DNA from: Melioribacteraceae bacterium
GTDB lineage: Bacteria > Bacteroidota > Ignavibacteria > Ignavibacteriales > Melioribacteraceae
NCBI GenBank assembly: GCA_021647785.1
Contig: JAKIUC010000038.1
Location: 1 to 42,745, forward strand
Length of the DNA stretch: 42,745 nt
Direction: 5' to 3'
A program made the position numbers and the translations under genes. Below the pieces are notes generated by a model that did not search any database, was not told the origin of the DNA, and worked only from the letters and a program-made list of their open reading frames with translations. Below, in pieces: positions 1 to 42,745 of the stretch. Each line of letters starts with the position of its first letter. Position 1 is the first letter of the stretch.

Positions 1-158
1 TCATTAAAAGACACCCCAAATACACAGAAAGAGATAGAATGGGAATAATAAATCATTTCTGTTTTATCTTTTTCTGATAATTTATTGATGGGATTGTTGA
101 GTTCCATCGCTCATTTTTTAGGTGTAACTTTTCCAGCACATCAAAATAAAATGTAGCC
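1..158 (-). mobile_element. partial MITE copy, one terminal repeat
   Basis: This segment is the reverse complement of 20482-20639, collinear with about four mismatches and no indels. It ends at 133-158 in the same terminal repeat (CCAGCACATCAAAATAAAAT followed by GTAGCC) that bounds the complete copy at 20482-20749 and, for its outer ~24 bp, the ISL3-type element at 27699-29225. The other end lies outside the window, so a target duplication cannot be tested. The short reading frame described at 20533-20673 is also open here, on the minus strand from 107 towards 1. Confidence 0.85.
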
Positions 159-294
159 CTATTTTGTTTTGTTTCTTTTGGCAATCAAAATAAGAACATT
201 TTTTTTACCAATTACTTAAATATTTTACACCCCATCTCGAAGGTTTTTGATGGAGCATTGCTAACTTAACGCAACATTAGTTTTCTTCCTATTT

Positions 295-329
295 TTTTGC
301 AGCACAGAACAGTAATCTGTGCTGCAAAA
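295..329. other. 14-bp perfect hairpin after the protease gene
   Basis: A perfect 14-bp inverted repeat (TTTTGCAGCACAGA, 295-308; complement 316-329) has a 7-nt loop. It lies about 30 bp beyond the stop codon of the minus-strand protease gene. Read in that direction it is followed by A-rich, not U-rich, sequence, so it is not a textbook intrinsic terminator. It may still define the mRNA 3' end. The rest of 159-359 shows no gene. Confidence 0.6.
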
Positions 330-359
330 CCAATCTTATTAATTGGAAGGCAGAAATAC

Positions 360-3176
360 TCACTTATCTAAAGGCTTAATCAATATTGGTAACTTCACAA
401 TTTCTTTCTCATTGTTAGCGGAGTTAAAATACAACTTACCAAAGTAATTGGTTCCTTCTGGAATTTCATACTCGGGTAATTCATATTTTAATAATAAAGT
501 CTTCTGCAACGAAGGATACATTTTAACTTTTGCTGAACCTTCAGAAGTAAGTTCAATTTCCTTTTTCTCTTTTATTAATGTAGTCTCTACAATTTCAACA
601 TCTATTTGTCCAGCTTCACCGGAAAATGCTGGTATAAATTTAAATATCAGATTTACTTCATCTTCTTCAAACGAATTGAATATTGAAATTGACCCAGTGT
701 TGTAGGAAAGCCCGCTTGAGCTTATACTTTTTCCATCTTCATCATAAATTATAATTGCAAAATCAGTAAGTTTATTGAAATCTGTTTTTGAGATTTTAAC
801 ATCAAACTCTTTTGCCTTCTCTCCCTTCTTCATTGTGAATGCATAATCGTAAGTTTCAACACTATCTAAGAAAAGTGAAAACTCCTTTTGATATCCAAGA
901 ATTGCACCACTCATTTCATAGGTTTCAACTTTATTTAAATAATTTACAACTTCAATTGAATTATCTTTCTGGCAAATTGCACCATCACCAACTCTCGTCA
1001 TACCCTTAAACTCAACAGTTAAATCGTAATTTGATTTATCCATTGCTGCAAATTGACCCAACACCACTAACTCATATACACCAGGTACAAGATTGTAATA
1101 ATATTTTTCACTTATTTCATCTGTTAAACCAGAGGCAATGGAATTAAACATCACCTTTTCCCCTTCAGGATTATGGAGATACATTCTAAGACTTGTGTAT
1201 GAATCATTTTCAGAATTTAACTTTATCCGTAATGAATTTGCACCCGCTGGCACTTCAAGAAAATATCGTTTGTGCATTCCCTGATTTATATTTTCCGATT
1301 TCCAAGTTTCTGAATATCTATTTGCAGCATTAAATTCATACGGAATAATCACCGTTGCCATCATTTCAAATTCAGGAATGTCCGTTTTATTTCTACTTCC
1401 TTTTATTGCACCATTATAGATTCCTGGTTCAATCATTTTTGATTTATCAAGGCGGTACGAAACTGTTGTTGAATTATCATTTCGTATTCTTGTCTGCTTC
1501 GTTATTGGTACTAACCAATCGCTATCACTACTAATATTATATAACCGATAGAATTTTTTCTTATCAATTAAATTATCTCTTGTAACTTTGAATGAGTATT
1601 TTTCATCACCAGTTAAGTATGCACCATTTCTTAAATACATATTTGGAGCTTTTCCGTTAGGCATATTTGGAGCAAATGCTTTAATAGTATATGTTTCAAA
1701 GTTTTTAAGTTCTCCATTCTTTATATATTTTTTCAGTAAGTCAAATGCTTTCATAGCATTTATCATACCTGCACCTTGGTCAATTCTACTATACCCATCT
1801 AATGGAACAGCACTTTCGCGTAAAACTTTATAAAGAAATCTTGAAGGAATTTTCACATCCGGAAATTCTACTTTTGCAGCACTAAGTAATAGCGACATCA
1901 CACCAGCAGCGTATGGAGATGCCATGCTTGTTCCCCAAAATCTATCTACCGTCATAAAGTTAGGCACAGTTGAAGTAGCAGCACCGGGAGCAACAACATC
2001 TGGTTTTGCAACCTCGCCACCACGCGATGAAAAATGAAGAATAATATCTTTATCTATAACTGTACCGTACAAATCATTTCCAATATCCTGAGCTAACACT
2101 GCACCGGTAGAAAATATTGCATCCGTTGCAGCAGGCAGTCCTGTAGTAGAGATTCCGGGTCCGTTGTTACCATTGGATGTAGCAATATATAAGTATGGAT
2201 TATCCTTTACTAATCTCTCAAGGAATTTTTCCATATCAGAGTGTCCCTCAATTTCAGAACCAACACCAAAACTCATATTAATAATGCATGGCTCCTCTCT
2301 CTCTTTCGATATTTTATCTGCATACAAATAAGCTCTCTTCATACTCTCTGTAACAGTAGCACCACCAGCATAATTATTGTTGCCAAGTTTAAAGCCCATC
2401 AAATATGCACCAGGAGCAACACCATTTAGTGCTGTTTCTCCAATGCTATATCCGCAAGCTATACCAGCACAATGTGTACCGTGGCTTCCATCATCGAAGA
2501 AGAAATTAACTTTGCTCATTACAGGAAAAATATTTAACGCAATTGCAAAGTACGGAAGCTCATCATCAGCTTCTAGATCTACAGTTTGATGTTTCTCTTT
2601 ATAATTGCGTATCGGAGTTTCATCAGTCAAATCACCATCTGCGTCAGTATCAATATATGTTACCCAAAATGATTCACCATCATCTTCAGTATTGAAAACA
2701 ACAAAATAGAATTTATCATCTTGAGTTCCATTACTATTTATATCTTTAATTTTGGAGGTAGAATTCATCCATATTTTTTCCTCTAACACTCCAATAAAGT
2801 AATTTTCATCACTTGCTTTTAAAGACAGACTATCCGCTCCAAATACTTTATAACCCTTATCCTCATTGATGAAATAGTAAATATCATCATCTTCATCAAT
2901 CTCAGCTTCATAATATTTAACATCGCCTTGTCCGGTAAAATCTTGAACATCTAATATTTTATCTTCACCGGTACTTGTTTTAGTAAGTCCGTCAAGTCCA
3001 ATATCAATCCCAGTATCAAGTATCATTATAATTGTGCCACGTCCATCATACTTCGGGTACTTTTCTAAAAACTCTTGAACACCAGTATTCTTAAGGGAAA
3101 TAAAGGATTGTACGGTCTCTTGTGCAAATACCATTGCAGTAAGCAAAAGGGAGAATAGAACAAATTTGATTTTCAT
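360..3176 (-). CDS. secreted subtilisin-family (S8) peptidase, tripeptidyl-peptidase-II-like
   Basis: A 938-residue protein starting with a signal peptide (about residues 1-19, ending VFAQ). The S8 triad is visible: Asp54 in ILDTGID, His232 in [10 protein letters not shown], Ser417 in GTSMASP, with the oxyanion Asn in SNGNNGP near 337. The ~175-residue spacer between Asp and His, the YDGRG lead-in, and the DADGDL...RNYKE stretch (about 178-194) match the arrangement of tripeptidyl peptidase II rather than ordinary subtilisins. The C-terminal half should be beta-sandwich domains. No Por sorting domain is seen, so it is probably periplasmic or exported another way. Expected role: extracytoplasmic peptide degradation. 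The gene is divergent from the secreted nuclease-like gene at 3297. Family assignment is firm; true tripeptidyl activity is inferred. Confidence 0.9.
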
Positions 3177-3296
3177 TTTAAACCTATTATAATTTATTAA
3201 TAACTACAAAAGTTACTATTCAAAGTAATTGAATTGCAAATTTTATTTTATCAATATATCTTGTTCACTTGTTTAATAAATAAGAAGTAGAAACTT

Positions 3297-5105
3297 ATGC
3301 GAAGTAATTTATTATTAGTAGCTCTGGCATTTTTCACATATACCATATTTAATTGTAACATATACTCACAAGAACAACTGATTATTCTTGATGAAGAATA
3401 CTCTGATTGGTATCAAATAACTGGCGTTAGCGATACAAGCGAAACTGTTTCCGGAATTGATTTGAAACAATTAAAAGTTGCAAACTTTGAGGAGTATATC
3501 TTCCTTTATATTGAGATGAGTGAAATGATAAATTTGCAGGATAACAATTCAATCACACTCTTTATTGATAGTGACAATAACCCTGCTACTGGTTTTTCAA
3601 TAAATGGAATTGGTGCAGAACTTAAATACGAATTTGGAAAACGTGGTGGAAGATATTATTACAACAATACTTCAACTTCAATTGGGCATGAAAACATTGA
3701 GTTAATAACAATGCCAACTGTAACTTCCAATATTTTTGAAATTCAAATTAATATTAACTCCATTATTGCCGGCAGACCACTTTTTGCTGATTCTACTATT
3801 TCTGTAATTGTAAAAAACAATGTTACGGATGGAGATATTATACCCAATGATAATGGGGGTTATAAGTACTCATTCATAAATTCTGAACCACAAAGTAGTG
3901 TTTCTTATTCAATTAAAAAACTGGATGAAAATGATTTAAGAGTTGTTTCGTACAATATTGAAAGAGACCAGTTGTTTGATGCAGCAAATAAAGAAGCACA
4001 TCGCAGAATATTCCAAGCACTTAAGCCCGATATCATTGGCTTTCAGGAGATTTATAATCACTCGGCACAACAAACAGCCGATTTAATTGAGGAATTTCTC
4101 CCCTCTTCCGAAGGAGAAGAATGGTACAATGCAAAAAAAGGTTCGGATGTAATTACTGTAAGTAGATTTCCCATTACACAAAGTTTTGCTATCGATAATA
4201 ATGCTGCATTTCTTATTGATATGCAAAGTAAATATCAAAGGGATTTGTTATTTATTAATGCCCACACTCCTTGCTGTGCCAACAACGAAAGCCGCCAAAA
4301 AGAGATTGATAATTTTATGTCCTTTGTTAGAGAGGCAAAAGAGGATGGTGGAGTTTTAACTATAACCGAAGGTACCCCCATTGTTGTTGTTGGTGATATG
4401 AATCTTGTTGGATATAAGCAGCAGCAGACTACGTTAATCACTGGTGATATTGTTAATCAATCAATTTATGGTGAAGCATTTTTACCCGATTGGGACAGCA
4501 CTCACTTCGCTGATACAAAACCCGTTGTTACAAATATGCCATCAACATTTACGTGGTATAACGAGGGGAGTTCCTTTAGCCCAGGCAGGCTGGATTACAT
4601 TGTCTTTTCAAATTCTGTTATGAGTAAAACAAATGGCTTTAATCTTTTTACAAATACGCTACCAGAGGATAGTTTAAGAATGTACAATTTGAATAGTTCC
4701 GATGTTACTTCTGTTGCTGATCACATTCCTGTTGTTGTTGATTTTAGGTTTTCACCTTTTGTTTCTGTGAACAACCATTTTTTAAAGTTGAATTATGAAT
4801 TTGAATTGAATCAGAACTATCCAAATCCTTTCAACCCAAGTACAACAATAAAATATAGTATTCCTGTAGAAACACGCCGTGGCGTTTCGCCACATGTTAC
4901 ATTAAAAGTTTATGACATCCTTGGACGTGAAGTAGCAATACTCGTTAACCAAAATCAAAATGGAGGAAATTACGAAGTACAATTTTCCACAAATGGTGTA
5001 GCAAGCAGGTTGCCTTCCGGAGTATATTTTTATAAATTAACTGCAACTACTCCAAACAGCTCAGCAACCTTTACGGCAACAAAAAAATTATTACTTCTTA
5101 AATAG
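3297..5105 (+). CDS. secreted endonuclease/exonuclease/phosphatase-family protein with T9SS sorting domain
   Basis: 602 residues with an N-terminal signal peptide (cleavage after about residue 25). Residues ~25-205 form a beta-rich domain. Residues ~215-480 carry the EEP fold: RVVSYNIE, DIIGFQE (metal-binding Glu), INAHTP, VVGDMNL (catalytic Asp/Asn), RLDYIVF and ADHIPVVVDF (catalytic Asp-His). This is the DNase-I/sphingomyelinase-like set, so the substrate may be nucleic acid or a phosphodiester or phospholipid. The C-terminus (from ~500) is a type A Por secretion domain with NYPNPFNPST, ending in KKLLLLK. It is therefore likely exported by the type IX system and surface-attached or released. 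The sorting domain carries a small palindromic insert (4871-4898). Divergent from the protease gene. Confidence 0.88.
   Translation: MRSNLLLVALAFFTYTIFNCNIYSQEQLIILDEEYSDWYQITGVSDTSETVSGIDLKQLKVANFEEYIFLYIEMSEMINLQDNNSITLFIDSDNNPATGFSINGIGAELKYEFGKRGGRYYYNNTSTSIGHENIELITMPTVTSNIFEIQININSIIAGRPLFADSTISVIVKNNVTDGDIIPNDNGGYKYSFINSEPQSSVSYSIKKLDENDLRVVSYNIERDQLFDAANKEAHRRIFQALKPDIIGFQEIYNHSAQQTADLIEEFLPSSEGEEWYNAKKGSDVITVSRFPITQSFAIDNNAAFLIDMQSKYQRDLLFINAHTPCCANNESRQKEIDNFMSFVREAKEDGGVLTITEGTPIVVVGDMNLVGYKQQQTTLITGDIVNQSIYGEAFLPDWDSTHFADTKPVVTNMPSTFTWYNEGSSFSPGRLDYIVFSNSVMSKTNGFNLFTNTLPEDSLRMYNLNSSDVTSVADHIPVVVDFRFSPFVSVNNHFLKLNYEFELNQNYPNPFNPSTTIKYSIPVETRRGVSPHVTLKVYDILGREVAILVNQNQNGGNYEVQFSTNGVASRLPSGVYFYKLTATTPNSSATFTATKKLLLLK
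4871..4898. repeat. small palindrome inserted in frame within the sorting-domain coding region
   Basis: GTGGCG-TTT-CGCCAC (4879-4893) is a perfect 6-bp stem with a 3-nt loop, flanked by AACA/TGTT (4871-4874, 4895-4898) that can pair across a bulge. It encodes about nine residues (ETRRGVSPH) between the conserved KYSIP and VTLKVYD strands. The sorting domains at 8947 and 12435 run from one strand to the other with shorter linkers and no palindrome. The GC-rich stem contrasts with the AT-rich gene. Confidence 0.6.
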
Positions 5106-5126
5106 AAGGGGAGATAAATATTTATC

Positions 5127-5150
5127 ATCACCCGGATTCTGGTGGTTTTT
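5127..5150 (+). terminator. possible weak intrinsic terminator
   Basis: ATCACC (5127-5132) can pair with GGTGGT (5141-5146) around an 8-nt loop. The stem is followed by TTTT, about 20 bp after the stop codon of the preceding gene. It is short and includes a G-T pair. Confidence 0.35.
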
Positions 5151-5308
5151 CCGGCATCGGAAGGCTGAAAACTCACTCTTTCTTCTACGCAATAAATTTT
5201 GAAGTGCTCCACAAAGCATTATTAAATTAATTAAGTTAGGAATGTCGTTAGAAAAATGTTTGTGCAACTCTAATTGGCGGTTTTTCTTTTTATTTAGGGA
5301 AGGCGGAA

Positions 5309-6634
5309 ATGGATAAAGATTTACCCTTAGAAATATTAGATTCTCTCTCCGAAGGAATAATCACGCTCGATAAAGAGTTTAAAATAACTTTCATTAATCT
5401 TGCCGCTGAAAGAATTACCGGATTACGAAAAAACGAGGTTTTCGGACGGCTGTGCAAATCAGTTTTCCAATCCGATTGGTGTAAAACCGCTTGCCCCATA
5501 AGACAAATTCTTGAAACGGGCAACAGTGTCTTCAATTTTAACAACCGGATAATCACAAAAGACGGGATGAAAATCGACGTAAAGATAAACGCAACGGTTC
5601 TGAGGGATGAAAATTCAAAACCGGTCGGCGGCGTAATTTCGTTCGTTGATATTTCCCACATGGAAAACGTAGAAAAAATACTCAAAGAACATTCCGACTT
5701 TTACGGTATTGTAGGAAACTCGCCGAAGATGAAAGAGATTTACGAACTGATAAACGAGATCTCCGATTCGGACGCACCGGTATTAATTCAAGGCGAAACG
5801 GGCACAGGAAAGGAACTGGTTGCAAACGCAATTCAAGAGACAAGCAAAAGAAAAAGGAATCCTTTTCTTAAAATAAATTGCGTCGTCTTTCCTACGGAAT
5901 TGCTCGCAAGCGAATTGTTCGGACACGTAAAAGGTTCGTTTACCGGAGCCGAACGCAACAGAAGCGGGCGCTTTGAGCTGGCAAACACGGGAACGATTTT
6001 TTTGGATGAAATTTCGGAAATGTCGCTGCAAATGCAGACACACTTGCTGAGAATTCTGCAGGATGGAACTTTCGAACGCGTGGGCGATTCGATTACAAGA
6101 AGCACCGACGTAAGAATAATAGCCGCCGCTAATATCGACGTGGAAGAAGCGATAAAAAATAAAGATTTCCGCGAAGATTTGTATTTCAGAATAAATGTCA
6201 TCCCAATTAATTTGCCTCTGCTGCGAGAAAGGAAAGAAGATATTCCGCTGCTCGTAAATCATTTCATAAAAAAGTTTTCGCTGGTTTATAAAAAGCCGAT
6301 TGAAGGAATAGAAAAAGAAGCTCTGAATCTTTTAATCAATTTTGATTGGCCAGGAAATATCCGTCAATTGAAAAACGCAATTGAGTACGCATTTGTCCGC
6401 TCGCATCAAGATAAAAATATTTGCCTTTGCTGTCTCCCTTCCTATCTGGGAATAGAAGAAAAATGTCACAACAAAAATTTTCCCGTTAAGCACCAGGAAT
6501 ATATCTCGATGGGAAAACTGCTGCATCTGTTGGAAGATAACGGATGGAATCAAACCAAAGTCGCCGAAATTCTCGGTGTAAACAGAACTACTGTCTGGCG
6601 AAAAATCAAGGAATTCGGTTTGGTTCACGAATAA
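5309..6634 (+). CDS. sigma-54-dependent activator, PAS / AAA+ / Fis-type HTH
   Basis: A 441-residue enhancer-binding protein. Residues 1-~120 are a PAS sensor with a Cys cluster (C49, C58, C62; WCKTACPIRQ) that could bind a redox cofactor or metal. Residues ~132-365 are the AAA+ domain: Walker A GETGTGKE (162-169), the sigma-54 contact loop written GSFTGA (209-214; usually GAFTGA), Walker B TIFLDE, and FREDLYFRINV. The C-terminus is a Fis-type helix-turn-helix (NGWNQTKVAEILGVNRTTVW). There is no receiver domain, so it should sense a ligand or redox state directly. The start is supported by the purine-rich GGGAAGGCGG just upstream. The gene faces a site cluster and a -24/-12 promoter, so it most likely activates the cytochrome operon next door. 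Codon use is more GC-rich than its left neighbours. Confidence 0.93.
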   Translation: MDKDLPLEILDSLSEGIITLDKEFKITFINLAAERITGLRKNEVFGRLCKSVFQSDWCKTACPIRQILETGNSVFNFNNRIITKDGMKIDVKINATVLRDENSKPVGGVISFVDISHMENVEKILKEHSDFYGIVGNSPKMKEIYELINEISDSDAPVLIQGETGTGKELVANAIQETSKRKRNPFLKINCVVFPTELLASELFGHVKGSFTGAERNRSGRFELANTGTIFLDEISEMSLQMQTHLLRILQDGTFERVGDSITRSTDVRIIAAANIDVEEAIKNKDFREDLYFRINVIPINLPLLRERKEDIPLLVNHFIKKFSLVYKKPIEGIEKEALNLLINFDWPGNIRQLKNAIEYAFVRSHQDKNICLCCLPSYLGIEEKCHNKNFPVKHQEYISMGKLLHLLEDNGWNQTKVAEILGVNRTTVWRKIKEFGLVHE

Positions 6635-6642
6635 TTTTTTCA

Positions 6643-6736
6643 TTGCAACGCTTTTGCAACATTCTGCAATGTTCCTTCCATTCTATTAAAAAACAAAGAC
6701 TTACGGATACCAAGACCTCTGCAACATATTTGCAAC
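6643..6736 (+). promoter_or_regulatory. cluster of TTGCAAC-type sites, probable upstream activator sites
   Basis: Five near-identical sites lie in the gap after the activator gene: TTGCAAC at 6643 and 6654, CTGCAAT at 6664, CTGCAAC at 6719, TTGCAAC at 6730. Neighbouring sites are 10-11 bp apart, one helical turn, so they present on the same face of the DNA. The cluster ends about 45 bp upstream of the -24/-12 element. That is the usual position for enhancer sites of a sigma-54 activator; binding by the 5309-6634 product is inferred. Confidence 0.7.
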
Positions 6737-6779
6737 ACCAAAACGCTTCAAATTCGGACTAAAACAAACCAATTAAAAA

Positions 6780-6796
6780 CGGCAAGATAATTGCAC
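6780..6796 (+). promoter_or_regulatory. sigma-54 (-24/-12) promoter
   Basis: CGGCAAGATAATTGCAC contains GG (6781-6782), ten bases, then GC (6793-6794). This is the invariant spacing of sigma-54 promoters, with GGCA and TTGCA as in the consensus. The predicted transcript start, about 11-12 bp after GC, falls near 6805. That is only a few bases before the ATG at 6810, so translation may start nearly leaderless or at the in-frame ATG at 6819. Confidence 0.75.
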
Positions 6797-6809
6797 TATA
6801 TTTAATATT

Positions 6810-7253
6810 ATGAGCGAAATGCTGGCAAATCAATATTTTATATCGGAAAGATATTTCGAGGCGTTGGAAGAATATTCGAAACTTACTCCCGAAAGAATTA
6901 ACGACCCGATAATAAAAATGAAAATTATCATTTGTGCGGCACTGAATAAAAATTTCGAAAAAGCTCTTTCATTACTCAAAGAAATACCGGTGGATGAAAA
7001 TTCATCGTACTACGGATTAAAACTGTTAAAGGAAATTTATCTTTGCGAAAAAATGCTGGAACAACTTGAAAAGCGAAAAAATCCTAATTCAGAAAACGAT
7101 GAGGCAAAAAGAATGCTGATGGCAATTTTAAGCCGCTTCACGGATAGAAAGAAATCGCTAGAATATTTTAACGGACTGAAAAGTTCTGGTTATTCAGACA
7201 TTGTAAATGACTTTTTATGTTCTATTAAAGAAATAAAACAGACAACAATTTAA
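6810..7253 (+). CDS. small helical-repeat (TPR-like) protein
   Basis: 147 residues with no signal peptide, so probably cytoplasmic. Residues ~10-70 show paired helices with TPR-like spacing (YFEALEEYSKL, NFEKALSLLKEI), and the rest is predicted helical. No catalytic motif is seen and I do not recognise a named family. It is the first gene behind the sigma-54 promoter and ends 11 bp before the cytochrome gene, so the two are almost certainly co-transcribed. It could be an assembly or regulatory partner of the cytochrome. The start at 6810 is chosen for its open frame; ATG 6819 (fourth codon) is an alternative given the predicted transcript start. Confidence 0.7.
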   Translation: MSEMLANQYFISERYFEALEEYSKLTPERINDPIIKMKIIICAALNKNFEKALSLLKEIPVDENSSYYGLKLLKEIYLCEKMLEQLEKRKNPNSENDEAKRMLMAILSRFTDRKKSLEYFNGLKSSGYSDIVNDFLCSIKEIKQTTI

Positions 7254-7264
7254 GGAGTATTCTC

Positions 7265-8947
7265 ATGAAAACAGTAACTCTATTATTTTTTACGATTTTA
7301 TTCACCATTTCTATTTCTGCTCAATCCACATTGGACTGTAGCGAATGCCACGTCGCAATTGTCAATATGTGGAACGGCGGCAATCACGGTACAACGCAGA
7401 TAGACGTTGCCGATGAATTGGCGGGTGAAAGAGCGGGAGAAACACCTGACGAAGTAATTAACGGAAGCGACCCCGAAGATTGCATCTCCTGTCATGGTGC
7501 ACTGGCGGTAACGGCAAACGAGGGAATGACCGAACCTGAAGCGCTGGCGTATTTCTTTTCGACCGAAGGCGGAATTTTTACTGCGAACACGCAAGCGTTA
7601 AATACGGAACAGTGGCCAAACGTGGCGTGCGTTACTTGCCACAACGTTCCCGATAATCATCCGGTTGCAATGCCCACATTTGCACTATATGATTCCCGGA
7701 ACGCGGCTTATACTGAAATGAACACAACTTCGGAATTGTGCGGACAATGCCACGGCAGTTTGCATTTTGCCGGAACCGACCACTTGCGCCAGGACGCTTG
7801 GGCAAGTAGCAAACACGGACACGGTGGTCTAGCCGACGTGGGCAAAGAATTAACCGAGAACGTCGGATTGACTCCGGACGAAGTAATTGCGGACGAAAAC
7901 TGCATCGCCTGCCACGCTTCGACCGCGGTTTTGGTAAACGGCGGAATGAGCGAAGGCGAAGCACTGGGCTACTTTTTTACAACAACCAACGGGGTAATTA
8001 CTGAAGAAACCGCACCGCAAAATATGGATATGTGGCCCGAAGTAGCCTGCATCACTTGTCATAATCCGCATCAAGCCGGCGGCATTGCATATTTCAATTC
8101 CTCAACGGCAAGTTTCGACGAAATGGCGTCGTCCGATCAATTGTGCGGACAGTGTCACGGAAACCTCAGATTCCCGAATACCGACCATTTAAGCTACAAT
8201 ATTGTGCAGGGAACCGGCGGCGTTGACGTTCCCGACCAAAAAACTATGCCCGGAATTAAATGCATTGATTGCCACATGGTGGAAGGTACTGAGGATTCTC
8301 AATCGGCTATGTTTGCGGGGCATTTATGGAAAGTTTTCGTAGAAGAAGATGGAAGCGTTACAACTTCGTGCAACAGGGCGGACTGCCACCCCGATATGAG
8401 CGTAGCCGACGCGGTAACGGCGGTTGAATTATTCCAAAACGAATTCGCCGATTTATTCGCAACAGCCGAAGTAAAACTTACCGAAGCCGAAGAATTTATG
8501 GTTGGAGAGAACAATCCGGTAAAACTTCAAAAACTTGCCGACGCACAGACTAACTTTGCCCTTGCCGAAGGTGACGAAAGCGGCGGCGTTCATAATCATA
8601 ACTACGGTATGGCTCTCTTGAACGACGTAATTGATAAAGTAGAATTCATTGTTACCGGAATTGACGACAGTCCGGCGATAATTAAAGAATTCGCTTTGTT
8701 CCAAAACTACCCGAATCCGTTCAATCCTTCTACGATAATAAAATATCAAATTTTCAAAAGCTCAAAAGTAACAATTGAAGTCTTTGACATTTTAGGAAAA
8801 AAAATAACAACGCCGGTTGATAAATATCAAACAACTGGTTCTTATCAAATTAAATTTGAAGCTTCAAATATGCCTGCGGGAGTTTACTTCTACAGAATGA
8901 AAGCCGGTGCTTTTGAATCGGCAAAGAAATTAATTTTGCTGAAGTAA
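7265..8947 (+). CDS. secreted multiheme c-type cytochrome (nine heme motifs) with T9SS sorting domain
   Basis: 560 residues with a signal peptide ending near residue 20 (SISAQ). Eight CXXCH motifs start at residues 25, 73, 122, 159, 213, 262, 294 and 333; a ninth, CNRADCH at 369, is CX4CH. Residues ~62-173 and ~203-308 are a tandem duplication (PDEVI, CxxCH, WPxVACxTCHN, LCGQCHGxLxF, TDHL in both). Residues ~385-460 are helical and the C-terminus is a Por sorting domain (NYPNPFNPST, ending KKLILLK). It should be heme-loaded outside the cytoplasm and displayed at the cell surface, a plausible extracellular electron carrier or nitrogen- or sulfur-compound oxidoreductase partner; the substrate cannot be read. 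A clear ribosome site (AAGGAG) precedes the ATG. Confidence 0.92.
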   Translation: MKTVTLLFFTILFTISISAQSTLDCSECHVAIVNMWNGGNHGTTQIDVADELAGERAGETPDEVINGSDPEDCISCHGALAVTANEGMTEPEALAYFFSTEGGIFTANTQALNTEQWPNVACVTCHNVPDNHPVAMPTFALYDSRNAAYTEMNTTSELCGQCHGSLHFAGTDHLRQDAWASSKHGHGGLADVGKELTENVGLTPDEVIADENCIACHASTAVLVNGGMSEGEALGYFFTTTNGVITEETAPQNMDMWPEVACITCHNPHQAGGIAYFNSSTASFDEMASSDQLCGQCHGNLRFPNTDHLSYNIVQGTGGVDVPDQKTMPGIKCIDCHMVEGTEDSQSAMFAGHLWKVFVEEDGSVTTSCNRADCHPDMSVADAVTAVELFQNEFADLFATAEVKLTEAEEFMVGENNPVKLQKLADAQTNFALAEGDESGGVHNHNYGMALLNDVIDKVEFIVTGIDDSPAIIKEFALFQNYPNPFNPSTIIKYQIFKSSKVTIEVFDILGKKITTPVDKYQTTGSYQIKFEASNMPAGVYFYRMKAGAFESAKKLILLK

Positions 8948-8959
8948 AATTTTCGTTTT

Positions 8960-8989
8960 GTCAGAGTTCCTTTAATGAGGAACTCTGAC
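8960..8989 (+). terminator. terminator hairpin after the cytochrome gene
   Basis: A perfect 11-bp stem (GTCAGAGTTCC, 8960-8970; GGAACTCTGAC, 8979-8989) with an 8-nt loop lies 13 bp after the stop codon. A modest AT-rich run (ATAAATATTTTT) follows. It closes the sigma-54-controlled operon. Confidence 0.75.
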
Positions 8990-9325
8990 ATAAATATTTT
9001 TAGCAATATCAAACTAACTTATGATGTAACCGCTGACTTTATGTCTGCGTTGGAATCAAGAGAAGTATAGTAAAACAAAACCGTCTTCATAAAAGTTTAT
9101 TACTCAATTATAGTTGTCGGAACTGAAGGCGTAAAATATGTTACTAATGATATTTTCTCAAAACTTGCAACAGAATCGATATTCCACAATTAAAGATTTC
9201 TCTTTTAGCAAAAGCAGTAATACGTTTTTTGATAAAATTTTGTTTTGGAAATAAATATGTACTTGTCTAATTCACTAAATGGTAGTATTTTTAGTGAACC
9301 AATTCACAGATAGTTAGGCTATTCT
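8990..9325. other. gene-poor gap with no convincing feature
   Basis: About 335 bp between the cytochrome terminator and the DUF4143 gene. A 39-codon open stretch without a start codon ends at a TAA near 9194; its peptide includes VVGTEGVKYVTND. It could be a gene remnant, but I do not recognise it. It marks the right edge of the more GC-rich block. Confidence 0.3.
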
Positions 9326-10450
9326 ATGATTAAGCGAAAATTAACTGAATTTATCAAAAAAGATTTTTTCAAAAATAAAGCAATAATTATTTATGGGGCA
9401 AGGCAAGTTGGCAAAACAACACTTCTCAATCAATTGGCAGAGAGTATCTCAGATGATATTTTGTGGCTAAATGGAGACGAACCTGATATACGCAGTTTTT
9501 TTGAAGACGCTACTTCATCAAAATTGAAATTGCTTATAGCAAAACATAAATTTGTATTTATAGATGAAGCACAAAGAATTGAAAATATTGGGATAATAAT
9601 AAAATTAATAGTTGATAATATTTCAAACATTCAATTAATTGCTACTGGTTCTTCCGCATTTGAACTTTCGGATAAAATAAAAGAACCTTTAACTGGACGT
9701 AAATTTGAGTTTACACTCTATCCTATTTCTTACGAAGAATTAGTTAACCATTTTGGAATAATTGAAGCACGCCGATTATTGGAATTTACTTTACAATTTG
9801 GTTCGTACCCAGAAGTTGTAAATAATTTTTCTGATGCACGCAGAACTATAAATCTTATTGCCGATAGTTATCTTTACAAAGACCTTTTTACTTACGAAGG
9901 ATTAAAACGACCTAATTTACTTCTAAAAATCTCCCAAGCTCTTGCACTTCAAGTAGGTAATGAGGTTTCATATTCCGAAATTGCACAATTAGTAAATGCC
10001 GATAAAAATACTGTTGATAAATATGTACACCTACTTGAACTCGCTTTTATAATTTTTCGCCTTCCATCTTTAAGCAGAAATATGAGGAATGAAATTAAGC
10101 GTGGTAAGAAAATATATTTTTGGGATGTGGGTATAAGAAATGCTTTAATTTCTAATTTTTCAGGAACAAATCTGAGAACAGATATAGGGGCAGTATGGGA
10201 AAATTATTTTATTAGTGAAAGATTAAAATTTGTAGATTATAATAATATTTACTCTCAATCATATTTTTGGCGTACTAAAACTAAAAGTGAAATAGATTAC
10301 ATTGAAGAACGCGAAAATACTTTTTACGCTTTCGAACTTAAATGGAATCCTAAAGCTCGTGCAAAAATTCCAAATTCATTTTTAGATAATTACACAAATA
10401 ATAAAACGTATATTGTAACTAATAATAATTTCGACGAGCATCTTCTTTAG
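9326..10450 (+). CDS. AAA-family ATPase with DUF4143 domain
   Basis: 374 residues. Walker A GARQVGKT (about 24-31), Walker B FVFIDEAQ, then ATGSSAFEL. A winged-helix/DUF4143 C-terminal part follows, with a PD-(D/E)XK-like end (FWRTKTKSEIDYIEE, FYAFELKWNP). Members of this family are common in accessory regions of bacteria and archaea; their function is poorly defined, and a mobile or defence-associated role is only suggested by context. Length is close to normal. The last codons (CTT CTT TAG) lie inside a remnant of an ISL3-type transposase gene (10441-10494), so the natural stop has been replaced, probably changing only the last few residues. Confidence 0.88.
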   Translation: MIKRKLTEFIKKDFFKNKAIIIYGARQVGKTTLLNQLAESISDDILWLNGDEPDIRSFFEDATSSKLKLLIAKHKFVFIDEAQRIENIGIIIKLIVDNISNIQLIATGSSAFELSDKIKEPLTGRKFEFTLYPISYEELVNHFGIIEARRLLEFTLQFGSYPEVVNNFSDARRTINLIADSYLYKDLFTYEGLKRPNLLLKISQALALQVGNEVSYSEIAQLVNADKNTVDKYVHLLELAFIIFRLPSLSRNMRNEIKRGKKIYFWDVGIRNALISNFSGTNLRTDIGAVWENYFISERLKFVDYNNIYSQSYFWRTKTKSEIDYIEERENTFYAFELKWNPKARAKIPNSFLDNYTNNKTYIVTNNNFDEHLL

Positions 10451-10494
10451 ACTCGACAACTATTGTGCCTAGCACATCAAAATAAAATATAGCC
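10441..10494 (+). mobile_element. remnant of an ISL3/ISAon1-type element end
   Basis: These 54 bp match, with about three mismatches, the reverse complement of 27699-27752: the last codons of the transposase plus the terminal repeat (GCCTAGCACATCAAAATAAA). No other part of that element is present. The inner breakpoint falls within the last codons of the DUF4143 gene and the outer end is 3 bp from the stop codon of the oxidoreductase 3' fragment. This suggests an IS insertion followed by deletion. Confidence 0.85.
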
Positions 10495-10497
10495 CAA

Positions 10498-10641
10498 TTA
10501 CCCACTACACTCATCAACCAAATAAATAATTGAACGATACTCAATATCACTATTGTACGACGAGCCTATCTCGCAAGTTTTACTGTTCGAATATCCTTCG
10601 TGACACAATTCTGTTAACTGTGGTTTCAATTCTTTCAATTT
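10498..10641 (-). pseudogene. 3'-end fragment 1 of the FAD/Fe-S oxidoreductase gene
   Basis: On the minus strand this encodes LKELKPQL, HEGYSNSKTCEIG, EYRSIIYLVDEC and a stop: the last ~45 codons of the intact gene at 15936-18767, still in frame. Upstream of the homologous part the frame runs on briefly (to 10689) without resemblance to the parent. It lies between the IS remnant and the first TA pair, in the same orientation as the parent gene. Confidence 0.88.
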
Positions 10642-10719
10642 TAATCTGTGATTTTTACCCAAATTATTGTAAATTATTAACCGTAGCACGAACTAAGATT
10701 ATTTTAAGGATAAGATATT

Positions 10720-10944
10720 ATGCATACTGTAACAGTTAAAATAAAAGAAAGAGCATTTGATAAAGTAATGTATTTGCTTGAACAACTAAAAGATGATGTG
10801 CAAATAATTGAAAAACATGAGTTTGATTTAGAAATAATCAATAAAGACGATTCTGATTTCAAATATATTTTAGATGCAAGAAAAAGGAGAGAAGAAGGAG
10901 AGAAGACATATTCGCTAGATGAAGTAATTAAAAACTTAAGATGA
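10720..10944 (+). CDS. antitoxin of RelE-type TA pair, copy A
   Basis: 74 residues, starting MHTVTVKIKERAFDKVMYLL. It is probably the antitoxin because it is small, charged, upstream of a RelE/ParE-like gene and overlaps it by 4 bp (ATGA). The C-terminal part (YILDARKRREEGEKTYSLDE) resembles the toxin-wrapping tail of many type II antitoxins. About 92% identical to copy B at 15463-15687. Such pairs are usually autorepressed; the upstream AT-rich region, which also contains the oxidoreductase fragment, is shared with copy B. Confidence 0.85.
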   Translation: MHTVTVKIKERAFDKVMYLLEQLKDDVQIIEKHEFDLEIINKDDSDFKYILDARKRREEGEKTYSLDEVIKNLR

Positions 10945-11183
10945 AAATTCTAATTCAGAAAAGTGCAATAAAAGACTTGAAAAAAATTGATAATAAGTCT
11001 GTTCAAACAATATTACAAAACCTATCAAATCTTGAAATTTATCCTAAAACTACAAACATTAAAAAACTAAAAAGTCACTATCCACCATTCCGATACAGAG
11101 TAGGGAATTATAGAATTCTATTCGATGTGGATAATGACGAAATTATTGTTGTAAACATTAAACATCGCAAAGACTCTTATTAG
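10941..11183 (+). CDS. RelE/ParE-family toxin, copy A
   Basis: 80 residues with the RelE/ParE core: an N-terminal helical part (QKSAIKDLKKIDNK), then KLKSHYPPFRYRVGNYRILF and the final strand VVNIKHRKDSY with conserved Arg and His residues. RelE proteins cut mRNA on the ribosome and ParE proteins inhibit gyrase; the sequence alone does not separate the two, though the HRKDSY ending favours RelE. Translationally coupled to the antitoxin (4-bp overlap). About 89% identical to copy B at 15684-15926. Confidence 0.9.
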   Translation: MKILIQKSAIKDLKKIDNKSVQTILQNLSNLEIYPKTTNIKKLKSHYPPFRYRVGNYRILFDVDNDEIIVVNIKHRKDSY

Positions 11184-11192
11184 ACTATAATA

Positions 11193-11316
11193 CTATCTAC
11201 CACACTCATCCACCAAATAAATAATTGAACGATACTCAATTCCACTATTGTAAGATAAACCAATCTCACATGTTTTACTGTTGGAATATCCTTCGTGGCT
11301 ACTTTCTGTTAATTGT
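11193..11316 (-). pseudogene. 3'-end fragment 2 of the FAD/Fe-S oxidoreductase gene
   Basis: Encodes on the minus strand LTESSHEGYSNSKTCEIGL, then SGIEYRSIIYLVDEC, ending GR and a TAG stop. It corresponds to the last ~40 codons of the intact gene. Differences from the other copies are largely silent. It begins 10 bp after toxin A ends, just as the intact gene's stop lies 10 bp after toxin B. Confidence 0.86.
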
Positions 11317-11354
11317 ATTCGCTTAATTTAGGTAAAATATTTGTATATTTGACT

Positions 11355-11762
11355 ATGAATGAAAAGCCAATAGAAAAAGAAAAGATTATCACTCATTGGG
11401 TTGAAAACTCTACAGAAGACTATAAAACCATGCTAACTTTATTTGGTGCAAGAAGGTATAGTTGGTCATTGTTTGTTGGACATTTAGTAATTGAAAAATT
11501 GTTAAAGGCATATTATGTAAAAACAAATAATGGTTATCCACCCTTTATTCATAATTTATTGAGACTTGCAGTAGCTTCAAAAATTTTAGTTTCAGATGAA
11601 CTAAAACTAAAATTAACTACTATTTCAGCATTTAATATAAATGCAAGATATGACGATTATAAAAACAGTTTTCACAAAAGGTGTACTCCTGAATTTACAT
11701 CGGAATGGATAAACAAAATTAAAGAGCTAAGATTATGGATAATAGAACAAATAAAAGCATAA
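11355..11762 (+). CDS. HEPN-domain protein (toxin-like half of a HEPN/MNT pair)
   Basis: An all-helical protein of 135 residues if started at the ATG at 11355; a TTG start at 11313 would lie inside the oxidoreductase fragment and is unlikely. The HEPN pattern is visible: SLFVGHLVIEKLLKAYYV followed by PFIHNLLRL, with an ARYDDYKNSF segment later. HEPN proteins of this kind pair with a minimal nucleotidyltransferase. In characterised pairs the HEPN protein is an RNase toxin neutralised by the MNT partner, often by adenylylation. It overlaps the MNT gene by 28 bp. I cannot confirm an RX4-6H catalytic motif. Confidence 0.82.
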   Translation: MNEKPIEKEKIITHWVENSTEDYKTMLTLFGARRYSWSLFVGHLVIEKLLKAYYVKTNNGYPPFIHNLLRLAVASKILVSDELKLKLTTISAFNINARYDDYKNSFHKRCTPEFTSEWINKIKELRLWIIEQIKA

Positions 11763-12073
11763 GTGCGTATATATCTTCAGTAGCCGAAAGGAACTCTAAT
11801 TTACTAAAAGCCTATCTGTTTGGTTCATATGTAAAAAAAAAGGATGTTGCTGATAGTGATATAGATTTAGCATTAATAATTAATAATTTAGATGATGACG
11901 AGCGTTTTGATTTACAAGTAGAATTAATGCTATTGGCATCCGATTTTGATTTGCGAATTGAACCACATCCAATATCGAATAACGATTTTAATTACAACAA
12001 TTCCTTTGTAGCAGAAATTATAAAAACTGGAATTGAGATAGAACCCAGTTCGCCAAATAAATGGTATAGTTAG
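11735..12073 (+). CDS. MNT-type nucleotidyltransferase (antitoxin-like half of HEPN/MNT)
   Basis: 112 residues with the minimal nucleotidyltransferase signature LFGSYVKKKDVADSDIDLAL, i.e. GS-X10-DxD, giving the metal-binding Asp pair. In HEPN/MNT systems this protein is the antitoxin and can modify its partner with AMP. It starts inside the 3' end of the HEPN gene (28-bp overlap), so the two are co-translated. The pair sits between oxidoreductase fragments 2 and 3, in a region with two other TA pairs. Confidence 0.86.
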   Translation: MDNRTNKSISAYISSVAERNSNLLKAYLFGSYVKKKDVADSDIDLALIINNLDDDERFDLQVELMLLASDFDLRIEPHPISNNDFNYNNSFVAEIIKTGIEIEPSSPNKWYS

Positions 12074-12083
12074 CTATGAAATT

Positions 12084-12434
12084 ATGAGTATAAAGAAACA
12101 TAAGAAAATTGGTGAAATATGGGAATTGCTTTCAGAAAAAGAAAAACTTCTCTCTAAAAATAGATGCTTGGATAAATTAAATGTTGCATAATTTTTAATG
12201 GGTATGGCAGACATTACAGGATAAATAATCAGAAACATCTAAAGTGTAAAGCACTATTCAAATAATTGATTTTAAGTATGCCAAGATTCAATTAGGAATT
12301 GTTCACAATTATGCTCTACTATTTTTATAATAGAATTACAGACACTAGAAAATCAAGCAAATTGCTTTTTCTTTCTTTCAATATTAAGTTTTTCAATTCA
12401 TTAGTGATAATCCTTATAATTTACAATAAATACA
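12084..12434. other. gap after HEPN/MNT; possible 35-codon ORF
   Basis: A short ORF at 12084-12191 (+) would encode a Lys/Glu-rich 35-residue peptide starting MSIKKHKKIGEIWELL. It follows the MNT gene by 10 bp and could be a remnant or chance. Nothing is recognised from 12192 to 12434. Confidence 0.3.
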
Positions 12435-15044
12435 TCACCTTAGATATATCATCTTTTTTGTATCGGTAAAATTTTGAGTAGTTATTCTGTAAAAGTATAT
12501 ACCTGATGAAGTAAGTAAACCTTCGCTGTTTCTTCCATTCCATGTAACTGAATGAAAACCACCATTTAGTTCTCGATTTAGAAGCGTATTTAATTTTTCA
12601 CCAAGTAGATTAAAGACTTCTATTTTTACATTTGCTATTTCTGGAATTTGGAAACTAATTATTGTTTCTGGATTAAATGGATTTGGATAGTTTTGGTTGA
12701 GTTTGTAATTCATCTTTGTTGAAATGTTTTCGTTTTCTTCAATGTTTGTAAGCTCTTCAAGCAAAGTTAGTTTTATTGCATCCGCTCGTAAAACCACTCC
12801 AGCACTACTTTCGCCAGTATCTATAACCCTTATAACTATACTCGCATTCTTCGGTAAATAGTAAGAGCCAATTAATTTCCACTTTCCACTTTCATTATTT
12901 TGGTCAATAAAAACAGAATCGATAACTAAATTATCAATGCTAATTTGATAAAGTGCTTTATCACTTGAATTTACTGTTTGAGGCACAATCTCATATATCG
13001 CATATAAACCCGATTTTTCTAACTCTGTTCTAAACTCTGCTTTAGCAAGTGGCGTTGAATTTAACCATGCATATCTGCTTGTTGCTCCATTAGATACTGC
13101 AACACTTGTATGCCATTCGCCAAACTCTGTGTAGTTCAACGAATCTTCGTTATCAATAGTTTTAAAATAGTTTTGCACCATTGCAAAAACTGGAATTACA
13201 ACTCTACCATTAACAGGGTCATTGCTCAATATTTCCAACGAATCTGTGAAACTCCCTATTTTATTAACTGCAAACTTTAAATCTAAAATAATAGAACTCA
13301 TTTTTGGAATAACAACAGGAAAAGAAATTTTTGAAATTAAAGAATTACCAAGAGATTTTATTCCAAACAGTTTCAAATCACTAATACCATAATTAGATAT
13401 TAGAATTGGAAAATCAACTGTATCCGAGATTGATATCTCTCCCAAATCTATTATTGATTTACTGATACTAATTTCTTTCTCTCTTACTAATGCAGATATC
13501 TTTACAACATCAGCTACTGCATACTTACCAATTTGATTTTTCCCAGTTGCACTATACTTAACAGTAATTATATCCGATTCGTCACACGAAAGAGTAGTTA
13601 AATAATTCCACTTATATGGCTCGGCAGATTTATTGAACTTGACTGTATCTGTGGGAACTGAATTTATAGATACAACATATTGAAAGTTACTAACCGGATT
13701 TTGAGTTGATGGAACTTGCACAAAAATATTATAGTTGGTTGATTGAGTAATTGTTTTCTGCCACTCTACAGCTACAGAATCATTCTCCTTAAGTATTGTT
13801 ACCCTCGCATCAGTTCCCCACGAGCTGGTATTAAATGTACTCCAATCTCCAAGTAGCTCTGAATACTCAATATCAATGTTATCAATAAAAATATCCGATG
13901 GCAAATATTCAATAAAATCCATTGCCTGGTTACCCATTGAATCACAAGCAGTAGCCCCAACTTTCACTAAATCCGATTTTAAATATTCATTTTCAGTTTT
14001 CCATTCGTTCTCTCCAGTACTAATGCACTCAGCTGTAATGTATTCACCATAAATATTTTTAATAGCTACAAATGGTTGAGATTGAAATAATTGCTCATCA
14101 GATTTGATAGTAAAAGAGACTTTTTCACCAACTTTATTTTCAATAACAGAAATATTCGGAGCATTATTATCTTGGCTCTCTCTCCATAGCTTCATCGCCT
14201 CAACTGCTGTACAGTACTTAAATTTAACTCCAGGATATTTTAGTTCCATTTGATGTGCTATCTCGTCGATGTTCGAAATGTTATCTAAAAAGTTTTCTTG
14301 CGGCAAATGACTCCATAAACAAGCAACTTGATCTTCCCCCTGCGAAGCGGCTACAAATATCGAATCGAGATAATCCAGTACTAATGTTTTATAAAAACTC
14401 GCCGACCGCACATTCCAGCCTTTTCCATTTCCTGGCTTTTGATAATTTGAATATGACGGACGATAAGGAATCCAACTACTTGGAGCTTCCGACCAATCAA
14501 AAATATTATCAATTGGTTCATCATCATAAGTTCGCTTTGCCGGATAATCGTTATGCAAGCTATATGGTAATATTCTATCATCTAAATAGTGCTGCCAATC
14601 GTTATCCATATAGTGCCAACCTGTACGGAAAGAGATTGGGAATACTTCCTCTTCTAAAAGGAACTGAGCCAAAGTAACATTAAAATCATTCTTCGATTCC
14701 AAAAATGTTTTTGCCTGATTCCAATAATATTTCCCATCTCCATCATAATCACTCCAAAAGAATGTATGATAATGTAGCGTTAATTCATCTCCATTAATTG
14801 CAATATTTTCGCCATGATATTTCTTCATCAAGTATAACGTCATAATATTTGGCACGGGAACATTGGTATTTGTAGCATATCTAAAAATATTACCAGCCAT
14901 CATCCACCAAGTCATTTTTAATGAATTACCAAATGAATCTTTGAACCTATCTCTAAACGAAGGAGCCATTACTTTGTAAGCATTTCTTTCGGGATTAGTA
15001 TAAAGATCAACATCGTAGTAGTTATCGTGCGTAGCTGTGTTCAT
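12435..15044 (-). CDS. secreted golvesin-type multidomain protein with T9SS sorting domain
   Basis: 869 residues from the ATG at 15044, but homology-like sequence continues upstream. The same frame is open to 15182 and encodes a signal peptide (KNHIYFIAIYLLLASQLLANG) followed by VVYIVLGSDTAIW. The natural ATG is probably at 15180, put out of frame by one extra base in an A4 run (15174-15177). N-terminal ~280 residues: barrel-like domain (LHYHTFFWSDYDGDG, FRTGWHYMDN) resembling carbohydrate-active enzymes. Then a golvesin-like module (SWGTDARV...YNIFVQVPST), an ASH-type beta domain (~545-640), a second golvesin-like module (~645-775), and a Por sorting domain (NYPNPFNPET, ending KKMIYLR). Likely a surface or secreted polysaccharide-active protein. 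Confidence 0.8.
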   Translation of the reverse strand: MNTATHDNYYDVDLYTNPERNAYKVMAPSFRDRFKDSFGNSLKMTWWMMAGNIFRYATNTNVPVPNIMTLYLMKKYHGENIAINGDELTLHYHTFFWSDYDGDGKYYWNQAKTFLESKNDFNVTLAQFLLEEEVFPISFRTGWHYMDNDWQHYLDDRILPYSLHNDYPAKRTYDDEPIDNIFDWSEAPSSWIPYRPSYSNYQKPGNGKGWNVRSASFYKTLVLDYLDSIFVAASQGEDQVACLWSHLPQENFLDNISNIDEIAHQMELKYPGVKFKYCTAVEAMKLWRESQDNNAPNISVIENKVGEKVSFTIKSDEQLFQSQPFVAIKNIYGEYITAECISTGENEWKTENEYLKSDLVKVGATACDSMGNQAMDFIEYLPSDIFIDNIDIEYSELLGDWSTFNTSSWGTDARVTILKENDSVAVEWQKTITQSTNYNIFVQVPSTQNPVSNFQYVVSINSVPTDTVKFNKSAEPYKWNYLTTLSCDESDIITVKYSATGKNQIGKYAVADVVKISALVREKEISISKSIIDLGEISISDTVDFPILISNYGISDLKLFGIKSLGNSLISKISFPVVIPKMSSIILDLKFAVNKIGSFTDSLEILSNDPVNGRVVIPVFAMVQNYFKTIDNEDSLNYTEFGEWHTSVAVSNGATSRYAWLNSTPLAKAEFRTELEKSGLYAIYEIVPQTVNSSDKALYQISIDNLVIDSVFIDQNNESGKWKLIGSYYLPKNASIVIRVIDTGESSAGVVLRADAIKLTLLEELTNIEENENISTKMNYKLNQNYPNPFNPETIISFQIPEIANVKIEVFNLLGEKLNTLLNRELNGGFHSVTWNGRNSEGLLTSSGIYFYRITTQNFTDTKKMIYLR

Positions 15045-15240
15045 CCCAGCCCATATTGCTGTATCAGAGCCAAGTACTATATAAACGACACCATTGGCAA
15101 GTAACTGTGAGGCTAATAATAAATATATAGCTATAAAATAAATGTGATTTTTTCTAAACAGTTTTCTCTCAACAAAACATTATCTAATTATATGCAAGCT
15201 ACATATTTATACTATCCAATGTTACCCCAAAAAGGAATAT

Positions 15241-15385
15241 CTACTTACTACATTCATCAACCAAAGAAATAATTGAACGATACTCAATACCACTATGATA
15301 TGACAAAACAATCTCGCATGTCTTACTGTTAGAATATCCTTCGTGGCTCGATTCTGATAATTGTGGTTTCAATTCTTTCAATTTT
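15241..15385 (-). pseudogene. 3'-end fragment 3 of the FAD/Fe-S oxidoreductase gene
   Basis: On the minus strand this encodes LKELKPQLSESSHEGYSN, then SKTCEIVLSYHSGIEYRSI and LVDECSK with a stop: the last ~45 codons of the parent, in frame. With the ~75 bp after it, it closely resembles the block in front of TA copy A (fragment 1 plus promoter region), so this whole stretch is paired with the TA genes. Confidence 0.88.
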
Positions 15386-15462
15386 AATCTATGATTTTCA
15401 TCCAAATTATTGTAAATTATAAATAGTAGCTAAAACTAAGACAATTTAAATGGACAGATATT

Positions 15463-15687
15463 ATGCATACAGTAACGGTTAAAATAAAAGAAAAAGCATT
15501 TGATAAAGTAATGTATCTACTAGACCAACTAAAGGATGATGTACAAATAATTGAAAAACATGAGTTTGATTTGGAGATAATTAATAAAGATGATTCTGAT
15601 TTCAAATATATTTTAGATGCGAGAAAAAGGAGAGAAAATGGAGAGAAGACCTATTCGCTAGATGAAGTAATTAATACCTTAAAATGA
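15463..15687 (+). CDS. antitoxin of RelE-type TA pair, copy B
   Basis: 74 residues, nearly the same as copy A (about six substitutions: for example R11K, E21D and changes near the C-terminus). It overlaps its toxin by 4 bp (ATGA). The upstream AT-rich region (TCCAAATTATTGTAAATTAT) is shared with copy A and would hold the promoter and operator. Cross-neutralisation between the copies is plausible but not visible from sequence. Confidence 0.85.
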   Translation: MHTVTVKIKEKAFDKVMYLLDQLKDDVQIIEKHEFDLEIINKDDSDFKYILDARKRRENGEKTYSLDEVINTLK

Positions 15688-15926
15688 AAATTCTTATTCA
15701 GAAAAGTGCAATAAAAGACTTGAAAAAACTTGACAACAAATTTGCACAAAAGATACTACATAAATTATCAAACCTCGAAATTTATCCCAAAACTCCCAAT
15801 ATTAAAAAACTAAAAAGTCACTACCCACCATTCCGCTACAGAATTGGTAGTTATAGAATTTTATTTGATGTGGATAATGACGAAATTATTGTTGTAAATA
15901 TTAAACATCGCAAAGATTCTTACTAA
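15684..15926 (+). CDS. RelE/ParE-family toxin, copy B
   Basis: 80 residues. The C-terminal half (KLKSHYPPFRYRIGSYRILF, VVNIKHRKDSY) is almost identical to copy A. Most differences fall in residues 16-28, the helical part that usually contacts the antitoxin. It ends 10 bp from the stop codon of the convergent FAD/Fe-S oxidoreductase, the same spacing as between copy A and fragment 2. Confidence 0.9.
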   Translation: MKILIQKSAIKDLKKLDNKFAQKILHKLSNLEIYPKTPNIKKLKSHYPPFRYRIGSYRILFDVDNDEIIVVNIKHRKDSY

Positions 15927-15935
15927 ACTATATCC

Positions 15936-18767
15936 CTACTTGCTACATTCATCAACCAAATAAATAATTGAACGATACTCAATACCACTGTGATATGACA
16001 AACCAATCTCGCAAGTTTTACTGTTTGAATACCCTTCGTGGCAATTTTTGGTTAATTGTGGTTTTAAATCTTTTAATGCCGATTCATTTAACTCAGGAAA
16101 GTTGAAACCCCTATCCCCGGCAAACCCACAGCAGGTAACGTTCTCCGGAATTATCACATCTGTAGCACAAGCTTCTGCTACTTTTATAAACTTATTAGTA
16201 AATCCCATTTTTGTTGAACTACAAGTAACGTGAACTGTAATTGTTTTATCCTGTTTTGTAAGTTCTAAGTTGTCGAGCAGATAATCGCTAATAAATTCAA
16301 CAGGTTCGTATAACTTAAGTCTGTTTCCCCCTTTTAATTCAAGGCTATTCTTTGTTGTCTGCAAGCAGGGAGAGGTATCAAACAATATTGGATATTTGCC
16401 ATTCTCTGAAATTTCAATTAATTCTGCAATTAGTTCATCCGATTTTTTATGCCCCACTTCGTTATGCCCTTTACTAAGCCATGGCATTCCGCAGCAAAGG
16501 TTGTTAATATTTTTAGGATAAACAATATCATACCCAGCTTTTAGTAATAGCCTATGTGTAACAGTAGTAAGGGATTCATCCGTTTTGCTATCTTTAGGAT
16601 TTCCCATTGTTCTGCTAATACAACTTGGGAAATAGACAACTCTCTTTTCATTAGCCACAGAAATAACTTCTGGCAATAATTTATCAGCAGCCTTTGGCAT
16701 CCATCTATTCCAAAGCGGAAAGTTTTTTCCAAAGATTTTTTTCTTAATTTTTGCCGCTGCTTCAACAATCGAAGTTCCAAAAATAACATGCCAAAAGTGA
16801 ACTAAATCTAATCCAACTTTTATTAGCGACAAAATAATTGATAAATTATCACCAATTACTTTCCCAACATATTTTCCCATTTTAGAAATATTTTCTGCTC
16901 GTAATTCTTTAATCAGCTTGCCAGTATCAATATCAACCGGACAAGCTATAGCACACAATCCATCAGTAGCACAAGTCTCCTCGCCATAATATTGAAACGA
17001 TTCTATAAGTTCATTTTTCTTCTGAACATCATTTCCATTTCGTGTAAGTTTTGCAATTTCACGGTATATAACAATACGCTGTCGTGGTGTAAGTGTTAAA
17101 TCTCTTGATGGACAATGAGGCTCGCAAAAACCACACTCAATACATTTATCAATTATATCACTAGCTTGGGGCATTGTTTTTAGATTATGAACATGCGATA
17201 ATTTATCATCATTAAGTATTACTCCTGGATTAAGAATATTTTTTGGGTCAAATATTTTCTTAATTTTCTGCATTATAGAAAATGCTTTTTCTCCCCATTC
17301 ATATTTTACAAATGGAGCCATATTTCTTCCAGTACCATGTTCCGCTTTGAGCGAGCCTTTATATTTCCCAGCAGTCATTTCAATAACTTCATCCATAAAA
17401 GCTTTGTAGCGTTGTACTTCAGCATCACTGCTAAAATCTTGGTTAAATACAAAGTGCAAATTTCCTTCGAGTGCGTGTCCAAAAATAATTGCTTCATTGT
17501 ACTTGTATTTTTCAAAAAGTGATTGCAGTTCCAAAGCAGCATCGGCAAGTTTATCCAGGGGGAATGCAACATCTTCAATAATGCAGGAAGTCCCACTCTC
17601 TCTCATTGCACCAACTGATGGGAACAAACCTTTTCGGATATTCCATAACTTTAAATACTCAGATGGAACATCAGTAAAATCAACTGGAAGTACCAATTCG
17701 TATTCATCCAAACCCTCTGCTATTTGAGTTATATTGTTTTTTAGTTCTGCTTTATCAATTGCAGAAGTTTCAACAAGAAGTGATGTTACACTTTCGCCCA
17801 ATGTTTTCAAGTACTCTGGCATTCCAGCTTTATCTTCAACTGAACGCATTGATGCCCTATCCATAATTTCGACAGCATCCACTACTTGTTTTTTTAATGT
17901 GGCAACTGCTTTGCAAGCGTCTCTCATATTATGGAACAAGATTAATGCACTTGCTTTATTTGGTGCTTCCAAAACTGTTCTGTAAGTAATCTCTGAAATA
18001 AATCCGAGAGTTCCCTCGGAGCCAATCATTAGGTGTTGAAGAATTTGGATTGGATCAGAAAAATCAACAAGCGAATTTATACTATAACCAGTTGTATTTT
18101 TTATCTTATATTTTTGTTTGATTAAACTTACAAGCTCTTCATCTGAGTTTATCTCTTTGTGCAACTCAATAATTTTATCTATTAATTCATTGTGAGATTT
18201 TTTAAATGCGTTCACAGAATCCAGATTACCAGTATCAAGTAATGTTCCATCATGCATAATTACTTTCATTCTATGGAGTGTGTTGTAACTATTCTTTGCA
18301 GTGCCGCAACACATTCCACTTGCGTTGTTAGCTGCAATGCCGCCAATCATTGCAGCATTAATTGATGCTGGGTCAGGTCCAATTTTTTTATTGTATGGTT
18401 TTAAATAAGCATTTGCAAAACTTCCAATTACCGATGGTTCGAGTGAAATAAATTTTTTATCGTTAGAAATTTTGTAACCTCTCCAATCCCTTTCGGCAAC
18501 CATTAAAACAGAATTGGAAATTGCCTGCCCTGAAAGGCTTGTGCCCGCTGCACGAAACGTAACTGGAACTTTCATTTCGTTACATTTAGTTAGAACAAAT
18601 TTAACTTCCTCCGAGTTTTTAACTTTAACTACAATCTCCGGAACTAATCTATAAAAGCTCGCATCCGTTCCGTAGGCAAGACGGTTTAGTTCATCTGTGT
18701 AAATTTTTTCTTTTGGGATTTTTTTAGTAAACTCGTTATATAGTACGTTGTATTTTTCTTTATTCAT
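15936..18767 (-). CDS. FAD-binding / Fe-S oxidoreductase (GlcD-GlcF-like fusion), probable D-2-hydroxyacid dehydrogenase
   Basis: 943 residues. N-terminal FAD-binding type 4 domain (~40-215: FRAAGTSLSGQA, IGPDPASINAAMIGGIAANN). Middle FAD-oxidase C-terminal domain (~260-510: GSEGTLGFI, FGHALEGNLHFV, EHGTGRNM). Two ferredoxin-type clusters: CIECGFCEPHCP near 540 and CATDGLCAIACPVD near 600. Two CCG (cysteine-rich) motifs: CCGMPW near 757 and CCGFAGDRGF near 879. This matches fused D-lactate / D-2-hydroxyglutarate dehydrogenases such as E. coli YdiJ, which pass electrons to a membrane or cytochrome acceptor. The exact substrate is unknown. Its last ~45 codons are repeated three times downstream (10498, 11193, 15241). 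Confidence 0.9.
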   Translation of the reverse strand: MNKEKYNVLYNEFTKKIPKEKIYTDELNRLAYGTDASFYRLVPEIVVKVKNSEEVKFVLTKCNEMKVPVTFRAAGTSLSGQAISNSVLMVAERDWRGYKISNDKKFISLEPSVIGSFANAYLKPYNKKIGPDPASINAAMIGGIAANNASGMCCGTAKNSYNTLHRMKVIMHDGTLLDTGNLDSVNAFKKSHNELIDKIIELHKEINSDEELVSLIKQKYKIKNTTGYSINSLVDFSDPIQILQHLMIGSEGTLGFISEITYRTVLEAPNKASALILFHNMRDACKAVATLKKQVVDAVEIMDRASMRSVEDKAGMPEYLKTLGESVTSLLVETSAIDKAELKNNITQIAEGLDEYELVLPVDFTDVPSEYLKLWNIRKGLFPSVGAMRESGTSCIIEDVAFPLDKLADAALELQSLFEKYKYNEAIIFGHALEGNLHFVFNQDFSSDAEVQRYKAFMDEVIEMTAGKYKGSLKAEHGTGRNMAPFVKYEWGEKAFSIMQKIKKIFDPKNILNPGVILNDDKLSHVHNLKTMPQASDIIDKCIECGFCEPHCPSRDLTLTPRQRIVIYREIAKLTRNGNDVQKKNELIESFQYYGEETCATDGLCAIACPVDIDTGKLIKELRAENISKMGKYVGKVIGDNLSIILSLIKVGLDLVHFWHVIFGTSIVEAAAKIKKKIFGKNFPLWNRWMPKAADKLLPEVISVANEKRVVYFPSCISRTMGNPKDSKTDESLTTVTHRLLLKAGYDIVYPKNINNLCCGMPWLSKGHNEVGHKKSDELIAELIEISENGKYPILFDTSPCLQTTKNSLELKGGNRLKLYEPVEFISDYLLDNLELTKQDKTITVHVTCSSTKMGFTNKFIKVAEACATDVIIPENVTCCGFAGDRGFNFPELNESALKDLKPQLTKNCHEGYSNSKTCEIGLSYHSGIEYRSIIYLVDECSK

Positions 18768-18815
18768 CTTTTTACAATTTTATATAATTCAAAAACAATA
18801 ATTTAATTCCATAAT

Positions 18816-18934
18816 AACACACCCCTTAATCCCCTCTCAAGAGGGGAAACCACTACAATCCACATTGTGGATTGAAAAAAAAGTCCCCTCTTGAGAGGGG
18901 GTTGTCCGAAGGACTCCTTTGGAGGGGGTGTGTT
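18816..18934. repeat. G/C-rich imperfect palindrome (REP-like intergenic repeat)
   Basis: AACACACCCC at 18816-18825 is answered by GGGGTGTGTT at 18925-18934. Inside are further hairpins: CCCCTCTCAAGAGGGG, CAATCCAC-ATT-GTGGATTG, CCCCTCTTGAGAGGGG and GTCC-GAA-GGAC. The block is far richer in G and C than its surroundings and lies between two minus-strand genes. It looks like a dispersed bacterial palindromic repeat and may end transcription of the aminopeptidase-side or oxidoreductase-side mRNA. Confidence 0.75.
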
Positions 18935-19011
18935 CATTTTTCCAAATTAATTATATTCTCATGTATAAAGCAAGAAACGTTTCGCGAATCGCCCCTACAA
19001 TTATAACTTAA

Positions 19012-20403
19012 TTATTTACCACAAGCTCTTTCAACTTCTTCAACCGTTTTTGGAATTGGGGATTTACCGAGAACTTTATTCCCTGTCTCTGTAACGAGAA
19101 TATCATCTTCAATTCTGATGCCGCCAAAGTCTAAGTATTCTGCAACTTTATCGTAGTTAATAAATTCTGCAAGTTTATTTTCTGATTTCCAATTTTTATA
19201 GAGTTGTGGAATAAAATATATTCCAGGTTCAACAGTAATTACAAATCCGGGATGCAGCTTTTTAGCGAGACGCAGATATGCCAATCCGAACTGTTCACTT
19301 CGCTGTGTCTCTTCATCATATCCGACAAAGCCTTCGCCAAGTCCTTCCATATCGTGTACATCAAGCCCAAGCATGTGTCCAAGTCCGTGTGGATAAAAGA
19401 GTGCGTGTGCACCTTCCTTTACCGCATCATCAATATTCCCTTTCATAAGACCAAGTTCCTTCAATCCGCTTGCAATTACTTTTGCAGTTTCAAGATGAAT
19501 CTCTTTATAATTTACATCAGGTTTAATTAACTCAATTGCTTTCAGTTGAGAGTTCAGAACAATGTTGTAAATATCTTTTTGTCGCTGTGTGAATTTACTG
19601 CTAACAGGAAATGTGCGTGTAATATCGCTTGCATAATGGAGTAAAGATTCTGCACCAGAATCGAGCAAAACTAAATCGCCATCTTGCATAATGTTTTCGT
19701 GATTATGATTGTGAAGTGTCTCTCCATTAATAGAGAAAATAACTGGGAACGATACTCCATTTCCCATTCCAAGTGCCAAGCCTTCTACAGCACCGTAAAT
19801 CTCACGTTCTAAAGTTCCGGCATTTGTTGCACGCATCGCAAGTGTGTTCATTAAGTAACTAATATCTAATGCTTTTTCAATTTCTGTAACTTCTTCATCA
19901 GATTTGATTGACCGTTGTTTTACAACTGCACGAATAAAATCTTTCGATGATTTATTATTAACCTCTGCCGGATTTATGTTAAGCCATTTGCTAAACTCAA
20001 TAACAATCTGTGCTTGATGTTGTGGAAGGTGATGGATAATCTCCCCATCCTTTAGATGACTCACTAATGCTACATCTAATTCGGACATCGGTTTTGTTTC
20101 AGAAACTCCAACCTCTGAAGCCCTTTCTGCTATTGACTTTTCTGGTCCCATCCAAACTATATCACTAATCTCTCTATCATCACCAAATATTATTTCTCTA
20201 TTATTATCAACATCAATAACCGCAGCTAAGCTAGGTGCATCAATTCCAAAATAGTAGAGGAATGTGCTATCTTGCCTAAATTTATAAGTGTTGGCTTTGT
20301 AATTCATTGGTGTATCTGTAGCACCTGGGAAGAAAAGAACACCACTCTTCATTATTTTTTTTAATTCATTTCTTCTTGCAATATATGTTTCGGATGAGAA
20401 CAT
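19012..20403 (-). CDS. pepP: Xaa-Pro aminopeptidase (M24B)
   Basis: 463 residues. N-terminal aminopeptidase-P domain (~1-165) and C-terminal pita-bread metallopeptidase domain. Metal ligands can be seen: Asp in LLDSGAES, Asp in SDITRTFPV, His in HGLGHMLGLDVHDMEG, Glu in TVEPGIYF and Glu in GIRIEDDILV. It removes N-terminal residues preceding proline and should be cytoplasmic, as there is no signal peptide. Length and domain order are normal. Its upstream side (20404-20481) runs into a MITE insertion, so the promoter lies in a short ~80-bp stretch unless supplied by the element. Confidence 0.93.
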   Translation of the reverse strand: MFSSETYIARRNELKKIMKSGVLFFPGATDTPMNYKANTYKFRQDSTFLYYFGIDAPSLAAVIDVDNNREIIFGDDREISDIVWMGPEKSIAERASEVGVSETKPMSELDVALVSHLKDGEIIHHLPQHQAQIVIEFSKWLNINPAEVNNKSSKDFIRAVVKQRSIKSDEEVTEIEKALDISYLMNTLAMRATNAGTLEREIYGAVEGLALGMGNGVSFPVIFSINGETLHNHNHENIMQDGDLVLLDSGAESLLHYASDITRTFPVSSKFTQRQKDIYNIVLNSQLKAIELIKPDVNYKEIHLETAKVIASGLKELGLMKGNIDDAVKEGAHALFYPHGLGHMLGLDVHDMEGLGEGFVGYDEETQRSEQFGLAYLRLAKKLHPGFVITVEPGIYFIPQLYKNWKSENKLAEFINYDKVAEYLDFGGIRIEDDILVTETGNKVLGKSPIPKTVEEVERACGK

Positions 20404-20481
20404 TCTGCCTCCATATTTTAATAATTTTTCAATGCTTAATATATGGAAAATGGAATTGTAATGAGATAGGAATAGGGTTAA

Positions 20482-20749
20482 GGCTACATTTTATTTTGAT
20501 GTGCTGGAAAAGTTACACCTAAAAAATGAGCGATGGAACTCAACAATCCCATAAATAAATTATCAGAAAAAGATAAAACAGAAATGATTTATTATTCCCA
20601 TTCTATCTCTTTCTGTGTATTTGGGGTGTTTCTAAATGATTTATTATTTATTTGTTCTTTTACTAAGTTATAAACTTACCACTAAATTGACATAGATTAA
20701 ATAGAGAAGTTGCTGTTTATTTTCCAGCACATCAAAATAAAATCTTGCC
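20482..20749 (+). mobile_element. complete 268-bp MITE with 8-bp target duplication
   Basis: Terminal inverted repeats at 20482-20507 (GGCTACATTTTATTTTGATG then TGCTGG) and 20724-20749 (three mismatches at the outer end) bound the element. It is flanked by a direct repeat AGGGTTAA at 20474-20481 and 20750-20757. The outer ~24 bp equal the ends of the ISL3/ISAon1-type element at 27699-29225, which also makes 8-bp duplications, so that transposase is the likely driver. The interior is unrelated to the IS and carries a small ORF. A second, partial copy is at 1-158. Confidence 0.92.
20533..20673 (+). CDS. 46-codon ORF inside the MITE
   Basis: Starts MELNNPINKLSEKDKTEMIY and ends in a hydrophobic stretch (CVFGVFLNDLLFIC). 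The frame remains open in the partial copy at 107-1 (minus strand): one silent difference, and a three-base cluster that changes two residues without breaking the frame. No family recognised. It may be a real passenger peptide or a chance frame in a 268-bp element. Confidence 0.3.
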   Translation: MELNNPINKLSEKDKTEMIYYSHSISFCVFGVFLNDLLFICSFTKL

Positions 20750-20798
20750 AGGGTTAATTATAACTTATCAAATATTAATTTTTATTTTTTTTATTGTT

Positions 20799-21284
20799 TT
20801 AAGTTATAGAACGTTTTATTCCTGGAGACAATGTTTCTATGTAATGGCTTTGTGTCAAAAATTCTATTTCAACCAATAGCTCTGGATATTTTTCAATTAT
20901 GATTATAATAGCTGAAAATGCGGTTGCACGGAGGGAAGCACTTTTACTAATATCTTCCCAAATGGATATAGACTTGTCAAACAAAACTCCTTCCTGTTTT
21001 TCAGTTAACACCATTTTTAATAAAATTTTTATGAACTCCCTCTGATGCCCATCTTCCTTCTCTTTTATAACTTTTAGAATTGAATTTATGTGTGATTTAA
21101 CTCTGATATCATTTTTTTTGATGCAATGCCCAATTAACCAAGCAGCACGCCAGGCTTGGGGTTTGGAGTTTCCTAATGAAATTGAAATTGTTTCATCGAA
21201 CAAACTCGGGTTCTCTATTAGAAAATCAACCATCTTCACTTTAGAAATGCTATCTGTTAAAGTATGTTGTAATTCTTTATTCAT
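20799..21284 (-). CDS. helical (HEAT-like) hypothetical protein
   Basis: 161 residues, predicted all-helical, with no signal peptide or membrane segment. Repeating helix pairs (PQAWRAAWLIGHCI; SASLRATAFSAIIIIIEKYPEL) suggest two or three HEAT-type repeats, a protein-binding scaffold. No enzyme motif. It sits between a MITE insertion and an attC-like folded sequence; together with the neighbouring nuclease this resembles cassette-borne accessory genes. Start at ATG 21284. I cannot assign a function. Confidence 0.6.
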   Translation of the reverse strand: MNKELQHTLTDSISKVKMVDFLIENPSLFDETISISLGNSKPQAWRAAWLIGHCIKKNDIRVKSHINSILKVIKEKEDGHQREFIKILLKMVLTEKQEGVLFDKSISIWEDISKSASLRATAFSAIIIIIEKYPELLVEIEFLTQSHYIETLSPGIKRSIT

Positions 21285-21295
21285 AGATGTTTTTT

Positions 21296-21432
21296 ATAAC
21301 GGTTTGAATATGGTGCGTGCCGCATTGTGAAACGATTACTTTTCAAGTTACGACAAACTTTATTATGTGTATTAACTATCATATTTACAGCTAATTGCGG
21401 CATGCACTATATTTTTTGTTACCACACGTTAT
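21296..21432. repeat. attC-like long imperfect hairpin between two accessory genes
   Basis: Outer ends ATAACG (21296-21301) and CGTTAT (21427-21432) are complementary. Inside, an 18-bp arm at 21307-21324 pairs with 21396-21413 with two mismatches (core GTGCGTGCCGCA against TGCGGCATGCAC), and an AT-rich ~70-nt loop sits between. The overall shape resembles an integron cassette recombination site, but the terminal bases do not fit the GTTRRRY core consensus. It could equally be another folded mobile repeat. Confidence 0.5.
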
Positions 21433-22520
21433 TCTTCATCTAATTCAAAATGTTCTATCAATTTTTCTAATGTAAATTTATTTCTCAGTTTAAACGCACT
21501 ATTCTGATTTGCACGCAAACCTTTTTCCCAATACGCTTTTTCTTCTGGTTTTGTTTTAATCCATTCAACCCTTACAAGGTATTCACACTTTTCCAAGTCA
21601 TTGCTATTGTCCTTAATTGCACTACATTTTAAATCAACATCTAAAATGCTTTTCTCCTCATCATTTTCTTTAATAGTAAAATCTTTTATTGGTACACTTT
21701 TGTCTTTGACTATTCCAACTCCAACATATCCTTTTTTAGGAATCATTGCAAAAATTCTTGCTCCTACAAACAATTGTTTTAATGAGTTACTATACCATTT
21801 ACCACCCCCAGCAGAAATAAAACCATATTTTTGTGAATCTTCCCATGTTGTTACCCCTCTCTCATCCATATCAATATTAACGACAAAATCTTTACCATTC
21901 CATGCTTCACTTTTGTTTTGTGATTTTGATTTACTGGTTTTCTCTACGACTTCAGTAGGGTCAATTAGCCAACTTCTACTCAAATATTCATTTTTGTTGT
22001 CTTTAAAAAATCTAAAGAAAACAGCATTGATTGGTACATTATACGAATCGGATAAATAATTTATTATTCGCTCTGTCTCATTATCAAGTTTTACAGAAAC
22101 TATCAACATATCATGTTCTTGATTTAACTTATCAGGAGGTGTAATTCCAAATTTTTCTTCAAAAATGGTCTCAAAACTTCCTTCAGAATAATATTCTTCA
22201 CATATGTTTTTAATTTCTGAATAAGATAAATCCTTAATCCAAGAAGCATAATCAAGAGTTTGTGCAACAATTTCTCTTGGAGTTTTATCTTTCTTAAGTT
22301 CTATAATTGTTAGGTTTCCATCTTGATTAATGGAAAGTAAATCAATATATTTCCCGTAAGAAGTCATTATCTGTCTTCCAATTATAAGAAAGTCTTCTCC
22401 AAGTATTGTTGAATCTTTTGTCAGAATATCCTCAAGTCGTTTTTCAGAGTCAATTGAACTAAAATTAACTTTCTTAACCTCATTATCTGTAATATTCCAA
22501 AATCCAATTTCTATAGGCAT
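21429..22520 (-). CDS. PD-(D/E)XK nuclease-like protein (NucS/DUF91-type N-terminus)
   Basis: 363 residues. The N-terminal ~120 residues show the PD-(D/E)XK core: Asp60 in YGKYIDLL, Glu74-x-Lys76 in TIIELKK, then a Gln/Tyr helix (IVAQTLDYASW), as in NucS-like and restriction-related nucleases. The C-terminal part (~215-350) is a separate alpha/beta domain (WEDSQKYGFISAGGGKWYSN, FAMIPKKGYVGVGIV) seen in proteins of unknown function in accessory regions. Its gene is tightly framed by an inverted repeat (21417-21431 and 22534-22548), the left arm of which contains the stop codon. Likely DNA cleavage or defence; the target is unknown. Confidence 0.75.
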   Translation of the reverse strand: MPIEIGFWNITDNEVKKVNFSSIDSEKRLEDILTKDSTILGEDFLIIGRQIMTSYGKYIDLLSINQDGNLTIIELKKDKTPREIVAQTLDYASWIKDLSYSEIKNICEEYYSEGSFETIFEEKFGITPPDKLNQEHDMLIVSVKLDNETERIINYLSDSYNVPINAVFFRFFKDNKNEYLSRSWLIDPTEVVEKTSKSKSQNKSEAWNGKDFVVNIDMDERGVTTWEDSQKYGFISAGGGKWYSNSLKQLFVGARIFAMIPKKGYVGVGIVKDKSVPIKDFTIKENDEEKSILDVDLKCSAIKDNSNDLEKCEYLVRVEWIKTKPEEKAYWEKGLRANQNSAFKLRNKFTLEKLIEHFELDEE

Positions 22521-22533
22521 TTTATTTCTCTTT

Positions 22534-22591
22534 TAATGTGTGGTAACATCCCAATACACCCATTGTATATAGCGGGATTATATGTTGTAAA
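22534..22591. repeat. inverted-repeat arm plus hairpin upstream of the nuclease gene
   Basis: TAATGTGTGGTAACA (22534-22548) is the inverted copy (14 of 15) of 21417-21431. It runs into a fold: AACATCCC ... AATACA-CCCAT-TGTATA ... GGGAT ... ATGTT. The ATAGCGGGATT and AATACAC..TTGTATATA strings recur near 32672 and 36178, so this belongs to a dispersed repeat family. Confidence 0.5.
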
Positions 22592-22636
22592 ATATTAAAT
22601 GTATCACGAAATATTTCGTCTATCATAAATTTAATT

Positions 22637-24358
22637 TCAAATCAAAATTTCATCGGCATGAAGTAAATCAGTAAAAAGCTCACTCTTAATTGACTCTGCA
22701 TTTTTCTTTGCGTTTGCGAGGGAGGTGACGATGTAACGATTTGCAATAAATTTTTTGCGGGATAATTCTTCAGCTTCTTCGAGAACGAGATAACCAGTAT
22801 AGATGTAGCTATAAAGTTCGACCAAATCTTTGGCAGCTACATCTTGGAATGTGTTATCATTTTTATCTATTACATATTTTAGTGATTCATAGAATATTTC
22901 ACGAATCTCTTTCAGGAAATCATTTAGTCTTTCTAATCCGCCAGAATATGTTTTAGCAGCTTTTCTATCAAAATCATCTTTTAGGATATCGTTTATAACT
23001 CCGCCAATTGATGCAACAATTTGAAGCTGCGAAGTCCCTTCGTAAATATTTGTAATACGCGCATCGCGAGCAAGGCGTTCAACCGGAAATTCCTTCATAT
23101 ATCCAGTACCACCGTGGATTTGAATGGAATCGTAAGTAATTTTATTGGAATCCTCCGTAACAATATATTTCAGTATTGGGGTTAAAAGATTTGCCCTTTT
23201 TGTTAACTCTTTTAATCTATTATTAATCTCTTTGAATGGTTCACCAGCAGCTTTAAGCTTTTCAAGTTTCCCTTCTAACTTCTCTTTGATGTCAACCAAT
23301 TTAGCCACATCATAAAGAATAGAACGCCCAGTCTCTAATTGCACACGCATCTCGAGTAATATATTTTTCACTGCTGGTATTTCGTAAATAGTTTTACCAA
23401 ACTGCTCTCGTTCTTTTGCATATTTTAACGCCTCTTCGTAAGCAGCTTGCGATATCCCCAAAGCCTGTGCAGCTACACCAAGCCTTGCACGGAACATTAA
23501 ATCGATTGTATATTTTATTAATCCAAAACGGCGTTTCCCTATTAGCTCTGCTGGAGTATCGTTGAACTGTAATTCGCAAGTTGGTGAGCCATGAATTCCA
23601 AGTTTGTTTTCAATTCTGCGAACAACCACGGTATCATCATTATAACAAGCAAGCATACTTAAACCGCGTCCATCCTTAGAGCCAGCTTCGGTTCGCGAAA
23701 GCACCAAGTGAACATCCCCGTTACCATTGGTGATAAAGCGTTTCATCCCTTTTAATCTCCACTGACCATCTTCATCTTGGTAGGCTTTAAGTTTACATGC
23801 CTGCAAATCGGAACCAGCATCTGGCTCGGTTAAAGCCATTGCTCCAGTGTGTTCTCCAGTAGAAAACTTTGGAATATACTTAGCCTTCTGTTCATCCGTT
23901 CCAAACTTTTTTATTATATCGGCAATGTCCTGCAATCCAAAAATATTAACGAAAGAACCATCTGCACGAGCCATAATTTCGGCAGTAGCCATATAAATAG
24001 TAATGGGAACATTTAACCCACCATATTCGCGAGGCAGTACCATGCCCGCTAAATCTGCCTTTGCAACATCTTTTAAATTTTCTTGTGTCCCTTTAGCGTA
24101 AGTAACTTTTCCATTATCGAAGTGTGCTCCTTCTTCATCAACACCTGCAGCACGTCCCGCAATTTTATTTCCGGAAATATCTCCAACTAACTCAAGAGTT
24201 TTTTCTAAGTTAATCATTGCATCTTCATAATTTTCAGGAGCATAGTTAAATCTCTTTTTTTGCTCGTAATTGTCCTCTTGAATTTCAAGAATTTCACGTA
24301 AATCGAATCTATTAAAATGAAATTTTAAATCTTCATTATCTGTAAAAAAATTAGGCAT
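22637..24358 (-). CDS. acyl-CoA dehydrogenase
   Basis: 573 residues, longer than the ~380 of classic members because of N- and C-terminal extensions and a coiled-coil-like insert near 340-375. Family motifs are clear: GMVLPREYGG, ALTEPDAGSD (flavin contact), KRFITNG, HGSPTCELQF, AKEREQFGK, IHGGTGYM, and NIYEGTSQLQ with the position of the catalytic Glu near residue 438. It oxidises an acyl-CoA to the enoyl-CoA and hands electrons to the ETF encoded immediately upstream; 8 bp separate it from etfA. Substrate chain length cannot be read. Confidence 0.93.
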   Translation of the reverse strand: MPNFFTDNEDLKFHFNRFDLREILEIQEDNYEQKKRFNYAPENYEDAMINLEKTLELVGDISGNKIAGRAAGVDEEGAHFDNGKVTYAKGTQENLKDVAKADLAGMVLPREYGGLNVPITIYMATAEIMARADGSFVNIFGLQDIADIIKKFGTDEQKAKYIPKFSTGEHTGAMALTEPDAGSDLQACKLKAYQDEDGQWRLKGMKRFITNGNGDVHLVLSRTEAGSKDGRGLSMLACYNDDTVVVRRIENKLGIHGSPTCELQFNDTPAELIGKRRFGLIKYTIDLMFRARLGVAAQALGISQAAYEEALKYAKEREQFGKTIYEIPAVKNILLEMRVQLETGRSILYDVAKLVDIKEKLEGKLEKLKAAGEPFKEINNRLKELTKRANLLTPILKYIVTEDSNKITYDSIQIHGGTGYMKEFPVERLARDARITNIYEGTSQLQIVASIGGVINDILKDDFDRKAAKTYSGGLERLNDFLKEIREIFYESLKYVIDKNDNTFQDVAAKDLVELYSYIYTGYLVLEEAEELSRKKFIANRYIVTSLANAKKNAESIKSELFTDLLHADEILI

Positions 24359-24366
24359 CTGTTCCT

Positions 24367-25392
24367 CTACTTCAATTTGTGTTTGTATAAATCAATAAAA
24401 TTTGGAATAACTTCTTCAGCTTTACCAACAATACCGTAGTGAGCAATATCAAATATTGGTGCATCCGGATCAGTATTGATAGCAATAATTTTATTCGCTT
24501 CCTGCATTCCTGCTCTATGCTGAATTGCCCCCGAAATTCCGATAGAGAAAATAAGTTTTGGACGAACTGTAATACCAGTCTGCCCAACCTGTCTATCGTG
24601 GTCAACAAAGCCAGCATCAACAGCAGCACGGCTACCAGCAACCTCGCCACCTACAGCATCAGCAAGGTTATGAATTAGTTTGAAGTTCTCTTTCGTTCCC
24701 AATCCATATCCACCAGCTACAATAATAGGAGCACCTTTAAGATTTACTTTACTCTCCTCACGATATTGTTCAATAATTTTCACTAGGTCGTCAGTAGTAT
24801 CTTCAATGTAATCAACAGTTTCTATGTTTATAGAATTTGGAGTTTCAACTTCGTGCATCTCCATTACACCTTCGCGAACAGTTGCCATTTGCACTGGATT
24901 ATCGGGGGTGATAATTGTAGCAATAATATTACCACCAAACGCTGGACGAATTTGAAGCAGCAAATCTTTATAATCTTTTTTCAAATAAGTAACATCTTCA
25001 ATTTGTAGTTCTGTACAATCGGCTGTTAAACCACTAACAGTATTGGATGCAACACGTGGTGCAAGCCCTCTGCCAACAACAGTAGCACCAAATAAAACAA
25101 TACGAGGTTTACTTTCATTAACTAATTTATTTAACATTCTACTGTAAGGGAGCGGTCTATATTTTTCTAATGCAGGATGGTCAATTAGAATTGCAGAATC
25201 AGCACCATACTTAAATGTCTCTTCAGCAATATTTCTCACATTGCACCCAAGCACTACAGCTTTAAGAACTCCACTTAATCTATCAGCAAGTTTTCTTCCT
25301 TTACTCAGTAACTCAAGTGAAACATCTGCTGCTTTACCATCGTGCTGCTCAACAAATACCCAAACTTCTTTTGTAACATTATCCATATTCAT
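24367..25392 (-). CDS. etfA: electron transfer flavoprotein, alpha subunit
   Basis: 341 residues. The C-terminal FAD-binding domain is typical: IIVAGGYGLGTKENF, VAGSRAAVDAGFVDHDRQVG, GQTGITVRPKL, GISGAIQHRAGM, and INTDPDAPIFDIAHYGIVG. The N-terminal half is the alpha-type domain (WVFVEQHDGKAADVSLELL). It accepts electrons from the acyl-CoA dehydrogenase and passes them to the quinone pool through an ETF-quinone oxidoreductase, which is not in the window. Its start overlaps the etfB stop in a TAATG, so the two are translationally coupled. Confidence 0.95.
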   Translation of the reverse strand: MNMDNVTKEVWVFVEQHDGKAADVSLELLSKGRKLADRLSGVLKAVVLGCNVRNIAEETFKYGADSAILIDHPALEKYRPLPYSRMLNKLVNESKPRIVLFGATVVGRGLAPRVASNTVSGLTADCTELQIEDVTYLKKDYKDLLLQIRPAFGGNIIATIITPDNPVQMATVREGVMEMHEVETPNSINIETVDYIEDTTDDLVKIIEQYREESKVNLKGAPIIVAGGYGLGTKENFKLIHNLADAVGGEVAGSRAAVDAGFVDHDRQVGQTGITVRPKLIFSIGISGAIQHRAGMQEANKIIAINTDPDAPIFDIAHYGIVGKAEEVIPNFIDLYKHKLK

Positions 25393-26288
25393 TATCCTAA
25401 AATGTGATCGTTCAACAATTCATCAATTAAAGAACCAATTCCTTCTCTTGTTGGTTCAATTTTAACAGCATCTCCGCCAGATAAAACAACCGATTCTACT
25501 TTGTGAACTTTTGTAGGCGAGCCATGAAGTCCAATTTTTGATACATCAATATCAGATAAATCGGTAGTGGAAAGTGTTTCAATGTATAAGTTTTTATCTT
25601 TATGTTCATGAATTAACTCATCCAAATTTAGCAATGAATTTCCATTTGCAATTTTTTCTAAATCTAAAAGAGTCTTTGCACTTTTATAAATCATGATTTT
25701 TTTAGCAGAAAATGGACGTGGTTCTTGTGCACCTTTAATAACAGTAAGTAGAATAGGCAACTGCGCTTCAACCACTTCCTGTCCGCCATCAATTTTACGT
25801 TTAATGCGTGCAATGTTGTTCTCAACTTTTTTAATCTCTTCAACATAAGTTACTTGCGATAGTTTTAATTTTTCTGCTGTCTGCGGTCCAACTTGTGCTG
25901 TATCCCCATCTATTGCTTGTCTTCCAGCAAAAACAAAATCAAATTTCCCTATGTGTGTAATTGCTTCACTTAACACATACGATGTAGCAAGTGTATCGGA
26001 ACCAGCAAATTTTCTATCACTAATTAAATATGCTTTATCAGCCCCCATATAGAAACACTCTTTCAGCATATCGGATGCACGCGGCGGTCCCATTGTTATA
26101 ACGCTTACGGTTCCTCCATATTGCTCTTTTACTTGGAGTGCAAGTTCTAATGCTTCTTTATCTTCGTGATTAAAAATGGCGGGCAGTTTCGCTCGGTTAA
26201 CAGTTCCATCGTCTTTCATAACTTTGCCTGATATATTTGCTGTATCCGGAACTTGCTTAACCATTACGATTGAATTGTACATAGGCAT
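25392..26288 (-). CDS. etfB: electron transfer flavoprotein, beta subunit
   Basis: 298 residues from ATG 26288 (26282 is an alternative two codons on). The open frame extends to 26471, but that part overlaps the AraC-type gene and encodes non-homologous sequence, so the start is set at MPMYNSIVMVKQVPDT, the standard ETF-beta beginning. Other motifs: NHEDKEALELALQVKE, VITMGPPRASDMLKECFYMGADKAYLISD, FVFAGRQAIDGDTAQVGPQ. It binds AMP and docks dehydrogenases. First gene of etfB-etfA-acyl-CoA dehydrogenase. Confidence 0.93.
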   Translation of the reverse strand: MPMYNSIVMVKQVPDTANISGKVMKDDGTVNRAKLPAIFNHEDKEALELALQVKEQYGGTVSVITMGPPRASDMLKECFYMGADKAYLISDRKFAGSDTLATSYVLSEAITHIGKFDFVFAGRQAIDGDTAQVGPQTAEKLKLSQVTYVEEIKKVENNIARIKRKIDGGQEVVEAQLPILLTVIKGAQEPRPFSAKKIMIYKSAKTLLDLEKIANGNSLLNLDELIHEHKDKNLYIETLSTTDLSDIDVSKIGLHGSPTKVHKVESVVLSGGDAVKIEPTREGIGSLIDELLNDHILG

Positions 26289-26364
26289 ACTCAAAATATT
26301 TTTAAATGAATTAACTAAATTACTAAAATATTGAGTTTTTTTGAAATTGTTTTTGTGGGACTTT

Positions 26365-27525
26365 CTAATTGGATTTTGAATTAAAATATTCTTTTCTATA
26401 CTCCGAAGGAGTAACATTTTCGTATTTTTTAAAGAGGGTATTAAATGAAGACTTGGAATTAAAACCAGCATCCATGGCTATTGCCAAAAGTGTAAAATTA
26501 CTATTCTCTAGTTTTAACATTCCTTTTTTAACCTCTTCAATTCTGTATCTATTAATAAAATCAAAAAAGTTCATTTCAGTCTTTGTGTTAATTACCTCTG
26601 AAAGATTGTGAGATGAAATAGGAATCATCTCAGCCAGTTCACTTAATGTTAATTTAGTTTGCTTAAATATTTTTTCATCTTCCATTAATTGAATTAGTTT
26701 TTGATAATATTCATCTGCCTTCTCTTTGCTTAATCCAGACTTCTCATATTTATCATTGGTCGTTTTTCCTCTTTCAATCTCCTTAGATTCTATTGAAACC
26801 AACTCAGTAAAAACTTCCGAACGTGAAAATCCTAAATATCCAATTGCATAAATATAAATTCCAGCAGCAACAGATGAGATACCAAATGTTTCAGAGAGAC
26901 TATTATTAATGAACAGCAAAACATTCTCCGTCAAAAAGACAAGTGTAGTTAAAATTCCTAAATAGCTTGCATTCTTTAACCAATCCAACTTTATTTTGTA
27001 GTTAGAAGAAAAATGATTCTCTATAAATTCATCTCGCTTTTTTACTCTAATAATTACAAGAATCAAATAGATAAATCCTTGAAATATTATTATCCAATTA
27101 AATAGAATATATTGCAAAGGGTGGTTTGAGATTAGCGATGAGTTTAAGAAATCAAAAATCTCCTTCTGATTTAGAAAATAGAATGGAATTAGAAATATTT
27201 TATAACTGATAAATGGGAGAAAATGTATCCAATCTTTTTTGTCAAAATCTTCTCTTTTCCCAGTTAAGTATTTTGAATAAAGGAAGTAGAGCGGAAAGAT
27301 TGCTAATTGAATTCCTTCAAATGTGAACATCATTTTTGGATTTGTTAAATAATAACCCAAATCAGATAACCACAAAGAAACAAGAGTAACACTAAAAACA
27401 AGCATTAGAGAATAAAGAAATCTATTGGCGAAAAGAGAACGTCCTTTTTGAAAAATCAAAAATGCAAGTGCAAACCCTTGAATTGCTCCAATTATTAATA
27501 CTATTCCAACAAAATCTATTTTCAA
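26365..27525 (-). CDS. membrane-anchored AraC-family transcription regulator
   Basis: 386 residues. Residues 1-~235 contain about seven hydrophobic segments (for example VGIVLIIGAIQGFALAFLIF, FSVTLVSLWLSDLGYY). A cytoplasmic linker follows, then an AraC HTH pair at ~285-380 (LTLSELAEMIPISSHNLSEV; TLLAIAMDAGFNSKSSFNTL, then PSEYRK). This 7-TM plus AraC layout is frequent in Bacteroidota-related genomes; the sensed signal is unknown. It lies 76 bp upstream of etfB in the same direction and could control the fatty-acid oxidation genes, or be co-transcribed with them. Confidence 0.9.
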   Translation of the reverse strand: MKIDFVGIVLIIGAIQGFALAFLIFQKGRSLFANRFLYSLMLVFSVTLVSLWLSDLGYYLTNPKMMFTFEGIQLAIFPLYFLYSKYLTGKREDFDKKDWIHFLPFISYKIFLIPFYFLNQKEIFDFLNSSLISNHPLQYILFNWIIIFQGFIYLILVIIRVKKRDEFIENHFSSNYKIKLDWLKNASYLGILTTLVFLTENVLLFINNSLSETFGISSVAAGIYIYAIGYLGFSRSEVFTELVSIESKEIERGKTTNDKYEKSGLSKEKADEYYQKLIQLMEDEKIFKQTKLTLSELAEMIPISSHNLSEVINTKTEMNFFDFINRYRIEEVKKGMLKLENSNFTLLAIAMDAGFNSKSSFNTLFKKYENVTPSEYRKEYFNSKSN

Positions 27526-27629
27526 TTTATTATCTTCATCTCTTTCTTAATTTAAGAAAAGAAATTTATGGAAAGAGAATTGAATCTACAAATTGGAGTT
27601 TTTGAAAGATGATTTTATAAGTTGTTTAT

Positions 27630-27670
27630 GTTTATGTAAATTGCAAGTTGAATCTGCAATTTACATAAAC
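27630..27670. repeat. 16-bp palindrome, family member 1
   Basis: GTTTATGTAAATTGCA (27630-27645) and its exact complement (27655-27670) surround a 9-nt loop AGTTGAATC. A close relative is at 31812-31852. No U-tract follows on either strand, so it is more likely a dispersed palindrome or binding site than a terminator. Confidence 0.7.
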
Positions 27671-27720
27671 AATTTTTAAGGATATTTGGAAGATTTAGGG
27701 CTACATTTTATTTTGATGTG

Positions 27721-28794
27721 CTAGGCATAATAGTTATCGAGTCTAAAGAAGAAAAAGTCTTTATCTCTGGTTCCATTATTGGAAGTAATAAATCTTTGTA
27801 TCTTACTATTCAACCCTTCAGCTAAAGCATTGGTCTCGCCATTAATAAAATAATTCATTATGTACTCTTCATTAGTTTCTACCATATTTTGGAAATTCGA
27901 CATTTCACTTATGTCAGCTTTTTCAACATTCTCATACCATTGATTTAGTCTTAAACTCATATGTAAGTAACTTTCCCCAATGTTTTTTCTACTCATAAAA
28001 TCTCTAAATTCACACGAAAGTTTGTACGCAGTTTCTATTTCGGGAAATAATCCAAAGAGTATTTCTGCTCTTTTCTTTTCCTTTTTACTCCATTTGTTTT
28101 CGTACTTATAGAGTAAATATCTACCTCTTGCTAAGAGTTCTAATTTAGTCTCTCCGTTAGAGTAGCGTTTCTCTTTGTAGCTAAATTTCCTTTTCTTGAA
28201 TATTATTCCACTTTGTTCACACTCTTTTCTTCTTTCTTTTTCCTCCGACTTAAAAGCAATATATGATTCTCTTTTATCTGTTAATTCTTTCTGTCTGTAA
28301 CGGATTCTTATTGATTGATGAGCATCCATTAAGTTTTTTATTACGTGGAACTTATCTCCTATTTGTATGCTTTTACTAAATATCTGATCGCCTACTTTTT
28401 TATACAAGTTTGAAAAATCTCTTGTCAAGGTTTCTACTTTTGAAGCTACATTCGGGTGTGAATCAAATATTAAGTTTAACTCGAAATACTTCATTGTCTT
28501 GGCTAACATTGCTAGTTTACCACTCTCTCTATTACTTATTATTGTATAGAAATCGTTCCCTATCTGTTTCTCATCTATTGCCATATGGGAACCAAAATTC
28601 TCCTCTCGGAATATCGGAACTTCTATTGTTTCTTCTTTGTCGCCTTGGGAGAAGGTAATATTATTCTCACGTACCGACTCCCCACCATCCTTGGCGTAAT
28701 CACTTAAAACATCTCTATACCATCTATAGAGTTTTCCTCCTTCCAATCGTAGGGCTTTTCCAAAACTTGATATATTAAGTGGACTTTCGTCCAT
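27721..28794 (-). CDS. ISL3-family transposase, catalytic ORF
   Basis: 357 residues. DDE transposase of the ISL3 group: Asp in SHMAIDEKQIG, the GDKFHVIKNLMDAHQSIRIR segment, YLLYKYENKWSKKEKKR, and the C-terminal TNALAEGLNSKIQR with the catalytic Glu. The start (ATG 28794) lies within the 3' end of the upstream ORF, 20 bp before that ORF ends and in the +1 frame. The ORF2 frame has a TAA just upstream of the ATG, so reinitiation or coupling is more likely than frameshifting. The 3' end runs into the terminal repeat. Confidence 0.93.
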   Translation of the reverse strand: MDESPLNISSFGKALRLEGGKLYRWYRDVLSDYAKDGGESVRENNITFSQGDKEETIEVPIFREENFGSHMAIDEKQIGNDFYTIISNRESGKLAMLAKTMKYFELNLIFDSHPNVASKVETLTRDFSNLYKKVGDQIFSKSIQIGDKFHVIKNLMDAHQSIRIRYRQKELTDKRESYIAFKSEEKERRKECEQSGIIFKKRKFSYKEKRYSNGETKLELLARGRYLLYKYENKWSKKEKKRAEILFGLFPEIETAYKLSCEFRDFMSRKNIGESYLHMSLRLNQWYENVEKADISEMSNFQNMVETNEEYIMNYFINGETNALAEGLNSKIQRFITSNNGTRDKDFFFFRLDNYYA

Positions 28795-29149
28795 AGACCG
28801 CTTTTAAAAAAGCTCCAAAATCTGGAGTAGCTTTTATTCCGGTTTCTGTTAAATTATAGCTGTTATGATAACTCTTTTTGTTTTCCCCTCGTATCTTCCA
28901 TCGACGTCGCTTTACTAATAAATATACTGCCTTGTCTTTTAAGGGAAACGTCTGCATCTCTATGGGGTTCATATAACCGTTTAATACAACATCCTTTCCT
29001 TCTAACTCTTTCGGTATAAGTTCTGAGTCTTCTTCAAACTCTATTATTATATGCTCTTTTTTCTCTCTGATTTTTGTTAAACTAAAACTTTTACTTAGTT
29101 CTCCTGGGGCGACTAACGATAATAATTCTTCTAATACTTTTTTTGACAT
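28775..29149 (-). CDS. ISAon1-type transposase N-terminal-region protein
   Basis: 124 residues, matching in layout the small first ORF of ISAon1-like elements: MSKKVLEELLSLVAPGELSK, a middle KELEGKDVVLNGYM, the basic VYLLVKRRRWK and a C-terminal GIKATPDFGAFLKAVYG. The KRRRW part is probably for DNA end binding. It overlaps the catalytic ORF by 20 bp. A run read GCT TTT TTA AAA near its 3' end resembles a -1 slippery site, but a -1 shift would not enter the catalytic frame. Confidence 0.88.
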   Translation of the reverse strand: MSKKVLEELLSLVAPGELSKSFSLTKIREKKEHIIIEFEEDSELIPKELEGKDVVLNGYMNPIEMQTFPLKDKAVYLLVKRRRWKIRGENKKSYHNSYNLTETGIKATPDFGAFLKAVYGRKST

Positions 29150-29285
29150 TACGCTAAATGACTCCTTTTTTTATTTTGTTACTAATTTATATCTTTAGCC
29201 TAGCACATCAAAATAAAATGTAGCCAGATTTAGCTCGGATGAAATTCACGTGAACAAAAATTTTCGTTCACTACAAATAAATTAA

Positions 29286-31592
29286 TTAAAACTCATACTC
29301 AACGCCAAAGATTGGCAACATTCCCCATTGGTAAACAACATCTGGTTTGTTTTCTGTTTGATCCCAATAAATTGTTGCTACATTTTTTCTGTTGTAAACA
29401 TTCCAGACGCTTAGATAAAGCACCAAATTTGAGCCACTAAATGCAAAGCGTTTATCAACTCGTAAATTTAATGAATGATACGCATCGTATCTTTCACCAT
29501 TAATTCTGTTTTCATCCAACACACCACGATTTAATTTTTGTGATTCTCCAATATTAAAAGGCGTGTATGGGCGTCCACCAGCATAAATCCATCTCATACT
29601 AAACTCCCAAAAGTAGTTTGGCTTGTAACCACCTTCAGCACTGAAGATAAATCTGTTATCGTAAATTCTATCTCTCCAAGTATTATCCAATCCTTTATAT
29701 TTTGCTTGGAAATATGAAGCACCAATAAGTCCGTAAAAATCTTCTGCTAATTTTTTCTGAATAGTTAATTCTACGCCACGTGTTTGTGCTACACCATTAT
29801 CTACAAGTTCATTTGTGTTAAAGTAAAATCCTTGTGTGTTATATGCTTCATCAATTAGAAATATTCCCGGTTGATTTCTGTCCATTGGGAAATTGGAATA
29901 ATCTTTTTGATAAACTTCCAATGTTAGCTGTGTACTTTCAGTAAGTAATTGTTCAACCCCAAGAATAAAGTGAGTAGCAACTGGAATATTTAAGTTTCTA
30001 ACATTCTCATTTGAGACCAATAATTTTGATGGAAGTGATTGGTAGAATATTCCAGTAGAACCATTTAACTTTGTTTTATCTCCAATGGAATATGAGAATG
30101 AAAAGCGTGGCGATAATTTAATCTCATTTGCGTAAGAGAAATAATCAGCCCTGCCACCAAATGTTAAGGCTAATCTATGACTTGGTTTAAAAATATAACT
30201 TCCAAAAGCACTGGCAATATTGCCGCTAACAGTTTCATTAATTGTAAACGATTCAATAGGATTTCCTACAGCATCTGTGTATTCGGAATACCAGTTGTCA
30301 TAATCTGCAATGATGTGTTTAGCTTCAACTCCAAACTTAACAGAGTGCCGGTTATTGAATTGATAGAAATTGATATTTCTAAATTGATAAAACATATCGT
30401 TGGAGCGATTAGTAATCAACAAATCTGCCGAGCCAGTTTCATAAAAATCCTCAATAAACTTCATTGAGTTAAATGAAATTGATGTGTTGGAATATCCCTT
30501 ATTGCTCCAAAGCGAACGCCAGTTTAAGCCAATTGTAGATTGATAAATATCTTGGTCGCCGTAGAAAACCATTTTGTTTTCAATTGCAGTATTCTTATCT
30601 GTGCTAAGATGGTCGTCTCCAAAAACCCCAACTAACATAAGTTTATTGTTTTTATCAATGTCATAAACAATTTTTCCAGATATATCGCCATAAGTTGGTG
30701 CAACCGATGTGCCAACATCAATCATTTTAATTAAATAGTCTATATAACTTCTTCGTGCCGAAAACATAAATGTTGCTTTATCGGAAAAAAGTGGTCCTTC
30801 AATAATTCCGCCAAAACCCGAAAAGTCCAAATTTAATTGCCCCTCAACTTTCTCACTATTTCCTTCACGAAGCGAAAGGTTCATTATTGATGATAATTTA
30901 TTCCCATATATTGCCGAGAATCCACCAGTAAAAAAATCAACATCCTCAATAAAATCGACATTCAACATTCCAATTGCACCTCCAGAAGCACCTTGAGATG
31001 GGAAATGATTTATATTTGGAATTTCAATATTATCGATATAAAAAGTGTTCTCAATTGGAGAACCACCACGAACAGCAAGTGTATTTGATTGGTCGTTTAT
31101 TTTTGCAACACTCGGTAAGCTCATTAAAATTCTGCTAACATCTCCGGCTGAACCAGGAGCACGTCTAATTTCTTCACCCGAAAAATTAATGCTGCTTAAT
31201 GCTTGTTCGTCATTTTTCTGAAAGTATTCACCGTGAACAACAACTTCATCTGCCTGTAGTGTGGATGGATTTAATTCACCATTAACAGTAGTAATTCGGT
31301 TTGATCTAACAATTATATCAGTTTTTATTATTGGGGTGTATCCTAAAAAAGATAATTTTAACGAATAATTTCCGATTGGAATATTTGGAATCACAAATTT
31401 TCCGTTGATATCAGTTGCAGCTCCAATTGTAGAATTCATTATTAATATATTTGCTCCAATTAATTCTGTTTTCGTTTCAGTATCTATAATTACTCCTTCA
31501 ATTTTTCCTACGAGTTTACTCTCTTGAGAATATGAATAATTTGGAATTAAGTGAAAGAAAAATAGAATTGCTAAAAATATTTTATAAATCAT
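29286..31592 (-). CDS. TonB-dependent outer-membrane receptor with carboxypeptidase-like N-terminal domain
   Basis: 768 residues with a signal peptide (cleavage near YSYSQ, ~22). Residues ~27-115 are a carboxypeptidase-regulatory-like beta domain (IEGVIIDTETKTELIGANI, GNYSLKLSFLGY). The plug follows at ~125-240 (LAVRGGSPIENTFYIDNIEI), then a 22-strand barrel ending in an aromatic residue (GVEYEF). It should import a large or scarce ligand through the outer membrane using TonB energy. No SusD-like partner gene is adjacent, so this is not a classic SusCD pair. The substrate is unknown. The IS copy sits 60 bp beyond its stop. Confidence 0.92.
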   Translation of the reverse strand: MIYKIFLAILFFFHLIPNYSYSQESKLVGKIEGVIIDTETKTELIGANILIMNSTIGAATDINGKFVIPNIPIGNYSLKLSFLGYTPIIKTDIIVRSNRITTVNGELNPSTLQADEVVVHGEYFQKNDEQALSSINFSGEEIRRAPGSAGDVSRILMSLPSVAKINDQSNTLAVRGGSPIENTFYIDNIEIPNINHFPSQGASGGAIGMLNVDFIEDVDFFTGGFSAIYGNKLSSIMNLSLREGNSEKVEGQLNLDFSGFGGIIEGPLFSDKATFMFSARRSYIDYLIKMIDVGTSVAPTYGDISGKIVYDIDKNNKLMLVGVFGDDHLSTDKNTAIENKMVFYGDQDIYQSTIGLNWRSLWSNKGYSNTSISFNSMKFIEDFYETGSADLLITNRSNDMFYQFRNINFYQFNNRHSVKFGVEAKHIIADYDNWYSEYTDAVGNPIESFTINETVSGNIASAFGSYIFKPSHRLALTFGGRADYFSYANEIKLSPRFSFSYSIGDKTKLNGSTGIFYQSLPSKLLVSNENVRNLNIPVATHFILGVEQLLTESTQLTLEVYQKDYSNFPMDRNQPGIFLIDEAYNTQGFYFNTNELVDNGVAQTRGVELTIQKKLAEDFYGLIGASYFQAKYKGLDNTWRDRIYDNRFIFSAEGGYKPNYFWEFSMRWIYAGGRPYTPFNIGESQKLNRGVLDENRINGERYDAYHSLNLRVDKRFAFSGSNLVLYLSVWNVYNRKNVATIYWDQTENKPDVVYQWGMLPIFGVEYEF

Positions 31593-31811
31593 TTTACATC
31601 CTTGTTCAAGTTTTGAATAAAATTAAATGTAAAATTAGGGGTAATTAGTTGTACAATCGCCCTTCCCAATTGGTTTGAACTACAAAATAGTTAAAATTCA
31701 GCAAAGCAAGTCGCGAATTCGCGAATGGAGAATATATCTAAGTGAGATTTATTGTGTATAATTTAACGGGTTTCACAAAATAATAGTTAACGAAAATCCT
31801 CGCCCTCGTTT

Positions 31812-31852
31812 GTTTATGTAAATTACAAGTTGTATCTGCAAATTACATAAAC
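31812..31852. repeat. palindrome, family member 2
   Basis: GTTTATGTAAATTACAAGTT ... AATTACATAAAC: the same 41-bp layout and loop type as 27630-27670, with a few changes that slightly weaken the stem. It lies about 30 bp downstream of the SDR stop codon. The preceding stretch 31593-31811 has no gene. Confidence 0.65.
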
Positions 31853-31883
31853 TGCTATTCGAAAATTTTACAAAATTTTTCGT

Positions 31884-32633
31884 TCACTTTGCAATTAACC
31901 TATAAAACCAATTTGGCAGCAACCCAATAATCTTTGCACCTAAAACTGTTGGTAATGGGAATTGAATTATTGCCTTCTCTTTTTCAATTCCAGAAATTAT
32001 AAAATCGGCAGATTTTTCTGCTGAAATCATAAATGGCATTTTAAATTTGTTTTTATCTGTCATTGGGGTTTTTACAAATCCGGGTTTAATTGTAATTACT
32101 TTAATTCCAAACTTTTTTAGATAAACAGATAATCCCTCTGCAAAAATTGAGAGTGCTGCTTTGCTTGCACAGTAGAAGCCACTTCCGGAGTATCCTCTGT
32201 TATCAGCAAGAGATGAAACTGGAGCAATTATTCCACTTTGCCTCTCTATCATTGCCGGAAGTAGTTGTTCAATCCAATAAACCACACCAAGAAAATTGGT
32301 GTTCATAATTTTTTCGGCAGCCTCCGAATTAAAATTTTGCGGGGTAATACTTTCACCAACTCCAGAATTTAGAATTGCAATATCAACATTCCCAAATTTT
32401 TCAATTGCTTTCAGATACGATTCTGCAACACTAACTTTATTGGTTACATCATTTTTTTGAATTAGTATTTCAGCTTTCCGATTTTGAAAATTGTTCACCC
32501 ACTCTTCAATTTTTTCATCACGGCGAGCAGTTAAAATTAAATTGCAATTTATATCTAATAACTTTTCTCCAATTGCTTTACCAATGCCTGTTGATGCACC
32601 TGTTATTAATATTGTTTTGTTTTTAAATGTCAT
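31884..32633 (-). CDS. short-chain dehydrogenase/reductase
   Basis: 249 residues when started at MTFKNKTILITGASTGIGKA (ATG 32633). The open frame reaches 32663, but those ten codons fall against a hairpin repeat and do not look like protein. Motifs: TGASTGIG nucleotide loop, ILNSGVG (variant of NNAG), active-site Ser in APVSSLAD, and YCASK (Tyr and Lys). A C-terminal helical tail (KIIGLLPNWFYRLIAK) may touch the membrane. NAD(P)H-dependent oxidoreduction of an unknown substrate, possibly lipid-related. Stand-alone gene. Confidence 0.9.
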   Translation of the reverse strand: MTFKNKTILITGASTGIGKAIGEKLLDINCNLILTARRDEKIEEWVNNFQNRKAEILIQKNDVTNKVSVAESYLKAIEKFGNVDIAILNSGVGESITPQNFNSEAAEKIMNTNFLGVVYWIEQLLPAMIERQSGIIAPVSSLADNRGYSGSGFYCASKAALSIFAEGLSVYLKKFGIKVITIKPGFVKTPMTDKNKFKMPFMISAEKSADFIISGIEKEKAIIQFPLPTVLGAKIIGLLPNWFYRLIAK

Positions 32634-32661
32634 AATTAATACCACATAATTTATACACACC

Positions 32662-32737
32662 ATCCCGCATAGCGGGATTGTTATATACCGACAACTTTCA
32701 ACTTTAATAATCCGAAAACCATTTCATTGTCGGTATA
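32662..32737. repeat. hairpin plus 54-bp terminal-inverted-repeat element, copy 1
   Basis: ATCCCGC-ATA-GCGGGAT (32662-32678) is a perfect 7-bp stem. Six bases later, 32684-32737 starts TATACCGACAA and ends TTGTCGGTATA, an 11-bp perfect inverted repeat. A close copy with the same inner string (TCCGAAAACCA.TTCATTG) is at 36257-36310. It sits in the gap upstream of the SDR gene. Confidence 0.75.
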
Positions 32738-32817
32738 GATTTCAAATTGTTAAACCATAAGATTTGAGATACAAGACTTTTAATCTATACAAAACACAAA
32801 AATCGTATTCAGCTTAT

Positions 32818-33276
32818 TTACTCATCAGCAAGATAATCAATTTGTACTTCAATAAAATTCTGTAACTCTGGGGTTATTTCCCAAACTTTTTTCACTTCAT
32901 TTAATGCGTCCGCTTCATTCCATCCAAGTTTGATAACTCTATAAATTGCAAGAAGTCCGGATACTCTTCTGTTTACTCTGCAATGAAGAAATACTTTTTT
33001 CTCTCTAAATTTTGTCATCAGTTCCAAAAAATTAATTAGCTCGTCCATATTTGGATCATTCAGTTCTGTTTCTATTTGAAAATATTTCATTCCTAAATTT
33101 CCAACAATCTCCCTTTCGTTAAAAAGTTCGTCCATTTCTGATTGAGGGCGAGCATTAATTACTATCTCAAAACCTTCCTCTGCAATTAGTTTTACCTCAC
33201 TCTCTGTAGGCTGCCCTGATGTTGATAGTTTATCATTGATTTTATAAAAATATTCTATGCTTTCTATTGTTTTCAT
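32818..33276 (-). CDS. protein-tyrosine-phosphatase-like / DUF442-type protein
   Basis: 152 residues from MKTIESIEYFYKI (ATG 33276); the frame extends to 33330 but the added residues are not family-like. It begins with the KINDKLSTSGQPTESEVKLI signature of the DUF442 / beta-lactamase-hydrolase-like phosphatase group. The phosphate loop reads HCRVNRRVSG: Cys then four residues then Arg, one shorter than the CX5R of classic tyrosine phosphatases but usual for this group. Cytoplasmic; substrate unknown. Stand-alone gene. Confidence 0.82.
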   Translation of the reverse strand: MKTIESIEYFYKINDKLSTSGQPTESEVKLIAEEGFEIVINARPQSEMDELFNEREIVGNLGMKYFQIETELNDPNMDELINFLELMTKFREKKVFLHCRVNRRVSGLLAIYRVIKLGWNEADALNEVKKVWEITPELQNFIEVQIDYLADE

Positions 33277-33475
33277 AAGTTTGTGTTTTTTTAATTGATG
33301 TCCGAACTTTAACTTCAAAAAGAGTTCCATCTTTTCGTTTTCTTAAACTAACAGTTACTCTAAGATAATTACCAACTGCACAATTGTGTTGCAAAATACA
33401 GCAAATATATACTTTGTTCAAGCAGTTTATAACAAAGTTAGTTTAATGAAAATCAAAACTAATTTACTTTAATAA

Positions 33476-33492
33476 TTGGCACGAAATTAGTA
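33476..33492 (+). promoter_or_regulatory. sigma-54-like promoter, imperfect -12
   Basis: TTGGCACGAAATTAGTA: the -24 half is a perfect TGGCACG, and GG is followed after ten bases by GT instead of GC. It lies 28 bp before the DUF3109 ATG, ahead of the DUF3109-rpoN operon. The changed -12 dinucleotide would normally weaken or abolish sigma-54 use, so this may be a chance or decayed site. Confidence 0.35.
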
Positions 33493-33519
33493 TCTTAGCA
33501 AAAATTATTCCAAAAAAAT

Positions 33520-34080
33520 ATGTTAAATAATTTAATAAATATAGATAATGTTTTAGTTAACAAAGAGATACTTGAAACAAAGTTCACTTGCAATTTAGAT
33601 AGATGCAAAGGTGCATGCTGCACAATGGAAAGTGATTTTGGAGCACCACTTTTAGCTGATGAGATTATTAAAATTAACGAAATTCTTCCAAAAGTAAAAA
33701 AATATTTACCAGAACGCCAAGTTGAAGAGATAGAGACTAACGGTTTCTATTTTGAGATTGAAGGCGATTTGATGATAAGTGCCATTGATAAACAAGATTG
33801 TGTATTTGTATATTATCACGATGATATTGCAAAATGTGCAATTGAAAAAGTTTATTACGAAGAAGATACAGATTTTATAAAACCAATTTCTTGTCATCTA
33901 TTTCCAATTAGAATAAACCAATTTGGTGGTGATATTTTAAAATATGAAGTTTATAACGAATGCTCATCTGCTGTTGCACTAGGAAAGATAACAGAAATTC
34001 CATTATCAGAATTTTGCGAAGATGCACTAAAAAGAAAATATGGAATTGATTGGTATGAAAAATTAAAAAGGTATAAATAG
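33520..34080 (+). CDS. DUF3109-family cysteine-rich protein
   Basis: 186 residues. The N-terminal CNLDRCKGACC cluster, further Cys at DCVF, KCAI, SCHLFPIR, ECSS and FCED, and the LFPIR motif identify a DUF3109 / YkgJ-like putative metal-binding protein. Function is not established. It directly abuts rpoN: its TAG stop is followed at once by the rpoN ATG, so the two are translationally linked. A sigma-54-like sequence lies upstream. Confidence 0.88.
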   Translation: MLNNLINIDNVLVNKEILETKFTCNLDRCKGACCTMESDFGAPLLADEIIKINEILPKVKKYLPERQVEEIETNGFYFEIEGDLMISAIDKQDCVFVYYHDDIAKCAIEKVYYEEDTDFIKPISCHLFPIRINQFGGDILKYEVYNECSSAVALGKITEIPLSEFCEDALKRKYGIDWYEKLKRYK

Positions 34081-35538
34081 ATGTTAGGATTTCAACAAAA
34101 ATTATCTCTATCGCAGAAACTCTCTCCGCAGCAAATTCAATATCAGAAGTTGTTGCAGTTAAATATTATGTCGTTAGAACAACGCATTAAAGAGGAAATG
34201 GAGATAAATCCGCTACTTGAAGATGAACTTATTGAATCGGGAGAAGTGGAGCAGGAACAGATAGAGAGCGACCCGCTTGATACTACAGATGAATTTGATT
34301 CAGTTTCGGATGCAAGCGAATATGACGCAGAAGATTATATGAACGAGGGAGATTTGGACTCGGATAGACTAAATTTTAGCCGAGATGATGAAGATAGAAC
34401 AAGACCAATTGCACCTCACAAAGTTTCACTTTCAGATAGTTTATTAGACCAACTTCATTTATTGGATGAGCCACGTGAACTTAGAATTTTAGGCGAAATG
34501 ATAATCCAAAGTTTAGATAAAGATGGATATTTAATAGTTGGTCTAGAACCTTTAGTTGAAGATCTTGAAATGTTTGAGCATATAAGTGTTTCAATTGAAG
34601 ATGCTGAAAAATTACTTAAAAAAATCCAGATATTTGACCCGATAGGTATTGCAAGTAGAACATTACAAGAGTGCCTTATTGTTCAGTTAGAAAATCTTGA
34701 ATACGACCCATACTATACTTATTTAGCCAAAGAAATTCTATCAGAACATTATAATGACTTTGTAAATAAGCGTTATAAAAATATTGAATCTAAACTTAAT
34801 TTAACAGATGATACACTTAAACTAACTCTTAATTTAATTCACAAATTAAATCCTAGGCCTGGCGAAGGAAATATTTCTTCCGAGCAAGCAAACCAAATAA
34901 CTCCGGATTTTACAATTGAAAAAATGGATGATAATTTTATTGTATCACTTAATGATAAAAGTGCTCCATCGTTAACACTTAGCAAAACTTACCTCTCGAT
35001 GCTTGAATCGAACAAGCGAAAGAGAAAAATTTCTCCAAGACAAAAAGAGACTCATAAATTTTTACGCGAAAAGTTTGAATCAGCAAAGTGGTTTATTGCG
35101 TCAATTCAACAACGGCGTCATACTCTTATGCAAATAATGACTACAATTTTAGAGAAACAATTTGAATTTTTTGAAATGGGACCAAAGTCGTTGAAGCCTA
35201 TGATTTACAAAGATATTGCAGATGAAATACAAATGGATATTTCTACAATAAGCCGTGTTGTAAATGGTAAGTATGTTCAAAGCCCTGTTGGAATTCATGA
35301 ATTGAAATATTTTTTCAGCGAAGGTTTGGCAACAAGTTCTGGCGAAGATATATCCAACAAACACATTAAAGAGATATTAAAAGAACTGATAGAGGCTGAA
35401 TCTAAAAAGACTCCGCTTAGTGATGATAAATTGAAAGATATGTTAAATGAAAAAGGGATTAAAATTGCTCGAAGAACTGTTGCAAAATATAGAGAAGCAA
35501 TGATGATACCTGTAGCACGTTTACGTAAGGAAGTTTAA
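34081..35538 (+). CDS. rpoN: RNA polymerase sigma-54 factor
   Basis: 485 residues. Region I at the N-terminus (QKLSLSQKLSPQQIQYQKLL, a Gln/Leu-rich activator-contact segment). An acidic region II follows (~55-120). The core-binding domain is ~125-330, then the HTH (DISTISRVVNGKYV) and the RpoN box ARRTVAKYRE near residue 468. It directs RNA polymerase to -24/-12 promoters, which require an AAA+ activator such as the one at 5309-6634. Length is normal. Co-transcribed with the upstream DUF3109 gene; the next gene begins 2 bp after the stop. Confidence 0.96.
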   Translation: MLGFQQKLSLSQKLSPQQIQYQKLLQLNIMSLEQRIKEEMEINPLLEDELIESGEVEQEQIESDPLDTTDEFDSVSDASEYDAEDYMNEGDLDSDRLNFSRDDEDRTRPIAPHKVSLSDSLLDQLHLLDEPRELRILGEMIIQSLDKDGYLIVGLEPLVEDLEMFEHISVSIEDAEKLLKKIQIFDPIGIASRTLQECLIVQLENLEYDPYYTYLAKEILSEHYNDFVNKRYKNIESKLNLTDDTLKLTLNLIHKLNPRPGEGNISSEQANQITPDFTIEKMDDNFIVSLNDKSAPSLTLSKTYLSMLESNKRKRKISPRQKETHKFLREKFESAKWFIASIQQRRHTLMQIMTTILEKQFEFFEMGPKSLKPMIYKDIADEIQMDISTISRVVNGKYVQSPVGIHELKYFFSEGLATSSGEDISNKHIKEILKELIEAESKKTPLSDDKLKDMLNEKGIKIARRTVAKYREAMMIPVARLRKEV

Positions 35539-35539
35539 T

Positions 35540-36166
35540 TTGTTTTTTGATGCTTTAATTATTACGTCACTTTTTTCTATTTTTGCAATCTCACATTCGA
35601 TACTTGCATCGCAGAAATTAAAAGAAAAACTAACAGAGAAATTTGGTGATAGAATTGCATTCTACCGAATGTTTTATAATTTATTATCAATTTTTATTCT
35701 ACTATTTATCTATAAAATTTCACCAAAACCAGATTATATTATTTACGATTTAAGTTTCCCGTTTGATGTAATAATTGTACTGCTTCAAATTTGCTCCGTA
35801 ATTGCATTGTTTTGGGTTTTCAAATCTATAAATTCAAATGAGTTTTTAGGGTTTTCTCAGATTAAAAGATTCAGAAATAAAACCTATAATTGTAATGAAC
35901 TTGATGAAAAAATGGAGTTACGCTTTGATGGGTTCTTCAAATACTCACGCCATCCAATATATCTTTTCACTTCACTTTTTCTGATACTACGTCCAACTAT
36001 GGATTTTTTCTATCTAATATTTTTAATTAACATTCTCCTATATTTCTATATTGGTTCATATTACGAAGAGAAGAGATTGTTGTTAATTTTTGGTGACGCT
36101 TATAAAAATTATCAAGCAAATGTTCCAAGAATTTTTCCAAATATAAAGTTGTTTATTAAAAAATGA
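35540..36166 (+). CDS. integral-membrane methyltransferase-like protein (ICMT/PEMT family)
   Basis: 208 residues with about five hydrophobic segments. The C-terminal signature RHPIYLFTSLFL ... EEKRLLLIFGDAYKNY ... PRIFP matches isoprenylcysteine-carboxyl-methyltransferase / phospholipid-methyltransferase-like (and NnrU-like) membrane proteins, with His/Glu residues expected to bind SAM. The start is TTG at 35540, supported by AAGGAAG 6-8 bases upstream within the rpoN 3' end; no ATG is available near. Third gene of the DUF3109-rpoN operon. Substrate unknown. Confidence 0.82.
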   Translation: MFFDALIITSLFSIFAISHSILASQKLKEKLTEKFGDRIAFYRMFYNLLSIFILLFIYKISPKPDYIIYDLSFPFDVIIVLLQICSVIALFWVFKSINSNEFLGFSQIKRFRNKTYNCNELDEKMELRFDGFFKYSRHPIYLFTSLFLILRPTMDFFYLIFLINILLYFYIGSYYEEKRLLLIFGDAYKNYQANVPRIFPNIKLFIKK

Positions 36167-36256
36167 AACTTGGTTGTAATACACTTGTATATACAACACA
36201 AATTGGACTTCGGGAGGAAAACCTCTGTAAGAGTCTCACAGACAATTTTGTTGTTA

Positions 36257-36310
36257 TATACCGTCAATATTCGCTTTTGGAATTCCGAAAACCAATTCAT
36301 TGTCGGTATA
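36257..36310. repeat. 54-bp terminal-inverted-repeat element, copy 2
   Basis: Starts TATACCGTCAA and ends TTGTCGGTATA (one mismatch in the 11-bp arms). Same length and inner TCCGAAAACCAATTCATTG as copy 1 at 32684-32737. Just upstream, 36177-36202 folds as nested hairpins (GTTGTA-ATACA-CT-TGTAT-A-TACAAC). No gene in 36167-36422. Confidence 0.75.
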
Positions 36311-36422
36311 AATAAAAATTATTTCAAAAACAAAAAATAGCAGCAAAGTCTTAAAGAGCGGAAGAATGCAGAAAAAATTCCTTCGTGTCTTAGTGGCTTT
36401 GTGGCAAGGCAAAATATAACAT

Positions 36423-38261
36423 ATGAAACTTATACTAAAATTACTTTTACCCCTTCTCATCATCTCTTCCTCCTTGTATGCACAATACGAAGATGATAAA
36501 ATAATTGCTGAAGTTGGCTCAATTAAAATAACCGCTGGCGAATTTAAGAAACGGTATGAGATGGTACCGCATATTGGAAGGCACATTAAGGGTCGTGAAG
36601 AACGGTTAAAAGCTGAGACTCTATATTCAATAATTGCAGAAAAACTTTGGGCAATTGAGTCGGAAGCGCTCGGTTTCGATTCAACAGATATTATGAAATA
36701 TACATTTAAAAATATTACAGATATGAATTTACGTGATGCACTTTATAGAAAAGAGATATTAGATAAAGTAACAATTTCACCCGAAGTTTTTAACACAGCA
36801 AAGAGAAGATCACTCTTTTATTTAAATACAAAATTTATTCATTCAATGGATGAAGTAGAGATAACAAATTTGTCAAATAAAATAAGGAATGGTGCATCTT
36901 TCGATTCACTGCTTGTTATTCGTCCGGAATATGAATTACAAAAAAATAATTTTTATCAAGTCCACTTTGGACAAATGTCTGAATCTGCTGAAGATCTGCT
37001 TTATAATCTTACGCTTTACGAGATTTCAGACCCAATAAAATCGCCAGAGGGATGGTATATATTCAAACTTTACTCTATTGATAATGAGATAATTGAAAAT
37101 GCTAAACAAGCAAGAAATATGGAGAAAAATATTAAACGAATTACTGAAGTAAGAGCTGATGAAAACGTTTATCAAAAATTTTACAAATCATTTTTCCCTG
37201 GACACAAAATTACAACAGATGGTGAGTTATTTTGGAGCTTTTCTAATAAAGTGATAAACTCACTTAACATCAGAAAAAAATTGGATGAAAAGAAAGCTGG
37301 TGAAAGTGTTCACTTAACTCCGGAAGATTTTATGCAGATAAAACGGGAGTTTGGCAGTGACTCACTTGCAATGCCTTTTATTCACTTTGAGGAGAGTACA
37401 ATCTCTATGCAGCAATTTATCTATTCATTTGCTTTTGAAGGCTTCTATTCTGCTGCAGCAAACCCCAATCAAATTCGTGGACAGTTAGATAGCCGAGTTA
37501 AAAGATTTATTGAACATGAACTATTAGCAAAGGAAGCAAAGAGGCAAGGATTAGAAAACCTTCCGGAAGTAAAATCCAATATTAAAATGTGGCGTGATAA
37601 TTACCTATCAACACTATACAAACAAACACTTTTCGATTCCTCAAATGTAACTGATTCTGAAGTTGAAGAATATTTTGCAAAATCTAAATCACTTAACGGA
37701 AGCAAATTACTTATTAACATAATAGAGATTTTTTCCGATAATCTTGAAGTGATTGAATCTGTTTTTAATGAATTAGGAGAAGGCACTGACTTCCGAAAAA
37801 TAGCATCGGAGTATGCGCAAAATGAAAACAGTAATTTAGAAAGCGGACTTGTTTCGGCAAACTCAAAAGGCGAAATTGGCAGAATAGCAAAGGACTTAAA
37901 CATTGGAGAAATTTACGGACCTATCAAAACTGAAAATGGTTATGTTATTTTTAAGCTAATTGATAAAAAGAGAGAGAAAGCAAAACTACCGAGAGAGTTT
38001 GATGAAATTAAGCATCAACTAAAAATAGAATTAAAGAGTAAAAACATAAGTAATAAAATGATTGACAACACTGTAAAACTTGCAAACAAATATGGTGTTA
38101 AAGTAAATGAAAAATTATTGTACAATTTACCAGTAACAAATTATAACATGATGGTTTATAGATATATGGGTTTTGGCGGAAGAATGATTGCGGTACCTTT
38201 AACCCCAACATTTATTGAATGGGTAGAAAAGTGGCAAAAAAGCAAACAAGATTTACCATAA
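36423..38261 (+). CDS. periplasmic peptidyl-prolyl isomerase/foldase (PpiC/SurA-like)
   Basis: 612 residues with a signal peptide (MKLILKLLLPLLIISSSLYA). A SurA-N/PpiD-like helical part follows, with two parvulin-type segments: ~125-220 (FIHSMDEVEI ... ISDPIKSPEGWYIFKL) and ~425-520 (IIEIFSDNLEVIESVF ... GEIYGPIKTENGYVIFKL). It should help fold outer-membrane proteins in the periplasm, useful for the TonB receptor and other barrel proteins. 49 bp before hslV in the same direction, possibly one operon. Confidence 0.87.
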   Translation: MKLILKLLLPLLIISSSLYAQYEDDKIIAEVGSIKITAGEFKKRYEMVPHIGRHIKGREERLKAETLYSIIAEKLWAIESEALGFDSTDIMKYTFKNITDMNLRDALYRKEILDKVTISPEVFNTAKRRSLFYLNTKFIHSMDEVEITNLSNKIRNGASFDSLLVIRPEYELQKNNFYQVHFGQMSESAEDLLYNLTLYEISDPIKSPEGWYIFKLYSIDNEIIENAKQARNMEKNIKRITEVRADENVYQKFYKSFFPGHKITTDGELFWSFSNKVINSLNIRKKLDEKKAGESVHLTPEDFMQIKREFGSDSLAMPFIHFEESTISMQQFIYSFAFEGFYSAAANPNQIRGQLDSRVKRFIEHELLAKEAKRQGLENLPEVKSNIKMWRDNYLSTLYKQTLFDSSNVTDSEVEEYFAKSKSLNGSKLLINIIEIFSDNLEVIESVFNELGEGTDFRKIASEYAQNENSNLESGLVSANSKGEIGRIAKDLNIGEIYGPIKTENGYVIFKLIDKKREKAKLPREFDEIKHQLKIELKSKNISNKMIDNTVKLANKYGVKVNEKLLYNLPVTNYNMMVYRYMGFGGRMIAVPLTPTFIEWVEKWQKSKQDLP

Positions 38262-38310
38262 ATTGAAATGATATTTGCGTAGCTTTATAAGCTAAAATTT
38301 GGAGATATAA

Positions 38311-38853
38311 ATGAAACGAAAAATTAGATCAACAACTATACTTGGGTTAATTCACAATGGTGAAGCCGTTATTGGCGGCGATGGACAAGTAACCTTAGGG
38401 AATACAGTAGTAAAACATAATTCAACAAAAATAAGAAAACTCTACAACGGGAAAGTACTGTGCGGGTTTGCTGGCTCTGCGGCTGATGCTTTTACACTGC
38501 TTGGCAGATTTGAAGAGAAGCTGGAACAATACAGAGGTAACGTAAACCGCTCTGTTGTTGAGCTTGCTAAAGATTGGAGAACAGATAAATATCTTAGGAA
38601 ACTTGAAGCAATGTTAGCGGTAGTATCAGCAGAGAATTCTTTTATTGTTTCTGGAACCGGTGATGTAATAGAACCTGATGATAGTATTGTGGCTATTGGG
38701 TCTGGTGGAATGTATGCACTTGCAGCAGCGAAAATGCTCCTTAAACATAGTAACCTTTCTGCAAAAGAGATTGCAGCAGAAGCATTGAAAACAGCAGCGG
38801 ATATCTGCATTTACACTAACGAAAATATAAATGTTGAAGAAATAGAAAATTAA
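38311..38853 (+). CDS. hslV: HslV peptidase subunit of the HslVU protease
   Basis: 180 residues. A short propeptide (MKRKIRS) precedes the N-terminal catalytic Thr (Thr8 in RSTTILG). Proteasome-beta-like motifs: [50 protein letters not shown]. It forms the double hexamer ring capped by HslU, degrading misfolded proteins in the cytoplasm. A GGAG ribosome site precedes the ATG, and hslU follows after 17 bp. Confidence 0.97.
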
Positions 38854-38870
38854 ATTTTAGGATTAAAAAA

Positions 38871-40262
38871 ATGAAATACTTAAATGGAAGTTTAACACCT
38901 TCCCAAACAGTTGCAGAACTTGATAAATATATTATTGGACAAACTGAAGCAAAACGTGCAGTAGCAATTGCATTAAGAAATAGATGGAGACGACAGCAAG
39001 TTGATGACGACCTTCGTGACGAAATAATGCCAAATAACATTATCCTTATTGGACCTACTGGAGTTGGTAAAACAGAGATAGCTCGCAGACTTGCAAAACT
39101 TTCTAATGCCCCTTTTATAAAAGTGGAAGCATCTAAATTTACAGAGGTTGGTTATGTGGGGCGCGATGTTGAATCGATGATTAGAGATTTAACTGATATT
39201 GCTGTTAATATGATTAGTACTGAAAAGAAGAAAGAGGTACAAGAAAAAGCTGATGAATTAGCTGAAGAACGAATTCTCGATCTTTTAATTCCTCCAGTTA
39301 AAAAACCTATTGCTACTCCACAAAAAACTGAATCAGAAGAAACCAAAGAAGTTGATACCGACAACGAAGCACTTCAAAATGAGAAAACTCGTGAGTGGAT
39401 GAGAGAGAAACTCAAGAAAGGTGAGATGGATAAAAAGATGATTGAGTTTGATGCCAATGCTCCTCAAATTGGTGTTCAGGTAATGGGACCAATGGGAATG
39501 GATGATATGGGAATGAACATCCAAGAAATTGTTAGCAGCATGATGCCAAAGAAAAAGAAGAAGCGAAAAACTACAATTGAAAAAGCCCGCAAACTTTTAT
39601 CGCAAGAAGAAGCACAAAAACTTATTGATATGGATGCAGTTCAGGGCGAAGCTATTAAACGAGTTCAAGAAACCGGTATGGTTTTTATTGATGAAATAGA
39701 TAAAGTTGCCGGTGGTTCCGATTCACGTGGCGGACCAGATGTATCGCGTGAAGGTGTGCAGCGTGATTTGCTTCCAATTGTTGAAGGCTCTGCTGTAAAC
39801 ACAAAATATGGAACTGTTAAAACAGATCATATTTTATTCATAGCCTCTGGTGCTTTCCATGTAGCAAAACCATCCGATTTAATTCCGGAACTGCAGGGAA
39901 GATTCCCAATAAGAGTTGAACTAAAAAGTTTAACTGAAGAAGACTTTATTAAAATACTTACAATTCCGGAAAATGCATTATTAAAACAATATGCTGCATT
40001 GTTAAAAACAGAAGGCGTTGATGTAAAATTCTCGGATGAAGCAATATCTGAAGTTGCAAGAACCGCAGCTTATGTTAACGAAGAGGTTGAAAACATTGGT
40101 GCTCGTCGCTTACATACAATTTTAACAACACTACTTGAAGATATTCTATTTGATTTACCAGATAAAATGGATGTAAAAAATATTGAAATTGATGGAACAC
40201 TTGTGAATGCAAAACTTGATGCCATAGTTAAAGATCGCGATTTAAGTAAATATATTTTGTAA
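38871..40262 (+). CDS. hslU: HslU ATPase subunit of the HslVU protease
   Basis: 463 residues. Family start LTPSQTVAELDKYIIGQTEAKRAVAIALRNRWRR, Walker A GPTGVGKTE, Walker B MVFIDEID, arginine and sensor motifs (LQGRFPIRVEL; NIGARRLHTI), and a C-terminal ...DLSKYIL tail that docks into HslV. The I-domain (~110-245) is present, with a Met-rich stretch (GPMGMDDMGMN) and a Lys run. It unfolds substrates and feeds them to HslV. Directly follows hslV. Confidence 0.97.
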   Translation: MKYLNGSLTPSQTVAELDKYIIGQTEAKRAVAIALRNRWRRQQVDDDLRDEIMPNNIILIGPTGVGKTEIARRLAKLSNAPFIKVEASKFTEVGYVGRDVESMIRDLTDIAVNMISTEKKKEVQEKADELAEERILDLLIPPVKKPIATPQKTESEETKEVDTDNEALQNEKTREWMREKLKKGEMDKKMIEFDANAPQIGVQVMGPMGMDDMGMNIQEIVSSMMPKKKKKRKTTIEKARKLLSQEEAQKLIDMDAVQGEAIKRVQETGMVFIDEIDKVAGGSDSRGGPDVSREGVQRDLLPIVEGSAVNTKYGTVKTDHILFIASGAFHVAKPSDLIPELQGRFPIRVELKSLTEEDFIKILTIPENALLKQYAALLKTEGVDVKFSDEAISEVARTAAYVNEEVENIGARRLHTILTTLLEDILFDLPDKMDVKNIEIDGTLVNAKLDAIVKDRDLSKYIL

Positions 40263-40291
40263 AAATACTCTACAACAAACAATTATTTTGA

Positions 40292-40471
40292 TTGAATGCA
40301 ACCTTCTCATTGGCTGGATACAACCGAATTCACGGCACTCAAACTGGCTTAACTATTGGAATTGTAAATTATGCAAAGAATCTAAATGGTGTACAAATAG
40401 GCTTGGTTAATATTGCTGATAATAATTCTGGTTGGAGCAGAGTACTTCCATTTGTTAATGCTCATTTTTAA
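40292..40471 (+). pseudogene. 3' remnant of a surface-repeat (GVQIGLVNIA) protein gene
   Basis: About 60 codons, opening right after a stop and ending at TAA, encode GLTIGIVNYAKNLNGVQIGL, then VNIADNN and a final LPFVNAHF. This is the typical end of beta-repeat surface proteins (LA_2272-like), whose upstream part is missing here. No good start or ribosome site; treated as a decayed gene fragment between hslU and tRNA-Thr. Confidence 0.6.
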
Positions 40472-40546
40472 TAAATTATAGCGAAATAGCTATTTTTTTG
40501 TTGCAAATAATTTGGATAGTCCCTATCTTTTGAATCTAAATTTTTT

Positions 40547-40619
40547 GCTGGTGTAGCTCAGTTGGTAGAGCAGCTGATTTGTAATCAGCCGGTCGGCGGT
40601 TCAAGTCCGTTCACCAGCT
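40547..40619 (+). tRNA. tRNA-Thr (TGT anticodon)
   Basis: Complete cloverleaf of 73 nt. Acceptor GCTGGTG/CACCAGC, D arm GCTC-AGTTGGTA-GAGC, anticodon stem GCTGA/TCAGC with loop TTTGTAA (anticodon TGT at 40580-40582), T loop TTCAAGT, discriminator T. CCA is not encoded. The T stem GGCGG/CCGTT contains two G-T pairs. The right side looks like mobile DNA. Confidence 0.97.
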
Positions 40620-40624
40620 CAAGA

Positions 40625-40657
40625 AAAACCTTAAAACAGCCCGTTTTGAGGTTTTTT
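40625..40657 (+). terminator. intrinsic terminator after tRNA-Thr
   Basis: AAAACCTTAAAAC (40625-40637) pairs with GTTTTGAGGTTTT (40643-40655) with one T-G pair and a 5-nt loop, ending in a T run. Placed 5 bp after the tRNA. Confidence 0.88.
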
Positions 40658-40831
40658 CATTTTAAAGACTTTTCAAAATCCCGATGACTATTCAATATTT
40701 TGTATGCACTTTGTATGCAGTTTTTTTTCTGAATACAAGACTACATTTGTTATAAAATTAGTGTGCTTGCAAATTAGTAATTTTTAACAAGCAACACAAT
40801 TAAAGATTTAGTTTTTGTTTTTTTTCATCGT

Positions 40832-41047
40832 TCATTTTTTGACCTTATTTTTAAGATAGATTTCCAAAATGATTAAGTTGTGGTTTGATACTTCATTTAA
40901 GAAATTATAATTGTGGTTTCCGTTGTTGTAGAACTTAGCCCAAAGATGGGAGCCGAGAGACTCGCCAAATATTTGTAGAAATTCTTCTAGTGTTGCAAAA
41001 CCTAAAAAGTTTACAAGTGCGATAATTCTGCTTTGCTTTTGAGTCAT
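40832..41047 (-). CDS. small hypothetical protein
   Basis: 71 residues (starts MTQKQSRIIALVNFLGFATL). A GAGG ribosome site about eight bases before the ATG supports translation. Basic C-terminus (YLKNKVKK). It follows the 41062-41283 ORF by 14 bp in the same direction, so the two form a small operon. No recognised family; the location beside a tRNA suggests an integrated element. Confidence 0.5.
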   Translation of the reverse strand: MTQKQSRIIALVNFLGFATLEEFLQIFGESLGSHLWAKFYNNGNHNYNFLNEVSNHNLIILEIYLKNKVKK

Positions 41048-41061
41048 TTTGTAACCTCGTA

Positions 41062-41283
41062 TTATTTGAAAAGTGAAAGTTGATTGTTGATTGCTAAATT
41101 TATTTGTTTTTGTGGGACACCAAGAAAATGAGCAAACTGAAAGGCTTCGGATTTAGAAGAAAACCGCCAAGAAAGAGTTTTACCATTTTGAAAGGATTTG
41201 TTTACTGAATAAGAAGTTTTACCAATTGATAATTGATGAATACGGACTGAATAAGCAGAGCGAACACAATTTAAGATTACCAT
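41062..41283 (-). CDS. small hypothetical protein
   Basis: 73 residues (starts MVILNCVRSAYSVRIHQL). An AAGG ribosome site lies seven bases before the ATG. The middle part (SWRFSSKSEAFQFAHFLGVP) has the look of a small nucleic-acid-binding or regulatory fold, but I cannot assign a family. First gene of the two-gene unit; the long upstream non-coding leader (41284-41500) is rich in inverted repeats. Confidence 0.5.
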   Translation of the reverse strand: MVILNCVRSAYSVRIHQLSIGKTSYSVNKSFQNGKTLSWRFSSKSEAFQFAHFLGVPQKQINLAINNQLSLFK

Positions 41284-42197
41284 CTTTTGACCTTGTTTTT
41301 TGTTTTGGCTTTTGCTCTTGAACTGGCTTGTGCTGTGCCGAGCATAAAAAAAAGAAAAAACCTAAAAACCAGCTTTTGCTTTGAAGCTGGCAAAAATTAA
41401 AAAAAGAACAAAAGCGTAAAGAAAAAAGTTGACGAATTACGCAAGGGCGGTGCGTTCTTTGCACCGTTTATTATACCCTTGAGGAATTTGGCAATCTTTT
41501 TTTAGCTTTGTTTTGGTCTTTTTTGAATTTGCTTTTGCCCGCTTTCAAAGTATGGTTTTGGTTTTCTTTTTTTGTATTTCTACCAATAGTTTTTTCGTTT
41601 TAACATACTGAACTGGTTTGTTGCTTGCTAATGTGGGTTTTAATAGAAAAGAAAACACTTAATTTTGTTCCTCAAAAATTGTGTGTTTTGCCTTATTGTT
41701 TTTTATAAAGGTTTATTTGTGAAGCGTGTTTTTTGCTGAACAATTGAACCGACAATTGCACGGTGGAACAGTGCAACTTGATAGAGTTGATAACATAATT
41801 ATATTGTTGTTTTATGGACAAACTTTGGATATAAGGGATTAGAATTGGACGAAAGTGATTCAAAAGTGGACTAAAGTAGTGTGGTTTTATGTGCTTTATC
41901 ATAGTTAAAAATATATAAGTGTTGATTATAGGCTGTTATAGCAATTATTATTAATAATAGCTTTAAATAGAAATAAGTTTGTCCATTCGTCCAAATAAGT
42001 GATTTAACAAATCATTGATCTATAGATCAAGAGTCAAGATGCTTTAATACTACAGTAGTTTTTCCTTATACTATTGAAAAGGTGCAGAGTAAAGTCCGAC
42101 TAGAAGTAAGCTGATAATTTAAATTGTAGTATCATGGAACTCCTCCATGTAATAGATGAATATCCATAATGCAATATATAGAGCTAAGGGAATCATT
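41284..42197. other. long non-coding, structure-rich stretch
   Basis: No convincing gene in ~900 bp; one 69-codon frame at 41693-41902 (-) has no support. Structures: CCAGCTT/AAGCTGG hairpin near 41370-41390; an outer CAAGGG/CCCTTG stem (41442-41447, 41476-41481) enclosing CGGTGC-GTTCTTT-GCACCG (41448-41466); TTGCAC/GTGCAA near 41756-41776; and a perfect 16-bp palindrome TTGATCTATAGATCAA at 42015-42030. Such leaders occur in mobile elements, as an origin, RNA or operator, but the role is unproven. Confidence 0.4.
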
Positions 42198-42581
42198 TTA
42201 TCCTGCACTAACAGTAACAACACCTACATTATTCCACAATGCACCAGAGACTAAGGGGTCTGTTGTTGGAAGAGTGAAGATTGCACCACCATTATATTTA
42301 AAATTACCATTATCATCAATGATGTTAGGGGAAAGGAAGATTTTGGTACTTAATAGAGAATCTGCAACATCATATTCTTTAATTGTATGTTGGTTTGTAG
42401 CTGTATCTGTTAGATTAAAGATAGAATTATTAAATTCTAATTTAGAACCAGCAATTGTAGAATCAGTTAGGGAAAGTCCAGGCTTAACATCACCAATCGC
42501 AGAATTATCAACGTGAACCTTAGTGGTGCTTATGTGATCCATGATTATTCTACCACCGCTACCACTTGGGTAAACAGACAT
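42198..42581 (-). CDS. phage-tail-fibre-like C-terminal domain protein, probably truncated
   Basis: 127 residues, rich in Asn, Thr, Ser and Gly with beta-repeat character. The end GALWNNVGVVTVSAG resembles the C-terminus of phage tail or structural proteins. The frame continues open upstream to about 42650 without an ATG, then meets stops near the end of the neighbouring IS. This looks like the 3' part of a larger gene cut by that insertion. If so, the segment right of tRNA-Thr includes prophage material. Confidence 0.5.
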   Translation of the reverse strand: MSVYPSGSGGRIIMDHISTTKVHVDNSAIGDVKPGLSLTDSTIAGSKLEFNNSIFNLTDTATNQHTIKEYDVADSLLSTKIFLSPNIIDDNGNFKYNGGAIFTLPTTDPLVSGALWNNVGVVTVSAG

Positions 42582-42691
42582 AAAATTAGAAGCAAAGTTT
42601 GTAAAGTCGAAACCTTTACCGTCAGACTGTCTAAAAACCTGATAAAAGGTTTATTAATACTTATCTTAGAGTTGTCAATTCGAGGAATAAA

Positions 42692-42745
42692 ATGCAGTAT
42701 ATAAAAGGCAAAAACAGAGAACAGCTTGTTCTATTTCCAACCAGT
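42692..42745 (+). CDS. IS1182-family transposase, 5' end only (cut by the window edge)
   Basis: Eighteen codons, MQYIKGKNREQLVLFPTS, match the typical start of IS1182-type transposases (basic start, then REQL.L.P.S). GAGGA lies six bases upstream of the ATG. The IS end should lie roughly at 42590-42650, where AGACTGTCT and GC-richer sequence appear, but it cannot be fixed from one side. Confidence 0.6.
   Translation, partial: MQYIKGKNREQLVLFPTS

Follow-up and report, generated by a model that had tools for sequence, protein, structure and literature searches.

A predicted one-component sigma-54 circuit with a recurrent TPR-type partner adjoins a nine-heme-motif cytochrome gene in a Melioribacteraceae bacterium

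The window, by which we mean the whole 42,745-nt stretch analysed here (contig JAKIUC010000038.1 of assembly GCA_021647785.1), carries a compact block on its forward strand: a gene for a one-component sigma-54 activator (5309–6634), a 175-bp gap, a gene for a 147-aa TPR-type protein (6810–7253) and a gene for a multiheme cytochrome (7265–8947). The last two had been described in an earlier note as a helical protein followed by a cytochrome, and both genes were confirmed. The TPR-type gene, the first of the predicted operon, has no Shine-Dalgarno sequence and a predicted leader of only 4 nt, and the cytochrome gene has an AAGGAG Shine-Dalgarno sequence (7252–7257, forward strand) that overlaps the stop codon of the TPR-type gene. 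A terminator-like hairpin of 14 pairs lies beyond the cytochrome gene (8959–8990, forward strand, −22.4 kcal/mol), so a closing hairpin is indeed present, although it is followed by an A/T stretch instead of a clean T run. The window also encodes sigma-54 itself, as the earlier note had stated (rpoN, 34081–35538, forward strand, with AID, CBD and DBD domains).

The proposed PAS/AAA+/Fis architecture of the activator was confirmed by Pfam, with Sigma54_activat at 228.1 bits (cut-off 20.2), PAS_9 at 54.9 and HTH_8 at 41, all above cut-off, and a structure model was obtained with a mean pLDDT of 83.6. The PAS domain spans residues 15–116, the AAA+ domain carries the sigma-54 contact loop as GSFTGA (GAFTGA-type), and the Fis-type HTH has the recognition helix LGVNRTTVWR. 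Residues G209, F211 and A214 of the contact loop are invariant in 35 aligned relatives, where the majority form is GAFTDA. With an AAA+ domain, a GAFTGA-type loop and a Fis-type HTH, the protein belongs by sequence to the bacterial sigma-54 enhancer-binding proteins. It is the single copy of its type in the genome: the family profile has one match (E 1e-140), and the next-best match to the activator scores 271 bits and covers residues 116–438 only. Three PAS cysteines, C49, C58 and C62 (C-x8-C-x3-C-P; codons within 5453–5494, forward strand), are near-invariant among activators adjoining the TPR-type gene (32/32, 31/32 and 32/32, respectively) and, by our own assignment of the helices, lie in the E-alpha–F-alpha region of the structure model. 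This near-invariance is compatible with redox or ligand sensing by the PAS domain but is no proof of it. No relative carrying the three cysteines was found in the PDB for the PAS part, which gave just short, weak PAS-region matches.

The activator and the TPR-type gene occur together across related genomes. Among 97 of these, 47 have both genes, 46 have neither, two have the activator alone and two the TPR-type gene alone. In 53 of 59 cases the activator is followed on its own strand, at most 5 kb downstream, by the TPR-type gene, and such an activator lies upstream of 53 of 63 TPR-type matches. By sequence comparison, this module recurs in Melioribacteraceae, Ignavibacteriaceae and some genomes labelled KSB1 or Calditrichota, and it is the electron-transfer cargo that is exchanged: the TPR-type protein is the activator's most constant partner, and the cytochrome is variable. 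The cargo includes nonaheme, split-Soret diheme, 7-, 8- and 15-heme and decaheme proteins, often with CcsA and haem-synthesis genes; no PDB match at E 0.01 was found for the 10-heme protein. Evolutionary distances of the TPR-type protein correlate with those of the PAS (r 0.57) and AAA (r 0.68) parts of the activator (n = 32; 0 of 999 permutations as high), a correlation that shared ancestry alone would also give.

From family searches, the helical protein of the earlier note is assigned to a TPR-type family whose members go with the activator. Searches with the family profile hit designed PPR and TPR chains at E 5.6e-20 and 2.5e-19, respectively, and of 30 family members 23 match TPR_2 and 10 match PPR at E 0.01; the family as a whole is matched only by generic repeat models or, partly and weakly, by other repeat-bearing families. 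Scores against curated TPR families lie below cut-off, at best 14.9 bits for the window protein (cut-off 25) and 24.1 for the member at locus L083 (27). A model of the relative at L110 is all-helical (pLDDT 91.1), with Z scores against the PDB of up to 9.5 and many rmsd values near 10 Å, a range common for repeats. The window protein is without an evident signal peptide.

Most likely it would act together with the activator, as its partner in feedback or co-sensing; a function in cytochrome maturation is next most likely. In the latter case the TPR-type protein would be a maturation or haem-supply factor with apocytochrome, haem or a maturation enzyme as its binding partner, possibly through cysteines, and its neighbourhood gives this some appeal. 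Genes for various kinds of c-type cytochrome lie beside it, and at nine loci or more it is followed by genes that, judged from length and sequence, are CcsA-like and HemA-like; for L066, the one such locus with a Pfam analysis, the domains are CcsA, HemA, HemC and HemD. A CcdA-like gene (DsbD_TM) lies 5′ of the activator in L068 by Pfam and, as seen by eye, in other loci too. Four cysteines of the family are also conserved in 58–60 of 61 members. They do not seem to be required in every case, however, since the window protein retains C42 and C79 only and that of L053 none of the four, yet their cytochromes keep nine heme motifs. Moreover, the TPR-type gene follows the activator almost one to one and does not follow any single cargo. 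We therefore consider a maturation role quite possible, if not probable, and favour the partner role.

The cytochrome has eight CxxCH motifs and one CX4CH, which we count as a candidate ninth heme site. Among seven full-length orthologs, five have nine CxxCH, and the window protein and that of genome G030 share the arrangement of eight CxxCH plus CX4CH. A T9SS type A C-terminal sorting domain scores above cut-off (PF18962, 45.8 against 27; TIGR04183, 43 against 23), and SprA (TIGR04189) of the T9SS translocon, the component searched for, is over cut-off in the genome of the window. The tail and SprA together uphold the earlier claim of a surface cytochrome, as a prediction. Among PDB sequences, OcwA alone matches at E 0.01 (E 2.8e-10; the phmmer alignment covers residues 261–459 only), and the cytochrome is probably a remote relative of it. 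OcwA of Thermincola (PDB 6I5B) is described as a nine-heme, cell-surface terminal reductase that is structurally related to NrfA, c554 and MccA and acts on nitrite, which it reduces slowly, as well as on hydroxylamine (PMC6703420). Kinship to OcwA and, through it, to the NrfA group makes a soluble small-molecule substrate possible, and the Cytochrom_C552 match above cut-off points the same way. The protein could then be a surface reductase of nitrite, hydroxylamine or another soluble acceptor instead of an electron outlet to minerals or electrodes. We regard this as somewhat unlikely: the CxxCK catalytic heme motif of NrfA was found in none of the seven orthologs, and the T9SS tail and the relationship to OcwA are also compatible with a terminal reductase for extracellular electron transfer.

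The gap upstream of the TPR-type gene contains TTGCAAC-like half-sites that start at 6643, 6654, 6664, 6719 and 6730. The window has 15 copies of TTGCAAC where 8.8 are expected, a mild excess that 5 of 100 shuffles also reach, and this count was rejected as stand-alone evidence. The unusual feature is clustering: of the 20 TGCAA-N5-TTGCA occurrences in the 4.25-Mb genome, two fall inside this gap, and no other pair lies within 1 kb. The five sites listed in the earlier note are present, but two exact dyads and an imperfect one describe them better than five independent sites, because TTGCAA is self-complementary and, where the recognition helix has N/D (the N/D class), neighbouring half-sites are most often paired in the orientation TGCAA..TTGCA. 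The distal cluster (6643–6670) consists of an exact dyad (6644–6658) and the overlapping imperfect one, with half-sites that are conserved in relatives, and the proximal cluster (6719–6736) contains the second exact dyad (6720–6734). Paired half-sites in the N/D class are spaced by N4 (16 cases), N7 (8) or N5 (6), with N5 in the window clade and N4 or N7 in other members; in the G/S class, no spacing or arrangement dominates.

Half-site type goes with the recognition helix of the adjacent activator. Upstream of 32 activators, GTTGCA/TGCAAC occurs in 91 copies against 1.5 in mononucleotide shuffles. A helix with N/D goes with GTTGCA half-sites in 28 of 29 distinct activators and a helix with G/S goes with GTTTCA in 34 of 36, where only identical C-termini were merged, so that near copies remain among the 65. 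There are two exceptions (L085 and L115) and one undecidable case (L117). A second set of loci added 14 new activator-adjacent loci, all of which follow the rule, near copies included (L150 of L061, L120 of L122). On a tree of whole activator proteins, helix included, the helix switch needs just one change; the match of residue and site is consequently treated as a single event, and many independent co-changes were rejected. Arrays beside homologous cytochromes, which the earlier note had proposed to look for, were found at both orthologs that keep the activator (G030 and G055). Four of the seven full-length orthologs are not adjacent to it; three of those four adjoin an apparent response regulator and sensor kinase (by Pfam for one).

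Downstream of these sites lies a predicted −24/−12 promoter, CGGCAAGATAATTGCA (6780–6795, forward strand), with GG at 6781–6782, GC at 6793–6794 and a predicted +1 at 6806, which leaves 4 nt ahead of the ATG (6810). The GG-N10-GC promoter noticed earlier is therefore present, but the box was rejected as evidence by itself, as the window has 38 such boxes at three or fewer mismatches against 37.3 expected, a frequency equal to that of shuffles. Because single boxes are not rare, its reality rests on conservation in relatives. A box scoring at least 9 is found in 42 of 45 loci with an adjacent TPR-type gene, window included (151 of 2250 shuffles reach this score), and its start lies 26–30 nt before the ATG in 40 of the 45, so that almost leaderless transcripts are predicted. 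No box was found near the ATG in L065, L100 and L151, the first two of which have box-like stretches farther upstream. In TPR-type copies without an adjacent activator, no box was seen by eye except in L070 and perhaps L127. It is very improbable that an ordinary promoter drives the operon, with the repeats serving another regulator and the box a chance match: a weak sigma-70-like pair does lie at 6773–6802 (9/12) and lone boxes are common by chance, but neither the fixed distance of the box from the ATG nor the match of half-site type to the adjacent recognition helix in 62 of 65 activators would be expected.

Taken together, the activator, its sites, the promoter, the TPR-type protein and the cytochrome very probably form a local one-component sigma-54 circuit, and the cross-relative conservation of sites and box sustains the earlier reading that the neighbouring activator uses them. 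In this circuit the activator would open the −24/−12 promoter after binding its own dyads (TGCAA-N5-TTGCA), which lie at roughly −163 to −136 and −87 to −70. The transcript would begin approximately 4 nt 5′ of the TPR-type gene, span this gene and the cytochrome gene and stop at the 8959–8990 hairpin. Through a bound cofactor or a redox switch, the PAS cysteines would signal redox or electron-acceptor state, the TPR-type protein would be a cytoplasmic pathway partner retained with the activator whatever the cargo, and the cytochrome would be exported by the T9SS to act as a cell-surface terminal reductase like OcwA; what the PAS domain senses, what the TPR-type protein does and which acceptor is used are the parts that we infer. 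A more speculative and rather unlikely extension is that the activator and the TPR-type protein, which in most members has four cysteines, constitute a two-protein cytoplasmic sensor that responds to, for example, haem, metal or thiol state and adjusts the transcription of diverse c-type cytochrome operons to how much holo-cytochrome the cell can make. The partner, whose gene comes first where it follows the activator and whose transcript is predicted to be almost leaderless in the loci described above, would be made before the cytochrome and report back on the activator.

The circuit resembles NtrC-type and one-component PAS activators in its PAS/AAA+/Fis architecture, upstream dyads and −24/−12 promoter. 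It differs in that the activator misses the cut-offs of the best 25 of 51 NCBIfam families of named activators, with PrdR (NF041552, 333.7 against 795 bits) and NifA as top scores, and in the N5 pairing of window-clade half-sites; the NtrC site is 17 bp. In Desulfovibrio vulgaris, comparative genomics identified a sigma-54 activator gene, DVU3142 (the Ohc regulator), beside an octaheme cytochrome operon, a system that by its description likewise has a predicted sigma-54 promoter and activator sites (PMC4641369). Unlike the window genes, activator and operon are transcribed divergently there, the operon encodes one periplasmic cytochrome together with two membrane proteins, and the available text mentions no TPR partner (PMC4641369). 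The window cytochrome is like OcwA in its nine heme motifs, against nine hemes, and in a similar C-terminal part (PMC6703420), and unlike it in the terminal T9SS tail and the CX4CH motif. The RpoN regulon of Geobacter sulfurreducens is genome-wide, and an adjacent dedicated activator is not described in the available text (PMC2725144). A limited literature search found no paper on cytochrome control in Ignavibacteria and relatives or on this system, and the available text of a paper on split-Soret cytochromes reports no clear inducing signal (PMC5701242).

The change from N/D to G/S in the helix, together with that from GTTGCA to GTTTCA in the site, gives a rule of specificity for Fis-type HTH domains that can be tested directly. 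The TPR-type partner, constant yet unannotated, may have been overlooked as a component of the system, as its distribution suggests. With sites and a promoter that can be read from sequence, the recurrent switch would help to pick out cytochrome operons that perhaps respond to a shared type of signal.

All the elements that the earlier note had assigned to a sigma-54 circuit (activator, TTGCAAC-type sites, promoter, helical protein, cytochrome, terminator and rpoN) are present in the window sequence. The activator (5309-6634, 441 aa) features PAS, AAA+ and Fis helix-turn-helix domains, each over its Pfam cut-off, and is followed by five half-sites (6643, 6654, 6664, 6719 and 6730) that form two exact TGCAA-N5-TTGCA dyads. 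This dyad occurs at 20 places in the 4.25 Mb genome (99 contigs) containing the window, and outside the window's two there is no pair less than 1 kb apart. Sigma-54 boxes are numbered with the T of TGG at -26; because the promoter-like box starts at 6780, the predicted +1 is 6806, leaving a 4 nt leader for the gene of the helical, TPR-type protein (6810-7253). No Shine-Dalgarno was found in the sequence upstream of this start; an AAGGAG Shine-Dalgarno for the cytochrome gene (7265-8947) shares bases with the TPR stop codon. rpoN lies at 34081-35538. By our own scoring scheme, score-12 sigma-54-like boxes also occur in the window at 17900 (+), 25075 (-) and 30714 (-). Past the operon, at 9326-12073, genes for a DUF4143/AAA_14 ATPase and a ParE-like toxin, together with a HEPN and nucleotidyltransferase pair, form a cluster of toxin-antitoxin-like genes, and an ISL3-type transposase is encoded at 27721-28794.

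A profile of 35 activators, searched against 97 related genomes, gave 58 matches of at least 624 bits; the next match (529.6 bits, truncated near a contig end) was also counted, giving 59 activators, and the others scored 523 bits downward. For 53 of these 59 a TPR gene follows in the same orientation no more than 5 kb away (34 adjacent, 19 at 2-5 kb), and on these terms 53 of 63 TPR matches have an activator upstream. By genome, 47 of the 97 encode both, two the activator alone, two the TPR protein alone and 46 neither. Several activators with no linked TPR gene are near contig starts, judging by their coordinates. In the first regional set, 32 of 60 TPR copies, the window's included, directly follow an activator.

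Relatives of the TPR protein were found in 46 of the 97 genomes by single-sequence search (E 0.001) and in 49 with a profile of 61 members (E 1e-12). Across the phylum there were matches in 38 of 395 genomes (E 1e-6), 29 of them below E 1e-25 and confined to two families, the remaining nine being weak and partial. A scan of named genomes returned 64 loci, the majority labelled Ignavibacteria, Ignavibacteriales or Melioribacter relatives; the minority labels were KSB1, Calditrichota, Chlorobiota, Bacteroidetes and one Actinomycetota MAG. Some of these genome labels may be wrong. Curated libraries matched the protein to generic TPR/PPR models only, or weakly to other repeat-bearing families such as MamA, and the predicted structure of a relative is an all-helical solenoid (pLDDT 91.1). 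In the alignment of 61 members, M1, E3, M4, L5, N7 and F10 are invariant, and inspection by eye revealed no evident signal peptide. Four cysteines are conserved (C42 in 59, C77 in 58, C79 in 60 and C110 in 59 of 61). C110 is missing from all three members of the window clade; C42 and C79 remain in the window protein, C42, C77 and C79 in that of locus L052, and none of the four in that of locus L053. Two further loci (L082 and L104) each encode two tandem TPR-family copies.

With the same scoring scheme (threshold at least 9 of 12), a box was found at 42 of 45 TPR-adjacent loci versus 151 of 2250 shuffled stretches, starting 26-30 nt upstream of the TPR ATG in 40 loci and 41 and 44 nt upstream in two. 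Where a 10-heme gene comes next after the activator, 16 of 19 loci have a box, in 15 cases starting 42-64 nt and in one case 21 nt upstream of the earliest start codon in the frame; at the three loci with no box (L121, L129 and L155) the called start may be too far upstream. Before the TPR gene, a Shine-Dalgarno-like stretch was seen at one of 32 activator-adjacent loci and six of 28 other loci. The cytochrome following the TPR gene has one in 29 of 30 loci (two of the 32 had no cytochrome to test), in a test that is lenient because several ATGs were allowed. The box positions and the near-absence of this signal before activator-adjacent TPR genes lead us to predict an almost leaderless transcript start, specifically for TPR-first operons, while the TPR start codon may alternatively be the second ATG, three codons downstream. 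Locus L090 (genome G070) has, by eye, a 653 bp activator-TPR gap with an apparent second sigma-54 box and then a TPR gene whose start is broken, which resembles a duplication of the promoter together with the first gene.

Upstream regions of 32 activator-adjacent loci contain, counted on either strand, 91 copies of GTTGCA versus 1.5 in shuffles and 35 of GTTTCA versus 3.4, with the two other variants once each. The half-site type tracks one recognition-helix residue, N/D with GTTGCA and G/S with GTTTCA. This rule holds for 28 of 29 N/D and 34 of 36 G/S members among 65 distinct activators, which still include near copies because only identical C-termini were merged; loci L085 and L115 are exceptions and L117 is not assignable. 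In a tree of 62 activators every G/S member falls in one group (support 100/99), so the helix and site change is a single event. At the other end of the protein, the PAS cysteines C49, C58 and C62 (in 32, 31 and 32 of 32 TPR-adjacent activators) are located between E-alpha and F-alpha in the predicted structure, a frequent cofactor site in PAS domains.

The cargo, encoded beside the activator-TPR pair or within its operon, varies. Among the loci listed, which are not a full tally, it is a T9SS cytochrome with nine heme motifs in the window and genomes G030 and G055, and elsewhere T9SS cytochromes with 7, 8 or 15 hemes, or a T9SS-tailed diheme protein that matches split-Soret cytochrome c in the PDB (1h21, E 9.3e-35). 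Other loci have a 10-heme protein, a rhodanese-domain protein and the TPR gene in that order, often with CcsA- and HemA-like genes; Pfam confirmed HemA, HemC and HemD in one of these. Seven of the 97 genomes encode a full-length ortholog of the window cytochrome (E below 1e-160). Five of the seven have nine CxxCH motifs, and in the window (8369-8389) and G030 the ninth is CX4CH. Predicted T9SS export of the cytochrome is supported by its sorting tail and by SprA. At E 0.01 a single PDB entry, 6I5B, matches its sequence, over residues 261-459 only; this is OcwA, which passages of PMC6703420 describe as a nine-heme surface terminal reductase, kin to NrfA, c554 and MccA, with turnover of nitrite and hydroxylamine as well. 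Three of the seven orthologs accompany an activator and TPR gene, three (L015-L017) adjoin an apparent response regulator and sensor kinase (by Pfam for L015), and the L014 ortholog has neither arrangement within 1.5 kb on either side. These differing contexts indicate that the cytochrome can switch regulator, with the activator and TPR gene mostly kept as a pair.

A literature search with most subscription papers outside its coverage found no papers joining Ignavibacter, multiheme cytochrome and sigma-54, or, within the same restricted coverage, any three of tetratricopeptide, multiheme cytochrome, enhancer-binding protein and Ignavibacteri. A passage of PMC4641369 predicts that Desulfovibrio DVU3142 is a sigma-54 activator adjoining the multiheme cytochrome operon ohcBAC, and an activator beside such an operon is therefore of a known kind. 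What the present loci add to that pairing is the TPR partner, exchangeable cargo, a fixed, predicted near-leaderless start and the helix-to-site rule.
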